A DNA stretch of 64,000 nt from Methanothermobacter tenebrarum (lineage in GTDB: Archaea; Methanobacteriota; Methanobacteria; Methanobacteriales; DSM-23052), in NCBI RefSeq assembly GCF_003264935.1, contig NZ_QLOE01000004.1, forward strand, positions 62,001 to 126,000, written 5' to 3'. A program made the position numbers and the translations under genes. Below, in pieces: positions 1 through 64,000 of the stretch. How positions within the stretch are numbered: position 1 is the first letter of the stretch; every line of letters starts with the position of its first letter. Below the pieces are notes generated by a model that worked only from the letters and a program-made list of their open reading frames with translations, was not told the origin of the DNA and searched no databases.

Positions 1-2
1 AC

Positions 3-692
3 TTGAAAGAGATTGTAACAGCCTTTGGACCCAATGGTATAGGTAAAACAACCTTTGCAAAAATCCTCGCAGGGGTTGAGAAACCGGATAAAGGTAAAGT
101 TAAAAAGAAACTTAAAGTGGCCTATAAACCACAATACCTAAAATCAGATTTTAAAGGGACTGTTAGAGAATTTCTACATTTGAAAGCACAAGGATACGGT
201 ACCAAAATATTTAAAAGTGAAATCGCAAGGCCTTTTTCCCTTGAAGAATTAGAGGATAAAAGGGTTGAAGAGCTCAGTGGGGGAGAATTACAAAGGTTAG
301 CTATCGCCACAACACTATCTATGGATGCGGATCTTTACGTTTTTGATGAACCCACAGCCTTCTTAGACGTTGAACAGAGGCTAATGGCGGCTAAGGCCAT
401 GAGGAAGATAATAGAGAATAAGGATTCTTCTGCGATTATAATAGACCATGATATAATCTTCCTCGACTATATATCAGATAGGGCCATGGTATTCCATGGT
501 ACACCTAGTATAGAGGGGTATGCTACAAGTCCGACAGAACTTCGAAAAGCGATGAACAGTTTCCTTTCCCAGGTAGGGATAACATTTAGAAGAGATAAAG
601 AAACAAGAAGACCCAGGGTAAACAAACTCAATAGTTTCCTTGACCGTAAGCAGAAAGAAATTGGAGAATATTACTACCTCAAAAGTGAATGA
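3..692 (+). CDS. ABCE1/Rli1 ribosome-recycling ATPase (3' part, 5' end outside window)
   Basis: This is the C-terminal nucleotide-binding domain of the ABCE1 (RNase L inhibitor homologue) ATPase, which splits ribosomes after termination together with aRF1 or Pelota. Visible motifs are Walker [10 protein letters not shown] (about residues 9-17 of the fragment), signature LSGGE (91-95), Walker B/D-loop DEPTAFLD (115-122) and the H-switch IIDHD (146-150). The reading frame is open to the left edge, so the N-terminal ferredoxin-like clusters and the first ATPase domain, both expected in a protein of about 590 residues, must lie upstream. Position 3 is only the first codon able to start, not the true start. 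The downstream gene converges on it. The assignment rests on the twin-cassette-type NBD sequence; family confidence is high. Confidence 0.93.
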
Positions 693-866
693 AATACTCC
701 TCGTTAAAGGGTTTTCAAAAGGAATTAATCGTGGAATCTAGGCTTTCATCATGTGAAGGCAGGCCCAAAATGGTAGCTTATACAAGTCGATGGAAGATTT
801 CAGCAAATAAGCCAAAAATTGGTGGGATAAAGTAAAAAGAGCTTCCAAAAAAAATTTTAATTTTTT
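692..866. terminator. Convergent intergenic region with poly-T tracts
   Basis: The 3' ends of abce1 (plus) and the aminotransferase gene (minus) face each other here. Around 846-871 there are A-rich then T-rich runs that read as poly-T on either strand, the usual form of archaeal intrinsic terminators. No ORF or RNA gene is evident. Confidence 0.4.
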
Positions 867-2020
867 TAGCTTCTTAGGAATCCCATTAGATCTATGAAGT
901 TTTCTGCGAATATTTTGACTTGTTCTTTGGGGATTGAGAAGCTTAGACGGATGTATCTGTTACCGTAGAAGCGGCTGGTGTATGATCCTTGCCTTACGAA
1001 GATTTTTCTTTTAAGTAGATATTCTGTCAGATCATCTGGGGATACTCCTGTATCGTATATGTCTATGGCCATCATGTTGGCGTTTGATGGGTATACTGGT
1101 ATGAATGTACCCTCAACTTCGTCAACAGCCTTTTTTATGATCTTCTGGTTTTTGTATGTGCGTTCACGCACTCTTTTGATCCATTTTTTCTTTGTTTTTA
1201 GGGCTTTTATAGCGCCGATTTGTGATAGTGCGTTTGTCCCGAGGTCGTTTATGATAACGGCCTTGAGGGGTTCCATCATTTCTGGTACTGTTATAATACC
1301 CCCGATCCTGAGACCTGCCATTCCACAGATTTTTGAGAAACTGTAGATTGTCAGCGTCCTCTCTGGGGCGTATTTGGCTGCTAGGTAGTGTTTTTTCGCG
1401 AAGTCTCTGTATGTTACATCATGTAGAAGGTATAAGTCTTTTTCTTCGGCTATTTCTGCGAATTCTTTTATTTCGTCTTTTGTATATGATGATCCTAGGG
1501 GGTTGAGCGGATCTATGAGTGAGATTATCTTTGTTTTATTGTCTATGTTATCTCTTGCGAGTTTTGGGGTGAGTTTATATGAACATTCTTTGTTATATAT
1601 GTGTACACTTGTTACCTTTGCCCCGAATCTCCTGGCGAAGTTTTCGATTATTAGGTATCCTGGGTCTGATGTTATGATACTATCGCCTAATTCTATGTAG
1701 CTGTGCATGGTTAGGTAGAGGGATTCTGTCCCTCCGGCGGTTATGAGAGATTCGAAGCCATTTTTTAATCCTAGGTCTTTTAGTATTAGTTCTTGGAGTT
1801 CTGGGAAGCCTTCTGGTGGGGGATATTTACAATATTCGTTACTTTTTATGAATTCTATCATCGCTTCCTTTATTTCATTATGATCATTAAGATGGTTTGT
1901 ATTTTGACCCATCCATATCATTTCTTTGTCCTTGAAAACATGATTAAAAAATTCATTAATACTTTTAAAACCATTGGGTGGGATTTTAACGGTTTTATGA
2001 TACTTTTTAGGGGAAATCAT
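866..2020 (-). CDS. Class I/II PLP-dependent aminotransferase
   Basis: Fold-type I aminotransferase of the aspartate-aminotransferase superfamily, about 384 residues. Visible are the TAGGTESLY phosphate-binding stretch near residue 98, the LIDPLNPLG loop near 171-179, LLHDVTY with the Asp that pairs with the PLP ring nitrogen, the Schiff-base lysine in YSFSK (near 230) and a C-terminal IRLSF arginine for the substrate carboxylate. Substrate cannot be read from sequence; amino acid or histidinol-phosphate-type substrates are possible. I chose the ATG at 2020 because a GTGAT Shine-Dalgarno-like element sits 4 nt upstream; a GTG at 2029 in frame is the alternative. The gene is upstream of nothing obvious on its own strand apart from convergence with abce1. 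Confidence 0.85.
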   Translation of the reverse strand: MISPKKYHKTVKIPPNGFKSINEFFNHVFKDKEMIWMGQNTNHLNDHNEIKEAMIEFIKSNEYCKYPPPEGFPELQELILKDLGLKNGFESLITAGGTESLYLTMHSYIELGDSIITSDPGYLIIENFARRFGAKVTSVHIYNKECSYKLTPKLARDNIDNKTKIISLIDPLNPLGSSYTKDEIKEFAEIAEEKDLYLLHDVTYRDFAKKHYLAAKYAPERTLTIYSFSKICGMAGLRIGGIITVPEMMEPLKAVIINDLGTNALSQIGAIKALKTKKKWIKRVRERTYKNQKIIKKAVDEVEGTFIPVYPSNANMMAIDIYDTGVSPDDLTEYLLKRKIFVRQGSYTSRFYGNRYIRLSFSIPKEQVKIFAENFIDLMGFLRS

Positions 2021-2181
2021 GCATATCACTACAATTTTATTGATATGAGATCATTTTTTTGGGTTGGTGTGTTATTTATTTTTACCAGCAGCAAATCTGT
2101 CATGATTTTTTTAGATTATTTATTAGTTAAAGGTTAATAAAAGTTTTTATAATGTGAGTCTAATATTGAGTTTATATGAGT

Positions 2182-2889
2182 TCATCCTTCAAGGCCGTTT
2201 TCAACTATCCTAAATGTTGTTTCGAGTCCTTCTTGTTTGTTTTTATGTCTTTTTAAAATTGCTCGGCGTTCACCGACCACGTCTCCCTTTTGTAGTTCGA
2301 TGATTATTTTACTCCAATATTTGAGTATGGTACCTCCTACAGGTTCGATGGCGTTTCTACCCCCTGCATCGAAGAGTGAATATATTTGGTTTGTGATTAC
2401 AACGGCGAGATCATACTTTTTCGCCATCCTTAAAAGTAGGGCCATTTGGTTGCCCAGTTCGCTGTGTATCCTTGGGGAGCTCCCATCTTTTAGTCTGTAT
2501 AATGCTACAGCTGAGTCTAGGATTATGAGGTCGAATTCTTTTGGGTGTCTTTGCAAGAGTGACCATATTTTTCTTATTGTTTCCCCTTGTTCATGGAATG
2601 TTCCAGGTTCGAATAATATTATCTTCTTAGCTATCTTGTTGAAGTCTTTACCAGCCACTTGTTTTATCCTTTCGATTGATATTCCACCTTCCGTGTCTAT
2701 GAATATTACTTTCCCATGGTTTTTCGCTGTTTCAACGGCTAGTTTGATGGCTATGTTCGTCTTCCCAGATCCTGGGGGTCCATAGAATTGTGTTAAGTTT
2801 CTTTTTTCCACACCTCCACCGAGTATTCTGTCCAATGAACAGCCTGTAGGTATCTTGGCCGGTTTTTTAAAGTTTGAAAGGAGTTTCAT
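2182..2889 (-). CDS. radB: DNA repair and recombination protein RadB
   Basis: Archaeal RecA/RadA paralogue of 235 residues, the short form that consists almost only of the ATPase core and lacks the N-terminal helix-hairpin-helix domain of RadA. Walker A GPPGSGKT is at about 37-44 and Walker B LIILD at about 121-125. RadB proteins are thought to help load or stabilise RadA and to interact with Hjc resolvase. The start codon overlaps the stop of the upstream sua5-family gene by 4 bp, so the two are co-transcribed. The length is typical of the family. Confidence 0.93.
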
Positions 2890-3503
2890 GCTCTTAAACC
2901 TGCTATAATTTTTTTAGCTTTTTCAATACCTGCTCCTTTTCTTAAAATTTTCGGAGGATCCAGTGTAAGATCTATTACAGTTGATGCTCCCCCTTTAAGT
3001 GGTCCTGCATCAATGGCTATGTCAACTTCACCTATTTGTTGAATTATGTCCTTGATGTTATTATGGGTTTTCATCCCGGATATATTTGCACTTGTACTTG
3101 TTATTGGGAAGTCTTTTGAAAGTTCTCTCGAGATAGTATTATCTGGGATCCTTATACCAATTTTATCAGTGTTTCCCGTTAAAATCTGGGGGATTGTGTT
3201 CTTCTTTTTGAGTATGATTGTGAATGGTCCTGGTAGAAGTTTTTTGATTAGTCTTTCAATTTGAGGGTTAAGGTGAGCAATTCTTCTAATCCATTCTATG
3301 TCATGTAGGCATATAGATATTGGTTTATTAAAGGGTCTCTTCTTTAATCTGTAGAGCCTTTTTACAGCTTCTTCGTCAAATGCATTAACACCGAGACCAT
3401 ATAAGGTGTCTGTTGGGTATAATACGATGCCACCACCCTTTAGGATAGCTCTCGCCACTGTTAGATGATCCTTTAAATTTTTATCTGTTTTTATTATCTT
3501 CAT
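2886..3503 (-). CDS. Threonylcarbamoyl-AMP synthase (YrdC/Sua5 family)
   Basis: This 205-residue protein is a single YrdC domain. It makes threonylcarbamoyl-AMP from threonine, bicarbonate and ATP for the universal t6A37 modification of ANN-decoding tRNAs. The hallmarks [28 protein letters not shown] and [13 protein letters not shown] are present. It lacks the extra C-terminal Sua5 domain found in longer archaeal homologues (about 340 residues), so it is the short TsaC-like form. A TATAAATT box on the minus strand at 3523-3532 lies about 25 bp from the start, giving a very short leader. The start is divergent from the lipid synthase gene. Confidence 0.92.
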
Positions 3504-3522
3504 TTCGAATCCTTTTTAGGTT

Positions 3523-3550
3523 CAATTTATACCCCCATGATTATATATTA
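3523..3550. promoter_or_regulatory. Divergent TATA boxes between sua5-like and AIP synthase genes
   Basis: A minus-strand TATAAATT (3523-3532) lies about 25 bp before the sua5-like start at 3503. A plus-strand TATATATTA (3542-3550) lies about 25 bp before the ATG at 3574. Both spacings suggest very short or absent leaders. Confidence 0.5.
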
Positions 3551-3573
3551 ATTGAATTTTATAAGAATATCCT

Positions 3574-4140
3574 ATGTTAAATAATCTCAGACCATATATT
3601 GAGAGGATGACAGGCCCCATTGCCTCAAGGATTAGGATAAACCCAAACTATGTTACATTAGCAGGTTTTATAATAGCCTTAGCGGCTGCTTACACTTTTG
3701 CAATGAGAGAATTATTCTTTGGGGGAGTGTTAATGGCCTTGAGTGGTTTTATGGATGTTATTGATGGGGCTGTTGCAAGGGAAAATTTTAAGGCGACAAA
3801 ATTCGGAGGTTTTTTGGATTCGACTTTAGACAGGTTCTCCGACGCTTTTATCCTGATAGGCATAGTCTATGGCGGTTTTATAAACTGGTTAATTGGGATG
3901 TTGGCACTTCATGCTTCTTTAAGTGTTAGTTATGTTAGGGCTCGTGCAGAAGGTGAAGGCATACCATGTAGTATAGGGATTGCTGAGAGGGCTGAGAGAC
4001 TACTAATATTAATGTTGGGGGCGTTTTTGGGCTCGTTTTTTGGGGATTTCATCATGGAAATTGCTGTTATCCTAGTTATGGTCCTTGGATATTTTACTGT
4101 GATCCAAAGGATTTATTATTCTTGGAAGATGATGCCTTGA
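3574..4140 (+). CDS. Archaetidylinositol phosphate synthase (CDP-alcohol phosphatidyltransferase)
   Basis: Integral membrane enzyme of 188 residues with the CDP-alcohol phosphotransferase signature: D61, D64, G65, A68-R69, G78, D82, D86. These aspartates coordinate the two metal ions and the CDP-lipid. The homologous, syntenic M. thermautotrophicus enzyme (MTH1691, from memory) joins CDP-archaeol and inositol-1-phosphate to make archaetidylinositol phosphate, so I infer the same reaction. Several hydrophobic segments flank the signature (about 25-60, 95-110, 140-180). The start ATG sits about 25 bp after a TATA box. It probably heads an operon with the next three small genes. Confidence 0.88.
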
Positions 4141-4152
4141 GGGTGATTAGCC

Positions 4153-4389
4153 TTGGCAAGTGAAAGGATCAGAAAGGATATTGAACTTCTAGAGAAAAAT
4201 ATAAAGGAAATGTCACATCTAGATTTTAATAGGGAAGAGAAGGATATTATCCAGAGGGCTGAAAATTATAAAGAAGATTCCATATATTATCTAGAGAAGG
4301 GTGATTATATAACATCCTTCGGTTGCATAAATTATGCCCATGGTCTAATAGACTCTTTACGTATTCTACACGGGATAGGGGTTAAATAA
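4153..4389 (+). CDS. DUF357 family small helical protein
   Basis: A 78-residue charged, predicted all-helical protein resembling the archaeal DUF357 family; function unknown. It starts with TTG at 4153, supported by a GGGTGAT ribosome-binding site 5 nt upstream. It sits 12 bp after the lipid synthase gene and its stop overlaps the next ATG by one base (TAATG), so translation is likely coupled. Conserved clustering with a DUF47 protein hints at a shared role but does not name one. Confidence 0.75.
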   Translation: MASERIRKDIELLEKNIKEMSHLDFNREEKDIIQRAENYKEDSIYYLEKGDYITSFGCINYAHGLIDSLRILHGIGVK

Positions 4390-5045
4390 TGAGAAAGTTT
4401 TTCCTGAAAGAAAGTAAAGTTGAATTATATGCTAAAGAGCATGTGAAAAAAGTTTATGAGTGTTACAAGGAATTTGAGAAGATGATGCCCCACTTTTATG
4501 AAGGAAACTATGAGAAAGTGGATATTCTAACGAAGAAGGTATCAGAGTTAGAACACGAGGCAGATGAAATACGCCGGAAGATGGAAATGGGATTCTATGA
4601 GGGGGCATTTTTACCATTTGATAGGGAAGATAGGATAATGTTAACCGAAAACGTTGATAAGGTAGCTGACACGATCGAATCAACAGCATTCACAATATCA
4701 TTGAGTAAACTTGAATTCCCACCAACTTTTAAAAAAGATTTTGAAGCATTCATGGATATCATAGGACAAATTGTAGAAGCACTAAAGGATTGTATAGACT
4801 CTTTGGAGAAAGATCTTACAGAGGCTATCCGGAAAGCCCATGAGATAGAAAAACTTGAAGAAAAGGCGGATAAAATTGAAAGAAGTATATTAACTAAACT
4901 TTACAAGTCCTATAGGCATGAGGAGATTGGAGTGGTTAAACTCCTAGAAATGAAGGAAGTTGTAATACACCTTGGGAATATAGCAGATAAGGCTGAGGAT
5001 GCATCAGATCGTGTGCTTATTATAGCTGCTAAGAGGAGGGGTTGA
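4389..5045 (+). CDS. DUF47/PhoU-like helical protein (TIGR00153 family)
   Basis: A 218-residue helical protein of the DUF47 family, structurally related to PhoU. It has two PhoU-like three-helix halves with repeated acidic ExxxxD patterns (for example LEHEADEIRR near 53 and LEEKADKIERS near 155, then IADKAEDASDR near 200) that in relatives bind metal ions. Such proteins often accompany Pit-type phosphate transporters, but no transporter is encoded nearby, so a regulatory or scaffold role is only a guess. Start overlaps the DUF357 stop; stop overlaps the next gene. Confidence 0.82.
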   Translation: MRKFFLKESKVELYAKEHVKKVYECYKEFEKMMPHFYEGNYEKVDILTKKVSELEHEADEIRRKMEMGFYEGAFLPFDREDRIMLTENVDKVADTIESTAFTISLSKLEFPPTFKKDFEAFMDIIGQIVEALKDCIDSLEKDLTEAIRKAHEIEKLEEKADKIERSILTKLYKSYRHEEIGVVKLLEMKEVVIHLGNIADKAEDASDRVLIIAAKRRG

Positions 5046-5695
5046 TGACCCTCAGAGAAGCCCAGGAGGACCTTCGCTATCTTCTAGACAGAGGATATAA
5101 GAAGAGGGTTGCGCTTGATTTTGTCGCGAACCATTACAAACTGAAAAGAAAGGATAGAAATTACCTTGCAAGGTATGTGTTTTCAAAATCCACCATAAGA
5201 AGGAGAAAAGAGAAACTAGTAAGCCCAGAATCCTTGAGAGGATCCAAGATCATTTTAGATGGCTATAATGTTCTCATAACTGTGGAGAGCATACTCCAAG
5301 GGGATTTTTTCATAGCCCAAGACGGGTTCTTGAGAGATTCAAGGGGAGTTTTCGGAAAATACAAGTTGAATGATGAAACTTTCAAGGCCCTAAGACTCGT
5401 CTTTAAAGCATTAAAGGTTCTAAGGGTGGGTTTTGTAAAATTTTATTTTGACAAGAATGTCAGTTTTAGCGGGGAATTAGCATCCATTGTAAGAAGACTA
5501 TTAAAAGATTATGAGATCCATGGTGAAGTGGAATTATCATCAAATGTCGATTATAATATTAAAAGTGAAGCTGAAGACTCTGTAGTTGCTACAAGTGACA
5601 GTGCCATTATAGATAAGGCTAATAGAGTGTTTGACATCCCATTTTTTATATGGGAATATCTAATCGGCGACTCACTAGAGGTTAAAAAACAATAA
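5045..5695 (+). CDS. DUF434/DUF5616 domain protein
   Basis: About 216 residues. The N-terminal third (roughly 1-55) is a basic, helix-rich DUF434-type region; the rest begins with IILDGYNVLITVES (near 75), which resembles the DUF5616 or PIN/NYN-like fold with conserved acidic residues (D in LDGYN, EAEDS VVATSD near 175-190) that might coordinate metal. A nuclease role is therefore possible but unproven. The ATG at 5045 is preferred over the TTG at 5042 because a GGAGGG ribosome-binding site at 5035-5040 fits it better. It overlaps the preceding stop codon and ends a four-gene operon. Confidence 0.72.
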   Translation: MTLREAQEDLRYLLDRGYKKRVALDFVANHYKLKRKDRNYLARYVFSKSTIRRRKEKLVSPESLRGSKIILDGYNVLITVESILQGDFFIAQDGFLRDSRGVFGKYKLNDETFKALRLVFKALKVLRVGFVKFYFDKNVSFSGELASIVRRLLKDYEIHGEVELSSNVDYNIKSEAEDSVVATSDSAIIDKANRVFDIPFFIWEYLIGDSLEVKKQ

Positions 5696-5708
5696 AAGGG
5701 AATATTAT

Positions 5709-6806
5709 TTATTCTATGTCTTCAAACCTTCCTTTTAATTTTTCAAGGATCTCTGGTAATGTTGTGTATTCCATTTCATCGCTTGGGAGTCTGTGTGGTT
5801 CGAATGGGCCGTGTCTTCGCATGTACTCTGCTATTTCAGATGCCAGCACCCTTGAACGGTCGAATGCAGGGTCATCAAATAGGTCTATTGGTCCGATTAA
5901 TTTGCAGTTGGCAACCTGGAAGCCTAGGCCAATAACCCTAGGCGGACCGTCGAACCGGACTGGTGTGGCGTTCTTCTGGGGTACTGGCATTAGTGGGCCG
6001 TTGTGTGAGCCTCTCATCCACCCACCTACAAGGTGCGGGACTGAAAACGGTTCTAACACTTCTCCAGCTGCTGGGAAGCCTGATTGTGATCTTACTATAG
6101 CTACTGGGTCGTCTTTTCCAATGTATTTTCCTGCCATGATATTTAATCTTTCCGTGCTTACAGAAGCGGCTATTTCCCCATCGTCTTTTCTGTATATTTT
6201 TTTGATCACATAGCGGCTGATAGCACCCAAGAGGGCTAATAGGTCATACATTTCTTCTGGACATGACATTATTACTTTCTTGTGTTCTATGACGTCGAAG
6301 ATTTCGAATTTATAGCCGTTGTGTAGACTGGGGTCTATTACGAGTCCTGCAGTGTTGAATGGGTCTGCAAATATTCTAAAGAGTGGAAGGTTGAAGGCTC
6401 CTGGTTCTGTCTTATCGCAACAGAATATGATAACCGGGTCGCTTGGCCTTTCTTTGAACTCCATCTCAGCACAACCGGGGCCGAGCCCCTTTATGTTACC
6501 AGAGAATGTGTCTGAGAGCAGGTCTTGGCCTGCACCATATAGTTTCATTTCCCTTGCAAGTTTTGTTGCTTCTTTAAAGGCATTCCATGCTGTTTCGTGC
6601 ACTTCTTCGTCTTCTTCGCCTCTGTGGTGTGTCATTATAAGGTCGATGTCATCTCCACAATTGGTTATATAATAGTCTTCTAGGACCCCTGTATCCTTTG
6701 CCTCTGAGAGTATTTCATCGCATTTTTCTTTTAAGGCCTCGTGAGCACGCACGTGACCTGCTAGGCTCCCAACGTCAGCTTTAATCACACTAATTGTTGT
6801 TTTCAT
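5709..6806 (-). CDS. Fructose-1,6-bisphosphate aldolase/phosphatase (bifunctional, archaeal type V)
   Basis: 365-residue bifunctional gluconeogenic enzyme that condenses triose phosphates and dephosphorylates the product to fructose-6-phosphate. Visible features are N-terminal metal-binding acidic and His residues (ADVGS, GHVRAH, CGDDIDL, MTHHRG), the EPGAFNLPLFRIFADPFNT region, and KYIGKDD near 227-233, where Tyr228 and Lys231 match the catalytic Tyr and Schiff-base Lys known from the Sulfolobus enzyme. I chose the ATG at 6806 because a GGAGGTGC ribosome-binding site lies just upstream; the open frame extends 13 codons further with no support. It converges on the DUF434 gene. Confidence 0.95.
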   Translation of the reverse strand: MKTTISVIKADVGSLAGHVRAHEALKEKCDEILSEAKDTGVLEDYYITNCGDDIDLIMTHHRGEEDEEVHETAWNAFKEATKLAREMKLYGAGQDLLSDTFSGNIKGLGPGCAEMEFKERPSDPVIIFCCDKTEPGAFNLPLFRIFADPFNTAGLVIDPSLHNGYKFEIFDVIEHKKVIMSCPEEMYDLLALLGAISRYVIKKIYRKDDGEIAASVSTERLNIMAGKYIGKDDPVAIVRSQSGFPAAGEVLEPFSVPHLVGGWMRGSHNGPLMPVPQKNATPVRFDGPPRVIGLGFQVANCKLIGPIDLFDDPAFDRSRVLASEIAEYMRRHGPFEPHRLPSDEMEYTTLPEILEKLKGRFEDIE

Positions 6807-6877
6807 TATGGATGCACCTCCAGGTAAATATACAATTATGAACACTAGTAAAATATAGGGGTTTATTTAATTTAAAG

Positions 6878-8023
6878 TTAGTATTTTATCTTCATGATTT
6901 TTTTTAATTTTGAATCCAAGTCTAAGCTCTTTCTTATCCTTGATAGTCTTTTTGGTTCCATTTTTGTCGCTGGACGTTTTGGGGCTGCGGTGCATTCCCC
7001 ATTTGGTAGTATGGAGATTTCATAGGTTCCTATTTTTTTTGCAAGGTTTTCTATTTCTACTTTGTCAAAACCTATTAGGGGGCTTAGAATAGGGATTTTT
7101 ACACCGTATCTAGTTGCGAGGATATTTGATAGGGTTTGGGATGCAACTTGTCCGATGCTATTACCATCCACGATAGCTAGGGCGCCTATATTTTCGGCTA
7201 TTTTCTCTGCAATTTGGTACATTCCAAATTTACACAATATACAAGTAAGGTTTCTTGGGGCTTTTGAAATGCAATAATCTAGGTATTCACCATACTCCAC
7301 TGTTAATAGTTCAAATTTCACGCCTGAAGAGTATTCTTTTAATTTATCTACTAACTTTTCGACTTTTATGCTAGTTTTTTCGCTTGTATAAGGGTATGTG
7401 TCAAAGTGCAAGGCCACTATTTTACATCCTCTCTTCATTATGAGATAGGTTGCAACAGCAGAATCTATACCACCTGATAGCAGGGATATTACTTTTCCAC
7501 TTGTGCCGATTGGAAGACCCCCGGGGCCTGGTAGGATTTTGTGGAAGAGATATGTTTTCCCACCTCGGACGTCTAAGAATATTTCTATGTCAGGTTCTGT
7601 GAGGTTTACTCTGGCCCCTATCTTATTAGCGACTATTGAACCTGCGTATGCTGCAAGTTCTTGGCTTGTGAAATCATGTTTTCCGGTTCTCTTACATCTT
7701 ATTGCGAAGGATTTTTTATCATCAAATAGTCCTTCTGAGTTTAATTTTTCCACGTATTCCTTGAGTTTGGTTGAAATCACTTTTTTGTCTGTTTTCATTG
7801 CGACTGCTGGTGAGAATGATATTATCCCGAAAATCTTGGCTAGCTTGTTTAAGGCTTCTTCGAAATCTGCTGGATAAATGAATATTCTACCCCCTCTTAT
7901 GTGGGCTTTTGTTTTAAATGCGCTTTTTATGTTATGGATGAGTTGTGATTCAAATTTTCTCCTAACCTGTGGACTTTTAAGGGCTATTTCGCCGTAACGT
8001 CCGAGTATGAGGTCATAGTCCAT
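6878..8023 (-). CDS. thiI: tRNA 4-thiouridine synthase ThiI (archaeal form)
   Basis: 381 residues: an N-terminal ferredoxin-like region and THUMP domain (to about 165), then a PP-loop ATPase with SGGIDS at 183-188 that adenylates U8 of tRNA. There is no rhodanese domain. C261 and C264 (TCILC) and C344 (GECTAAP) have the spacing of the three cysteines that hold a [3Fe-4S] cluster in the Methanococcus enzyme, so sulfide-dependent thiolation is likely. The gene follows alaS and the DUF39 gene on the same strand, 15 bp downstream of the latter. Confidence 0.93.
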   Translation of the reverse strand: MDYDLILGRYGEIALKSPQVRRKFESQLIHNIKSAFKTKAHIRGGRIFIYPADFEEALNKLAKIFGIISFSPAVAMKTDKKVISTKLKEYVEKLNSEGLFDDKKSFAIRCKRTGKHDFTSQELAAYAGSIVANKIGARVNLTEPDIEIFLDVRGGKTYLFHKILPGPGGLPIGTSGKVISLLSGGIDSAVATYLIMKRGCKIVALHFDTYPYTSEKTSIKVEKLVDKLKEYSSGVKFELLTVEYGEYLDYCISKAPRNLTCILCKFGMYQIAEKIAENIGALAIVDGNSIGQVASQTLSNILATRYGVKIPILSPLIGFDKVEIENLAKKIGTYEISILPNGECTAAPKRPATKMEPKRLSRIRKSLDLDSKLKKIMKIKY

Positions 8024-8038
8024 CTGTTACACCCAAGT

Positions 8039-9286
8039 TTATCCGATGGGGAATTCGCCCGATTCTATTTTGCATTTTAATTCTTCTGCCAATTTTTTCG
8101 CCCGTTTTAGATCTGATTGTCTGCATACTACAGGGACTTTTATGCTTTTACCATTAAGGTGGAGTGTGACTTTCCCTGTTCTCATCTCGAATACATTATT
8201 TGGACAGGAATTTGCGCACATTCCGCATCCAAAGCATTTTTCAAGGTCTAGGGTATCCTCGAAGGCTAGAGTGGGGCATCTTTCAGCTACGAGGCATTTT
8301 TTACAATCAGCACACCTTTGAGGATGATATGATGGTCTTTCATCCCCCATCCAAACTGTCTTATAGTTGGTCTTGTCTATTATGCTCCTGTCTCTTATAT
8401 CAGCTATTGGTAATGGTATAATGTCATTCGTTACAAGGGTATTTGTGAATATTTCCTTGTTTAGAATGGGTATGGGGATCGCGATTGTGTTGAATATTTC
8501 TGGGCCCGCTGCTGTCCTGAAACCTCCAATATAATATGGGTTCATCTCATGGAGGTCGCCGACCATCATAAGATTTGGTTTTTCTGGCGTGCTCCTTGTA
8601 CCTTCCCCTATGATCATACCAATGGCGCCATTTAATAATATGGGGGTGCCTGGTTTTATTGTTTCCATTTTGGGATCGTTTTGGAGGGGGTTGAGTTCAC
8701 CGCATCCTGAAAATGAGAGGCCTTTAAAGGGTCCTTCCATTGGTATTGAATTGAATATGGATGCTATCGGCTCATCTCCAGGGTTTATGAAGGCCATATA
8801 ATTTTTGTATGCCATTCTTGTGCCGATTATCCTAGCGGTTTTGATCTTGTCTAGGGTTAGGCTTGTTTTTATGGTTTTGGAATCTGTTGACTCTATGATG
8901 ACTTCTATTTCTTTTCTTTTCAAGATGTCGTTGAGTAAGAATCCTCCTCCATAATCAGGGTTTTCTGTGCTTGTTGATGTTCCATATAATATGATGTCGA
9001 CGAGTCCTAGGTTTTCGTTTGGGCATGGTCCTGGGAATGCTGGTACCCCATTTAGGTAAACTTTTTTTGCTTTTTTGAATTTTCCAGGTTCTGAGACTTT
9101 AAAATGCATGATGGCGGAGGTGCCTGACATTATCCCGCAAGTGGCTGTGGTTATGATGTCCACGTCATCGATAGTTATTTTTTCTTCGTTGCGGAGCATC
9201 TTTTTTATTTGTTGGACTGTGAATATTTGGGCTTCTCCTCTTTCTACCTTTTCTTTTATAGTATTGATTGTTTTTCCCAAGCTCAA
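8039..9286 (-). CDS. DUF39 (homocysteine-biosynthesis type) protein fused to a two-cluster ferredoxin
   Basis: 415 residues. The first about 325 form a DUF39 domain, the family of L-aspartate semialdehyde sulfurtransferase that makes homocysteine from sulfide in methanogens. A conserved cysteine occurs in ITTATCGIMSG (near 51) and FSGCGELNP (near 192). The C-terminal part carries two 4Fe-4S motifs, CADCKKCLVAERCP and CFGCGMCANSCP. This architecture resembles what I recall as methanogenesis marker 16, so it may be a paralogue of the homocysteine enzyme rather than the enzyme itself. The TTG start overlaps the alaS stop (TTGA); a second TTG at 9280 has equal or better ribosome-binding-site spacing. 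Confidence 0.85.
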   Translation of the reverse strand: MSLGKTINTIKEKVERGEAQIFTVQQIKKMLRNEEKITIDDVDIITTATCGIMSGTSAIMHFKVSEPGKFKKAKKVYLNGVPAFPGPCPNENLGLVDIILYGTSTSTENPDYGGGFLLNDILKRKEIEVIIESTDSKTIKTSLTLDKIKTARIIGTRMAYKNYMAFINPGDEPIASIFNSIPMEGPFKGLSFSGCGELNPLQNDPKMETIKPGTPILLNGAIGMIIGEGTRSTPEKPNLMMVGDLHEMNPYYIGGFRTAAGPEIFNTIAIPIPILNKEIFTNTLVTNDIIPLPIADIRDRSIIDKTNYKTVWMGDERPSYHPQRCADCKKCLVAERCPTLAFEDTLDLEKCFGCGMCANSCPNNVFEMRTGKVTLHLNGKSIKVPVVCRQSDLKRAKKLAEELKCKIESGEFPIG

Positions 9287-11985
9287 CCCTCTAGGGCTGC
9301 TTCTATTAATCTTTGGGCTTCTTCTAGGACTTCATTTATTTTGTGGGTTTTGGGCCCGGCTCCTTGGGCGAGGTTTGGTCTTCCCCCTCCTCCTCCGCCG
9401 AGGATTTTTGCGAGTTCTTTTATGAGTTCGTTTACTTTGATGCCTTTTTTGATGGCCTTTTGGGATGATGCTCCCACGATTTTCCCATCATTGTTTAGGA
9501 GTATGGTTATGTCTATTTTTTTGTCTTCTGTGAGTTTTAGTGCCATTTCTTGCATTTCATCCATTTTTGCATCGACGATTTCACCTATGAATAATAGGTT
9601 GTCGATTTTCTGGGTTTTCTCTTTGAGTTTTTCTATTTTTAGGAGTGCTATTTCCTCTTTTAAACGTTTTATTTCATTTTTGAATGATTTCCATTCTTTG
9701 AAGAATCTTTCAGAGACTCTGGGAAGTTGTTCTACTGGTACTTTGAATACCTTTGAAGTTTCGATTAGTAGGCGGTTAATATTTTGTATTTGTTTTATTG
9801 CAGCTTCTCCTACTGAAAATTCGATCCTTTCAACGCCGTCTTGTATTCTTTCTGTGCGGTTGATTTTTATGGGCCCTATGTCTCCTGTCTGGGGTACATG
9901 TGTGCCTCCACATGCTTGCACGTCAATTTCGCCTATCTTTACTATTCTTATCTTGTCACCGGGTACTACTCCACCTTGGTATAATATGAAACCGTATTTT
10001 TTTTCGGCTAGGTTTCTTTCAATCCATTTGGTTTCAACTGGGATGTTCTTCATCACGTACTTGTTGGCTAGTTCTTCTATTTTTTCGATTTCATCTATTG
10101 TGATCCGCTTGTAGTGTGATAGGTCTATCCTTGATTGTTTGATGCCTTTCTGGGCTCCTGTCTGCCAAATGTGGTCTCCGAGGACTTGACGTGCTGCAGC
10201 CACTATAAGGTGTGTTGCTGTATGGTTCCTGGTTAGTGCCATTCTTCTTTCCCAGTCGATGGTTCCCTCGGCGGTTTTGTCTATAAGTTCCCTTGGGAGT
10301 TTATCTATGTTTGTTCTATGGAGTACTATGTCCCCGATTTTCTCTGCATATTCAACTTTTAATTTGTTTTTTCCTATTTTTAGTATTCCTTGGTCTGATG
10401 GTTGGCCGCCGCCTTCTGGATAGAATAGTGTCTGGTCTAGTATTATCCCGTTTTCATGTAGTCCTATTATTTTGGCTTTGAATTTTGTTTCGGTTGGCTT
10501 TTCATAGAATAATAGTTTTGTCTTGGGATAATCCAATTCTACAGGGGTTGTTTCTGCTTCTTCTTCTTTTTCATGTTTTTGGGCTACGAGTGTGTAAAAA
10601 TTGTCTGGGATTTTTAATTTGAAACTTTGGTTGTTTGATATTTCTTTCACTATCTCTGGGGGTATACCATGGGAGTCGTAGAGTCTTATGAGGGTTTTGA
10701 CTGGTATTTCCTTTTTTCCTTCTTTTTTGAAGTGGTTTATTGTCTTTTTAACTATCCTTTCACCCTTTTGGATGGTCTTTTTGTATCTTTTCTCTTCTAA
10801 TTCTATTATGTCTATTATGTGTTGGTGGTGTTTTCTTATTTCGGGGTATTGGGGTTCTAGGAAGTCTATTTGGATCTCCATTATGTCTTTTAATGATTCT
10901 TTCAATTTTAATTCGTCCAGTAGTCTGATGGTGCGTCTTATTATTAGACGTGCTAGGTATCCTTCTTTCACGTTTGATGGGATCACACCATCTGCTAGCA
11001 TGAATGCTAAACACCTTGTATGATCCGCTATTGCGTAAATGGATTCCATTGGCTTTGCTGATGCTTCGAGTTCTTTCACTGGGATGCCTAGTTTATCCGC
11101 CACCCTTTTTCTGAGGGTTTTAAGGTCTGCGTATGTTTGTATGTCCATCATACCCGCAACTTGGGCGTTTTCTTTTAATATGTTCTCGTCGACTTCTATT
11201 GATGCTAGTTCCTTTAATCTCTGGATTACTGGGCCGAAAGATGCGTCATATGCTGTTGGGGTTCCTTGTGATATCCATGCGAATCTTTCGAGTCCATAGC
11301 CTGTGTCAACGATCTTTAATGGGATTTCTTTTTTTCTGGAATCTGGTAGGATCTCGTATTGTATGAATACGAGAGTTGCGAGTTCAACACCCCTTACACA
11401 GACTTCATAGCAAGGTCCTGCGTTTCCTCCACCTTCCCACCATGATTCTATGAATGTTGCCTCTTTGGGGTTTATGCCAATGTGCTCTAAGAAATCGTGA
11501 CAGTATTTTATTGTTTCATCTTCCCAGTAGATTTGGTTTCCTGGGGAGTTGAAGGCGTGGTGGCCTCCCATGGTGAAGCAGGTTAAGTGTCTTCCTGTTC
11601 TTCCTACATTGTCTATGTCGTTTAATCTTATTGAAGGTTGGGCGACTACTAGTGGGTTTGCTGGTGGTTTAACCAACCCTGACGTTACCCATGGTTGGAA
11701 GTTGTAAATGGATGCTCCTACTAGGAATACGTCGTCTCTCCAACGTTTTGCAAGTACTGGGTATCTTTTGATGGGTTCATGTCCTCTTTCTTTGAAGAAT
11801 TGGATGAATGTGTTCTGGATCCCATATAGGTCATATTTTTTCTTTGTCGGAGGATCACCAATGAAAGTATATGGGTCGCATGGGGCGTCTCCGCATGTTT
11901 CACGTTCATCAATAGACCAGAAGTATTTACCACATAATTTGCATTTGTTTTTTTCGTATCCGAGCTTTTTTAGTTGGTGGGACAT
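9283..11985 (-). CDS. alaS: Alanyl-tRNA synthetase
   Basis: 900 residues, the archaeal length. An N-terminal C-x2-C region (CKLCGKYFW) and a class II catalytic core with PWVTSGLV, then the editing domain with HTATHL and CGGTHVP metal ligands, and a C-Ala dimerisation domain ending with a glycine-rich GGGGGGRPNLAQG stretch. It charges tRNA-Ala and hydrolyses mischarged Ser or Gly. It starts at ATG 11985, about 90 bp after the rpl12 stop, with poly-T tracts between them. Its own downstream partners overlap it (DUF39 gene by 4 bp). Confidence 0.97.
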   Translation of the reverse strand: MSHQLKKLGYEKNKCKLCGKYFWSIDERETCGDAPCDPYTFIGDPPTKKKYDLYGIQNTFIQFFKERGHEPIKRYPVLAKRWRDDVFLVGASIYNFQPWVTSGLVKPPANPLVVAQPSIRLNDIDNVGRTGRHLTCFTMGGHHAFNSPGNQIYWEDETIKYCHDFLEHIGINPKEATFIESWWEGGGNAGPCYEVCVRGVELATLVFIQYEILPDSRKKEIPLKIVDTGYGLERFAWISQGTPTAYDASFGPVIQRLKELASIEVDENILKENAQVAGMMDIQTYADLKTLRKRVADKLGIPVKELEASAKPMESIYAIADHTRCLAFMLADGVIPSNVKEGYLARLIIRRTIRLLDELKLKESLKDIMEIQIDFLEPQYPEIRKHHQHIIDIIELEEKRYKKTIQKGERIVKKTINHFKKEGKKEIPVKTLIRLYDSHGIPPEIVKEISNNQSFKLKIPDNFYTLVAQKHEKEEEAETTPVELDYPKTKLLFYEKPTETKFKAKIIGLHENGIILDQTLFYPEGGGQPSDQGILKIGKNKLKVEYAEKIGDIVLHRTNIDKLPRELIDKTAEGTIDWERRMALTRNHTATHLIVAAARQVLGDHIWQTGAQKGIKQSRIDLSHYKRITIDEIEKIEELANKYVMKNIPVETKWIERNLAEKKYGFILYQGGVVPGDKIRIVKIGEIDVQACGGTHVPQTGDIGPIKINRTERIQDGVERIEFSVGEAAIKQIQNINRLLIETSKVFKVPVEQLPRVSERFFKEWKSFKNEIKRLKEEIALLKIEKLKEKTQKIDNLLFIGEIVDAKMDEMQEMALKLTEDKKIDITILLNNDGKIVGASSQKAIKKGIKVNELIKELAKILGGGGGGRPNLAQGAGPKTHKINEVLEEAQRLIEAALEG

Positions 11986-12012
11986 GGTGATCTTTAGTGT
12001 TCTTTTTATCTT

Positions 12013-12049
12013 AAAAAAAGTAGTGTGTGAAGTTATGATATTAAAAAAA
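12013..12049 (-). terminator. Poly-T terminator after the ribosomal operon
   Basis: Two runs of seven A on the plus strand (12013-12019 and 12043-12049) read as T7 tracts on the minus strand, just downstream of the rpl12 stop and before alaS. This is the archaeal oligo-T termination pattern. Some read-through into alaS remains possible. Confidence 0.5.
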
Positions 12050-12075
12050 GGTTTTGAGGGGGGAAGAAGAATCCT

Positions 12076-12387
<312 letters not shown>

Positions 12388-12429
12388 ATGATCACCTCAG
12401 AATTATTTTATATGTTTTTATGGTAAATT

Positions 12430-13440
<1,011 letters not shown>

Positions 13441-13441
13441 T

Positions 13442-14080
13442 TTAGATCACCTTTACTGCCGGCCCCATGGTTGTCTTAATGTACATGGATTTTACTTGTT
13501 TCCTGCCCTTTTCGAGGTTACGGTCGAGTACATCAAGTATGGATTCAATGTTCTCTGTTATTTTTTCGTCGTCCATTTTTTCTGTCCCAACAGTCGTGTG
13601 AATTAGTGGCTGATCCTTTACCCTTACTTTAACTGTGTCTCTGAGCTTTTTTATGAGTGGTGCTGGGTTTGCTGTTGCTGGTATTGGTTTGGGCATTTTC
13701 TTTCTGGGTCCTAGTACTGGTCCTAGGAATCGGCCTACGAGTGGCATGAGGTCTGCTTGTGCTATGAAGAATTCGTACTCGTTGGCCACTCTCTTCGCCT
13801 TTTTACGGTTTTTTCCAAGCTCTTCTAGGTCATCTCTTGTTATCACAAGGTCTGCGCCGGCTTTTTTTGCTTGTAGGGCTAATTCTCCATCTGCGATGAC
13901 TGCTATTTTAACTTCTTTGCCGCGGCCGTGTGGTAGTGAGACTTCCTCTTCGAATCTGTTCTCTGGTTTATTCACGTCTAGGTCTTTGATGTTTATGACT
14001 ATGTCGATTGACTGTGTGAAGTTCCGCGGCTTGGATTGTTCCTTAGCCTTCTTCACCGCTTCTAGTATCTCTTGTTTCAT
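13442..14080 (-). CDS. Ribosomal protein L1
   Basis: 212-residue archaeal L1, two-domain protein of the L1 stalk that moves E-site tRNA. Recognisable are the [19 protein letters not shown]-terminal strand and [17 protein letters not shown] (near 117-133). In methanococci L1 also represses its own operon by binding a mRNA mimic of its 23S site; the 68-bp spacer before this gene could hold such an element but I cannot show one. Members of the operon flank it on both sides. Confidence 0.97.
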
Positions 14081-14148
14081 TTTATTATCCTCCCAAGAAA
14101 ATAAAGTTATTGTAAAATTGAAATTTTGCCTTTTATACTATATTATAT

Positions 14149-14640
14149 TTATGGTGTGGATTCTTCTAATATCTTATCATAAGCTCCCTTGTCGATTTCT
14201 TTTTGGACTTCTCTGGGGTCTTTGCCCTCTACTGTTATACCCATGCTCACACAAGTCCCCAATATTTCTTTAACAGCTCCTTTGTAGTCTTTTGCAAGTA
14301 GTGAATCGAATTTCATCTTGGCTACTTTTAGGACTTGTTCCATGGTTAGGTCCGCGACTTTGTCCATGCCAGGATCTTCTGATCCTTTCTCAATGCCTAG
14401 TTCTGCCATTATCAGAGCTGTTGTGGGTGGTGTTCCTACTTGGATTTCAAATTCTTTGGTTTCAGTGTCTATGGTGATTTTCACGGGGACTTTCATCCCC
14501 TTGAAGTCTGTTGTCTTTTTGTTGATTTCATCGACAATTTGCATCATGTTGACTCCGTATGGTCCGAGGGCAGGGCCTAATGGCGGTCCTGGGGTGGCTT
14601 TGCCACCATCTATGAGGATCTCAATTGTCTCCTTAGCCAA
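14149..14640 (-). CDS. Ribosomal protein L11
   Basis: 163 residues. N-terminal domain with [15 protein letters not shown] (about 17-31), then the C-terminal rRNA-binding domain with [15 protein letters not shown]. It forms the GTPase-associated centre with L10/L12. It starts with TTG at 14640, next to the spt5 stop, and a GGAGG ribosome-binding site is located inside the end of spt5. Downstream a 68-bp AT-rich spacer separates it from rpl1. Confidence 0.96.
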
Positions 14641-15105
14641 TTAATCAGCCTCCTTTTGTATTATACGTATTTGGTCAGCTTTAACTGTTACAGGTATTGG
14701 CACGGCTGCTTCTATCAATTCTAGGACTACTTCTTCCCTTGATTCATTTATACGTATAACCTTTGCCCTTTCTCCTTTAAAGGGTCCTGATATAAGTTCA
14801 ACTATACTACCCTTTTTGATGGATGATATTATAGGTTCTGGTTTGAGGAACTTTCTTATTTCATCAAAGTCTATGGGTTTTTCACCATCTACTATACCCC
14901 TTAGGTGGGGCACCCTTAATGCAGGGTTCCTGATATCTAGTTTGCCCGATACTTCCACTAGTATGTATCCTTTCAGGGATTCTGGTGCTAGGATGGCGTT
15001 TATTTCCATCCCGCTTGCTTTGACTTTTCTTGCTAGCATCCTTGCCACGCTTTTTTCTTGGCCCACTGAAGTTTTTAGGGCATAGATGGCATTTTTATCT
15101 TCCAT
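14641..15105 (-). CDS. spt5: Transcription elongation factor Spt5 (NusG homologue)
   Basis: 154 residues from the ATG at 15105. The NGN domain ([18 protein letters not shown]..., then GYILVEV) is followed by a KOW domain ([20 protein letters not shown]). It binds the RNA polymerase clamp with Spt4 and couples transcription to ribosomes. A TTG at 15117 in frame would add four residues (MCIP); the ATG gives the canonical N-terminus. It lies between secE and rpl11, the arrangement shared with bacteria (secE-nusG-rplK). Confidence 0.95.
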
Positions 15106-15128
15106 TGGGATACACAACCTGATATGTT

Positions 15129-15308
15129 TTATTTACCTAGGATTTGTGTCAGGAGCGTGATTATGAGGCCTATTACTCCGATTATGATTATGCCTATTCC
15201 TGTGACCTTGGCTACGGTAAAGTATTCTTCTCTGTCTGGTTTCTTTGAAACCTTTAGGACTCTCCTTGATTTTTCTATAAACTCTAGAATAGATTTTTTA
15301 TAACCCAT
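15129..15308 (-). CDS. secE: Protein translocase SecE / Sec61-gamma subunit
   Basis: A 59-residue gene. Translation gives an N-terminal amphipathic helix ([20 protein letters not shown]) and one C-terminal membrane helix ([20 protein letters not shown]), the exact plan of archaeal SecE. It clamps the SecY channel. Start ATG is at 15308 and stop TAA at 15129. It lies directly before spt5, as in nearly all prokaryotes, and has its own promoter upstream (TTTATAAG on the minus strand). Confidence 0.95.
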
Positions 15309-15389
15309 GATTATCCCTACTCCGTAGATGGGTTAAAAAAGAGGATTGAAAATTCTATGATATTATAGTATATTATTTTTTTGGGGGGA

Positions 15390-15408
15390 CTTATAAATTC
15401 TTCGCTAC
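15390..15408 (-). promoter_or_regulatory. Promoter of the secE-spt5-ribosomal protein operon
   Basis: On the minus strand GCGAAGAA followed by TTTATAAG (15390-15397) looks like a BRE/TATA pair. It would start transcription near 15365, some 55 nt before the secE ATG. It sits between the ftsZ stop and secE, so the ribosomal genes can be transcribed apart from ftsZ. Confidence 0.55.
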
Positions 15409-15425
15409 CAGTTTAAAATAGTGGT

Positions 15426-16556
15426 TTAGAATACGCCATCTATAAATTCTTCTAGTGCCGAATCATCAATGGACTTCTTCTCTTTTTTCCTTTCGCTTAT
15501 GATCTCCTTTTCGGTTGGGGAACCGTAAATGTATGGGGATTTTACTCCTGCGACTATTATGGTTGTTCTTACCATGTTTTGGAGTTCATCTTGTATTTGG
15601 GCTCCCCAGATTATGTTTGCGTCTGGGTCTAATTCTTCTGCGACTACCTGGACTATGTTCTCGGCTTCCTGTAATGTGAGGTCTGAGCTTCCTGCTATGT
15701 TTATAAGGGCGCCTTTACCATTGGATATGTCGATATCGAGCAGTGGACTGTTAAGGGCTTCATGGACCGATTCTAATGCCCTGTCTCCTGATTCTGATTC
15801 GCCCATTCCTATTATCGCCATCCCCGAACCTTTCATTATACTTTTAACATCTGAGAGGTCTAGGCTGACAAGGGCTGGTTTCGTGATTAGTTCTGTTATA
15901 CCTTTAACTGCTCGGCCTAGGATTTCGTCAGCAACCATAAATGCTTTGTTTATAGGTAGGTTGGGTGCAACTTCTAGGAGTTTATCATTGGGGATAACAA
16001 TAACGGTGTCAGCAGCGTTCTGGAGCTTTTCCAAGCCCATCTCCGCGTTTTCCCTCCTTTTAAGCCCCTCTGCACTGAATGGTAATGTTACTACTGCAAT
16101 TGTCAGGGCTCCTATCTTCCTTGATAACTTACATATTATTGGCGCCGAACCAGTGCCTGTACCCCCGCCGAGGCCGCAGGTCACAAATACCATGTCTGCT
16201 CCTTCAAGTTCTCTTCTTATCTCGTCTTCGCTTTCCTCTGCACATTCTTCCCCAATTTCTGGGATGCCACCAGCTCCGAGACCATTGCATATACTTTTCC
16301 CTATTAGGAGTTTACGGGAAGAGATGGTATAATAGAGATCTTGTGCATCAGTGTTGATGGCTATGGTCTTCGCTCCTTCTATTCCTATCTCGTTTAAGCG
16401 GGTTATGGTATTATTCCCCGCCCCGCCAGTACCTACGACGTATATTTTCGCCCTGCTTTCTTTTATTAGCTCTTTAAGGTCTTCGTCTATTTTTGTAGGA
16501 GCTGGCTTTCTATTTTTTACATTGCCCTCTTTTATTGCTTCGTTAATAAATTTCAA
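15426..16556 (-). CDS. ftsZ: Cell division GTPase FtsZ
   Basis: 376 residues. Tubulin signature GGGTGTG is present in [13 protein letters not shown] (near 129-141), preceded by VGTGGAGNN (near 41-49) and followed by NDKLLEV and the C-terminal domain. It polymerises into the division ring. It starts with TTG at 16556 after a GGGGGT element. The N-terminal 30 residues are charged linker-like. It heads the ftsZ-secE-spt5 order and has a promoter candidate in the 313-bp region upstream. Confidence 0.96.
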
Positions 16557-16869
16557 TTGTTACCCCCACATAAGGTTTTTTTGGAGATCCAGTCTTGATT
16601 ATGGGATGCCCATTTACCTAAGACGGGATGAGAGGGATTATATGATTTCAACTCAACTTGTGGGTGAATGTTATATTATTTGCCCTACTTGGTGGTGAAG
16701 CCTTTCTCATCAATTTTAATTATAACTGTTTATTTTTAATGTAGGTATATATAACTTTAACGTTATTCTATTTTTTCCATCTGATTCAAGGATTGCTACT
16801 CATACTCCATCTTATGAATTTCCATGAGCAAAGGTTTATAGTATCCAACTTTAGAAGTTAAAGAATGGT
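16557..16869. other. 313-bp gene-free region upstream of ftsZ
   Basis: No conserved ORF is visible on either strand. On the minus strand a GTTATATATACC element (about 16745-16756) and an AATATAAC element (about 16672-16679) are TATA-box candidates for ftsZ; the former implies a leader of about 170 nt. The only short ORFs are about 20 codons and unsupported. A longer structured leader cannot be excluded. Confidence 0.4.
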
Positions 16870-17433
16870 TTAGGGGCGGGGTATTGCGATTATTTCATGT
16901 ATTCTAAGGTCGAAAACATTGTTCATATGTGCTGGTGAAACGACTAGGGCCGTGTCAACCCCCTGTGCAGTGCCACCAATTGCTATGATCTCTCTATCCA
17001 TGGGTATGAGACCTGCATCAGCAGCCATTATAGTGATCTCGACGCAAACCTTGAATCCTTGAGAGACCATGCGGAGGGTTTCAGCCATTATCTCAACTGG
17101 TGTGACACCACCAAATCTGTTGGAGATCCCCCTGCCAACACCACTTAATGCATGGGATCCTGCGTACACCTTTACACCCTTGTTTGTCAATTCATCCTTT
17201 ATCTTAGGGTCCATTTCTAATTTTCCCTTTTCTTTGAAACCTGCATGGTGGGTGATACACACGATATCCGCATCACTTAATATATCCGATAATTTGAGGG
17301 CTGTCCTACCAGAAACGGATGCAACAATTATATTCTTTATGTCAAGTTCCTCTGACCTCTCTTTAACAAGTTTTAATAATTTATCAGTATTTTCTGGGCC
17401 CGGGGTCTCAAAATAGCATATACCCTTTATCAT
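16870..17433 (-). CDS. Pyruvate kinase alpha/beta-domain protein
   Basis: About 187 residues, corresponding only to the C-terminal regulatory (alpha/beta) domain of pyruvate kinase without the barrel. Recognisable parts are [16 protein letters not shown] (near 38-53), ITHHAGF and the terminal [12 protein letters not shown]. Stand-alone versions occur widely in archaea; their role is not established. The ATG at 17433 is preferred to that at 17445 since GGTGAT lies 4 nt before it. It is divergent from comA. Confidence 0.82.
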
Positions 17434-17529
17434 AGAAATCACCATAATTTTATATTAGACAAGTTATATTATTTAATCCACCTAGCATATGACCATCCCC
17501 TTCAACCCATGACGATAAGGTGAAGTATA

Positions 17530-18306
17530 ATGCATGCCTTTAATTTTTTAGCACCAGCCAGGATAAGAGAACAATATAATACTGGTATTACCATGATGTT
17601 AGATAAGGGTTTAGGCCCCCGTATGGTAGAGGATTTCTTAGAGATAGCTGGTGAACATTTAGATTTTGTAAAATTTGGATGGGGTATTATAAGCTTATGT
17701 GATAGAGATATTATAAAAGAAAAAATCAGGATTTATAGGGATTATGGGGTTGAAGCACACCCTGGGGGCACACTTTTTGAGATAGCATATATCCAAGGTA
17801 AATTAGAGGAATATTTTCATGAAGCTGAAAAGCTCGGCTTCAAATACCTTGAAATATCAGATGGCTCAATAGACTTGCCAAGGCAGGAGAAAACCAGGGT
17901 AATAGAGAATACAATAGATCATGGATTTAAAGTGATCTCAGAAGTTGGTAAAAAAGATCCAAGGAATGATAAAATAATAAGTCTCAAGGAAAGGGTAGAA
18001 CATGTGAAACATGATCTTAGAGCAGGTGCTGAAAAGGTTTTGATAGAAGCTAGAGAAAGTGGCCAGAACATTGGAGTATATGATGAGAAAGGTAATGTTA
18101 AAGAAGATGAAGTTGAATACCTTATAGAGCATTTACCAGCGGAAAAGTTGATATGGGAAGCTCCACAAAAAAATCAACAAGTTTATTTCATCCTAAAAAT
18201 AGGACCCAATGCCAACCTTGGTAACATACCACCAGAAGATGTTATTTCCCTTGAAAGCATGCGAAGAGGGCTTAGAGGGGATACTTTAGGAAAGGTGAAG
18301 CTCTAA
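17530..18306 (+). CDS. comA: Phosphosulfolactate synthase ComA (coenzyme M biosynthesis)
   Basis: 258-residue TIM-barrel enzyme that adds sulfite to phosphoenolpyruvate, the first step of coenzyme M synthesis in class I methanogens. Motifs include [16 protein letters not shown] (near 18-33), [10 protein letters not shown] (near 44), [10 protein letters not shown] (near 75) and [14 protein letters not shown]. An AAGGTGA ribosome-binding site precedes the ATG. Its last base overlaps the start of the ABC ATPase gene (TAATG), so this essential methanogenesis gene leads the following four-gene group. Confidence 0.95.
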
Positions 18307-19082
18307 TGATAAAAAAGGTGACAATATTAGGCGGCTATGACAAATTTGGGAAAAAAGAACCCGTCAGAAGAGTTGATATAAACAGGGGTGAAATATTCGG
18401 TGTAGTAGGCCCCACAGGTAGCGGTAAAAGTTCACTAATAGCTGATATTGAACAATTAGCCCAAAGGGATACCTTTTCCAGGAGAAAAATACTCGTAAAT
18501 GATAAAGAGCCAACATACGAAGACCGTACCAACCCACGTAAGAAGATGGTGGCCCAATTATCACAGAACATGAACTTCTTGGCTGACATGACAGTAGGCG
18601 AATTCTTGACACTCCATGCTAAATGTAGAGGCGCTCACAAATCATGCGTAAACAAGGTTATAGAATTGGCTAACACATTAACAGGCGAACCCATAAAAAA
18701 GAGCCATGATCTGACAATATTAAGTGGGGGACAATCAAGGGCCCTTATGGTAGCTGATGTGGCTATAATAAGTGATTCTCCGATAGTGCTAATCGACGAG
18801 ATAGAAAATGCTGGTATAAGGAAACATGAGGCGTTAGAGGTTCTTTCAGGGCATGGTAAGATTGTTATGGTAGTCACCCATGACCCTATCCTCGCCTTGA
18901 TGACGGATAAAAGGATTGTCATGAAAAATGGTGGCATGCAAAAAATAGTTACAACCACACCCCATGAAAAGGAACTCTCAAAAGAACTTAGCAAGATAGA
19001 CGATCTACTCCTCAACTTGCGGGACAAGGTAAGACATGGTGAAATCATAGAGAATATACAACTTAAGGGTTTAACTAGCTAG
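18306..19082 (+). CDS. Orphan ABC-type ATPase, part of a putative cofactor-assembly cluster
   Basis: 258 residues with one ABC ATPase domain: Walker A GPTGSGKS (35-42), an LSGGQ signature, Walker B VLIDE and a switch histidine in VTHD. No membrane subunit is encoded nearby, so it is probably a soluble ABC protein instead of a transporter part. It differs from the twin-domain component A2 of methyl-CoM reductase activation by having only one cassette. The N-terminus ([15 protein letters not shown]) is not typical of known importers. Overlap with comA and the next genes implies one transcript. I do not recognise its exact function. Confidence 0.8.
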
Positions 19083-19100
19083 TGGAGGGTTGAAATAAGG

Positions 19101-19802
19101 ATGAGAATGGTTATAGTAGCAGGGACTCCTGGTTCTGGGAAGACAGCAGTCCTAGTTCACGTTTTAAAAAGTCTTATGAGAGATGATTTCACAGCATCAG
19201 TTGTTAAAATTGATTGCCTTTACACTGACGATGATAGAAAATTCAAAAAAATAGGCGTACCAACCCTTGTAGGCCTATCAATGGACATGTGCCCAGACCA
19301 TTATGCGATATACAACATAGAAGACATGATAAAATGGGCGCAAGAGAACAATTCAGACTTTCTTATAGTAGAAACTGCTGGCTTATGTCATAGATGTGCA
19401 CCATATACAAAAAATTGTCTAGGTGTATGTGTTATAGATGCCACAAGCGGGCCTAACACACCATTAAAGGTTGGTCCGTTCCTTTCAACAGCGGATATTG
19501 TGGTGGTGACCAAAGGGGATATGATATCACAGGCGGAACGTGAAATATTCAGGGAAAGAATACTCGAAGTAAACCCTAATGCCAAGATAATAGAAGCTAA
19601 TGGGTTAAGCGGCCAAGGATGCTTAGAATTGGCAGAGGAGATGGTTAAAAGCCCAGAAGTTTCCCTTGAAAGCGAAAAACTCAGACACTCTGCCCCACTT
19701 GCAGTATGCACATTATGTGTGGGTGAAACAAGGGTTAACAAGAAACATCATAGGGGGATACTTCGAAGAATAGATGGATTCCAAACATATCAAGGAGAAT
19801 AA
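19101..19802 (+). CDS. G3E-type (HypB/CobW-like) GTPase with cysteine motifs
   Basis: 233 residues. P-loop GTPGSGKT at 8-15 and a TKGD specificity motif (near 138) place it in the SIMIBI/G3E class that includes HypB, UreG and CobW metal-insertion GTPases. Unusual features are cysteine clusters GLCHRC, KNCLGVC (near 94-110) and a C-terminal CTLCVGE (near 209) followed by a KKHHRG stretch, which may bind metal or an Fe-S cluster. It is not hypB itself, which usually has a His-rich N-terminus. It lies 18 bp after the ABC ATPase and before an Fe-S protein; a metallocofactor maturation role is inferred. Confidence 0.8.
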
Positions 19803-19878
19803 AATCGAACGACGGAATTCACATTCCAAGCTTTCAAAAAAAGAGAGAGAGTTTGTATCTTTTTGTTGAGAGGTTTTT

Positions 19879-20559
19879 ATGATGATGGAAAAAAGATCGG
19901 TTAAAGAAGAGATTATTTCATCCCTCCCAGGTTTCAATTGTGGTATATGTGGTTATGCAAGATGTGACGAATTTGCAGGCGCCCTAATAAGGGGACATGC
20001 TAAACTCGAAGACTGCAGATTCTTATACCAGGAGATTTTCACAAAAAACCTTGAAGAACTTCAAAGGTTACTCAAAGAGGAGAAAATAATACCTGAGGAG
20101 AAAGTGATAACTGGTCTACTAGATGATTATGAGGCCGATTTCATATTGAAGCCACTCCCAAGTGAAAGTTCTTGTCGTGAAATACTTTACCCCTTCACAA
20201 ATGAAGAACTTAACATAGGGGAAGTAATCCGTTACAGACCCCTTGGTTGTCCCATAACCCATTTTGCGAAGATAATAGATGAAAATCATGGGCTTATCAC
20301 TGTTCATATAGTGGGTCCATGTCATAGGCTTGATAAGGATTTTGAATTCAAAGAGATTGGTATATGTCTTGTTAGTGGATTTGAGGGTATAATAGAGGGG
20401 AGATTACCTTCTGTAGGCGAAACTGTCCGTTTCATACCCCATCATTGTATGATGCAGAAGGTACATTCTGGGGTCATAGTACAATTGGAGGGTGAAAGGG
20501 CCCTTATAGAGGGGATTGATTTGAAGGTGTGGGCTCCCCCTATAAAATTGGGAAGATGA
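19879..20559 (+). CDS. 4Fe-4S domain protein of the same cluster
   Basis: 226 residues. The N-terminus has [18 protein letters not shown] with C21, C24 and C29 and a later cysteine in EDCRF, the CxxCx4C...C plan of the 4Fe-4S domain seen in RnfB and the corrinoid Fe-S protein. The rest is unfamiliar but conserved-looking, with [16 protein letters not shown] and IPHHCMM that could provide extra ligands. An electron-delivery or cluster-donor role for the ABC ATPase/G3E pair is a reasonable inference. GAGAGG precedes the ATG. It ends 6 bp before the CofE homologue. Confidence 0.75.
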
Positions 20560-20565
20560 TCCTCC

Positions 20566-21399
20566 ATGGATAAATATAGGGTCATTCCAGTGAAAACGGG
20601 GTATATAAAGCCTAATGAGGGTTTGGATGAACTTATAGATAAGGCTGGTCCGATAGTCGATGATGGGGATTATCTTGTAATTTCTGAGACGCCAGTCGCC
20701 ATATCACAGGGGCGTATAGTTGATGAATCAGAGTATGAACCATCTTTTTTAGCTTTTTTACTTGCGGATGTGTGGTCTAAATATATTTGGGGTTACCTCC
20801 TGGGGCCATTGTTTGGGGTGAAAAAGAGGACAATAAGAAATTTGAGAAGACTTCCAAAGGAGGCTAGGGCCCACAAAGAGGTTGTGCTCAGATATTATGG
20901 TATTAAGCATGCTTTGAAGCCTGGTTCTGAGGCTGGTATTGATTTGAGTAATCTTCCAGGGACTTTAGTAGCTCTCTTACCAGAGAATCCTAAGAGTGTT
21001 TCAGAGGATATTGCCAGGAGCATAAAGGATGGTTATGGTAAGGATGTTACAGTTATTATAGTTGATACTGATGCCACCTACAAGTTGATGGGATATTATT
21101 TCACTCCCTTGCCATGTGCCGTTGATGGTATAAAATCTGATACTGGATTTTGGGGTTATCTCCTTGGAAGATTCTCAGATACAATATTACCAACACCAAT
21201 TGCAGTTTCAAGGAGGATTAACATAGATATTATATTTGAGATAGCTAAGGTTGCAGAAGATTATCATAAAAACCGTGAGGAACATATTGAAACGGTCTAT
21301 GATATGGAGAAAATCTTTAAGGAAGAAAAGGATAAGATAACTATTAGAAGTCTTGAATCAATTGAACATGTGCCTGCACTTATAATCAGAGAAATTTAA
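20566..21399 (+). CDS. F420-0:gamma-glutamyl ligase (CofE) family protein
   Basis: 277 residues similar to CofE, the enzyme that adds glutamates to F420-0. Visible are PVKTGYIKPNEGLDE at the N-terminus, DYLVISETPVAISQGRIV (near 38-55) and TVIIVDTDATYKL. CofE homologues without proven ligase activity occur as additional copies in methanogens, so whether this acts on F420 or another cofactor is open. It is the last gene of the comA-led group and is followed by a short TCCCT/AGGGA hairpin. Confidence 0.78.
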   Translation: MDKYRVIPVKTGYIKPNEGLDELIDKAGPIVDDGDYLVISETPVAISQGRIVDESEYEPSFLAFLLADVWSKYIWGYLLGPLFGVKKRTIRNLRRLPKEARAHKEVVLRYYGIKHALKPGSEAGIDLSNLPGTLVALLPENPKSVSEDIARSIKDGYGKDVTVIIVDTDATYKLMGYYFTPLPCAVDGIKSDTGFWGYLLGRFSDTILPTPIAVSRRINIDIIFEIAKVAEDYHKNREEHIETVYDMEKIFKEEKDKITIRSLESIEHVPALIIREI

Positions 21400-21479
21400 T
21401 CCCTTATCGAGGGAACCACCCCCTAATGATGTGTGAAGACGCTAGAAAAACTCTTGGAATAGACATAAAAATTCATTAA

Positions 21480-21523
21480 GGGGGGATGATATTATGATAG
21501 TGGGATGATAGGCCCATCCCCCC
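21480..21523. repeat. GC-rich stem-loop with three ATGATA repeats in the loop
   Basis: GGGGGGATG (21480-21488) pairs perfectly with CATCCCCCC (21515-21523), a 9-bp stem around a 26-nt loop. Within the element the hexamer ATGATA appears three times (near 21486, 21494 and 21505). An inner TGGG/CCCA pairing is an alternative. It is striking in AT-rich surroundings. It may end the upstream operon or regulate tfe; neither is shown. Confidence 0.55.
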
Positions 21524-21579
21524 AGTTTATAAGCTTATTACAGTAAATAATACCAATATTTAAAAACTTCCATTTCCCT

Positions 21580-21600
21580 TTTATATATAAATTTATATAA
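21580..21600 (+). promoter_or_regulatory. Probable tfe promoter (TATA-rich)
   Basis: Two overlapping TATA-like elements in a run of A and T lie about 115-130 bp before the tfe TTG start. They suggest an untranslated leader near 90 nt, longer than most in this window. Confidence 0.4.
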
Positions 21601-21712
21601 TATTAATTTCATAGAATTACATGCAAATCTAAAAGTGGTACTGCCAGATTGCAAGAAAAATAGCAGCGTAAATTTTTTACTAGGTTATTTCCAAGTGCCA
21701 GGGGGAGTTTAA

Positions 21713-22240
21713 TTGATTAACAATACATTAATACAAGAGTTGATCCATGAAATAGTCAACGAAGAGGAGGGTGTGCCAGTAGTTGAGTGTCTGATGAGGG
21801 GTAGTATAACTGATGAGGAGATAGCCGAGAAAACCAGCCTAAAATTGAACACAGTCCGCCGAATATTGTATAAACTTTATGATGCTGGGATAGCAAGTTA
21901 CAAAAGGAGTAAGGACCCCGAAACTCAATGGTACACTTACACGTGGAAATTCGAATCAGAGAAGCTCGAGAAGATAATGAAGAAAAGAAACCGTGAGATT
22001 GTAGAAAACCTGAAAGAACTCTTAGCATTCGAAGAAAATAACATGTTCTTCGCATGCAAAAACGGCCATTACAGGTACACCTTTGATGAAGCTGCTGAAA
22101 ACAATTTCAGATGCCCAGAATGCCATGAGAAACTTGAATACATGGATAATTCAGAGATAATACAAGAAATCAAAGAAGAACTGAGACTATATGAAAATAA
22201 TGGTTCAGAAGTACCCTTCAACTTCAGATCTTATTCTTAA
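21713..22240 (+). CDS. tfe: Transcription initiation factor TFE, alpha subunit
   Basis: 175 residues. An extended winged-helix domain (about 1-95; [29 protein letters not shown]) is followed by a zinc ribbon (about 100-145). It stabilises the open promoter complex with TBP and TFB. The TTG start is supported by GGGGGAG 5-6 nt upstream. Oddly, the first half of the ribbon reads ACKNGHYRY, so the expected second cysteine of CxxC is glycine with a histidine next to it; the second pair CPEC is intact. One base change (TGC to GGC) explains this. Confidence 0.93.
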
Positions 22241-22261
22241 AAGGAATTTTTAGGTGACTTT

Positions 22262-22738
22262 TTGAGCATCCGCCTACTTAAAGAAGTTGGCTGTCCCCAG
22301 TGGGTTATAAACCATTCTAAAAAAGTGGCTGAAAAGGCGCTTGAAATATCCAAGAATTTTAAAGTTGACAGAAAATTAATCAAAGAAGCCGCCCTTTTAC
22401 ACGACATAGGAAGATGCAAGACTAACAACATCCAACATGGGATAATAGGGGCTAAAATCCTCAAAGAAAGAGGATACCCTAAGAGTATAATAAAGATAGT
22501 TGAAAGGCATATAGGGGCTGGCATACCAAAGGATGAGGCAATATTATTAGGCTTACCCCCGAAGGATTATATTCCAGTCACCCTAGAAGAAAAGATAGTT
22601 GCACATGCTGATAACCTTATAAATGGGGAAAAGGAAGTAGACATATCATTTGTATTGAAAAAATGGGAAAAAAAGTTAGGAAAAAATCATCCCGCAATAG
22701 AAAGGCTTAAAAAATTGCACAGAGAACTCGAACTTTAA
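22262..22738 (+). CDS. HD-domain phosphohydrolase (TIGR00295-type)
   Basis: 158-residue single HD domain with LLHDIGR (near 47-53), the metal-binding H and HD pairs, HGIIGAKIL and HIGAGI. Small archaeal HD proteins of this type hydrolyse phosphate esters of unknown natural substrate. The TTG start has an AGGTGA ribosome-binding site 5 nt upstream. It follows tfe by 22 bp, so the two may be co-transcribed. Confidence 0.82.
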   Translation: MSIRLLKEVGCPQWVINHSKKVAEKALEISKNFKVDRKLIKEAALLHDIGRCKTNNIQHGIIGAKILKERGYPKSIIKIVERHIGAGIPKDEAILLGLPPKDYIPVTLEEKIVAHADNLINGEKEVDISFVLKKWEKKLGKNHPAIERLKKLHRELEL

Positions 22739-22757
22739 ATTCTCTCCGATCGGGGGG

Positions 22758-24215
22758 GTGAAATTGTCAAATAAGGATTGTCTTTGCCCAAAATGCCCAA
22801 GTTACCCCTTCCATGGAGAATCATTATATTGCCTAGAGGGTAACAGCCGATTTGAGGTGCATGAGAGGGGATGCCTCTGCTCCTCATGCCCAGTATACTA
22901 TGAGAAAAAATTAGAAGGCCTTTATTTCTGTAATAAAGATCTTATAGGTGATGAGCGCATTTTCATGCGTCGGAGAAAAAAAGGTGAAGACCCAGGAGAC
23001 TATGAAAAAATTATCCAGATAAAAATAATGTCAAAGGGAAAAAACGTTATAGGTTCAATGGGCTCGCCAAAAAAACCACCATACACATTCGATGACATAA
23101 ATTTCATACCAGCACAAATCCACAGAATGCCATTAAATGGGGATGCAAAGGTCAACACAAAAGTTACAATTGGTCCAAAGGCCAAAAAACCGCTTAAAGT
23201 CAATTCACCCATTATAATAAGTGGGATGAGCTATGGTGCAATATCAGAAAAGGCCAAAAAAGCCATTGCACTTGCAGCTAAAAAACTAGGGATAGCCTAT
23301 AATTCAGGTGAAGGGGGAGTACTACAATATGAATTAAAAGTTGCATCATCCCAGCTCATTCTACAATATTCAACCGGAAGGTTCGGATTAAACGAAGATA
23401 TTATAAAAAAGGCCGCTGCCATAGAAATAAGATTTGGCCAGGGAGCCTATCCTGGTAAAGGAAGTTACCTACCCCCTGAAAAGATAAGTTCGGACGTTGC
23501 GCGGATAAGGGGGATAAAAAAGGGTGAAGGAGCGTATTCACCAGCTCGTCATCCTGATATAAAAAATGTCAAAGAACTAGGAGAGAAGATTGAATGGCTC
23601 CGTGAAATTAACCCCAGCGCCCCGATTGGGGCTAAAATAGGATGTGGAGACATAGAAAAGGATATTAGGTTACTAATTGATTGTGGTGTTGATTTCATAA
23701 GTATTGACGGATTTGGTGGGGGTACTAGCACAGCTTTCACGCATATAAGGGATAATGTGGGATTTCCTCTCATCAGCGCGCTTCCAAGAGCGGCTCAGAT
23801 AATCAAAGAAGAAGAAAAAAGGGGAGAAGTTTCCCTTATAGCTGGTGGCGGTATTAGAACTTCAGCTGACATGGCAAAATGTTTAGCATTGGGTGCTGAC
23901 GCCATCTATATCGGTACCGCAGCCCTCATAGCCCTCAACTGTGAACAACACCGTCTATGTCATACTGGAATGTGCCCTACCGGCATCACGACACATGATC
24001 CCCATTTAATGAAACAGTTTGACCTTGAAAAGGCAACCAAGAGGCTGGAAAACTTTATAAAGGTTGCTACTGGTGAGATTGCAGATTTCGCAAGGGTAAC
24101 TGGTAAAGACGATATTAGATTGTTAGATGATTCTGATATATTTTCCTTTAAGAAGGGACTTGCAGAGCTTGCCGGTATAAAATGGTTGGATGGTTCAATA
24201 CCTGGGGGTTCATAG
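22758..24215 (+). CDS. Glutamate synthase-like FMN protein with N-terminal Cys-rich DUF2769 region
   Basis: 485 residues. Residues about 1-75 contain repeated CxxC blocks (CLCPKCPSYP, CLCSSCPVYY), a DUF2769-type region. The rest is the FMN-binding barrel of the glutamate synthase large subunit, with ISGMSYGAIS, GEGGV, DGFGGGTST, a GGGI phosphate-binding turn and a CHTGMCPTGI loop for a 3Fe-4S cluster. No glutaminase domain is present, so glutamine must be handled by a separate subunit if it is a true GltB; an FMN oxidoreductase with another substrate is possible. GTG 22758 and TTG 22764 are both usable; the G-run at 22752-22758 fits TTG better. Confidence 0.85.
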   Translation: MKLSNKDCLCPKCPSYPFHGESLYCLEGNSRFEVHERGCLCSSCPVYYEKKLEGLYFCNKDLIGDERIFMRRRKKGEDPGDYEKIIQIKIMSKGKNVIGSMGSPKKPPYTFDDINFIPAQIHRMPLNGDAKVNTKVTIGPKAKKPLKVNSPIIISGMSYGAISEKAKKAIALAAKKLGIAYNSGEGGVLQYELKVASSQLILQYSTGRFGLNEDIIKKAAAIEIRFGQGAYPGKGSYLPPEKISSDVARIRGIKKGEGAYSPARHPDIKNVKELGEKIEWLREINPSAPIGAKIGCGDIEKDIRLLIDCGVDFISIDGFGGGTSTAFTHIRDNVGFPLISALPRAAQIIKEEEKRGEVSLIAGGGIRTSADMAKCLALGADAIYIGTAALIALNCEQHRLCHTGMCPTGITTHDPHLMKQFDLEKATKRLENFIKVATGEIADFARVTGKDDIRLLDDSDIFSFKKGLAELAGIKWLDGSIPGGS

Positions 24216-24216
24216 A

Positions 24217-25131
24217 GTGATAAGGGTGCAATGTTCCATTGAAGAATCTCTCTATCGTCCCGAGGCCGTCCGTTGGCGGGAGAGGATGAAACTCCTCAAA
24301 CCTACTGGGAAGGCAGTGGTAATATTACCTTGTAGTATGAAAAAACCCTATTCAACTTCTAGGTCTCATCAGATATTCAGGAAAGTTACTCGTAGAATCC
24401 AGGAAGTGATATTAACATCACCATTTGCTATCTGTCCAAGGGAGATGGAAAATACGTATCCTATTTCATCCTATGATGTTTCAACAACAGGTAAATGGTC
24501 ATGGGAAGAAAAAAAGGTTACAGGAGAAGTTTTAAGGGATTATGTCAGGGATAAGGATGTTATAGCTCATGTAACAGGTGGTTACAGGGAAGTCTGCGAG
24601 GAGTATCTTGATGAATGTAAGTTCACTTGCCTTAACGATAAACCAACATCCAAAAAATCCATGGAAAACCTTAAAAAAAGTATAAGAGGTTATAAAAAAA
24701 TACCTCAACGTATAAAACTTTTAAACGGGTTAAAATCCATCGCAAAATATCAATTTGGCGAAAAAGGAGCCAATCTAATACCCGAAGATTTTAAAATAAA
24801 AGGAAGATATAACAAAATGATCCTAGACAAAGATAATAACCATCTTCACACTTTAATGATGGACAGGGGATTATATGTGCCCACGCTTCATGGAGGGCGC
24901 CTACTAGCAGATTTAAAGATTAACTGGGTTGAAATAGATTTCAAATTAGAGTCAAACACCCTATTCGCGCCAGGAGTGGTGGACGCGGATCCTAGTATAA
25001 TCCCAGGGGATGAAGTTATAATAACACGGAAGGATGAACTCGTCGGAGTCGGTAAAGCCATCCTAAACGGAGAAGAGATGATAAAAGCAGAATATGGGGT
25101 GGCCGTTAAAGTACGTCACAGAACCAAATAA
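24217..25131 (+). CDS. arcS: Archaeosine synthase ArcS (core plus PUA form)
   Basis: About 304 residues. PCSMKKPYSTSRSH fits the ArcS signature PC-x3-KPY-x2-S-x2-H that distinguishes it from TgtA. ArcS transfers lysine to preQ0 at position 15 of archaeal tRNA, the step before archaeosine. The C-terminus (about 225-304; NTLFAPGVVDADPSI... VKVRH) is a PUA RNA-binding domain. The N-terminal TGT-like domain of the long form is missing, so this is a short version. I prefer the GTG at 24217, two bases after the previous stop, with GGGGG about 9 nt upstream; the open frame begins at 24190 inside the previous gene. Confidence 0.85.
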   Translation: MIRVQCSIEESLYRPEAVRWRERMKLLKPTGKAVVILPCSMKKPYSTSRSHQIFRKVTRRIQEVILTSPFAICPREMENTYPISSYDVSTTGKWSWEEKKVTGEVLRDYVRDKDVIAHVTGGYREVCEEYLDECKFTCLNDKPTSKKSMENLKKSIRGYKKIPQRIKLLNGLKSIAKYQFGEKGANLIPEDFKIKGRYNKMILDKDNNHLHTLMMDRGLYVPTLHGGRLLADLKINWVEIDFKLESNTLFAPGVVDADPSIIPGDEVIITRKDELVGVGKAILNGEEMIKAEYGVAVKVRHRTK

Positions 25132-25212
25132 TAAACTATTTAAATGCTAAACTAGGATAAAGATTAGAAAAAATCAAACTTTTATCATCAAATCATAATT
25201 AGAGGTAATATA

Positions 25213-25509
25213 ATGGCAGATGATCTCGTGGAGAAAATAAAGAAAGCTTTAGCAAAGGTTACAGACCCACACATGGGTATAAGTATAATGGACATGGGAC
25301 TTGTTGAGAACATTGAAATAGAACAGAGAGACCAGACAATAGCAAAGATAACCATAAGACCAACCAACCCAGGTTGCATGAGCGCAGCTAGAATGGCCAT
25401 GGATGCAAAAAACATAGTAGAAGAAGTTGAGGGGATCGACAGGGCCGAGATTATCATAGCAGGACATCTAATGGCAGATGCAATCACAGAAATGGTAAAC
25501 AAGTTATAA
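25213..25509 (+). CDS. MIP18/SufT-like (DUF59) iron-sulfur assembly protein
   Basis: 98-residue DUF59 protein. KVTDPHMGISIMDMGLVENIEI and RPTNPGCMSAARMA carry the conserved DPE/D-like loop and the conserved cysteine (near 57). Relatives assist Fe-S cluster delivery. Its stop codon abuts the start of the kinase gene, implying a two-gene operon ending at tRNA-Ile. Confidence 0.85.
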   Translation: MADDLVEKIKKALAKVTDPHMGISIMDMGLVENIEIEQRDQTIAKITIRPTNPGCMSAARMAMDAKNIVEEVEGIDRAEIIIAGHLMADAITEMVNKL

Positions 25510-26070
25510 ATGCCAAGGAGAAAAGACCTCATAAGCGTGGTTGGAGTACCAGGAGTGGGTAAAACCAGCCTATGTAAAAAATTATCAGAGAAGGTAGACT
25601 ATCCCCACATAAACTATGGAGATCTCATGTTAAAGATTGCAAGGAAAAAGAACCTCGCAGAGACAGAAGATGAACTATTCTCACTCCCAATACAGATACA
25701 ATACCAAATATGGAAAGAAGCTGCACTTCAAATAAAAAAGCAAAAAAAAGCCCTAATAGACTTACATGGCCTTGACCAATCACCCATAGGATACATATTA
25801 TCACTACCCGTTAAAATCATAAAACCGTCCCTCATAATACTTATAGAATCCCCCCCAGAACTTATACTATTGAGAAGAAAACTTGACGCGAAAAAGAGGA
25901 TAAAAGATACAATAAAAACTTTAAGTGAACACATAGAAATGCTAAGGATATCAATGATGATATCCTCTGCCATGATAGGATGCACACTATACATAATCCA
26001 AAACATAGATTTTAAAGAAACAATAAATGAGATGAAAAAGCTATTAATACTCCATCAACGCATTTCATAG
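25510..26070 (+). CDS. Archaeal adenylate kinase-like P-loop kinase
   Basis: 186 residues. P-loop GVPGVGKTS (12-20) then INYGDLML, as in archaeal adenylate kinase AdkA, which phosphorylates AMP. The middle part retains a DLHG loop instead of the standard lid, and the C-terminal region is short of a clear RxxxR, so nucleotide kinase activity is likely but substrate is less certain. It begins immediately after the DUF59 gene stop. Confidence 0.75.
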   Translation: MPRRKDLISVVGVPGVGKTSLCKKLSEKVDYPHINYGDLMLKIARKKNLAETEDELFSLPIQIQYQIWKEAALQIKKQKKALIDLHGLDQSPIGYILSLPVKIIKPSLIILIESPPELILLRRKLDAKKRIKDTIKTLSEHIEMLRISMMISSAMIGCTLYIIQNIDFKETINEMKKLLILHQRIS

Positions 26071-26077
26071 TAAAAGA

Positions 26078-26085
26078 TTTATAAG
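26078..26085 (+). promoter_or_regulatory. TATA box of tRNA-Ile
   Basis: TTTATAAG lies about 33-40 bp before the mature tRNA 5' end, placing the transcription start a few bases before the tRNA. Confidence 0.55.
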
Positions 26086-26117
26086 ACTAGAATGCAAAAA
26101 AGTCAAATTAACAGTGG

Positions 26118-27258
<1,141 letters not shown>

Positions 27259-28065
27259 TTATGACCTCCTCGTGGCTTTTTTCATCTTTTTGGTGAATTT
27301 CGCGATTTCTTTGAGGATTTTTTCCTGATTATCCAAGTTTTTTGCTATGATATCTATTATTGCGCTTCCTACGATGGCTCCGTCAGCTCCTGCTTTGATT
27401 ATTTCTTTTATATGTGATGGTTTGGAGATTCCGAATCCGACCATTATTGGGAGTTTCCCATTTTTTTTGACTCTCTCTATGAAGGTGAGGGTGCTTTTTT
27501 TAACTTTTCTTCTCGCGCCTGTGACTCCCATGACTGATACGAGGTAGTGGAATCCTGATGCGTGTTTTGAGATCATCTTCAGTCTCTCGTTTGAGGTAGT
27601 TGGGGCTATGATGAATATTTGATCAATACCATATTCTTTTGAGGCTTTAAGGGCTTCTTCTGCCTCTTCTGGGGGTAGATCTGCGATTAGTATACTGTTA
27701 ACACCGGCTTTCATGGCATCTTCGTAGAATTTTTCCACGCCATGTTGGTAGATGAGATTATAATAGACGAGTAATCCTATGGGTATTGTTGTGGATCTTC
27801 TCAACTTTTTTAGAAATTTGAAGCATTTGTCTACCGTTATTCCATTTTTCAGGGCTCTTGTGTCCGCTTCTTGTATTGTTGCACCGTCTGCTATTGGATC
27901 AGAGAAAGGGAATCCTATTTCAAGCGCATCTGCACCATTGTTAATTAGGGTTTTTGCTATTTTTAATGAGGTTTTGTAATCAGGATCTCCTATTACGATG
28001 AATGGCATGAGAGCAGCTTCTTTTTTCTCTTTAAGGTCTGTGAACATTTCATGGTACGTTTTCAT
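27259..28065 (-). CDS. trpA: Tryptophan synthase alpha subunit
   Basis: 268-residue TIM barrel that cleaves indole-glycerol phosphate. The catalytic Glu lies in [10 protein letters not shown] (near 47) and the catalytic Asp in LIADLPPEE (near 128); GFGISKP and DGAIVGSAI bind phosphate. Its start overlaps the trpB stop by 4 bp and it abuts trpD. Confidence 0.96.
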
Positions 28066-29240
28066 GTTTTCACTCCTAGTAGTTTGGCTGCTAGGAACAT
28101 GTCCTTGTCCCCACGACCTGAAAGGTTTACTATGATTGTTTTGCCTTTGTTTTCAGGTTTCTTAGCATATTTTTCCATGTAGGCTATTGCGTGGGCACTT
28201 TCAAGGGCTGGCATGATGCCTTCATATTTTGAAAGTAATTGGAAGCCTCTTAGAGCCTCGGGGTCTGTTATAGCAACATATTTTACTCTTCCGATTTCTT
28301 TGAGGTATGAGTGTTCTGGTCCGACCCCGGGATAGTCTAGTCCGGCTGATACTGAGTGTGCTTCTTTTATTTGGCCATCTTTATTTTGCAGTACTTTGGA
28401 TAGTGAACCGTGTAGTATTCCTGTGGTTCCTTTGCAAAGTGTGGCTCCATGTTCGTCTGATTTTAGGCCCTTTCCACCTCCTTCGACTCCTATAAGTTCT
28501 ACATTATCTTCTATGAATGCTGAGAATATCCCTATGGAATTGCTACCACCACCTACGCAGGCCATGATGGCATCTGGGAGTTCTCCTTCTTTTTCTAGTA
28601 TTTGTTGTTTGGTTTCCTTTCCGATTATGCTCTGGAAGTGTTTTACTATTGTGGGATAAGGGTGTGGGCCTACTGTGGAGCCTATTAAGTAGTGTGTGTC
28701 TTCTATGTTGCTTATCCAGTCTCTCATTGCTTGGTTGATGGCGTCTTTTAATGTTTTTGATCCTGTGTTTACTGGTATGACTTTTGCTCCTGAGATTTCC
28801 ATTCGGAATACGTTGAGTTTTTGGCGTTCTATGTCTTCAGCTCCCATGTAAACATCTACTGGCATTTTTAGCATTGCACCAACTGCTGCGGTTGCTATAC
28901 CATGTTGTCCAGCGCCTGTTTCAGCTATTAGCCTCTTTTTGCCCATGTATTTTGCTAATAGTCCTTGTCCTAGTGTGTTGTTTATTTTGTGGGCTCCTGT
29001 GTGGAGTAGATCTTCTCTTTTCAAGTATATTTTGCATCCTAGTTTTTTGGAAAGGTTTGACGCGAAATATAATGGGGTTGGTCTTCCTGCAAATTCTCGC
29101 AGGTAATAATCAAGTTCTTTGTTGAATCTGCCATGATCTTTGTATTTGAAGAATGCTGATTCTAGCTCTTCTAATGCGGGTATTAAAAGTTCTGGTACGA
29201 ATATTCCACCATATTTGCCGAATTTGCCATTTTTTATCAT
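28062..29240 (-). CDS. trpB: Tryptophan synthase beta subunit
   Basis: 392 residues of the TrpB1 type that pairs with TrpA. The PLP lysine is in [11 protein letters not shown] (near 83-93); the GGGSN phosphate loop lies near 228. It condenses indole with serine. It overlaps trpF and trpA by 4 bp each, consistent with translational coupling. Confidence 0.97.
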
Positions 29241-29899
29241 TTGATCACCTTGTTAACGTAGTTTAGCAGTTCCTTGATTTTATTGGGATCCTTTATCCCG
29301 GGTGATTTTTCAAGGGATGAATTAAAATCCACAACATCAAAATGGGAGTTTATAAGCTTGTAATTCTTTTTTAAAGTTTGGAGGTTCATTCCACCCGCGA
29401 GAAAAAGTTTTATATCCCTTTTTGCACGTGTAGCGATATTTGCTGCTTGGCATGCTATATCTAGTGGTATTTGGATTCCTGTTCCTCCTGTCTTTCCTTG
29501 GAGTTCATAATCAAATAATATGGCATCTGAGACTTTGGCGAAGGACTTTATTTCCTTTTTTTTCTTGGGGGATAATTTTTCTGGGATTCCCACAGCTTTT
29601 ATAAGTAGTATGTTTTCTGGGAGTTGAACCTTTAGTTTTTTTATTTGTGATGGTTTGAAGGAGTGGAGTTGAACATTGGATATGCTTGTTTTTTCAACTT
29701 TTTCTATGACTTCTTCTGGATTTTTTGGTTCTAGTACAAGCACGGCTTTTTCTTTGTCAGTTACCAGTTCTATGATCTTGGATAATGGGAGGTAGCGGGG
29801 TGATCTTTTAACGTTTATAAATCCTATGTAATCTACTTTATTATTGATTAATTTGAGGTCTTTTCTGTTTGTTATACCACAAATTTTGATTTCATTCAA
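29237..29899 (-). CDS. trpF: Phosphoribosylanthranilate isomerase
   Basis: 220-residue barrel. The catalytic Cys is in KICGITN (near 7) and the Asp in [16 protein letters not shown] (near 128-143); LAGGMNLQT marks the phosphate site. It overlaps trpC by 8 bp. The sequence is lysine-rich, like the rest of the operon. Confidence 0.94.
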
Positions 29900-30689
29900 T
29901 GGGTGATCCTCCTTTGGGAGTGAGGGTTCCTGCTATTAAAAGGTCTTTTATAAAATCTGATGGATTTTTTGATTTCATAACCTCTGTTCCTATTAAAATT
30001 GCATCTGCGCCGTATTCGCGGAGCATTTTAACATCTTCTGACCTTTTCACGCCACTTTCTGATACTAAGATTTTTTCGTTGGGTATGAGAGGTGCAAATG
30101 CTCTAGTCTTGTTGAAATCGATTGTGAAATTGCTTAGGTTTCGGTTGTTTATCCCTATTATTTCGGCTCCGTTTTCGAGGGCCTTGTAGATTTCCAGGGA
30201 ATTTTCGCATTCTATGAGGGGTTCCATGTTAAGGCTCTTGGATATGTTTATAAATGTTTCCAGGTTGGGGCATATGCTAGCTATTAGAAGTATTGAGCTT
30301 GCTCCATAGGCTCTTGCTTGGAATATCTGGTATTCGTCTATTATGAAATCTTTCATCAAAATTGGGAGGTTCGTTATTGATTTAGCCGTTTTGAGGTATT
30401 TGATGTCTCCATTGAAGAATTTTTTTTCAGTTAAAATTGATATGGCGGTTGCACCCCCATTTTCGAATGATTTTATACTTTCTTCTAATCTTTTTGATGA
30501 TATGGGTCCTGTGGATGGTGAGGCCCTCTTATATTCGCATATGATTGAAAATTTTCCATTAAGTGCTTCTTTGAAATCTTTTGGGGGATCGCTTGTACTT
30601 ATTCTGTCTTTCAGCTCATTGATTGTTTCTTTAGTTTTGATTTTGGAGATTTCTTTCCTTTTTTCTGTGATTATTTTTTTGAGTATCAT
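29892..30689 (-). CDS. trpC: Indole-3-glycerol phosphate synthase
   Basis: 265-residue barrel. CEYKRASPSTG (near 49-60), LMKDFIIDEYQ (near 110) and EIIGINNRNLSNF (near 175) carry the catalytic Lys and Glu residues. Separate from trpF, unlike the fused E. coli protein. It follows trpG with a 9-bp gap. Confidence 0.96.
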   Translation of the reverse strand: MILKKIITEKRKEISKIKTKETINELKDRISTSDPPKDFKEALNGKFSIICEYKRASPSTGPISSKRLEESIKSFENGGATAISILTEKKFFNGDIKYLKTAKSITNLPILMKDFIIDEYQIFQARAYGASSILLIASICPNLETFINISKSLNMEPLIECENSLEIYKALENGAEIIGINNRNLSNFTIDFNKTRAFAPLIPNEKILVSESGVKRSEDVKMLREYGADAILIGTEVMKSKNPSDFIKDLLIAGTLTPKGGSPIE

Positions 30690-30698
30690 TTTTTGGAT

Positions 30699-31286
30699 TC
30701 ACCCATTTAGGAGGAAGTTTTTGAGTATTGCTTTTCCATAGGCTGTTCCTATGGATTCTGGGTGGAATTGTAAGCCATAGATTGGATATTTTCTGTGTTT
30801 TATTGCCATGATTATGCCATCTGCGGACCATGCTATTATTTCGATTTCTTGTGGCCTTTGGAGTGGGTCGCATGCGATTGAGTGGTAGCGGGTGGCTTTG
30901 ATGGGATTTGGAATATTCTCGAAGATGTGGGTGCCATTGTGGAATATTGTTGTTATTTTTCCGTGTGTGGGTTTTGTGTAGCATAGTTTGCCGCCGAAGG
31001 CTGCGTATATTCCTTGGTGTCCAAGGCAGACGCCTAATATCGGTTTGTTTTTGAACTTTTTGATTATTTCATGGCAGAATCCGAAGTCTTTTTTGTTTAG
31101 GGGGTTGCCCGGGCCTGGTGATATTATTATGCTTTTGATTTTTGATTTATTGAGGTTTAGGAGTTTTTTGTCGTCGTTTCTCAGCACTTTGAGGGTTTGT
31201 TTCATGTTTTTTTCTTTCATGATTTCTCCGATGAGTTGGTGGAGGTTGTATGTGAAGGAGTCATAGTTGTCGATTAGGAGTATCAT
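30699..31286 (-). CDS. trpG: Anthranilate synthase glutaminase subunit
   Basis: 195 residues, class I glutamine amidotransferase. The nucleophile Cys lies in GVCLGHQG (near 80); the His-Glu pair is in LQFHPES (near 172). It supplies ammonia to TrpE. It overlaps the trpE stop by 4 bp. Confidence 0.97.
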   Translation of the reverse strand: MILLIDNYDSFTYNLHQLIGEIMKEKNMKQTLKVLRNDDKKLLNLNKSKIKSIIISPGPGNPLNKKDFGFCHEIIKKFKNKPILGVCLGHQGIYAAFGGKLCYTKPTHGKITTIFHNGTHIFENIPNPIKATRYHSIACDPLQRPQEIEIIAWSADGIIMAIKHRKYPIYGLQFHPESIGTAYGKAILKNFLLNG

Positions 31287-32638
31287 CTTTTTTCACCTGC
31301 CATTTTGAGTGAATATATAAGTGCTTTTGCCTTGTTTTCACATTCTAGAAATTCTTTTTCTGGTATTGAATCGTATACTATGCCTGCGCCTGCTTGTATT
31401 TTTCCTTCGGTTCCTTGGGTTATGAGGGATCGTATTGTGATTGCAAAATCAGCATTTCCGTTTAATGAGAAGTAGCCTAGGGCTCCTGCATATGCACCTC
31501 TGGGTGTGGCTTCTATTTCATCTATTATCTCCATTGCGCGTATTTTAGGGGCTCCTGTAACCGTCCCCGCGGGGAATACTGATGATAGAGCGTCGATTGC
31601 TGTTTTGTCTTTTCTGAGTTTTCCTTTTACATGGGAGATGATGTGTTGTACGTGTGAGAATTTTTTTATACTCATGTACTCTTTGACTTTGACTGATCCG
31701 TATTTGCTGATTTTTCCTAGGTCGTTTCTTGCAAGGTCTACTAGCATTAGGTGTTCTGCTAATTCTTTTTCGTCTGATAAAAGTTCGGCTGCGATTTTTT
31801 TGTCTTCTTTTTCGTTTGATCCTCTTGGGCGCGTTCCTGCGATGGGGAATGTTTCCACGTTCCTGTTTTCAACTCTTACAAGCATTTCTGGGCTGGAGCC
31901 TATGATCTCCCTTTCACCTAATTTGAGGTGGTACATGTATGGTGAGGGGTTAACTTTTCTCAAGGCTTCGTAGAAGTGGAGTTTGTTGCCTTTTATTTTG
32001 TATTTATGGGCGTTTGATATTACTGCTTGGAATATTTCTCCCTTGTTTATCCTTTCTTTTGTTTCTAGGACCATTTCTTCGTATTGGTCCTTGGAGAAGA
32101 TTCTTCCTTTGTATTTGAATGAGAGTTTATTTTGGTCTTGGGGGTTATCCTTTGAGGCTTCTTTTATGTGGTCTAGTCGGTTTTCTGAGAGTGTTATGTA
32201 GGTGCATTTGCCTGTGAGGTGGTTGAATTTTATCCCATCAAGAAATAGGCCGAATTCGAAATCTGGGAAATCGGGGTTTTTTATGGGGATTTTGTCGAAG
32301 AATCTTGCGGATTCGTATGAGATGTATCCTACGAGTCCGCCTGCGAAGCCTTTGGATTTGTTTTTTTCTTTTAGGAAATTTTTTATGATGTCGAATGGGT
32401 TTTTAGTGTGTATTTTTTCTGTGTCGTCTTTTGTTTCTATTTCGAGGATGTTTGATTTTGCCCTGATTATTAAGATGGGGTTGAAGCCTATGAATGAGTA
32501 TCTTGCGAGTCCTGTGTCGCTTTCCATTGATTCTAGGAGAAAAACAGAATCATTATCATGGTATAATTGCTTGAATAGTTCGAATGGATCTTTTAAGTCG
32601 AGTTTGAATGTTTTAGGGGTTTTTCCAAAAGTATTCAC
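31283..32638 (-). CDS. trpE: Anthranilate synthase component I
   Basis: 451 residues; converts chorismate and ammonia to anthranilate. The chorismate-binding domain has GTRPRGSNEKED, LVDLARNDLG and GTVTGAPKIRAME. An N-terminal LLESMESDTG (near 34-43) resembles the tryptophan feedback-binding LLES motif, so allosteric inhibition is expected. The only workable start in this frame is GTG 32638, because a stop lies five codons upstream. The best ribosome-binding site (AAGGAG, 32657-32662) is 18 nt away and instead fits an out-of-frame ATG at 32648 (see upstream ORF). Confidence 0.94.
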   Translation of the reverse strand: MNTFGKTPKTFKLDLKDPFELFKQLYHDNDSVFLLESMESDTGLARYSFIGFNPILIIRAKSNILEIETKDDTEKIHTKNPFDIIKNFLKEKNKSKGFAGGLVGYISYESARFFDKIPIKNPDFPDFEFGLFLDGIKFNHLTGKCTYITLSENRLDHIKEASKDNPQDQNKLSFKYKGRIFSKDQYEEMVLETKERINKGEIFQAVISNAHKYKIKGNKLHFYEALRKVNPSPYMYHLKLGEREIIGSSPEMLVRVENRNVETFPIAGTRPRGSNEKEDKKIAAELLSDEKELAEHLMLVDLARNDLGKISKYGSVKVKEYMSIKKFSHVQHIISHVKGKLRKDKTAIDALSSVFPAGTVTGAPKIRAMEIIDEIEATPRGAYAGALGYFSLNGNADFAITIRSLITQGTEGKIQAGAGIVYDSIPEKEFLECENKAKALIYSLKMAGEKR

Positions 32639-32648
32639 TTCCTTGCAT
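32613..32648 (-). other. Candidate 11-codon upstream ORF overlapping the trpE start
   Basis: ATG 32648 has an AAGGAG ribosome-binding site at an ideal 8-nt spacing. It encodes MQGSEYFWKNP and stops (TAA) at 32613, 26 nt inside trpE, in a different frame from trpE. It includes one Trp codon next to aromatic codons. It could couple trpE translation to that of a leader, or sense tryptophan. It might also be chance; no conservation data are available to me. Confidence 0.4.
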
Positions 32649-32668
32649 GGTTATCGCTCCTTGTGGTC

Positions 32669-32674
32669 TGTACA
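32669..32674. promoter_or_regulatory. TRP box 1 (TGTACA), TrpY operator
   Basis: Palindromic TGTACA, the known TrpY recognition sequence in M. thermautotrophicus. It lies about 30 bp before the trpE start, near the expected trpE transcription start, so binding would block the operon. Confidence 0.7.
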
Positions 32675-32696
32675 CAAAATACTTATACTTTAAAGT

Positions 32697-32710
32697 ACTA
32701 TTTAAATCTT
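32697..32710. promoter_or_regulatory. Shared trpY/trpE TATA region
   Basis: ATTTAAAT (about 32699-32707) is readable as a TATA element on both strands. It lies between the two TGTACA boxes, with an AGTACT palindrome (32694-32699) next to it. Its distance to each TRP box matches the usual TATA-to-start spacing. Confidence 0.5.
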
Positions 32711-32723
32711 ACTTGTATAATAA

Positions 32724-32729
32724 TGTACA
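32724..32729. promoter_or_regulatory. TRP box 2 (TGTACA), TrpY operator
   Basis: Second TGTACA, 55 bp from box 1 and 13 bp before the trpY ATG, near the predicted trpY transcription start. It suggests autoregulation of trpY as in its relative. Confidence 0.7.
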
Positions 32730-32741
32730 TTGGTGATTTTA

Positions 32742-33245
32742 ATGTGGGAAAAAATAAAACACAAATTCCAAAAGTACCCAGCAAGAATAAACGTGGCGAA
32801 AAAAATCGTAGAACTCGGACTCCGAGTAGGCCCTAACGGGAAAATATACTGTGGAGACGTGGAAATAAGTGACATGGCCCTTGCAAGAGCCGCCAACGTC
32901 GACAGAAGAACAATAAGAGCAACCACACAAGTCATACTACAAGACAAAGACCTAAAAAAAATCTTCGAAAGCATAATACCAGCAGGAGCCCTCCTCAAAG
33001 AAACAGCGAAAAATCTTGAACTTGGAGTGGTTGAAATAGAAGCAAACGCCAACAACCCAGGCATATTAGCAAAAGCCGCAACCCTAATAGCCTCAAAAGG
33101 TATAAGTATAAGACAAGCACATGCAAGCGACCCAGAACTTGAAGAAAACCCAAAACTGACAATTATAACAGAAAAACCTATCCCAGGCGATCTCCTCAAA
33201 AAATTCCTAAAAATAGAAGGAGTAAAAAGAGTTTCAATATACTAA
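32742..33245 (+). CDS. trpY: Tryptophan-responsive transcriptional regulator TrpY
   Basis: 167 residues. An N-terminal helix-turn-helix (about 15-70; MALARAANVDRRTIRATTQVI) is followed by an ACT-like C-terminal domain (VEIEANANNPGILAKAATLI...) that likely binds tryptophan. The M. thermautotrophicus homologue represses trpEGCFBAD and itself through TGTACA boxes. It is divergent from trpE. I chose ATG 32742, four bases after GGTGAT; a TTG at 32730 is in frame but unsupported. Its stop overlaps the convergent hypC stop. Confidence 0.92.
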   Translation: MWEKIKHKFQKYPARINVAKKIVELGLRVGPNGKIYCGDVEISDMALARAANVDRRTIRATTQVILQDKDLKKIFESIIPAGALLKETAKNLELGVVEIEANANNPGILAKAATLIASKGISIRQAHASDPELEENPKLTIITEKPIPGDLLKKFLKIEGVKRVSIY

Positions 33246-33484
33246 TCTAGGTTCTCCTCTTCAAGAACCTTTAAAAGTTCATCCCACGCTTCCAAAGACT
33301 CCCTCGCAGCCTGATCAGACAACACCTCAATAGCATACCCTGAATGTACAAGGACATATCTACCCTCAGTAACATCCTCCACAAGATCAAGCTTAACCTT
33401 CTGCCTCACACCACCAAAATCAACCACTGCACTATTCTCTTCCTCGTCAATCTCTATTATCTGAGCAGGCGCTGCTATACACAT
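33242..33484 (-). CDS. hypC: Hydrogenase maturation chaperone HypC
   Basis: 80 residues beginning MCIAAPAQI; the Cys after the start Met is the one that holds iron with HypD during assembly of the Fe(CN)2CO centre of [NiFe] hydrogenases. DFGGVRQ and YVLVHSGYAIE are family hallmarks. It stands alone from other hyp genes and its end overlaps trpY by 4 bp. Confidence 0.93.
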   Translation of the reverse strand: MCIAAPAQIIEIDEEENSAVVDFGGVRQKVKLDLVEDVTEGRYVLVHSGYAIEVLSDQAARESLEAWDELLKVLEEENLD

Positions 33485-33591
33485 TGCTAATCCCTCTCCA
33501 TATATATACAGATAACACTATAATATGATACTTGAAACAGCTTACTTATAAAGATTATTAAAATGGGATAATCCAATTGGGGGCACATCCT

Positions 33592-34884
33592 ATGAACATC
33601 ATTATAGGAGGAGGGCCGGCTGGAAGAGCGGCCGCCATAGAATTAGCATCATTAGAAGAAGATGTTACAATCATAGAAAAGAATCACCTAGGCGGCACAT
33701 GCCTAAACCAAGGTTGCATGGTCATATGCGGATTAAGAGACATAACAAACTTTTTATCTGATGCTAAAACTTTCAATAGGCACCAGATTCTAGAAGTCGA
33801 TTATAACCTAGAATACAGGAAAATAGCAGATGGGATCAAAAAGACAATCAGAAGGATAAGGAAGATAACAGAAAAGGAAACCAAAGAGGCGGGGATAGAA
33901 GTAATATATGGGGAAGCAAAAGTCCCAGACAATACACACGTAGAAGTAGAAGGTGAAAAATTCAACTATGATAAGCTGATAATAGCAACAGGCGCAAGAC
34001 CATACACACCCCCAATCAAAGGGAGTGAAAACGCCATAAACTACCAGGACATCCTAAACATAGAAGAGATCCCAGAAAATCTAATTATAATCGGCAGCGG
34101 GATTATATCAGCTGAAGTAGCTAACATATTCTCAATACTAGGATCTAAGGTTCATATCATATGCAGAAGAGAATTCTTAGCAAAAATAGACAGCGAAATA
34201 AGAGATTACATAACTAGAATACTATTAAGGGATGTTGAAATCCACACAAACACTACCATAAAAAATATAAAAAGAGAAGCCGTTAAAACAGACAAAGGGT
34301 ACTTTAAGGGGCTCCCATTCCTAGCTACAGGCATGATCCCCAATTCAGAGATAATAGACATTGTCAAAAAAGGTGAAAAAGGGAATATCATAGTCGATGA
34401 TAGGATGCAGACAAGTTGCAAAGACATTTATGCCGCAGGTGATGTTATCGGCGGGATTGGAACAACACCAGTAGCGCGCATGGAAGGTGCAATAGCAGGA
34501 TTAAATGCTGCAGGGATAGAAAAAAGGATAGATTATACCTACATCCCACATGCAATATCACTAGGCTATGATGTAAGTTACATCGAAATGGAAGAAACAA
34601 AAGGAGAAAAATCCGTTGAGGGGAAAATGCCAGGAGCTGCAGGTCCTGGTTCATTCTGGAAAGTCCTAGATGACAATACAGGCCTTGGTAAAGTCCAAGT
34701 AGACCTTGAAACAGGAACCATAGAAAAAGTTTATTCAATAGCCCCCTCAAGTCGTCATATGGTATCTTATCTATCACTCCTATTAAGGCTAGGAGTTAAA
34801 ACCTATGATTTCGAAAAATTTATAGAAACCCACCCTTCAACTGATGTCATTTACAAGTTAATGCGTTTCTTTGCAAAATATTAA
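33592..34884 (+). CDS. FAD-dependent pyridine nucleotide-disulfide oxidoreductase
   Basis: 430 residues. GGGPAGRAAA FAD site at the N-terminus, active disulfide GGTCLNQGC (near 37-45), second Rossmann motif IGSGIISAE and GDVIGGIG. It resembles dihydrolipoamide dehydrogenase, yet no 2-oxoacid dehydrogenase genes are present and the C-terminal HPT-x2-E type motif is altered to HPSTD, so lipoamide as substrate is doubtful. A CoA-disulfide, thioredoxin-like or CoM-CoB-related thiol substrate is possible. ATG 33592 has GGGGG 8 nt upstream; the TTG at 33577 is less likely. Confidence 0.85.
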   Translation: MNIIIGGGPAGRAAAIELASLEEDVTIIEKNHLGGTCLNQGCMVICGLRDITNFLSDAKTFNRHQILEVDYNLEYRKIADGIKKTIRRIRKITEKETKEAGIEVIYGEAKVPDNTHVEVEGEKFNYDKLIIATGARPYTPPIKGSENAINYQDILNIEEIPENLIIIGSGIISAEVANIFSILGSKVHIICRREFLAKIDSEIRDYITRILLRDVEIHTNTTIKNIKREAVKTDKGYFKGLPFLATGMIPNSEIIDIVKKGEKGNIIVDDRMQTSCKDIYAAGDVIGGIGTTPVARMEGAIAGLNAAGIEKRIDYTYIPHAISLGYDVSYIEMEETKGEKSVEGKMPGAAGPGSFWKVLDDNTGLGKVQVDLETGTIEKVYSIAPSSRHMVSYLSLLLRLGVKTYDFEKFIETHPSTDVIYKLMRFFAKY

Positions 34885-35930
34885 ATTTCCCCCATTGCAA
34901 CCTTCAATATTATATTAGCGATTCTTTCACCAGCTTTTATAACCTTTTCACTATAAGAGGATGCTTTTTCCTTCATTTCATCCTTCATTTCAAGCGCTCT
35001 TTTCAAAGTGTCTTCGAGATTATTAAAATCGCTTTCAACCACAGCACCAGGGAACACAGAGGCCATGTTATGATATCTACCATATTTCACACCCTTTAAT
35101 GCGATTATTGGAAGTTTGCATGCTATGGCTTCATGTATCATGACTCCATCATCAGATAACACTGCAAGGTCAACAAGACTGTAAAGGTCCGGAACCCAAT
35201 CTATATATCCTAGGTTTATGATCCTGGGACTTTGAAGGTATTTTTCATAACGCTCTTTGAGCGGGTGGCCTATTACAATAATATTAGCTTTTATGTCAGT
35301 TTCACTTATTTTTTTAGCAGCTTTTGCCATTAGCTCAAAAAGTGACGAACCAGAGGAAAATAATATTGTCGGAAAATCCTCGTTGAAGGATGGTGGCATC
35401 CTTTTAAGCGCATTATCATGGTTGCCCATCGTAATCTTTGGGTCTATTGGAGAGTATGAACTGTAAACATTCTTCATGTTTTTGATTTTGAAAAAGCCAG
35501 ATTCTGGTAACATTATAGTTGGATTGAGGATTCTACATATTCTAGCATCGGTTGGAGTGTTTGATATGCCCACAGCAGGTACTCTGGCTAATTTAGCCGA
35601 TAAGCAACCGATTACAGCCCCACCACCTATAACACCAACCACTATATCCGGTTTAACCTCTCTTATCAACTTATAACCTTCCCATGTAGCCTTTAGGGCT
35701 TTTAAAGCAGCTTTAAATAGACTGGATTTTGTGGCGGCATGGCCTCCGGCCTGTGGTATCAGCATCTTGTGCCATTTTATATTTCTTTTTTTGAACAGTA
35801 TACCAGGGGCTGTGCGATCTAAGGCAAACTCGCATTCAAAGCCTCTACTAGAAAGAATCTGCGCTATATTAAGTCCCATTACAGCGTCCCCACCCATACC
35901 ACGGCCTGTGATCATGAACAATGCTTTCAT
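34881..35930 (-). CDS. MurG-like glycosyltransferase (GT28), probable pseudomurein lipid-II-type step
   Basis: 349 residues. N-terminal GRGMGGDAVMGLNIAQIL, central LFSSGSSLFELM and a C-terminal LAVLSDDGVMIHEAIACKLPIIAL with the Glu typical of GT-B donors. It resembles MurG, which adds N-acetylglucosamine to lipid I. In Methanobacteriales, which build pseudomurein, a MurG-like enzyme would add the second sugar to a lipid-linked disaccharide. A MraY-like gene lies 2 kb away. ATG 35930 is preferred to GTG 35942 because GGTGAGG precedes it properly. Confidence 0.75.
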   Translation of the reverse strand: MKALFMITGRGMGGDAVMGLNIAQILSSRGFECEFALDRTAPGILFKKRNIKWHKMLIPQAGGHAATKSSLFKAALKALKATWEGYKLIREVKPDIVVGVIGGGAVIGCLSAKLARVPAVGISNTPTDARICRILNPTIMLPESGFFKIKNMKNVYSSYSPIDPKITMGNHDNALKRMPPSFNEDFPTILFSSGSSLFELMAKAAKKISETDIKANIIVIGHPLKERYEKYLQSPRIINLGYIDWVPDLYSLVDLAVLSDDGVMIHEAIACKLPIIALKGVKYGRYHNMASVFPGAVVESDFNNLEDTLKRALEMKDEMKEKASSYSEKVIKAGERIANIILKVAMGEI

Positions 35931-36112
35931 TTTTTTCCTCACCTCAAAAGTGGGGGTCCCCCCACCATATTGGACAATTTTTTTGAGAACATTTCATAGA
36001 ATCTTAAAGTCCCTTGATTGAATTTTAGCTTGTATAATTCGTTTGTAAAATCCAATGGATAGGTTATTGGGCCTCTATTATTGTACCTTCCAAGTTATCC
36101 TAAAACTTTACA

Positions 36113-36128
36113 TATTATATATTATATA
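36113..36128 (+). promoter_or_regulatory. TATA region before the UbiB-like gene
   Basis: TATTATATATTATATAA lies about 20-35 bp before the ATG at 36147, implying a very short leader and excluding the further upstream in-frame codons as start. Confidence 0.5.
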
Positions 36129-36146
36129 ATTTTCTTGTTGGTGTTT

Positions 36147-37817
36147 ATGAAATTTTATCCAGAAAAGCCTGATATAAGGAGACTTAGGGAAATAATCCAA
36201 GTATTCTGGAAGTATCAGTTTGGTGAATTTCTCGGAAAAACCAAATTTAAAGAGAGATTATTCAAGCCACTTAGATTATATTTTAGGGATCCTGAGATGG
36301 AAGTCGATGCTTCGGCACCCGAGAGGCTTAGATTGGCCTTTGAAGAACTTGGGCCTACTTTTATAAAATTGGGGCAAATGTTAAGCACTCGCCCGGATAT
36401 GGTGGGTGAAGAGATTGCAGAGGAATTATCAAAGTTACAGGATGAAGCAAGACCATTAGATTATAGGGAAGTTAAGGAGACTATAGAAGGAGAACTTAAA
36501 AGGTCTATAAGTGACATTTTTAGGGATTTTGGGGAGGATCCAATCGCATCTGCTTCAGTTGGCCAAGTTCATGAAGCTAGGTTGAAGGATGGTAGAAGAG
36601 TTGCTGTTAAAGTCCAAAGGCCAAGTATAGAGGAGAAGATACGTAAGGACATTATTATAATGAAGTACCTTGCGAAGCTTGTGGATAGGAATGTTCCAAG
36701 GCTTAGATATTATAATCTTCCAGGTATCGTGGAGGAATTCGAGAGGAGTATATTTAAAGAGCTTGATTATTATAATGAGGCTAATAACATAGAAAGGTTT
36801 CGTTCCCTTTTTGCAGATGATGATATGATCAATGCGCCTAGGGTATATAGGGAGTATTCCACTTCCCGGGTTCTTACAATGGAATATGTTGAGGGCGTGA
36901 AATTATCAGATATTTTGAAATCACCAATTAAATTTAATGGGAAGGTTATAGCTAAGCGGGGATTTGAATGTTATTTTAAACAGATTTTTATTCATGGATT
37001 TTTCCATGCTGATCCCCACCCGGCTAACATTATTGTTCAAGAAGGTGGAATATTATATTTCATAGATTTTGGGATGGTTGGATACATCGACAAAGATTTC
37101 AGGGATAAGCTCATAGAATTGTTAATTTCGATTATAGATTATGATGTGAATGGTATAATAGAAGAAATTGAACTTATGGGGATAATAAGCTCAGAAACTG
37201 ATAAAGAAGCTCTTAAATATGATATAATGGATTTGTTCGAAAGATATTATGGGGCGGATCTTCAAAGGATTGGAAATATCATGAAAGAATTTACAATGCC
37301 AAGAATGCTAATACGACACAAGATGGAAATCCCTCGAAACTTCGTACTCCTTGTAAGGGCAATAAGCATGATCGAAAGTATAGGTGAAAGATTGGATCCC
37401 CAATTTAATGCACTAGAGATAGCCCAAGAGATGGTCCAGAAACTGATCATAGCCCGTTTAAACCCATTAAACATTTTCAAGGTGGACATGAAAAAGATTA
37501 TCCAATTAGAACATCTGATAGGTAAAATCCCCCAAACCTTCATAAAGGGTCTCCAAGTGATAGGAGAAGGAACAATAAGAATAGAATTAGAACACAAGAA
37601 CCTTGATGAACTAGCAGATAGAATTGAACGTTCAAGTAATAGAATATCACTCGCATTATTAGCTTCGGCGTTGATCATCGGATCATCCATGGTTATAACA
37701 GCAGAACTTCGCATAGCACCTGGAATACCCTATATTGGATCGCTTGGATTCATCCTTAGTTTTCTGATAGGCCTAGGATTACTATTTTCCATCCTAAAAG
37801 GTGGAAAATACCATTAA
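36147..37817 (+). CDS. UbiB/ABC1/ADCK-family atypical kinase
   Basis: About 556 residues. The KxGQ motif (KLGQMLSTRPDM), Ala-rich-loop equivalent ASVGQVHEARLKDG, AVKVQRP lysine, HADPHPANI catalytic loop and IDFGMVG metal motif are all present. Two membrane helices lie at the C-terminus (about 505-525 and 530-550). In bacteria and mitochondria such ATPases support quinone synthesis; most methanogens lack ubiquinone, so a role in isoprenoid-lipid handling is more plausible here. Start ATG 36147 follows the TATA region. Confidence 0.88.
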   Translation: MKFYPEKPDIRRLREIIQVFWKYQFGEFLGKTKFKERLFKPLRLYFRDPEMEVDASAPERLRLAFEELGPTFIKLGQMLSTRPDMVGEEIAEELSKLQDEARPLDYREVKETIEGELKRSISDIFRDFGEDPIASASVGQVHEARLKDGRRVAVKVQRPSIEEKIRKDIIIMKYLAKLVDRNVPRLRYYNLPGIVEEFERSIFKELDYYNEANNIERFRSLFADDDMINAPRVYREYSTSRVLTMEYVEGVKLSDILKSPIKFNGKVIAKRGFECYFKQIFIHGFFHADPHPANIIVQEGGILYFIDFGMVGYIDKDFRDKLIELLISIIDYDVNGIIEEIELMGIISSETDKEALKYDIMDLFERYYGADLQRIGNIMKEFTMPRMLIRHKMEIPRNFVLLVRAISMIESIGERLDPQFNALEIAQEMVQKLIIARLNPLNIFKVDMKKIIQLEHLIGKIPQTFIKGLQVIGEGTIRIELEHKNLDELADRIERSSNRISLALLASALIIGSSMVITAELRIAPGIPYIGSLGFILSFLIGLGLLFSILKGGKYH

Positions 37818-37825
37818 CCATGGGT

Positions 37826-38689
37826 TCACAGACTATGAGGATTGTAAAATAATCTCCTAAATCCAAGGGCTTTTAAAATTCTATTTTCGATCTTGAATTT
37901 TCTATCATTTAATATTAATTGTCTTAGCAAGTCTCCGAGTCCACCCCCACTTATAACATCCATGAAACAGTCCCCTAGGGTTGGGTTTTCGATTCCGAGA
38001 TTTTCTTGGATATACCTTTTCAAGTTTTTTCTTCTTATTAGGGCTATTATAAATGTTGTAACCAGGAATAGTATTAGAACTGTTTTGAATCCTCCGATGA
38101 GGTGGAAGCTTATGCCAAGGGCTATGGCATAACTGTGATTACCTATTTCACCCATCATAGTCTTTCCTTTGTAATCCAAGGGTGAATATGCGAGACAAGT
38201 GACTAATATTAGGAGTGGAAGGTATATGGGTTGGTTTTTGAACAAGGATAAGACGATAACTAAAATTGAGGTTATTATTATAGTGGTGCAAGCAGTTCCT
38301 GGTTGCATGTCTGCAATGTTCAAAGGTTGTATCATTAAGGCCACAAGGATGCTGGAGGGGCCCATAAATGGATATCCTATGATGGAAACGAGTATTATCC
38401 CGAGGCCTCTTGCTAATTGTCCCCATTCGACCTTTAATTTTTTTATCTCTTTTCTTCCTATGATATCGTCGATAAACGCTAAAATACCCATTATACCTAC
38501 CAGAAGGTTGTAAGGTGTGGGTAAAAATAATATGAGGATAATGAATGGTGCCAAGCCGGTTCCACGTGGCGTACCGCCTCTGATTTTAGTATAGAGGTTG
38601 GTGGATCTTGCATATTTTTCTATGAGAGATTTTATTGTTGGTGTTAGTATTAGTGTTAGGATTGTTGCGATGATGATCTTGTTTAACAT
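37826..38689 (-). CDS. MraY-like phospho-sugar transferase (GT4), probable pseudomurein lipid-I-type step
   Basis: 287-residue polytopic membrane protein of the MraY/WecA family. FIDDIIGRKE (DD motif) and the MMGEIGNH region give the Mg-binding aspartates and the conserved glycine-rich turn. It would move a phospho-sugar or phospho-aminoacyl-sugar from UDP onto undecaprenyl or archaeal polyprenyl phosphate. The MurG-like gene nearby suggests both work on pseudomurein precursors. ATG 38689 is chosen for the GGTGGAAG ribosome-binding site; the open frame extends 16 codons into the radical SAM gene end. Confidence 0.75.
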   Translation of the reverse strand: MLNKIIIATILTLILTPTIKSLIEKYARSTNLYTKIRGGTPRGTGLAPFIILILFLPTPYNLLVGIMGILAFIDDIIGRKEIKKLKVEWGQLARGLGIILVSIIGYPFMGPSSILVALMIQPLNIADMQPGTACTTIIITSILVIVLSLFKNQPIYLPLLILVTCLAYSPLDYKGKTMMGEIGNHSYAIALGISFHLIGGFKTVLILFLVTTFIIALIRRKNLKRYIQENLGIENPTLGDCFMDVISGGGLGDLLRQLILNDRKFKIENRILKALGFRRLFYNPHSL

Positions 38690-38702
38690 GGTACTTCCAC
38701 CA

Positions 38703-39887
38703 TCATGGTCCGATGTGGCCGTGTGTAGTTTGGACAATGACTGTTCTGAGGCCTTCCTTGTTTAATATTTTTTTTATTTGGATCATTTCATTATAGGATG
38801 GTCTTTTGATGTTTTGTCTTTTGAATTCCGGCCTGTAATCTAGTACGCAGACTTGGATTTCTGGGTTGATTTTGCGGATTTTCTCCGCCATCTTTTTGAG
38901 TTCTTTTATGGTTATTAAGTCTTTGTTGTATGGTATGCCGATTCCTAGGTATACTTTTTCTTGGTAGTTGTTGTTGATGTATTCTGTGGCGTTCCATGAA
39001 TTTTTTAGGTATTCTTTGGCGATTTTTTTGTCCTTTAGGCCTGTTATGTGTTGGAATGTTTTTGTTTTGAGGGCTTTGAGGTCTATGCCTATCTGTGTCA
39101 TTCCTCTTTTTACTAACTGGTCTATGTATGCTTTTTTAAGGATTGTTCCATTGGTATCAACGTGTATGTTAAGCCCTTTTTCTCTTTTTATGTTTTTTAT
39201 TGTTTCAAGTAGCCATTTTTTGTTTAATGTGCATTCTCCACCTGAGAATGTTATTGTACCGGTCCCGTATATTGATTCGAGTCCTAGTAGGATGTTGGCT
39301 GTTTCCTTTGGTTCTAGTAGCTGTGCTTTTGCTGTGAATGCTATCCTGTGGTTTTGGCATTGTGGACATCTCAGGTTACAACCGTGTGTGAATCCAACAA
39401 CTTCTATTGGTCTTATGCTATTTTTCAGATAATATGGCGTTCCAACACCACCCACCATATGGGCCCCGAACCCACTCATAACCCTTAAAGGCGCTTCTAT
39501 ATCAGTTTCTATTTCCATACCATCTGATAGTGGTGTTATGCATGATAGTGCTATTTTATCATTGATTTTGACTGCGCAGGCCCAGCAACCTCCACATTCA
39601 CATGGCATAAATTTATTGTTTTCGGGTGATCTCCCCACGTCTATTCCAGCGGCTTTTAGAGCGTCTTTCACGAGCCCAGCTACTTTCACTTTTTTACCGT
39701 CTACTGTAACCTCTACTTTTTCTTTTTTTGTTTTCTCTAGTTTTATGACTTCATATGGGCATGCTAATGTGCATGCTCCGCATTCAAAACATTCGCCCTT
39801 TTCGGCCGCTTTTTTAACGTTTCCTGCAGGGCAGAGTACTAGGTTGCAAATGTTGCATCTTCTACAGTTGTTGATTGTTATCCCCAT
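38703..39887 (-). CDS. Radical SAM protein with N-terminal ferredoxin domains (PflA-like)
   Basis: 394 residues. The N-terminus holds CRRCNIC...C and CFECGACTLACP (4Fe-4S ferredoxin motifs), then CECGGCWAC...C, which resembles a plant-type 2Fe-2S site, near 92-115. The radical SAM core has CNLRCPQC (near 172-179), with TFSGGECT and HVDTNGT following. It resembles pyruvate formate-lyase activating enzyme in the core, but no glycyl-radical enzyme is near. Substrate unknown; the extra clusters suggest an internal electron wire. Located upstream of the MraY-like gene, with a 13-bp gap. Confidence 0.82.
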   Translation of the reverse strand: MGITINNCRRCNICNLVLCPAGNVKKAAEKGECFECGACTLACPYEVIKLEKTKKEKVEVTVDGKKVKVAGLVKDALKAAGIDVGRSPENNKFMPCECGGCWACAVKINDKIALSCITPLSDGMEIETDIEAPLRVMSGFGAHMVGGVGTPYYLKNSIRPIEVVGFTHGCNLRCPQCQNHRIAFTAKAQLLEPKETANILLGLESIYGTGTITFSGGECTLNKKWLLETIKNIKREKGLNIHVDTNGTILKKAYIDQLVKRGMTQIGIDLKALKTKTFQHITGLKDKKIAKEYLKNSWNATEYINNNYQEKVYLGIGIPYNKDLITIKELKKMAEKIRKINPEIQVCVLDYRPEFKRQNIKRPSYNEMIQIKKILNKEGLRTVIVQTTHGHIGP

Positions 39888-39909
39888 CTTTTGTCCCTCA
39901 ATGGGTTTT

Positions 39910-40965
39910 TTAGTGTATTTTGAATCTTAGGGTGGCTGCTATTCCTCCAAGTGCTTCTAGTTGTTTGCCTCCTTCGTGTTCGCTGCTTATTAGTATTATT
40001 TCACCGCCCATGTTCTCGACTAGGTCTAGTAATGTTTCTTTTTCGCTTACAAGTTTGTCTATTATTAATAATTTTTTTATTGCGCCCATGTTGGCTGCTT
40101 CTGTAACTTCTTTTTCTCCATAGGCTATCAAATCTGAGGATTTTGCTATTTTTTCTAGTACTTCGTTGACGTTTCTGATTTCTTTTGCTATTCTGTTTTC
40201 TGTGGCTGCGCGTTCGATTGTACCCTTTTTTAGGACTTCTTGTATCCCTACGCGGCCTCCGGTTCCTGTGCTTTCTATTATTGAGATTTTAGCTAATTTT
40301 GGATGTTTTTCTTTTAGGTAGGAGTGGAAGTCTGTTTTTGTGAATCCTGGTCCTGCAATGACGATTAGTTCTATTCCTTTTAGGTTTTTTATGGCTTCTA
40401 TTATTTTTTCATAGAATTGGATGATTTTTTTTCGTCTGTCTTTTGTTTGTATTCTTTTGCCTGGGATGCCTCCGATAATAGGGCCATAATATTCTATCCC
40501 ATATTGTCTTATAAGCCCTATATCGGCTGTGTAGTCTTCTAATGCTAATATTATAGCATATAATCTTTTTGATGATTCTATGGCATCCTTTAATCTTCTT
40601 AAGGCCCACTTGGACCATGTTTCTTTTTTTATGCGCAGGGGGGTGTTTAGTTTGATTTCTATTGTGTGGTGTGAGCCTAGTGGTACTAGATCTTCAGGGC
40701 CCTTTTCTATGGTTCCTGTTGCCCTTAATTTGCCAGTGTATCTATGAAATTTCACAGATTCCACACGGATTCCTAGATAGAATGTTTTTTTCACGCCCCT
40801 GTCTCTTCTTATCCTCTCACCACTAGTATCTTGTATTCTGCGAGTGGTTTTTGAAGATACAAGGTCGCCTTCTTCTATTATGTGGGATAGGTGCCATAGA
40901 TCGTCAAGGGTTTCAGGGATTAATTCTATGACTCCCTTCTTTTTGTCCTCTTGGATTATCCTCAT
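39910..40965 (-). CDS. pelA: mRNA surveillance protein Pelota (Dom34)
   Basis: 351 residues in the three-domain eRF1-like plan: N-terminal Sm-fold (about 1-130), central domain and C-terminal L30-like domain (DLIAYGEKEVTEAANMGAI near 262). There is no GGQ motif, as expected. It frees stalled ribosomes with aEF1A and ABCE1, whose gene fragment is at the left edge of the window. Confidence 0.95.
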   Translation of the reverse strand: MRIIQEDKKKGVIELIPETLDDLWHLSHIIEEGDLVSSKTTRRIQDTSGERIRRDRGVKKTFYLGIRVESVKFHRYTGKLRATGTIEKGPEDLVPLGSHHTIEIKLNTPLRIKKETWSKWALRRLKDAIESSKRLYAIILALEDYTADIGLIRQYGIEYYGPIIGGIPGKRIQTKDRRKKIIQFYEKIIEAIKNLKGIELIVIAGPGFTKTDFHSYLKEKHPKLAKISIIESTGTGGRVGIQEVLKKGTIERAATENRIAKEIRNVNEVLEKIAKSSDLIAYGEKEVTEAANMGAIKKLLIIDKLVSEKETLLDLVENMGGEIILISSEHEGGKQLEALGGIAATLRFKIH

Positions 40966-41064
40966 TTTTGATTCACACCATAGAAAGATCTAATAATATA
41001 AGGGAACTTACACTAACTAGGTTATGGTTAGAGTGATATAATATGTTAGGGAGGAGATGTTGGA

Positions 41065-41436
41065 ATGGGTGATTATGAAGCTGGAACAGCAACTTTGATC
41101 AGTATAATATTTGGGATTGTCCTGTTCATATTTTTTGGGGGAGTTTTTATATTCGTCTTTGTAGGTTTTATAGCCACTTATCTGACTAGGGAGGAGGATA
41201 GGAGTTCTAGTGTGGGTGCAATAGCAACTTTAATCCTTGCTGTCATGTTGTTTATTTATAATATGATAATGGGGCCTGAGATGCCATATTGGATAAGTAG
41301 TATGCTTGGAGTTGACATTTTCAGTTTTGTTGCTGGTTTTCTTTTAACATGTTTCTTGGCGGTTTTACTTGGTGGTTTAGGTGGTTTTTTGGCTGTTAAG
41401 GCATCCCAGTTGGGTAAAACTGAGCAGGTAGGGTAA
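41065..41436 (+). CDS. Small membrane protein, DUF5518-like
   Basis: 123 residues with three or four hydrophobic segments (about 8-38, 50-68, 83-115). The last carries GGLGGFLAVK, a glycine zipper-like stretch. It resembles DUF5518 membrane proteins; function unknown. A GGGAGGAG ribosome-binding site precedes the ATG. The stop overlaps the upstream region of tyrA closely, so co-transcription is likely. Confidence 0.65.
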   Translation: MGDYEAGTATLISIIFGIVLFIFFGGVFIFVFVGFIATYLTREEDRSSSVGAIATLILAVMLFIYNMIMGPEMPYWISSMLGVDIFSFVAGFLLTCFLAVLLGGLGGFLAVKASQLGKTEQVG

Positions 41437-41437
41437 T

Positions 41438-42742
41438 ATGAATATTACGGTTATTGGTGGTACACGAGGCCTTGGAAGGTGGATAGCTGGTTTTCTTAAA
41501 GGTGAAGGTTTTAGGGTTACTATAACTGGTAGGGATAGGGTTGCTGGGGAGAATGCTAGTAGGGAGCTTGGTGTGGAGTATTGTCCTGATAATGTTAGGG
41601 CTGCGAGGGATTCTGATGTTGTTATCATATCTGTGCCTATTGAGAATACTCTTGATGTTATCAGGGAGGTTGCCCCTAATATGCGGAGGGGTTCTTTACT
41701 TGTTGATGTGACTTCTGTGAAGGAGGAGCCTGCCCGTTTGATGGAAGAACTTGTCCCTGAGGGTGTTGATGTTCTCCCCACCCATCCTATGTTTGGTCCT
41801 AGGATACGTTCACTTGCTGGTCAGGTTGTGGTTTTAACTCCTTTGAGGAAGTCTAGGTGGGTTGAGAGGGTTGTTAGTTTTTTGAAGGATCGTGGTGCTA
41901 GGGTTTTGGTTACTTCGCCTGAGAAGCATGATAGGATGATGAGTGTTGTTCAGGTGCTTACTCATTTTGCTTATATCAGTATTGCGTTGACTATTAGGGA
42001 TTTGGGTGTTGATGTGGGGGAGTCTAGGCGGTTTGCGAGTCCTATTTATAATCTTATGCTTGATACTATTGCTAGGATAGTTTCGCAGAATCCTTATTTG
42101 GCTTATTCTATACAAGTTTATAATAGGTATGGTGAAAGAGTGCGTAGGGGGTTTATAGGGGCTGTTGAGCGTTTGGAGGATCTTTTAAGGCGTGGAGAAA
42201 AGGATGATTTTGTTAGGTGGATGAGTTTCGCCGCTAAGTGTCTGGATGATGTTGAGGCTTCTCTTGGAAGGTCTGATAAGGCTATTTTTGCTTTGAATAA
42301 GGAGTTGGATGTTTTGAAGGATTCTGTTGGTAGGGAGGTTGGTCTTAAGCATATTTATTCTGGTAATGTTCATGTTGGTGTTTTAGAGTCCGTTGACCCG
42401 GATTTTGCCGTTTTGAGGGTTGGTAAGAGACGTGTGAAGCTGAAGGTGTCAAATATTCGAGTTTTGGATAAGGATGAGCTTTGGGATTGGAAGGTGAAGA
42501 ATCTTCCTAGGCGTAGTTATGATATTTCGGCTATGTTTCCTGAAGGTTGTGATCCTGAGATCATAAGAAGTGTTATTGAGGGTTTGGATGGTGTTGTGAA
42601 GGCTAGTGTGATTGATATTTATAAAGGTGATCAAATCCCTTTGGGGATGGTGAGTGTAACCTTTAGGTTTGAAGTTATTGATCGGGGGGTTTATGAAAAG
42701 GTTAAGGGTTTACTGGAAGGTTTTGGCGCGATTATAAGATAA
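41438..42742 (+). CDS. tyrA: Prephenate dehydrogenase TyrA with C-terminal extension
   Basis: 434 residues. Rossmann motif GGTRGLGRW at the N-terminus, DVTSVKEEP near 88, THPMFGPR near 112; this core (to about 285) matches archaeal prephenate dehydrogenase, the tyrosine branch. A further ~150 residues contain an OB-like SGNVHVGVLESVDPDF...VKLKVSNIRVLD stretch and a final ferredoxin-like SVTFRFEVIDRGVYEKV, which could be a regulatory ACT-type domain. Codon use is rich in G and T (GAT, GTT, GGT), unlike the following cdc48. One base separates it from the previous stop. Confidence 0.9.
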   Translation: MNITVIGGTRGLGRWIAGFLKGEGFRVTITGRDRVAGENASRELGVEYCPDNVRAARDSDVVIISVPIENTLDVIREVAPNMRRGSLLVDVTSVKEEPARLMEELVPEGVDVLPTHPMFGPRIRSLAGQVVVLTPLRKSRWVERVVSFLKDRGARVLVTSPEKHDRMMSVVQVLTHFAYISIALTIRDLGVDVGESRRFASPIYNLMLDTIARIVSQNPYLAYSIQVYNRYGERVRRGFIGAVERLEDLLRRGEKDDFVRWMSFAAKCLDDVEASLGRSDKAIFALNKELDVLKDSVGREVGLKHIYSGNVHVGVLESVDPDFAVLRVGKRRVKLKVSNIRVLDKDELWDWKVKNLPRRSYDISAMFPEGCDPEIIRSVIEGLDGVVKASVIDIYKGDQIPLGMVSVTFRFEVIDRGVYEKVKGLLEGFGAIIR

Positions 42743-42773
42743 TACCATCTTTATTTTTTCATATTTAAAATTA

Positions 42774-42797
42774 CCGAAAACTTTATATAATATAAAG
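42774..42797 (+). promoter_or_regulatory. cdc48 promoter
   Basis: A purine-rich GAAAA next to TTTATATAATATAAAG is a good BRE/TATA pair. It lies about 110 bp before the ATG, giving a leader of about 85 nt that ends in AAGGTGA. Confidence 0.6.
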
Positions 42798-42892
42798 TGC
42801 ATTTGTATTATAGTTACAAAAGTTTACTAAAATGTTAGGATAACTCATAACTAATATTATTAAAATAACAAAAAAATAAGATAATAAGGTGA

Positions 42893-45091
<2,199 letters not shown>

Positions 45092-45112
45092 AGGAACCCC
45101 CCCACACAAACC

Positions 45113-45129
45113 TTTTTTTAAATTTTTTT
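45113..45129 (+). terminator. Double T7 tract after cdc48
   Basis: T7 at 45113-45119 and T7 at 45123-45129, 22 bp after the cdc48 stop. This is the archaeal oligo-T terminator form. The same AT-rich stretch may supply the ahcY promoter. Confidence 0.6.
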
Positions 45130-45150
45130 ATAGAAAAGAAGGGGATTATC

Positions 45151-46404
45151 ATGCCATATAACGTGAAAGATATTTCATTAGCCCCAAAAGGGAAAGAGAA
45201 AATAGAATGGGTTCAAAGGCACATGCCAGTCTTAGAACACATAAAAAGAGAATTCGAAGAAAAAAAACCATTCAAGGGGATTACAATAGCCTCATGTCTA
45301 CACTTGGAGCCAAAAACCATCAACCTTGGACTAACATTAATGGCAGGAGGGGCTGAAGTCGCTATGACAGGCTGCAACCCGCTTTCCACACAAGATGATG
45401 CTGCAGCAGCGGGAGCATCCCTTGGCCTTAACATTTATGGTTGGCGTGGCGAAACAACCCAAGAATATTATGAGAATATACATCGCGTCCTCGACCATGA
45501 ACCAGATATCCTAATAGATGATGGAGCAGACATGATATTCCTCACCCACAGAGAAAGACCTGAACTATTAGATAAAATAAAAGGCGCTTGTGAAGAGACA
45601 ACCACAGGTATACACCGTCTCAGAGCCATGGCAGAGGATGGGGCGCTACGATTCCCCGTAGTGGCAGTTAATGACGCTTATACAAAGTATCTTTTCGATA
45701 ACAGGTATGGTACTGGCCAGTCAACACTTGATTCTATAATGGGCACAACTAACATGTTAATAGCGGGCAAAACCGTTGTTATTTGTGGTTATGGATGGTG
45801 TGGCCGCGGGATCGCCATGAGAGCTGAAGGCCTTGGAGCTAATGTTATCATAACCGAAGTAGATCCTATAAGGGCCCTAGAAGCTAGAATGGACGGTTTC
45901 AGGGTTATGAAGGTTAATGAGGCTGTTAAATATGCGGATATACTTATAACAGCTACTGGGAATATTGATGTTGTCTCCCTAGAGGATTTTAAAAAGATGA
46001 AGGATGGTTGTATAATGGCTAATGCCGGGCATTTTAACGTGGAGATAAACCGTGATGATCTTTTAAGCCTTTCAGTCGATAATAGGATTATCAAGGAGGA
46101 TATTGAGGAATTCATATTAAGTGATGGTAGAAGACTATATCTTCTCGCTGAGGGTAGGCTAGTTAACTTGGCTTCGAGCAGGGGACAAGGCCACCCTGCA
46201 GAGATAATGGATATGAGTTTTTCACTCCAAGCACTTTCTGCACAACATCTTCTAAGCATGGACTATGAACCGGGAGTTTATAAATCCCCTGATGAGATCG
46301 ATTTAAAGGTTGCAAGGTTGAAATTGGAATCTATGAACATAGAGATAGATGAATTAACACCGCGACAAGTGGAATATTTAAGTAATTGGCAGGAAGGAAC
46401 ATGA
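45151..46404 (+). CDS. ahcY: Adenosylhomocysteinase
   Basis: 417 residues. HMPVLEHIK, the NAD site GYGWCGRG (near 212-219) and [15 protein letters not shown] are recognisable; the C-terminus is shorter than the eukaryotic form. Methanogen homologues can prefer S-inosylhomocysteine made after deamination of SAH, so the exact substrate is open. Stop TGA overlaps the start ATG of the next gene (ATGA). Confidence 0.94.
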
Positions 46405-47013
46405 GTTTCTTCAGGCTGATAGAAAAAGGGGATGAGCCTAGGAGATTGTTTGTGGGGGGCTTACACGGAAATGAAGGTCTTACAACAATAAAAGCCTTTA
46501 AAGCATTGAGTTTTGAGGATGTGAAAGATGGTGAACTTATAATCTACAATTGTGATCCAACATCCTACCTCAGCACTTTGAAAAGATCATATTATAATAC
46601 AAGACAAGGAAAGGAGATAATTTCATTAATAAAATATTATAGACCGTCCATTTACGTTGAAGCGCATTGTTACAAAAACTATAAAGGACTCATAGACCCT
46701 GATCGTAAAAGGAAAATAGGGGTACCACCCCTCATTGAATTGGAAAAATGGTGTTCTAATAGGCTCAGTATCCCCCCATATAAGGACTACCTTTTTTAAA
46801 CGGGCTGATGTTTGCATCACCCTTGAAATGCCATGCATCCAGTATAAAATAGACAACAAAGCTCTCAGAACCTATACTAGTATTTTAAAGGTCATAGCAT
46901 CAATAAAAGACCGTCCAGAATTGGAGGAAAAGCTCGCGAAGAAATACCCCGAACAAGTTGAAATTGCAAGAAGATATGCCATAGAATTTTTCGGTGATTA
47001 TCCACCATTCTAA
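46401..47013 (+). pseudogene. DUF2119 gene interrupted by a +1 frameshift
   Basis: Two overlapping frames together encode one protein of about 204 residues. The first (46401-46799) reads to ...VPPLIELE, then ends in unrelated WCSNRLSIPPYKDYLF. The second, ending 47013, continues as NGVLIGSVSPHIRTTFFKR. Removing one A from the A5 run at 46744-46748 joins them as IELENGVLIGS without a break. GLHGNEGLTT near the N-terminus resembles the metal-binding motif of zinc carboxypeptidase/aspartoacylase folds. It could be a sequencing error, a recent inactivation or, less likely, programmed frameshifting. Confidence 0.8.
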
Positions 47014-47073
47014 CCGGAGGTTCGCAAAATCAAAATCAAAGAATACGTTAAAAGATTACTAGAACTTGTCGAA

Positions 47074-49020
47074 ATGGAAAGGAAAGCCGAGATAGAAGCC
47101 ATGATCTCGGAGATAAAGCGTTTATCAGCTCTAAAACGTGAAAAGATAGGTAGGGCCATTAACAACCTTGATGGGAAGATCCTTGGCAGGGAACTTGGAT
47201 TCACCCTTGTCAAGTATGGTAGGAAAACCCCCATCGAAACTGAGATAAGCGTTGGAGACCTTGTACTTATAAGCAAGGGCAACCCTCTCAGAAGCGACCT
47301 TACAGCTACTGTAGCCCAGAAAGGCAACAGGTTCATAATTGTGGCCATGGAAAAGGTGCCAAGGTGGGCTTTAAAAAATGTTAGAATCGACTTATATGCA
47401 AATGACATCACATTCCAACGGATGGAAGATAACCTGAAAAAACTTAACAAGAACACTTATAATATTTTAGAATTCCTCTTAGAGAAGAGGAAACCCACAG
47501 CCAAAGTTAGAAGAGTGGAATTCGAATTAGAAGATGAGCATCTTAACAATTCCCAAAAGGAGGCGATATCTAGGGCATTAGCCTCCAAGGATTTTTTCCT
47601 GATCCACGGCCCCTTTGGCACGGGTAAAACAAGAACACTCATCGAACTCATACTCCAGGAGGTTAAAAAGGGTAGAAAATTACTCGTAACAGCTGAGAGT
47701 AACCTGGCCGTGGATAATATCCTAGAAGGATTAGATGGGAAAGTGGAATGTGTGAGACTTGGACATCCACAGCGGGTCTCAAAAGAAAACATAGAAAAAA
47801 GTCTAGCCTATAAGGTGGAAAATCATCAGGATTATGAGAGGATCTCTGAACTGGAAGAAAAGATCCAAGACTTGATAAGAGAAAGGGAAAAATATCATAA
47901 GCCCACACCATCTTTCAGGAGAGGTTTAAGCGACCGTCAAATACTGGCAAATGCCATGAAAAGGAGAGGAAGCAGGGGAATATCACCTAATGTCATGATA
48001 TCCATGGCAAAATGGATTAAAATCAACAAGAAGATAGATAAATTATACGAGATGATAGAAGATATAGAAGGTAGGATAGTGGCTGATATACTGGATAAGT
48101 CACCTGTTATACTTTCAACTAATTCATCAGCAGCACTAGAATATCTTGACGGTATCAGATTCGATCTTATAGTTGTGGATGAGGCTTCTCAGGCAACAAT
48201 ACCAAGTATTCTCATCCCTCTTTCACGTGGTGGAAGGTTCGTCCTAGCGGGTGATCATAAACAGTTGCCCCCAACTATTTTGAACCAGGATGCCATTGAG
48301 TTAGAGAAGACATTATTCGAAGAATTGATAAGATTGTACCCATACAAGGCATACATGTTGGATGTCCAGTATCGCATGAATCCTCAGTTAATGGAATTCC
48401 CCAACATGGAATTTTATGATGGTAGAATAAAAGCAGCCCCTGGCCTAGAAGATTTCACTGTAGAGGATCTTGTGGATGATACAGCCTGTGAATGGGAGCT
48501 TGGAAGGGAACTTTTAAACCCTGAAAAGCCCCTGCTCTTCATAGACACTGCTGATATTGAAGGCAAGTTTGAGAGGAGGATTAGAGGGTCGCCTTCACTA
48601 CAGAATCAATTAGAGGCTGATCTTGCCATTATAGTTTCCAATCTTTTTATTAAGAAGGGTGTTGAACCTTCTAATATTGGTATTATAACACCTTATGATG
48701 ATCAGGTGGATCTTATATCATCCCATGCTAAGGTTGAGGTAAACACTGTTGATGGCTACCAAGGGCGTGAGAAGGAAATTATAATTATATCCATGGTTAG
48801 GAGCAATAAGGATGGTAGGATAGGATTTCTCAGAGATTTAAGGCGTCTTAATGTCTCACTTACAAGAGCTAGGAGAAAGCTTGTCATTATAGGCGATTCG
48901 GAGACTCTTCGAACACACCCATCTTATAGAAGGCTTATCAAGTATTCTGTCAAAAGGGGTTTTTATTATAGGCTGGGGAGGGAGTCTGTTAGAACCAGTC
49001 TGTCAAACTTTTCTGGATAG
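47074..49020 (+). CDS. SF1 DNA/RNA helicase (Upf1/IGHMBP2-like)
   Basis: 648 residues from the first ATG. HGPFGTGKT (179-186), VVDEASQA, GDHKQLPPT, QYRMNPQLM, VDGYQGREKEI and LTRARRKLVIIGD are helicase motifs I to VI of the Upf1 type, with an N-terminal beta-barrel region. The real N-terminus is probably 15 codons earlier: the frame is open to 47029 (ATC, in MKIKEYVKRLLELVE if read as Met), which follows a GGAGG ribosome-binding site (47016-47020) at 8-nt spacing, whereas ATG 47074 has none. It converges with fen1, overlapping it by 32 bp. Confidence 0.9.
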   Translation: MERKAEIEAMISEIKRLSALKREKIGRAINNLDGKILGRELGFTLVKYGRKTPIETEISVGDLVLISKGNPLRSDLTATVAQKGNRFIIVAMEKVPRWALKNVRIDLYANDITFQRMEDNLKKLNKNTYNILEFLLEKRKPTAKVRRVEFELEDEHLNNSQKEAISRALASKDFFLIHGPFGTGKTRTLIELILQEVKKGRKLLVTAESNLAVDNILEGLDGKVECVRLGHPQRVSKENIEKSLAYKVENHQDYERISELEEKIQDLIREREKYHKPTPSFRRGLSDRQILANAMKRRGSRGISPNVMISMAKWIKINKKIDKLYEMIEDIEGRIVADILDKSPVILSTNSSAALEYLDGIRFDLIVVDEASQATIPSILIPLSRGGRFVLAGDHKQLPPTILNQDAIELEKTLFEELIRLYPYKAYMLDVQYRMNPQLMEFPNMEFYDGRIKAAPGLEDFTVEDLVDDTACEWELGRELLNPEKPLLFIDTADIEGKFERRIRGSPSLQNQLEADLAIIVSNLFIKKGVEPSNIGIITPYDDQVDLISSHAKVEVNTVDGYQGREKEIIIISMVRSNKDGRIGFLRDLRRLNVSLTRARRKLVIIGDSETLRTHPSYRRLIKYSVKRGFYYRLGRESVRTSLSNFSG

Positions 49021-49975
49021 ATTTTTCAACTTGCATTTTTTTTATGGCGCTTTGCACCCTTTCTTCTGAAAATTCATGCTCGTGACAAAGGAACTCTATT
49101 ATACCCTCCTTGTCTGGGTTCCTCCATGAAAGTTTGTAATCATCTGTAACCTCTGGATTGAGGAAAATCTCCCTTAAAATTTCAGGATCTTCATCTAATT
49201 CTTTGCCTAGATCTTCTAGTACATTATAGATGTTGTCCTTTTCTTTTATGAGTTTAAGGGCGCTTTTTGGCCCTATACCTTTTATTCCTTTGTTGAAGTC
49301 TGTCCCTATAAGTAGTGCTATGTCAACTAACTGTTCTCGCGTGATTTCCAATCTTTTCAGGATGCCCTCTAATTCTAGAAGTTCTAGTTCGTGTGCTCTT
49401 CCTGTTACGGCGAGGTTTCTAACGATTCTTGGGGCTCCGAATAGTAGGCAGTCGTAGTCTTGTGACGCGACGGCCCATGCATCACCCTTTTGGACGATAT
49501 AAGATGCTTGGGCTTCGCCTTCTGCCGGTGCTTCAACGAATGGAATGCCCATCAAATCTAAAAGCTTTTTCGAAGTGGATATTATATCGGGGGATATTCT
49601 GGCGGATCTTACAGCATATTTTCTGGCTTCTTCGATTTCTCCTTCTCTGAGGGCTTCTTTCCATTTTTTTTCGGCTTCGAATCTTATAGTTTTTCTTTTT
49701 GTGATTGTTTCCATTTTTAAATGTGGGCTCTTACCATCGAATACATAAACTACTTTTATGCCCTTTTCTATGATGGCTGAGGTTCTATAGAGTATGCCGC
49801 TAAGATGTGATGTTATTCTCCCTTTTCTGTCCATTAGGGGTGTTCCATCCTTTTGCCTGATACTGGAGAGGAACTGGTATATGGTGTTTGGAGCGTCGAT
49901 TGCTATAATGCGCCCCTTTAAATCCTCGACTTTTATTTTAGAGGAATATATTATATCTTTGAGTTTAACACCCAT
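48989..49975 (-). CDS. fen: Flap endonuclease 1
   Basis: 328 residues. N-terminal MGVKLKDII, D27 (IAIDAPNT), VYVFDGKSP, EAPAEGEAQAS and QDYDCLLFG supply active-site acids. The C-terminal QKSLTDWF is a PCNA-interacting (PIP) box. It processes Okazaki-fragment flaps. Its last 32 bp overlap the convergent helicase gene, so both C-termini are encoded by the same DNA. Confidence 0.96.
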   Translation of the reverse strand: MGVKLKDIIYSSKIKVEDLKGRIIAIDAPNTIYQFLSSIRQKDGTPLMDRKGRITSHLSGILYRTSAIIEKGIKVVYVFDGKSPHLKMETITKRKTIRFEAEKKWKEALREGEIEEARKYAVRSARISPDIISTSKKLLDLMGIPFVEAPAEGEAQASYIVQKGDAWAVASQDYDCLLFGAPRIVRNLAVTGRAHELELLELEGILKRLEITREQLVDIALLIGTDFNKGIKGIGPKSALKLIKEKDNIYNVLEDLGKELDEDPEILREIFLNPEVTDDYKLSWRNPDKEGIIEFLCHEHEFSEERVQSAIKKMQVEKSIQKSLTDWF

Positions 49976-49995
49976 AATTTATAACCTCAAAATCC

Positions 49996-50526
49996 CTATT
50001 TGAAGTATGTGAGGGGGAATGTTTCTTTTATCCTTATTAGGATTTTGTCTTTGTGTATGATATTGTATGTGCGTGTTAACATTAATGAATCTGTGTGGAA
50101 TATCCTTTTAAGGTCCTTTGTGGGTTCTTCAATGTCTATTTTTTCCACTTCTCTTCTTGATTCGATGTTATGTTTGCGCAGTATTTTCCCGATTGGTATG
50201 TCTGCCCTTATCAGATCCTCTTTAAAATCATTGTTTAATCTTGCGAGGGGGATGTATGATATTGCATGTATGAGAGGCTCCTTGTTACCGATGAGAACTA
50301 TCCTGTAGTTTATTTTTTCCCCAGCGGCTATGTCAAGTTTTTCAGCGATTTCTTCGCTGGCTTCTCTAAACTCTTGTACCAGAGTTTTTATAGTCACTTC
50401 CCCGAACATGACGTCGAGTATTCTTGTAATTGAACCATCAGTTGCTAATAGTATCTTTTGAGTGTTCGAAAGTGGGCCTATTAATCTCTCAATTCTTTTA
50501 ATTTCCTCCACAACATCTATATCCAT
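49996..50526 (-). CDS. DUF98 chorismate pyruvate-lyase-like protein
   Basis: 176 residues. ILLATDGSITRILD (near 25-38), the R/VLIGN...LIHAISYIPLARL stretch and a SLMLTRTYNII motif near 145 fit the DUF98 family, which is related to chorismate-pyruvate lyase. In methanogens such an enzyme could make 4-hydroxybenzoate, a precursor of the arylamine part of methanopterin; this is inference. It lies between fen1 and aksD. Confidence 0.7.
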   Translation of the reverse strand: MDIDVVEEIKRIERLIGPLSNTQKILLATDGSITRILDVMFGEVTIKTLVQEFREASEEIAEKLDIAAGEKINYRIVLIGNKEPLIHAISYIPLARLNNDFKEDLIRADIPIGKILRKHNIESRREVEKIDIEEPTKDLKRIFHTDSLMLTRTYNIIHKDKILIRIKETFPLTYFK

Positions 50527-50543
50527 TCCATATCCCCTTTTTC

Positions 50544-51803
50544 CTATTCTGGTATGGATATTTCACCTTTGATGGCTGATTTGGCTACTATTATAGGGTT
50601 TGCAAGGTAAACTTTTGATTTGGGGTCTCCCATACGTCCCTGGAAGTTTCGGTTACTTGTAGATATGCAAACTTCTCCAGGGCCTAGGACGCCCATGTGG
50701 GCTCCAAGACATGGGCCGCAGCCTGGGTTGCATACTATCGCCCCTGCATCTATGAAAATTTTTATAATACCTTCCTTTAGGGCTTTGAGGTAGATTTCTG
50801 AGGACGCTGGGACTACTACCATCCTCACATCGTCGTGTATTTTTTCATCTTTTAGTATTTCAGCCGCCATTTTAAGGTCTTTAAATCTTCCATTTGTACA
50901 AGAACCCAAGAATGCCTGATCTATATGCGTTCCAATGACTTTTTTAACATCTTTGACATTGTCGACTGAGTTTGGACATGCTACTTGTGGTTCGAGATTA
51001 TCTATGTTAAAATAGAATTCTTCATGGTAATCATAATCTGGGTCTGAAGTGTAGATTTCAAAATTTTTTTGAGAGGTTCTTTTTTTGAGATATTCTATGA
51101 CTGTCTTGTTGGGTTCTATTATCCCATTTTTGGCTCCCATTTCTACTGTCATGTTGCAGATGGTCATTCTATCTGGGACTCCGAGTCCTTTGATGGTCTC
51201 TCCTGTGAATTCAATGGATTTGTAGGTTGCGCCGTCGACTCCAAGTTCTCCTATAATGTGTAATATGAGGTCTTTGGCTGTTACATGTTCTTGGAATTCG
51301 CCATTGACTTCTATTTTCACAGATTCCGGGACCCTTAACCATGTTTTACCAGTGGCGAATATCATAGCCATGTCTGTGGCTCCCATTCCAGTAGCAAATG
51401 CTCCAAAGGCCCCGTAGGTGCATGTGTGCGAATCTCCTCCTATTATGATGGTTCCTGGCTTTGTGAACCCTTTTTCTGGCAGCACTTGGTGGCATATGCC
51501 TTCTCCGTGCTTGAAAATGTTTTCTATCCCCTGTTCTTTCGCGAATTCTCGCGTTATTTGTTGGAATTCGGCCGCGCCAATGTTATTTGGGGGTATGTTA
51601 TGATCATAGACTATTACTATCTTTTTCGGGTCCCATACTCTTTTTTGTCCTGTTTTTTCAGCTATTTTCTTGAAGGTTTTTATGGTGGGTGGGCTTGTAC
51701 CATCATGTGTCATTGCAAGGTCAACGTTAACTTCAATGATTTCGCCGGGTTGTACTTCTTTTTTTCTCGCGGCCTTGGCTAGTATCTTTTCGGTCATGTT
51801 CAT
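50544..51803 (-). CDS. aksD: Homoaconitase/isopropylmalate dehydratase large subunit
   Basis: 419 residues. The [4Fe-4S] cysteines lie in FLGSCTNG (near 301) and NPGCGPCLG (near 362-369); GDSHTCTYGAFG is conserved. Position next to a homocitrate-synthase-type gene favours the coenzyme B pathway (homoaconitase, AksD) over leucine synthesis, though some methanogen enzymes serve both. The small subunit is not in the window. ATG at 51803 or 51797 may start it. Confidence 0.85.
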   Translation of the reverse strand: MNMTEKILAKAARKKEVQPGEIIEVNVDLAMTHDGTSPPTIKTFKKIAEKTGQKRVWDPKKIVIVYDHNIPPNNIGAAEFQQITREFAKEQGIENIFKHGEGICHQVLPEKGFTKPGTIIIGGDSHTCTYGAFGAFATGMGATDMAMIFATGKTWLRVPESVKIEVNGEFQEHVTAKDLILHIIGELGVDGATYKSIEFTGETIKGLGVPDRMTICNMTVEMGAKNGIIEPNKTVIEYLKKRTSQKNFEIYTSDPDYDYHEEFYFNIDNLEPQVACPNSVDNVKDVKKVIGTHIDQAFLGSCTNGRFKDLKMAAEILKDEKIHDDVRMVVVPASSEIYLKALKEGIIKIFIDAGAIVCNPGCGPCLGAHMGVLGPGEVCISTSNRNFQGRMGDPKSKVYLANPIIVAKSAIKGEISIPE

Positions 51804-51812
51804 GGGGGATCA

Positions 51813-52988
51813 CTACATGTCTACTGGTCCTTTAACTGAACTTATGATTTCTTTAAATAGTTCATCATTTATGAATCTTCCTTTCTCTCGGGCTTTTTTC
51901 ACTTCTTCGACTATCTTGCAGAGTTCGTCTCGTGTTACTTCTATCCCGTATTCTTCGAGTTTTGCTTTAACTGCTCTGCATCCTGAGTGTTTGCCCAAGA
52001 CTATTTTTCTTTTGTGCCCTATTAGCTCTGGTAGGAAGGGTTCATAGGTTAATGGTTCTTCTAGGACTGCGTCTACGTGTATTCCTGATTCGTGCCTGAA
52101 GACGTTTTTTCCTACTATGGGTTTATTTTCTGGGACGTTCATGTGTGTGCATTTTTCCACTAGTTTTGAGAGTTCACAGAGTACTTTTATGTTGAATCCT
52201 AGGTCTATGTTATATAAGAGTAGGAGGGCCATTATTAATTCTTCTAGGGCTGTGTTCCCTGCTCTTTCACCTATCCCATTAACTGTGGTGGATATTGCCT
52301 CTGCCCCTGCTAGTAGGCCTGCGATTGAATTCGCGACTGCGAGTCCGAAGTCGTTGTGGCAGTGTAGTGCTATTCCGGTTTTGAGGAAGTTTTTGAGTTC
52401 TTTTACGAGGAATTCCATGCCTTGGGGTGTGATGGCGCCTACTGTGTCTGCTATGTGGACTCTGTCGGCTCCGTAGTCTTCGGCTTTTTTATAGATTTTT
52501 TTCAAGAATTCAAGGTCTGTTCTTGTGGCGTCTTCTGCTGAGAATGCTACGAATATTCCATGGTCTTTTGCATATTCTATTGAGTTCATGCAAACGTTTA
52601 GTGCTTGTTCTCTTGTTAGTTTTAATTTGTGTTTGAGGTGTAGATCTGATGTGGCCATGAAGGTGATTATCCCGTCTACGTCGCAGTCTAGGGCCGTTTC
52701 TATGTCTTCTTTTTTTGTACGAGATAATGCTAGTATTTCAGCGTTCAGGCCTTCATTTGCGATTTTTTTAACTGATTTTCTTTCTTCTTCTGATACGACT
52801 GGGAAGCCTGCTTCTATCTGGTGTATTCCTAGTTCGTCGAGTTTTCTTGCTATTGCTAGTTTTTCTTTTGTTCCTAGGCAGACTCCTGGGGTCTGTTCTC
52901 CGTCTCTTAAGGTGGTGTCATAGATTGTGATTTTCGCTGGGAATTTTAATTTTACTTTTTTGTTGAAGGGACTTACAAAGTATTTCAA
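51813..52988 (-). CDS. aksA: Homocitrate synthase family protein (AksA type)
   Basis: 391 residues. YDTTLRDGEQTPGVCL (near 24-39) and HCHNDFGLAVANS (near 203) are DRE-TIM metallolyase motifs; the C-terminal leucine-regulatory domain of LeuA is absent, which suits AksA. It condenses 2-oxoglutarate and acetyl-CoA, then longer 2-oxoacids, towards 7-mercaptoheptanoate for coenzyme B. It is 10 bp upstream of aksD on the same strand. Confidence 0.88.
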   Translation of the reverse strand: MKYFVSPFNKKVKLKFPAKITIYDTTLRDGEQTPGVCLGTKEKLAIARKLDELGIHQIEAGFPVVSEEERKSVKKIANEGLNAEILALSRTKKEDIETALDCDVDGIITFMATSDLHLKHKLKLTREQALNVCMNSIEYAKDHGIFVAFSAEDATRTDLEFLKKIYKKAEDYGADRVHIADTVGAITPQGMEFLVKELKNFLKTGIALHCHNDFGLAVANSIAGLLAGAEAISTTVNGIGERAGNTALEELIMALLLLYNIDLGFNIKVLCELSKLVEKCTHMNVPENKPIVGKNVFRHESGIHVDAVLEEPLTYEPFLPELIGHKRKIVLGKHSGCRAVKAKLEEYGIEVTRDELCKIVEEVKKAREKGRFINDELFKEIISSVKGPVDM

Positions 52989-53021
52989 ATGATTACCACC
53001 CTAATCTTTTTTTTGATGGGA

Positions 53022-53540
53022 TCATTCAAGTAGTAATTCGAGGTATGATTTTCTTTGGAATCCTTTTCTGATTCCGAGTTTTTTGTAGATTTTGAAGATT
53101 TTTTGGAGTGTTTCATCATAGTCTTCATTTTCTTTTATATCCTTTTCTATTTCGATGTAGGTTCCAAGGCCTTTAACATTATCGATTGTGACTGTGAAAT
53201 CGTCTAATTGGTATATTTCTCTTTCTTTCACTACTTTGTATGCTTTTTTGAATCCTAAACATTCTAGTATTTTTGTCATCTTTTGGGGGTTTGGGATTTC
53301 TGTTTCTATCTCTTGTCGGGTTTTGCTTTTTTCATCTATTTTAGGCCCTTTGTATGTTAGGAGGGTTTTTGTGGGTGTTTTTCTTATTCTTAGGGCTTCA
53401 TCTGTGACTTTGAAGTCTTTGTGGGGTGCGTTGAAGTATATGTCTTCTTGTTTTTCTGTTCTGATTTTTTGGGCTCCGATGGATTCGAGTTTCTTTTTTA
53501 TTATAGGGTTTGCTTTGGCTTTTACTTCTACTTCGATCAA
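53022..53540 (-). CDS. CYTH/class IV adenylate cyclase-like protein
   Basis: 172 residues. N-terminal MIEVEVKAKA is the ExExK motif of the CYTH fold, which binds triphosphates with metals; LRIRKT, LLTYKGPK and TYIEIEKDI complete the tunnel. Candidate activities are thiamine triphosphatase, tripolyphosphatase or adenylate cyclase; the latter name comes only from the family. It starts with TTG after GGTGAACA. Confidence 0.85.
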   Translation of the reverse strand: MIEVEVKAKANPIIKKKLESIGAQKIRTEKQEDIYFNAPHKDFKVTDEALRIRKTPTKTLLTYKGPKIDEKSKTRQEIETEIPNPQKMTKILECLGFKKAYKVVKEREIYQLDDFTVTIDNVKGLGTYIEIEKDIKENEDYDETLQKIFKIYKKLGIRKGFQRKSYLELLLE

Positions 53541-53723
53541 GGATGTTCACCGGTCCTAGTTTAATGACTGGAGTTATCAATTGTTCTTTTTCATGTGATT
53601 TTTTTATTATTATATAGAATGATTTTATATTATTATAATGTTTCATGGGTTTGTTTGAAAAGATTTTAAATCGAAGAGTGTGTAATAAAAAATTGGCATT
53701 TGATAGTAATCAATTTTTAAGTA

Positions 53724-53743
53724 CTTATAATATTATATAATTT
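53724..53743 (+). promoter_or_regulatory. tbp promoter
   Basis: Overlapping TATA elements in CTTATAATATTATATAATTT lie about 55-70 bp before the tbp start. A GGGAGGT ribosome-binding site follows at 53782-53788. The upstream 180 bp to the CYTH gene are AT-rich and hold no visible gene. Confidence 0.55.
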
Positions 53744-53795
53744 AGCGTTTAAAGACTCCAATGTATATCTTCAACTTCAGTGGGAGGTATAATAA

Positions 53796-54341
53796 TTGAA
53801 TAATGTAGATATTAAAATAGAGAATATAGTGGCCTCTGCAACCCTTGGAAAATCTATAGACCTTACAAGAGTATCTAAAGCATTGAAAAACGTTGATTTT
53901 AACCGAGAACAATTCCCTGGACTCGTATATAAATTGAAGAGTCCGAAAACAGCCGCATTGATATTCGGTTCAGGCAAACTTGTATGTACCGGTGCAAAGT
54001 CAATCGAAGATTCCAAAAAGGCCATAAAAATAACAGTGGATAAAATGAGGACGATGGATCCTGAAATCCCAGAGGACTTCGAGATCAAAATACAGAATAT
54101 AGTGGCTTCCGCTAACCTGGGGAAACCACTCAACCTAGAAGCCGTGGCATTGGGGCTTGAAAACACTGAATATGAGCCTGAACAGTTCCCAGGACTTGTA
54201 TATCGTCTAGATGACCCCAAGGTCGTCCTTTTACTATTCGGGTCGGGTAAAGTTGTCTGCACAGGGGCTAAAAGCGTTGAAGATGCTAAGCTCGGCGTTG
54301 AAAGGACAAAAACCCGCCTTGCTGAGCTGGATCTTATTTAA
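53796..54341 (+). CDS. tbp: TATA-box-binding protein
   Basis: 181 residues in two imperfect repeats (about 1-90 and 91-181). Each has the saddle motif, for example FPGLVYKLKSPKTA / FGSGKLVCTGAKS and FPGLVYRLDDPKVV / FGSGKVVCTGAKS. It recruits TFB and RNA polymerase. Start is TTG with a good ribosome-binding site 7 nt upstream. No acidic C-terminal tail. Its stop overlaps the serB ORF. Confidence 0.97.
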   Translation: MNNVDIKIENIVASATLGKSIDLTRVSKALKNVDFNREQFPGLVYKLKSPKTAALIFGSGKLVCTGAKSIEDSKKAIKITVDKMRTMDPEIPEDFEIKIQNIVASANLGKPLNLEAVALGLENTEYEPEQFPGLVYRLDDPKVVLLLFGSGKVVCTGAKSVEDAKLGVERTKTRLAELDLI

Positions 54342-54352
54342 TGGTGATATTA

Positions 54353-55816
54353 TTGATCAAACTTGTAGTCTTTGACCTTGATAACGTGATAATAGACGCT
54401 GAAGCCATAGACGAAATCGGAAAACTAATGGGAGTTGAAGAAAAGATAATGGAACTCACAAAAAAGGCCATGGAAGGGGAAATGGACTTCAAAGAATCAA
54501 TAGAAGAAAGAGTGAAACTACTTAAAGGGGCCAAGGTGGATGATATAAAAAAATTGGCTCAGGAACTCCCATTAATGAAAGGAGCCGAGGAAACAATCCA
54601 ACATCTTAGGGAGAAAGGCTACAAGATCGCCACTATAACAGGCAGTTTTGATATTATAGCAGATATAATAGGTAAAAAATTAAACCTAGATTATATAATT
54701 TGTAACAAATTACACCAAAAAAATGGCCTCTTAACAGGGAAGGTTACAGGGCCCCTTGTGAAAAAGACAAAATATGAGGTTCTACAAGAATTATTAGAAG
54801 ATGAAGGTTTTAGTTTTGATGAGTGTGTCGCTGTAGGCGATGGCGCGAATGATATATCCATGATAGAATCTGCCAAGTTGGGCATAGCATTCAATGCTAA
54901 ACCAATAGTCAAAGAAAAAGCCGACGCCATAGTAGAGAAAAAGGATCTCAGGGAGATAATACCCCTCATAGAAGAACTCGAAGAAACTTGTGAGGTAAGT
55001 CTCGAAGAAGTTCTCGATAAAAAAAAGGAATACGAGGATAAGCTTTCAGCCACCTTAAAAGAACGTGAAGAATTCAACAAGAAAGCTAAAGAAAAAAAGG
55101 AACTCCGAGACGAACTCAACAAGAAGGTTAAAGAAAACTTGGATTTAGCCATCAAATTCAAGGATAAGAGAAATGAAATAAACAAGATGGTCGAAGAGAA
55201 CAAAAGACTTAGAAACGAAACCAATAAGAAGATCCGCAAATTAAAATGGTCATCAACTGGTAGAAAACGTCTAAAGTTAGAGAAAGAGATTAAAAAAATC
55301 GATAATATAATCGAGACACAAGTCCTAGATATGAAAAAAGAAAACGAACTAGTTAACAGAGTAAACGATCTCAGAAGAGAACTGGCAAAGATACGCGAAG
55401 ATGAAAAAACACGAAAGAAGGCCCTCAAACTTAAAAGATTATCAGAAAAATACCATGAAAATGTTGTCAAACTCTCCAAGGAAGCCCAGGAATACCATGA
55501 AAAAATGCTAGAACAATTCAAGAAAACAGACGAAATAAGAGCCAAGGCAGATGAAGCCCACGAAAAGTTCGTGAAATTCATGAAACTGGCATCAAAGAAA
55601 CATGAAGAATCAAAAAAGATCATGGGGAAGATAAAACAAGTTAACATCGAAATAAAGAGGATAAAGTCAAGAATGGATAAAGTGGACGCGGCTAAAAACC
55701 ATAAAAGAAGGATACTAGAAAAGAAAAAAGCAGAAGAAATATACAAATTATTCAAAGATGGTAAAAAGCTTACAAAAGATGAACTACTACTCCTACAAAG
55801 ATACAAAATAGTATAG
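54353..55816 (+). CDS. serB: Phosphoserine phosphatase-like HAD protein with long coiled-coil tail
   Basis: About 487 residues. HAD motifs: FDLDN (nucleophile D8, D10), TITGSFD near 90, lysine near 138 and GDGANDISMIE near 159-169. This SerB-like part ends near 210. The remaining ~275 residues are charged heptad-like sequence rich in Lys and Glu, an extended coiled coil not found in the ~210-residue SerB of methanococci. I prefer TTG 54353 as start because GGTGAT (54343-54348) precedes it; ATG 54341 overlaps the tbp stop. Serine synthesis or another HAD role is open. Confidence 0.82.
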   Translation: MIKLVVFDLDNVIIDAEAIDEIGKLMGVEEKIMELTKKAMEGEMDFKESIEERVKLLKGAKVDDIKKLAQELPLMKGAEETIQHLREKGYKIATITGSFDIIADIIGKKLNLDYIICNKLHQKNGLLTGKVTGPLVKKTKYEVLQELLEDEGFSFDECVAVGDGANDISMIESAKLGIAFNAKPIVKEKADAIVEKKDLREIIPLIEELEETCEVSLEEVLDKKKEYEDKLSATLKEREEFNKKAKEKKELRDELNKKVKENLDLAIKFKDKRNEINKMVEENKRLRNETNKKIRKLKWSSTGRKRLKLEKEIKKIDNIIETQVLDMKKENELVNRVNDLRRELAKIREDEKTRKKALKLKRLSEKYHENVVKLSKEAQEYHEKMLEQFKKTDEIRAKADEAHEKFVKFMKLASKKHEESKKIMGKIKQVNIEIKRIKSRMDKVDAAKNHKRRILEKKKAEEIYKLFKDGKKLTKDELLLLQRYKIV

Positions 55817-55820
55817 AGAC

Positions 55821-55970
55821 ATGAAACCGAAAAACAAAAAAGAGAAAATAGAAACTTGTTTCATTTGCCAAAGAAAATTCAACATAAAAGCCGATGACAA
55901 CAGCCACTACCATTATGGAAAATATCCAATATGTAATTACTGCAGCGAATTTTACGGATTCTACCTATAA
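55821..55970 (+). CDS. 49-residue zinc-ribbon protein
   Basis: ATG 55821 to TAA 55970 encodes a small basic protein with two CxxC pairs, ETCFIC and PICNYC, 24 residues between the pairs, as in zinc ribbons. It begins with a Lys-rich stretch and ends ...SEFYGFYL. It lies 4 bp after serB and 12 bp before topA on the same strand. I know no family for it. Such small ribbons often bind nucleic acid or proteins. Confidence 0.7.
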   Translation: MKPKNKKEKIETCFICQRKFNIKADDNSHYHYGKYPICNYCSEFYGFYL

Positions 55971-55982
55971 AATGTGATCACC

Positions 55983-58121
55983 ATGGACGAAGTCATTATA
56001 TGCGAAAAACCGCGGTCATCAGAAAAAATAGCCAAAGCACTATTCCCAAATGCAAAAAAGAAAAAATATAAAAAAACATACTACTGGGAACATCAAGAAA
56101 AAAATAAAAAAACAATAATAATACCCGCAGTAGGCCACCTTTACACCCTAAAACCAAAAAACCCAAATGATGAACTTTTTTTCGACCTTGAGTGGGCCCC
56201 TGTACCTGAAGTTGATAAAAAGAAACGTTATGTCCAAGATTATATAGATGCCATTGACAGTCTGGCTAAAAATGCGGATAGATATTTCCATGCCTGCGAT
56301 TATGACATAGAGGGGACTCTCATAGGCTACAATGTCCTCAAACACCTCTGTGGGGACGAAGCCCTCCAAAAGACTTTAAGGATGAAATTCTCCACACTAA
56401 CAAGGGATGATATTATAAAAGCCTATGAGAACCCCATAGAACTCGATTATGGCCAAGTAGACAGTGGAATAGCCAGGCACGTGTTAGATTTCATCTTCGG
56501 GGTTAATATATCTCGTTCATTGATGAAATCAGTTAAAGAATCAACTAACAGGTTCATAAAACTTTCAGCAGGAAGAGTTCAAACCCCAGCCCTTTCGATA
56601 TTGGTAGATAGGGAAAAAGCCATCCGAAATTTCAAACCAGAACCTTACTGGATCATAAAAGCCATCCTAGAAGATGATATAATAGCATTAAACCAGCGAG
56701 GTAGGATATTCCAGAAAAATAAAGTTAAAAGTATACTAGGGGAATGCCAAGGGAAAGATGCCATTATAGAAGAGGTTAAAATAAACAGGATAAATAGGAT
56801 GCCCCCTCCACCTTTCAATCTTGGGGGTCTTCAAGCCGAGGCATACAGAATATTCGGTTTAAGCCCTAAGAAGACACAGAGTATCGCCCAGAACCTTTAC
56901 CTTGAAGGTTATATTTCATATCCAAGGACATCATCTCAAAAACTTCCAAAAACCATAAAATATGAGAAAATCTTCAAAGGACTTTCAAAGGATCCGAGAT
57001 TTAAAGAAAAAATAAAAAATTTAAAGAAACCCTTGAAACCGCATGAGGGCAAAAAAGAGGACGAGGCACACCCAGCAATCCACCCCACAGGACTACTACC
57101 CAAAAAGCTGGGAAAACATGAAAAAAAAGTTTATGAACTAATAGTATACAGATTCATAAGCGCATTCAGCGAAAAAGCCATCATCGAATCAATGAATGCA
57201 AAATTAAATATAGGCGGGGAAATTTTTAAATTTTCAAGAAAAAAGGTTGCGAAAAAGGGGTGGATGAAACAATACCCCTACCAAAAAATAGAAGATGAAA
57301 AATTCCCACTATTAAAAGAAGGGGAGAAAATCCCCGTCAAAGAAATAATAGCAGAAGAAAAAGAGACAAAACCACCAGCAAGATACAATGAAGCATCCCT
57401 CATAAAAGAGATGGAAAAGAGGGGTCTTGGAACCAAATCCACAAGGGCAGATATAATCTCAATACTCTATGATCGAAAATACATCGAAGGGAAAAAAATC
57501 AGGGTAACACCACTCGGGGAGAATATAATAGACACCCTTAAAAGATATTGTGAAAAGATAACCAGCGAAGAACTCACGAGACAATTCGAGGAAGAACTCA
57601 AAAAGATAATGAAAGGGAAAACATCAAAGGATAAAATCATCAAAAAAGCCAAGGAAGAGATCATATCAATAATAGAAGAAATAGAAAAGAATAAGGAGGA
57701 AATAGGGAAACACCTCTACAAGGCTTACCAAAAAGGACGCATAATAGGAAAATGTCCAGAATGCGAAGGAAACCTACTAATAAGGTATTCAGATAAGACT
57801 AAAAGCAGTTTCGTCGGATGTTCAAGATTCCCAGAATGTAAGATAGTATATCCACTACCAAAAGGTGCTCGTATACTGAAAAGCAAATGTGAAAAATGTG
57901 GCCTCCCATTAATATCCTATGGCAGGCCCCGGCAGAGAGCATGCCTAGACCCCCATTGCGGTAAAAGTAAAAAAGATAAGATGGAAGTTGTGGGGAAATG
58001 TCCAAAGTGTGGAAACGACCTCGTGAAACGTTCAGGGAGATATGGTGAATTTATAGGCTGTAAAGGATTCCCAAAGTGTCGTTTCACAGCTTCAATAGAA
58101 GAAGTTATAGAAAAAGGATAA
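55983..58121 (+). CDS. topA: DNA topoisomerase I (type IA)
   Basis: About 712 residues. The TOPRIM domain ([24 protein letters not shown]) leads, followed by the catalytic tyrosine in [11 protein letters not shown] (near 317). The C-terminus carries three zinc ribbons: KCPECEGN..., KCEKCGLP... and KCPKCGND... (about 580-700). It relaxes negative supercoils and is distinct from reverse gyrase. ATG 55983 follows GTGATC; the GTG at 55974 is part of that site. Confidence 0.95.
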
Positions 58122-58184
58122 AATATTTATAGATGGTAAGATAATCATATCCAGCGAAAGAAGATATTTTTTGGGAGATCCACC

Positions 58185-60698
58185 ATGAAAGCAGAGAAGA
58201 TCAAACCTTTGATAATCATCACAGTTTTATTCTTATTAGCATTCGCTATCAGGGCGGAAGCCTATAACATAGGCGGAGTCCCAAAGGATTCTAAACAATT
58301 CTATAAAGATCAGAACGGTCTTCCATATTTCAGTGAAATGGACTCCTATTACAATTATAGGCTGACAATGAATTACCTACATAAGGGCATTTTAGGCGAT
58401 ACAAAAGTTAATGGGCAAAACTGGGATTTACACTCATACTATCCTCCAGGGAGGCCTGTGGATTATCCACCACTTATAGTATATGTTACAAGTTTTGTTT
58501 ATCGTCTTGTTAACATGTTTGGTGATTATCCCCTCACTGTTGTCGCTTATTGGATAGGGGCCATCATAGGTTCGTTATGCGTAATACCGGCTTATCTTTT
58601 CACGAGGAAGATAAGCAACGATTATGGTGGGGTTGTCGCGGCGATAATAATAGGATTCACACCAGTATATGTGTCACATACTTATGCTGGCTTTTTTGAC
58701 ACTGACATGTTCAACGTGATCTTACCATTATTATTTATATGGTTCTTTATGGAGAGTATAAGCGCTGATAATCTTAAAAGGAGATTAGCATTCATACTAG
58801 CGGCTATAATATCGATTTTGCTCTTTTCAATGGCATGGGTAGGTTATATATTCTATGTTGCAGTTATAGGAGTTTTCATAATAGTCTATTTCCTTTTAAA
58901 GCATTTCATGGGCGTGGAGAGAAAAATTTATAAAAGCAGAGTTGAATGGCTAGTTAATCAAAGGGAACTTTCAATGTTCCTACTCCTCATAATCATAGGA
59001 GGGCTCCTCTTCGGGCTCTTGAAAGGATTCCCAGCACTCATAGGTTCAATTTCTCAGCTAGTCTCAGGTGTGCAGTTACAAGCCACAGCCCAGACCACAA
59101 ACTATCCTAATGTTTATGTTTCGGTTTCCGAGTTACAAGTGCCAACTTTCACAGAGGGTAATCCATTCTTACCCAACCAAGCATCAGTACTTGGGGGTGT
59201 TGGCGGACTATTACCATTCCTCTGCGGATTACTTGGTGTTGGAGTGCTTATATGGAGGATCAGATCATTAGAAGCGCCTAGAGTGGAAATGAAAAAGGCG
59301 AAGGTTAAACGTGCCGGTAAGAAGAGCAAATTCATCAAATATCAACAGGACATCCCCAACGTTGAGGAGAAGAAAAGAGAATACTTATCCTACTTATCAT
59401 TAATATGCGCATGGCTCCTATTAACCGGATACGCAGTTACAAAAGGTTTCAGGTTCGTGTCATTATTCGCCATACCACTAGGGATATCTGCAGGGATATT
59501 CACAGGATACTTTGTAGAGTACCTTAAAGATAATCTTAAAAGCACGACATCTATCGCCATTGTAGCATTCATAGCAGGAATACTAATTATATACCCATTC
59601 AAAGTTTCCGTGATAGCTAAAATATTAGCGGGGATAATAGCAATAGCCCTAATATTATCGATAAAGAACGAAAAATTCAGGGCCACTTCCATGATGATAC
59701 TTGTAACATTAGCTATAGTCTCTGCACCTATAAGCGGAGCCCATGCGCTAACTTCATCAGTAGTCCCTGGAACAGATGATGGAATGTGGAATTCCCTAAC
59801 ATGGATAAAGAATAATACAAGTAAGGATACTGTAGTAATGTCCTGGTGGGACTTCGGATACCTTTTTGCCGTGGCTGCTGACAGGCCGGTGACATTCGAC
59901 GGGGGCTCTCAGAATACTCCGAGGGCATTCTGGATAGGTAAGGCCCTCTTAACCGATAATGAGTCATTATCACTTGGCATACTTACAATGTTGTCAACAA
60001 GTGGGGACATGGCATATAATACACTTGATAATTATACCAATAATACTTCATTGTCTGTTAAGATACTTACAGAGACCCTAGGAGTTCCTAAGGATGAGGC
60101 CAGAGAGATCATGATGAAAAAGTATAAGTTAACAGCAGAGCAGGCCGATAATGTGCTAAGGTATTCGCATCCTGATAAGAAGAAACCTTTTGTCCTAATA
60201 TTAAGTTCTGACATGTTAGGGAAAGCTGCATGGTGGAGCTACTTTGGAAGCTGGAACTTCGATAAAAAGGAAGGTGAACATTATGCTTATTATACTTCCT
60301 TGGCAGCTTCAAAACCTGAAGTAGCTGATGGTAATGTGACGAGGATTGTTACCGTGAATGATCCTTCAGGGCTGGTGGGAGTTCTCATAGAGAAAAAGGC
60401 TAATGAGACTAATGCAACCATAGTGGTAGTTGGGGCTAATGGCACTTCAGAGAAGATAAAACCCCACAGGTTAATGTTAATTGAAGGTAATCAATTAGTT
60501 AAAAATGAGATAGTAGATAAGAATAGTCCCTTTGGTTTGCTTGTGGTAGGGAGTGAAGGTTCATATATGACTGTTATAATGGATAAGAAACTTGAGGATT
60601 CAATGTTCACAAAACTTTTCCTCTTAGGTGGTTTTAACCAGACATCCTTCAAGTTACTCCACCAAGAACCTGGAGTTCTTGTATGGACGAGAGCTTAA
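58185..60698 (+). CDS. aglB: Oligosaccharyltransferase AglB (STT3)
   Basis: 837 residues, about 13 transmembrane helices in the first ~520 residues and a soluble C-terminal domain. Catalytic elements are EMDSYYNYR (near 47), GFFDTDMFN (near 167) and WWDFGYL (near 556), the WWDYG variant. It transfers the lipid-linked glycan to Asn-X-Ser/Thr of exported proteins such as S-layer or surface proteins. Its end overlaps the CBS gene by 4 bp on the opposite strand. Confidence 0.95.
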
Positions 60699-61072
60699 TA
60701 TCTTTTCGCCATTTTAGCCCGTAGGATGTCAGTGGCGCTTACCACACCAATGATCTTATCATCCTCTTCTACTAGGAGCCTCCAGACCACATTTGTAACC
60801 ATCTTAGTTGCCGCTTCCCTGATACTCGCCTCTGGAGATATTGTAACAAGGTCTCTCTCCATAACCTCCCATACTTTCACTTCGCTTAGGTCGTCGCCCT
60901 CGGCAATGGCCTCAAGAACATCCCATGTTGTTACTATCCCAACCTTCACGTTATCCCTTGTCACTACAGCGCTACCATGTCCTTTCTCCACAAAATTCCT
61001 TAAAACATCCTCAAGGTTACTGTTAATATCAAGTGTTTCCACATCTTTAACCATAACATCCTTCACTTTCAT
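60695..61072 (-). CDS. Two-CBS-domain protein
   Basis: 125 residues: two CBS motifs ([12 protein letters not shown]... and [19 protein letters not shown]) forming one Bateman module. It probably binds adenine nucleotides or SAM. ATG 61072 has TTAGGTG 5 nt upstream; the longer frame to 61093 lacks support. The downstream DRG gene is divergent. No catalytic domain is attached, so its partner is unknown. Confidence 0.88.
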
Positions 61073-61104
61073 AAAGACACCTAATATTGTCACTATGGAT
61101 GGAC

Positions 61105-61114
61105 TTTATATAAA
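61105..61114 (+). promoter_or_regulatory. TATA box of the DRG-type GTPase gene
   Basis: TTTATATAAA lies 26-35 bp before the ATG at 61140, suggesting an almost leaderless mRNA. Confidence 0.5.
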
Positions 61115-61139
61115 AAATTTAGTATCTAATCCTTTTGTG

Positions 61140-62234
61140 ATGCCCATGGACATAGAAGAAAAAATAAAAGAAATCGAGGATGAGATCAGGAGAACACCAT
61201 ACAATAAGGCCACAGCGCATCATATAGGTAAACTCAAGGCTAAATTGTCCAAGTTGAGGGAAGAGGCTGTTTCAAGGACTGCGAGGAAGGGTAAGGGTTT
61301 CCATGTTAAAAAGTCGGGTGATGCTACTATAGTCCTTGTAGGTTTCCCTTCAGTGGGTAAATCCACCTTACTTAATATTATAACGAATGCCCAGGCAAAG
61401 GTTGGAGAATACCAATTCACAACATTAGATGTTATACCGGCTATCATGGAACATAAAGGTGCTAGGATCCAAGTATTGGATATACCAGGGATAATACCAG
61501 GAGCTTCAAAGGGTAAAGGTAGGGGGAGGGAAGTATTATCAGTTGCAAGGAACGCGGACCTCATAGTAATGATAATAGACATCCTAGACCCCAACCAGAG
61601 GAATATTATAATAGAAGAACTGAGAAACGTTGGTATAAGACCTGATGAAAAACCCCCAGACATAAAAGTGAAAAGGAAAAAAAGGGGTGGAATCCAAGTT
61701 TCAGCCACAATACAGGCAACTCATCTTAACGAGCAAATAATAAGATCCATACTCAACGAATATGGGATACACAATGCCGAGGTTATCTTAAGGGATGATG
61801 CCACCATAGACCAGTTCATAGACGTCATAGAAGGTAACAGAGTATACATACCCACCTTAACAATTTTCAATAAAATGGACCTTGTAGACGAGGAATATGT
61901 GAAGAAGATCCAAGAGGAGGTGCCAGGATCCATTTTTATATCAGCCAAGGAGAAGATTAATATCGATGAAGTCAAAGAAAAGATATTTGAAAAACTCAAC
62001 CTTATAAGGGTTTACTTGAAACCCCAGCATGGTGAACCAGATTATGACGAGCCACTCATAATCAGAAAAAGATCAACAGTGAAGGATGTATGTGGAAAAC
62101 TCCACAAGGATTTCATAAAAAAATTCCGCTATGCAAGGGTATGGGGCAAATCTGTGAAATTCCAAGGACAAAAAGTTGGAATAGACCATATACTGGAAGA
62201 TGGGGATCTGATAACCATAATAACAAGAAGATAA
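61140..62234 (+). CDS. DRG-family (Obg-like) GTP-binding protein with TGS domain
   Basis: 364 residues. G1 FPSVGKST (near 69), G3 DIPGIIPGA (near 115), G4 NKMD (near 243) and a C-terminal TGS domain (about 285-364). Close to eukaryotic DRG proteins, which bind ribosomes. The start at ATG 61140 is guided by the TATA box at 61105-61114; ATG 61146 is the alternative. The earlier open frame runs antisense through the CBS gene and is discounted. Confidence 0.93.
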
Positions 62235-62245
62235 GGGTGTGAAAA

Positions 62246-63025
62246 TTGAAACTAGATGATATAAAAATCTCAAAGGCGATAATAGAAGAATACATGGATG
62301 AATTAATGGACTACCTCGACGTTGACGTGGCTATTGGTGGTGGAGGACCATCAGGGCTCACAGCAGGCTATTACTTATCCAAGGCCGGATTTAAAGTGAG
62401 CCTATTTGAAAGGAAACTCTCAATTGGAGGCGGAATGTGGGGTGGTGGCATGATGTTCAATAAGATAGTGGTCCAAGAGGCTGGGAGAGAAATCCTCGAA
62501 GGAGAATTCGGAGTGAACTGCAAAGAACACGAAAAAGGCTATTATGTCGCCGATTCCATAGAAGCCGCCTCCACTTTATGTTCAAAAGCTTGCAAGGCCG
62601 GTCTTAAAATCTTTAACTTGATAAGTATTGAGGACGTCATGATAAGAAATGAAAGGATAACAGGCCTAGTACTAAATTGGACCGCAGTAGAAATGGCAGG
62701 TCTACACATTGACCCCCTAACTATAAGGTCAAAGACCGTTATAGATGCAACAGGCCATGATTGTGAAATAGTGAGGGTTGTGCAGAGAAAAATGGGCCCT
62801 AGGCTAATGACAGAGACTGGTGAGATCATGGGTGAGAAGCCGATGTGGGCTGATAGGGGAGAGGCGAGCTTACTTGAGAACACCCGTGAAGTTTATCCTA
62901 ACCTTTATGTGGCTGGCATGGCGAGTAATGCTGTTTATGGTTCGCATAGGATGGGACCAATCTTTGGGGGGATGCTACTTTCAGGTAAGAGGGTGGCTGA
63001 TCTCATCATGGAAAAATTGAGATGA
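62246..63025 (+). CDS. Thiamine thiazole synthase (Thi4), archaeal catalytic type
   Basis: 259 residues. The NAD/FAD-type motif [11 protein letters not shown] (near 31) and [11 protein letters not shown] follow the Thi4 plan. At the position of the suicide cysteine of yeast Thi4 the sequence reads [10 protein letters not shown], a His, as in the M. jannaschii enzyme, which uses free sulfide with Fe(II) for many turnovers. It builds ADP-thiazole from NAD, glycine and sulfide. The ATGA overlap with the next gene implies coupling. Confidence 0.92.
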
Positions 63026-63588
63026 AGATGATGAAGCCCATTATATGTATTACAGGGACGCCTGGGGTGGGTAAGACGAGCATATCCCATCGGCTTAGTG
63101 AGGAGTTAGATGGGAATTTAATCGAAATTAACAAGTTAGCTGAGGAGAAGGACCTTTTCATTGGAGAGGACCCAGTTAGGGGTTATAAGATTGTGGATAT
63201 ACCCTCCCTTTGTAAGGAGATCATTAATGTTATAGATGATGATTCCTTTAATATTGTGGAGGGGCATTTGTCACATTATTGCAAGATCTGCGATCTTGTA
63301 ATAGTTTTAAGATTACATCCAAGGATTTTATTGCAGAGGCTGAAACAGAGAGGGTATGATCAGAGGAAGGTGAAAGAGAATGTTGAGGCTGAGGCTCTTG
63401 GAGTGTGTGCTTATGAAGCTTATCAATTACATGATGAGAGAGTCCATGAAATAGATTCTACTGGCTTATCCCTTGATGAGGTGCTAGATGAGATTATCAG
63501 AGTCCTTAAAGGCGAGAAACCTTACACATTTGGTAGTGTAGATTTCATGGAATGGTTCCTCGAGGGGGGAAAGTTTTTAAATGATTAA
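63022..63588 (+). CDS. AK6/Fap7-like adenylate kinase family protein
   Basis: 188 residues. P-loop GTPGVGKTS (near 12-20), ending with EMI-like [16 protein letters not shown] that replaces the AMP site of short adenylate kinases and [14 protein letters not shown]. It matches the AK6/Fap7 (NMP kinase-like) group, which helps small-subunit maturation in eukaryotes and archaea. ATG 63022 overlaps the thi4 stop; ATG 63031 would start at MKPIICI. Confidence 0.88.
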
Positions 63589-63698
63589 ATATAAGATCTT
63601 ATATAATAATCCTCCTTGTAATAATATTTCCTTTGTAAAGTGAGATAGGGAATTTAGGGGATTGTCTCTTTTATAGTTTGGATTTGAGAGGATCTAAT

Positions 63699-64000
63699 TT
63701 GCCGAGGAGAAGGCCACCATGGGTAATAAGGATAGCTAGGGAGAGAATAGACATCCTTTTCCAGTTAGCGGATAAGGAGTTCTTGAAACATCCTGAAAGG
63801 TCCCATCGTTATGTTGAACTTGCAAGGAGGATTTCGAAAAAATATAATCTGAGAATCCCAAGGAAATGGAAAAGGAGGTTCTGTAAAAGCTGTTATAGGT
63901 TCCTGAAGCCTGGTTACAATTGTAGGATAAGATTGTCCAAGGGTAAAATACACTACCACTGCCTAGAATGTGGGAGGATTATGAGATTCCCCTACATTCG
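63699..64000 (+). CDS. rnp4: RNase P protein component 4 (Rpp21/Rnp4), 3' end outside window
   Basis: The first 100 codons run off the right edge. A basic N-terminus ([17 protein letters not shown]) leads to a helix pair and then a zinc ribbon with FCKSCYRFL and [11 protein letters not shown]; family length is about 120-150, so only a short tail is missing. It assists RNase P RNA in tRNA 5' processing. Start is TTG 63699, with GAGAGG about 7 nt upstream. It lies 110 bp after the AK6-like gene. Confidence 0.88.

Follow-up and report, generated by a model that had tools for sequence, protein, structure and literature searches.

The trpE start region of Methanothermobacter tenebrarum raises the question of where ribosomes enter this gene, and what a small overlapping ORF with a single Trp codon does there. 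Bacteria are well known to sense amino acids at the level of translation. As regulators of archaeal trp operons, the literature that we found describes transcription factors only (TrpY in Methanothermobacter, TK0271 in Thermococcus). The first-pass annotation of this DNA had suggested that the small ORF could add a Trp-codon translational control above TrpY repression, by translational attenuation or by reinitiation. We consider these two mechanisms along with the following alternatives: a +1 frameshift from the small ORF into trpE, initiation of trpE at its own GTG, and several readings in which the Trp codon senses nothing.

The window, that is, the whole analysed stretch of 64,000 nucleotides, carries the trp operon on the minus strand in the order trpE, G, C, F, B, A, D (gene names from translations). 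The trpE gene (31283..32638, minus strand) encodes a protein of the TrpE-arch class with 451 aa and no Trp residue; the relatives' TrpE proteins of the same class score above the TIGR01820 cut-off. Its first possible start is GTG 32638 (32638-32636), since the trpE frame has a stop five codons upstream and no start between; the codons preceding the GTG in this frame are CCA TGC AAG GAA. The small ORF (32613..32648, minus strand; ATG 32648-32646, stop 32615-32613) reads ATG CAA GGA AGT GAA TAC TTT TGG AAA AAC CCC TAA and encodes MQGSEYFWKNP, the sole Trp being codon 8, and the trpE frame is +1 relative to it. The Shine-Dalgarno (SD) sequence AAGGAG (32657..32662, minus strand) is situated 8 nt 5' of the small-ORF ATG and 18 nt 5' of the trpE GTG, and the only well-placed SD of the operon belongs to ATG 32648. 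On rereading of the minus strand, the SD, the gaps, the ATG and the peptide given in the first-pass annotation all proved right, as did its statement that trpE can begin only at this GTG.

The operon follows a divergent promoter shared with the repressor gene trpY (32742..33245, plus strand; MWEKIKHKFQK...), which is adjacent in all genomes with this layout (37/37, see below). The TATA box of the trpE promoter, TTTAAATA (32699..32706, minus strand), precedes the ATG by 49-61 nt in most genomes, a distance that would place the 5' end of the mRNA only a few tens of nucleotides ahead of the start codon. A TRP box TGTACA, a putative TrpY site (32724..32729, minus strand), is located upstream of the TATA box, and a second TGTACA (32669..32674, minus strand) is found near the likely transcription start, a place where the other genomes do not have it. 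With a divergent trpY and two TGTACA sequences, the window shows the layout of a TrpY-regulated trp operon; only some of the 37 genomes have an exact TGTACA at most 160 nt upstream. TrpY represses trpEGCFBAD, acting on transcription through DNA, and binds TRP boxes (PMC6737238). The repressor gene, too, has a Trp codon, at codon 2: TrpY starts with Met-Trp in the window (ATG TGG, 32742-32747) and in 18/18 clearly read starts outside genus g5. A second promoter with TGTACA, 84% identical to the trpY-trpE promoter, drives trpB2 (G000:C6 ~70757-70804). The same device was rejected for this other TRP-box promoter of the genome, which is followed by a plain SD and ATG with no small ORF.

The window TrpE was searched against 151 genomes of the order Methanobacteriales, and the genomes with a close TrpE (families f1, f2, f3; genera g1, g2, g5, g8, g9, g11, g19) were then read upstream. 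The pattern ATG-N6-[AGT]GTGAAT[GA][TC]TTTTGG is present in 37 genomes from three families and seven genera, and every genome with this TrpE class, a divergent trpY and this layout carries the motif ATG-N6-N-GTGAAT-RY-TTTTGG (37/37). It encodes M-x-x-[SGC]-E-[CY]-F-W in the small frame and VN[VIT]FG in the trpE frame. The ATG and codons 4-8 of the small ORF are conserved, the GTG is invariant (37/37), the ATG-GTG spacing is fixed, and trpE is always in the +1 frame (37/37). The first-pass annotation had asked for a short ORF with a Trp codon conserved across Methanobacteriales, and the codon is indeed kept in every relative having the ORF; it had also named loss of the ORF in relatives, or an ATG in frame with trpE, as grounds for dropping the idea, and neither holds across the 37 genomes. 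The small ORF ends at no conserved position, its stop falling from +14 to +68 nt after the GTG. The shortest form is seen in G149, where TGA directly follows the Trp codon (MSRSECFW*), and in G028 the trpE match is split, with an in-frame TAG inside, yet the leader motif is intact. Four of the 37 genomes have a separate ATG in the trpE frame, 6 nt before the GTG.

A pattern search in 152 genomes found the motif once in each of the 37, at trpE, and gave two further matches, both with in-frame stops, which are probably due to chance. The motif is absent in two genomes of genus g3 (G017, G005) despite a TrpE of the same class. The distant TrpE class (~45% identity, other genera) has ordinary starts, and no such ORF was found among the ~16 members listed. 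Given a single origin of the element, the 37 genomes are not 37 independent tests. We also scored, in 464 kb of the same genome, the combination of a first start other than ATG, no SD, and overlap by another frame whose ATG lies upstream and has a strong SD; among 375 long ORFs the full combination is unique to trpE. Three other genes were weak candidates for the same layout (two inspected, one judged by translation), and all three resemble noise from start calling. The small ORF is real and more than a chance reading frame: chance is ruled out by its conservation, its occurrence once per genome, the uniqueness in 464 kb and the synonymous-site test described below, and a sequencing error or frame slip in the window is ruled out by the agreement of the 37 genomes.

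An F-G pair with Phe encoded by TTT in trpE yields the out-of-frame TGG automatically, hence the argument for constraint in two frames rests on frozen synonymous sites and on the dispensability of F-G. We aligned 34 full-length trpE genes by codon (448 gapless columns) and observed fully conserved third bases only in codons 1-4, two Glu codons and four Met codons. On the TrpE tree there are no third-base changes at codons 2, 3 and 4, against a median of 8 overall and 6 in columns with an invariant residue (2-7 in the other nine invariant Phe columns, 4-6 in the other four Asn columns). Codon 3 encodes Val, Ile or Thr, so that its third base is free as far as TrpE is concerned, yet it is always T, which is also where the small-ORF Phe codon begins. 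Codon 4 is always TTT though TTC would serve TrpE, and TTT preserves TGG. TrpE does not need F-G, because the part homologous to solved TrpE starts only at residue 17, residues 6-16 are variable in both sequence and length, and F-G is lacking at the N-terminus of the outgroups (G151 and g3); residues 1, 2, 4 and 5 are invariant. In the small frame, codon 6 alternates between UGU and UAU several times, and Phe and Trp never change. Codon 4 of the small ORF varies (S/G/C) while the GTG and the following AA stay frozen, which favours a role for the GTG itself.

The base 3' of TGG is C in 31/37 genomes. Correspondingly, codon 5 of trpE is GGC in 28/34 genes, compared with 1-12 of 34 in the other 19 invariant Gly columns, and in five AT-rich genomes the gene has no other GGC. 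The small-ORF codon opened by this C encodes Gln, Arg, His or Leu. Neither protein requires the C, and since the small-ORF residue varies at this place, the C is a signal at the nucleotide level. The conserved block GTGAAT-RY-TTTTGG-(C) (32624..32638, minus strand; A for C in the window's genus) is frozen in both frames. By sequence comparison, the element is conserved, doubly constrained and specific to trpE.

We then consider how ribosomes would read it. Over the 37 genomes the median SD spacing is 8 to the ATG and 18 to the GTG, and the GTG has no SD of its own, as judged by anti-SD duplexes computed with the textbook archaeal anti-SD tail rather than with the 16S of these genomes. This bears out the earlier expectation that ribosomes should load on the small ORF first. 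The idea of a Trp-codon control above TrpY fared well in its general form, given the conserved Trp codon in 37 genomes, and poorly in the mechanisms named for it. Classical attenuation needs RNA structure, and there is no conserved structure around or downstream of the element (fold z ~0, 37 sequences) and no match to the Rfam covariance models up to E = 1, hence no T-box or other riboswitch match; attenuation through RNA structure and a known riboswitch are not supported by these two results. Transcription attenuation by a leader peptide is not indicated either, as no alternative hairpins or terminator were found, and the small ORF overlaps trpE, so that a terminator would have no space. Reinitiation requires a stop close to the GTG, and no short stop-to-GTG distance is conserved in the 37 genomes.

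The mechanism that we favour is a +1 shift at the site TTT_TGG_A of the window (32624..32630, minus strand; TTT_TGG_C in 31/37), proposed from its sequence, its conservation and its likeness to known +1 sites. Its parts are the P-site Phe codon TTT (32630-32628), the hungry Trp codon TGG (32627-32625) and the +1 codon GGA/GGC (32626-32624). TTT_TGG is invariant in the 37 genomes, TTT can re-pair with an overlapping TTT at +1, and the slowness of TGG would be conditional. Ribosomes most probably load at the SD, start at ATG 32648 and translate M-x-x-S-E-[CY]-F. When the Phe-tRNA holds TTT in the P site, TGG would stand in the A site; no other Trp codon lies on the way into trpE. If Trp-tRNA is ample, TGG would be read and translation would terminate in the small frame with no TrpE made; if it is scarce, the ribosome would wait and the Phe-tRNA would slip one base onto the overlapping TTT. 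GGC or GGA would then enter as the next codon, in the trpE frame, giving a product MxxSE[CY]F-G..., and the TrpE made would restore Trp, closing the loop beneath TrpY repression. The GTG may supply a low basal level of TrpE, or GTGA may act as a weak internal SD.

A further consideration is the sign of the response. A ribosome halted at TGG would cover the GTG, and a leader acting by stalling would thus reduce TrpE under Trp shortage, which is the wrong sign. A TTT-to-TTT slip moves the ribosome into trpE, so that TrpE would rise just when decoding of TGG slows down. Compared with attenuation or reinitiation, a +1 shift at TTT_TGG_C is the better fit, and it would explain why the ATG has its SD, why trpE lies in the +1 frame, why TTTTGG is frozen and followed by C, and why the stop of the small ORF is unconstrained. 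By itself it leaves the frozen GTGAA unexplained. Like a +1 cassette, the locus has a short ORF that possesses a good start of its own and overlaps a long +1-frame ORF (37/37), TTT_TGG, and conserved synonymous sites; starts in the trpE frame that would bypass the shift are also present (the GTG in 37/37, an ATG in four). Because these in-frame starts are available, we do not file the element as a proven +1 frameshift cassette. Further points against the shift are that the GTG with the following AA is as frozen as the shift site, that the apparent trpE start of G151 can be aligned with the GTG, and that the C is replaced by A in the window's genus. Whether the small ORF together with trpE constitutes a +1 frameshift cassette sensing charged tRNA-Trp is, on balance, very nearly an even question; the stricter claim, that a shortage of charged Trp-tRNA drives the shift at UUU_UGG_C as the main route to TrpE, hence to anthranilate synthase, with neither RNA structure nor a protein sensor, is tentative and falls somewhat short of even.

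The main rival is that trpE starts at the GTG, and the translated small ORF captures ribosomes and so limits or regulates initiation there, either by competition or occlusion, or because ribosomes stalled at the Trp codon drop a short peptidyl-tRNA and restart at the nearby GTG. The outgroups bear on this. G151, G017 and G005 have a trpE of the same class that lacks ATG, GTG and TTG near its 5' end, and the best-placed start after the SD is AUC in G151 and AUU in the two g3 genomes, at good SD spacing. This suggests a non-canonical trpE initiation in these genomes, and suggests that weak trpE initiation may be general in this TrpE class. The apparent start of G151 (INV...) aligns with the GTG position (VNV...), and where an in-frame ATG precedes the GTG, as in four genomes, direct initiation of TrpE without a shift is possible. 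An invariant GTG at a fixed distance from the ATG likewise speaks for a GTG start, and constraint on both peptides would account for every frozen position from GTG to TGG. It would not account for the C after TGG; moreover, the GTG lacks an SD of its own, has never been improved to ATG, and would be covered by a ribosome stalled at TGG, so that plain stalling would act in the wrong direction. We consider such a GTG start with a regulatory leader unlikely, and rank it below the frameshift reading, which is roughly in balance.

It is quite improbable that the small ORF only damps trpE translation at a set ratio, through constitutive +1 shifting or a leaky GTG, with no sensing of Trp. Weak starts do occur in the related outgroups without any Trp codon, and TrpY already supplies Trp sensing, but the invariant TGG stands beside a slippery codon upstream of a Trp gene, and the TrpE product has no Trp residue in nearly all of the 34 full-length cases. 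Still less probable is that the block GTGAATRTTTTTGGC is a protein or RNA binding site and the ORF secondary; conservation at the nucleotide level across the whole block, C included, would agree with this, whereas the conserved ATG and good SD at a fixed distance and frame would not, and the block is unlike the TGTACA TRP box and shows no Rfam match or structure. Equally improbable is the ordinary explanation of a conserved TrpE N-terminus VNVFG with the ORF as its by-product. The invariant residues 1, 2, 4 and 5 and the automatic TGG speak for it; however, the frozen synonymous sites of codons 2-4 and the preference for a rare codon at codon 5 already disfavour it, the ATG and SD are conserved as well, and this N-terminus lies outside the part homologous to the solved TrpE and differs in the outgroups.

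The proposed frameshift can be compared with several known systems. TTT_TGG_C is built like known +1 shift sites, namely the RF2 site CUU_UGA_C, where the C is nearly always conserved and UUU_U is used in a minority of species, and the Ty1 site CUU_AGG_C; UUU_Ynn is especially prone to +1 shifting in bacteria (PMC5009743). As in RF2 (prfB), there is a short 5' ORF, a slippery P-site codon before a slow sensing A-site codon, a conserved C after the slow codon, and a main gene in the +1 frame (PMC5009743). Unlike RF2, whose sensor is a stop codon with the release factor, the trpE element would sense through a sense Trp codon and Trp-tRNA; it is archaeal, has a possible alternative start (GTG) inside the ORF, and shows no obvious internal SD at the short RF2 spacing, the purine-rich N[AG]NAGTGA being at a longer one. 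It shares with Ty1 a slow sense codon, a heptamer ending in C and the Gly codon GGC as the +1 codon (PMC5009743); the rare tRNA of Ty1 fixes a set ratio, whereas the charging of the trpE tRNA would vary with Trp. In hungry-codon frameshifting in bacteria (Gallant), shortage of one aminoacyl-tRNA likewise promotes a slip at its codon, but that shifting is known from experiments and as an error. Like the leaders of bacterial trp/phe attenuation, the small ORF has a codon of the pathway's own amino acid; unlike them, it overlaps the gene, has one Trp codon and comes without a terminator or antiterminator, and frameshifting at pheL was judged incidental (PMC5009743). Finally, TrpY/TRP-box repression of trpEGCFBAD concerns the same operon and the same signal (Trp), but it acts on transcription at the DNA (PMC6737238), while the small-ORF element sits in the start of the coding sequence.

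The literature that we found, in a search that did not extend to the primary trp-operon papers, makes no mention of the small ORF. A review of archaeal recoding lists a single cellular gene with -1 shifting, and +1 shifting only in a virus, and mentions neither tryptophan nor Methanothermobacter (PMC8211752). The review cited for the +1 sites knows of no case in which hungry-codon frameshifting serves to make trans-frame proteins specific to starvation (PMC5009743). For M. thermautotrophicus a genetic system is available that includes a thermostable reporter (PMC8609365), and the frameshift question is therefore directly testable.

Taken by itself, the conserved Trp-codon ORF at the trpE start of 37 genomes points to a second layer of control at the level of mRNA. 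If the frameshift is true, the TrpE N-terminus would be mis-annotated in this group, and the element would fill a gap named by the recoding review, a case of hungry-codon frameshifting that yields a useful product under starvation (PMC5009743). Judging by the reviews found, it would be the first +1 programmed frameshift encoded in an archaeal chromosome, and also the first case in which hungry-codon shifting serves to produce a biosynthetic enzyme. The trp operon would then have its translation set directly by the Trp supply, at the decoding site itself.
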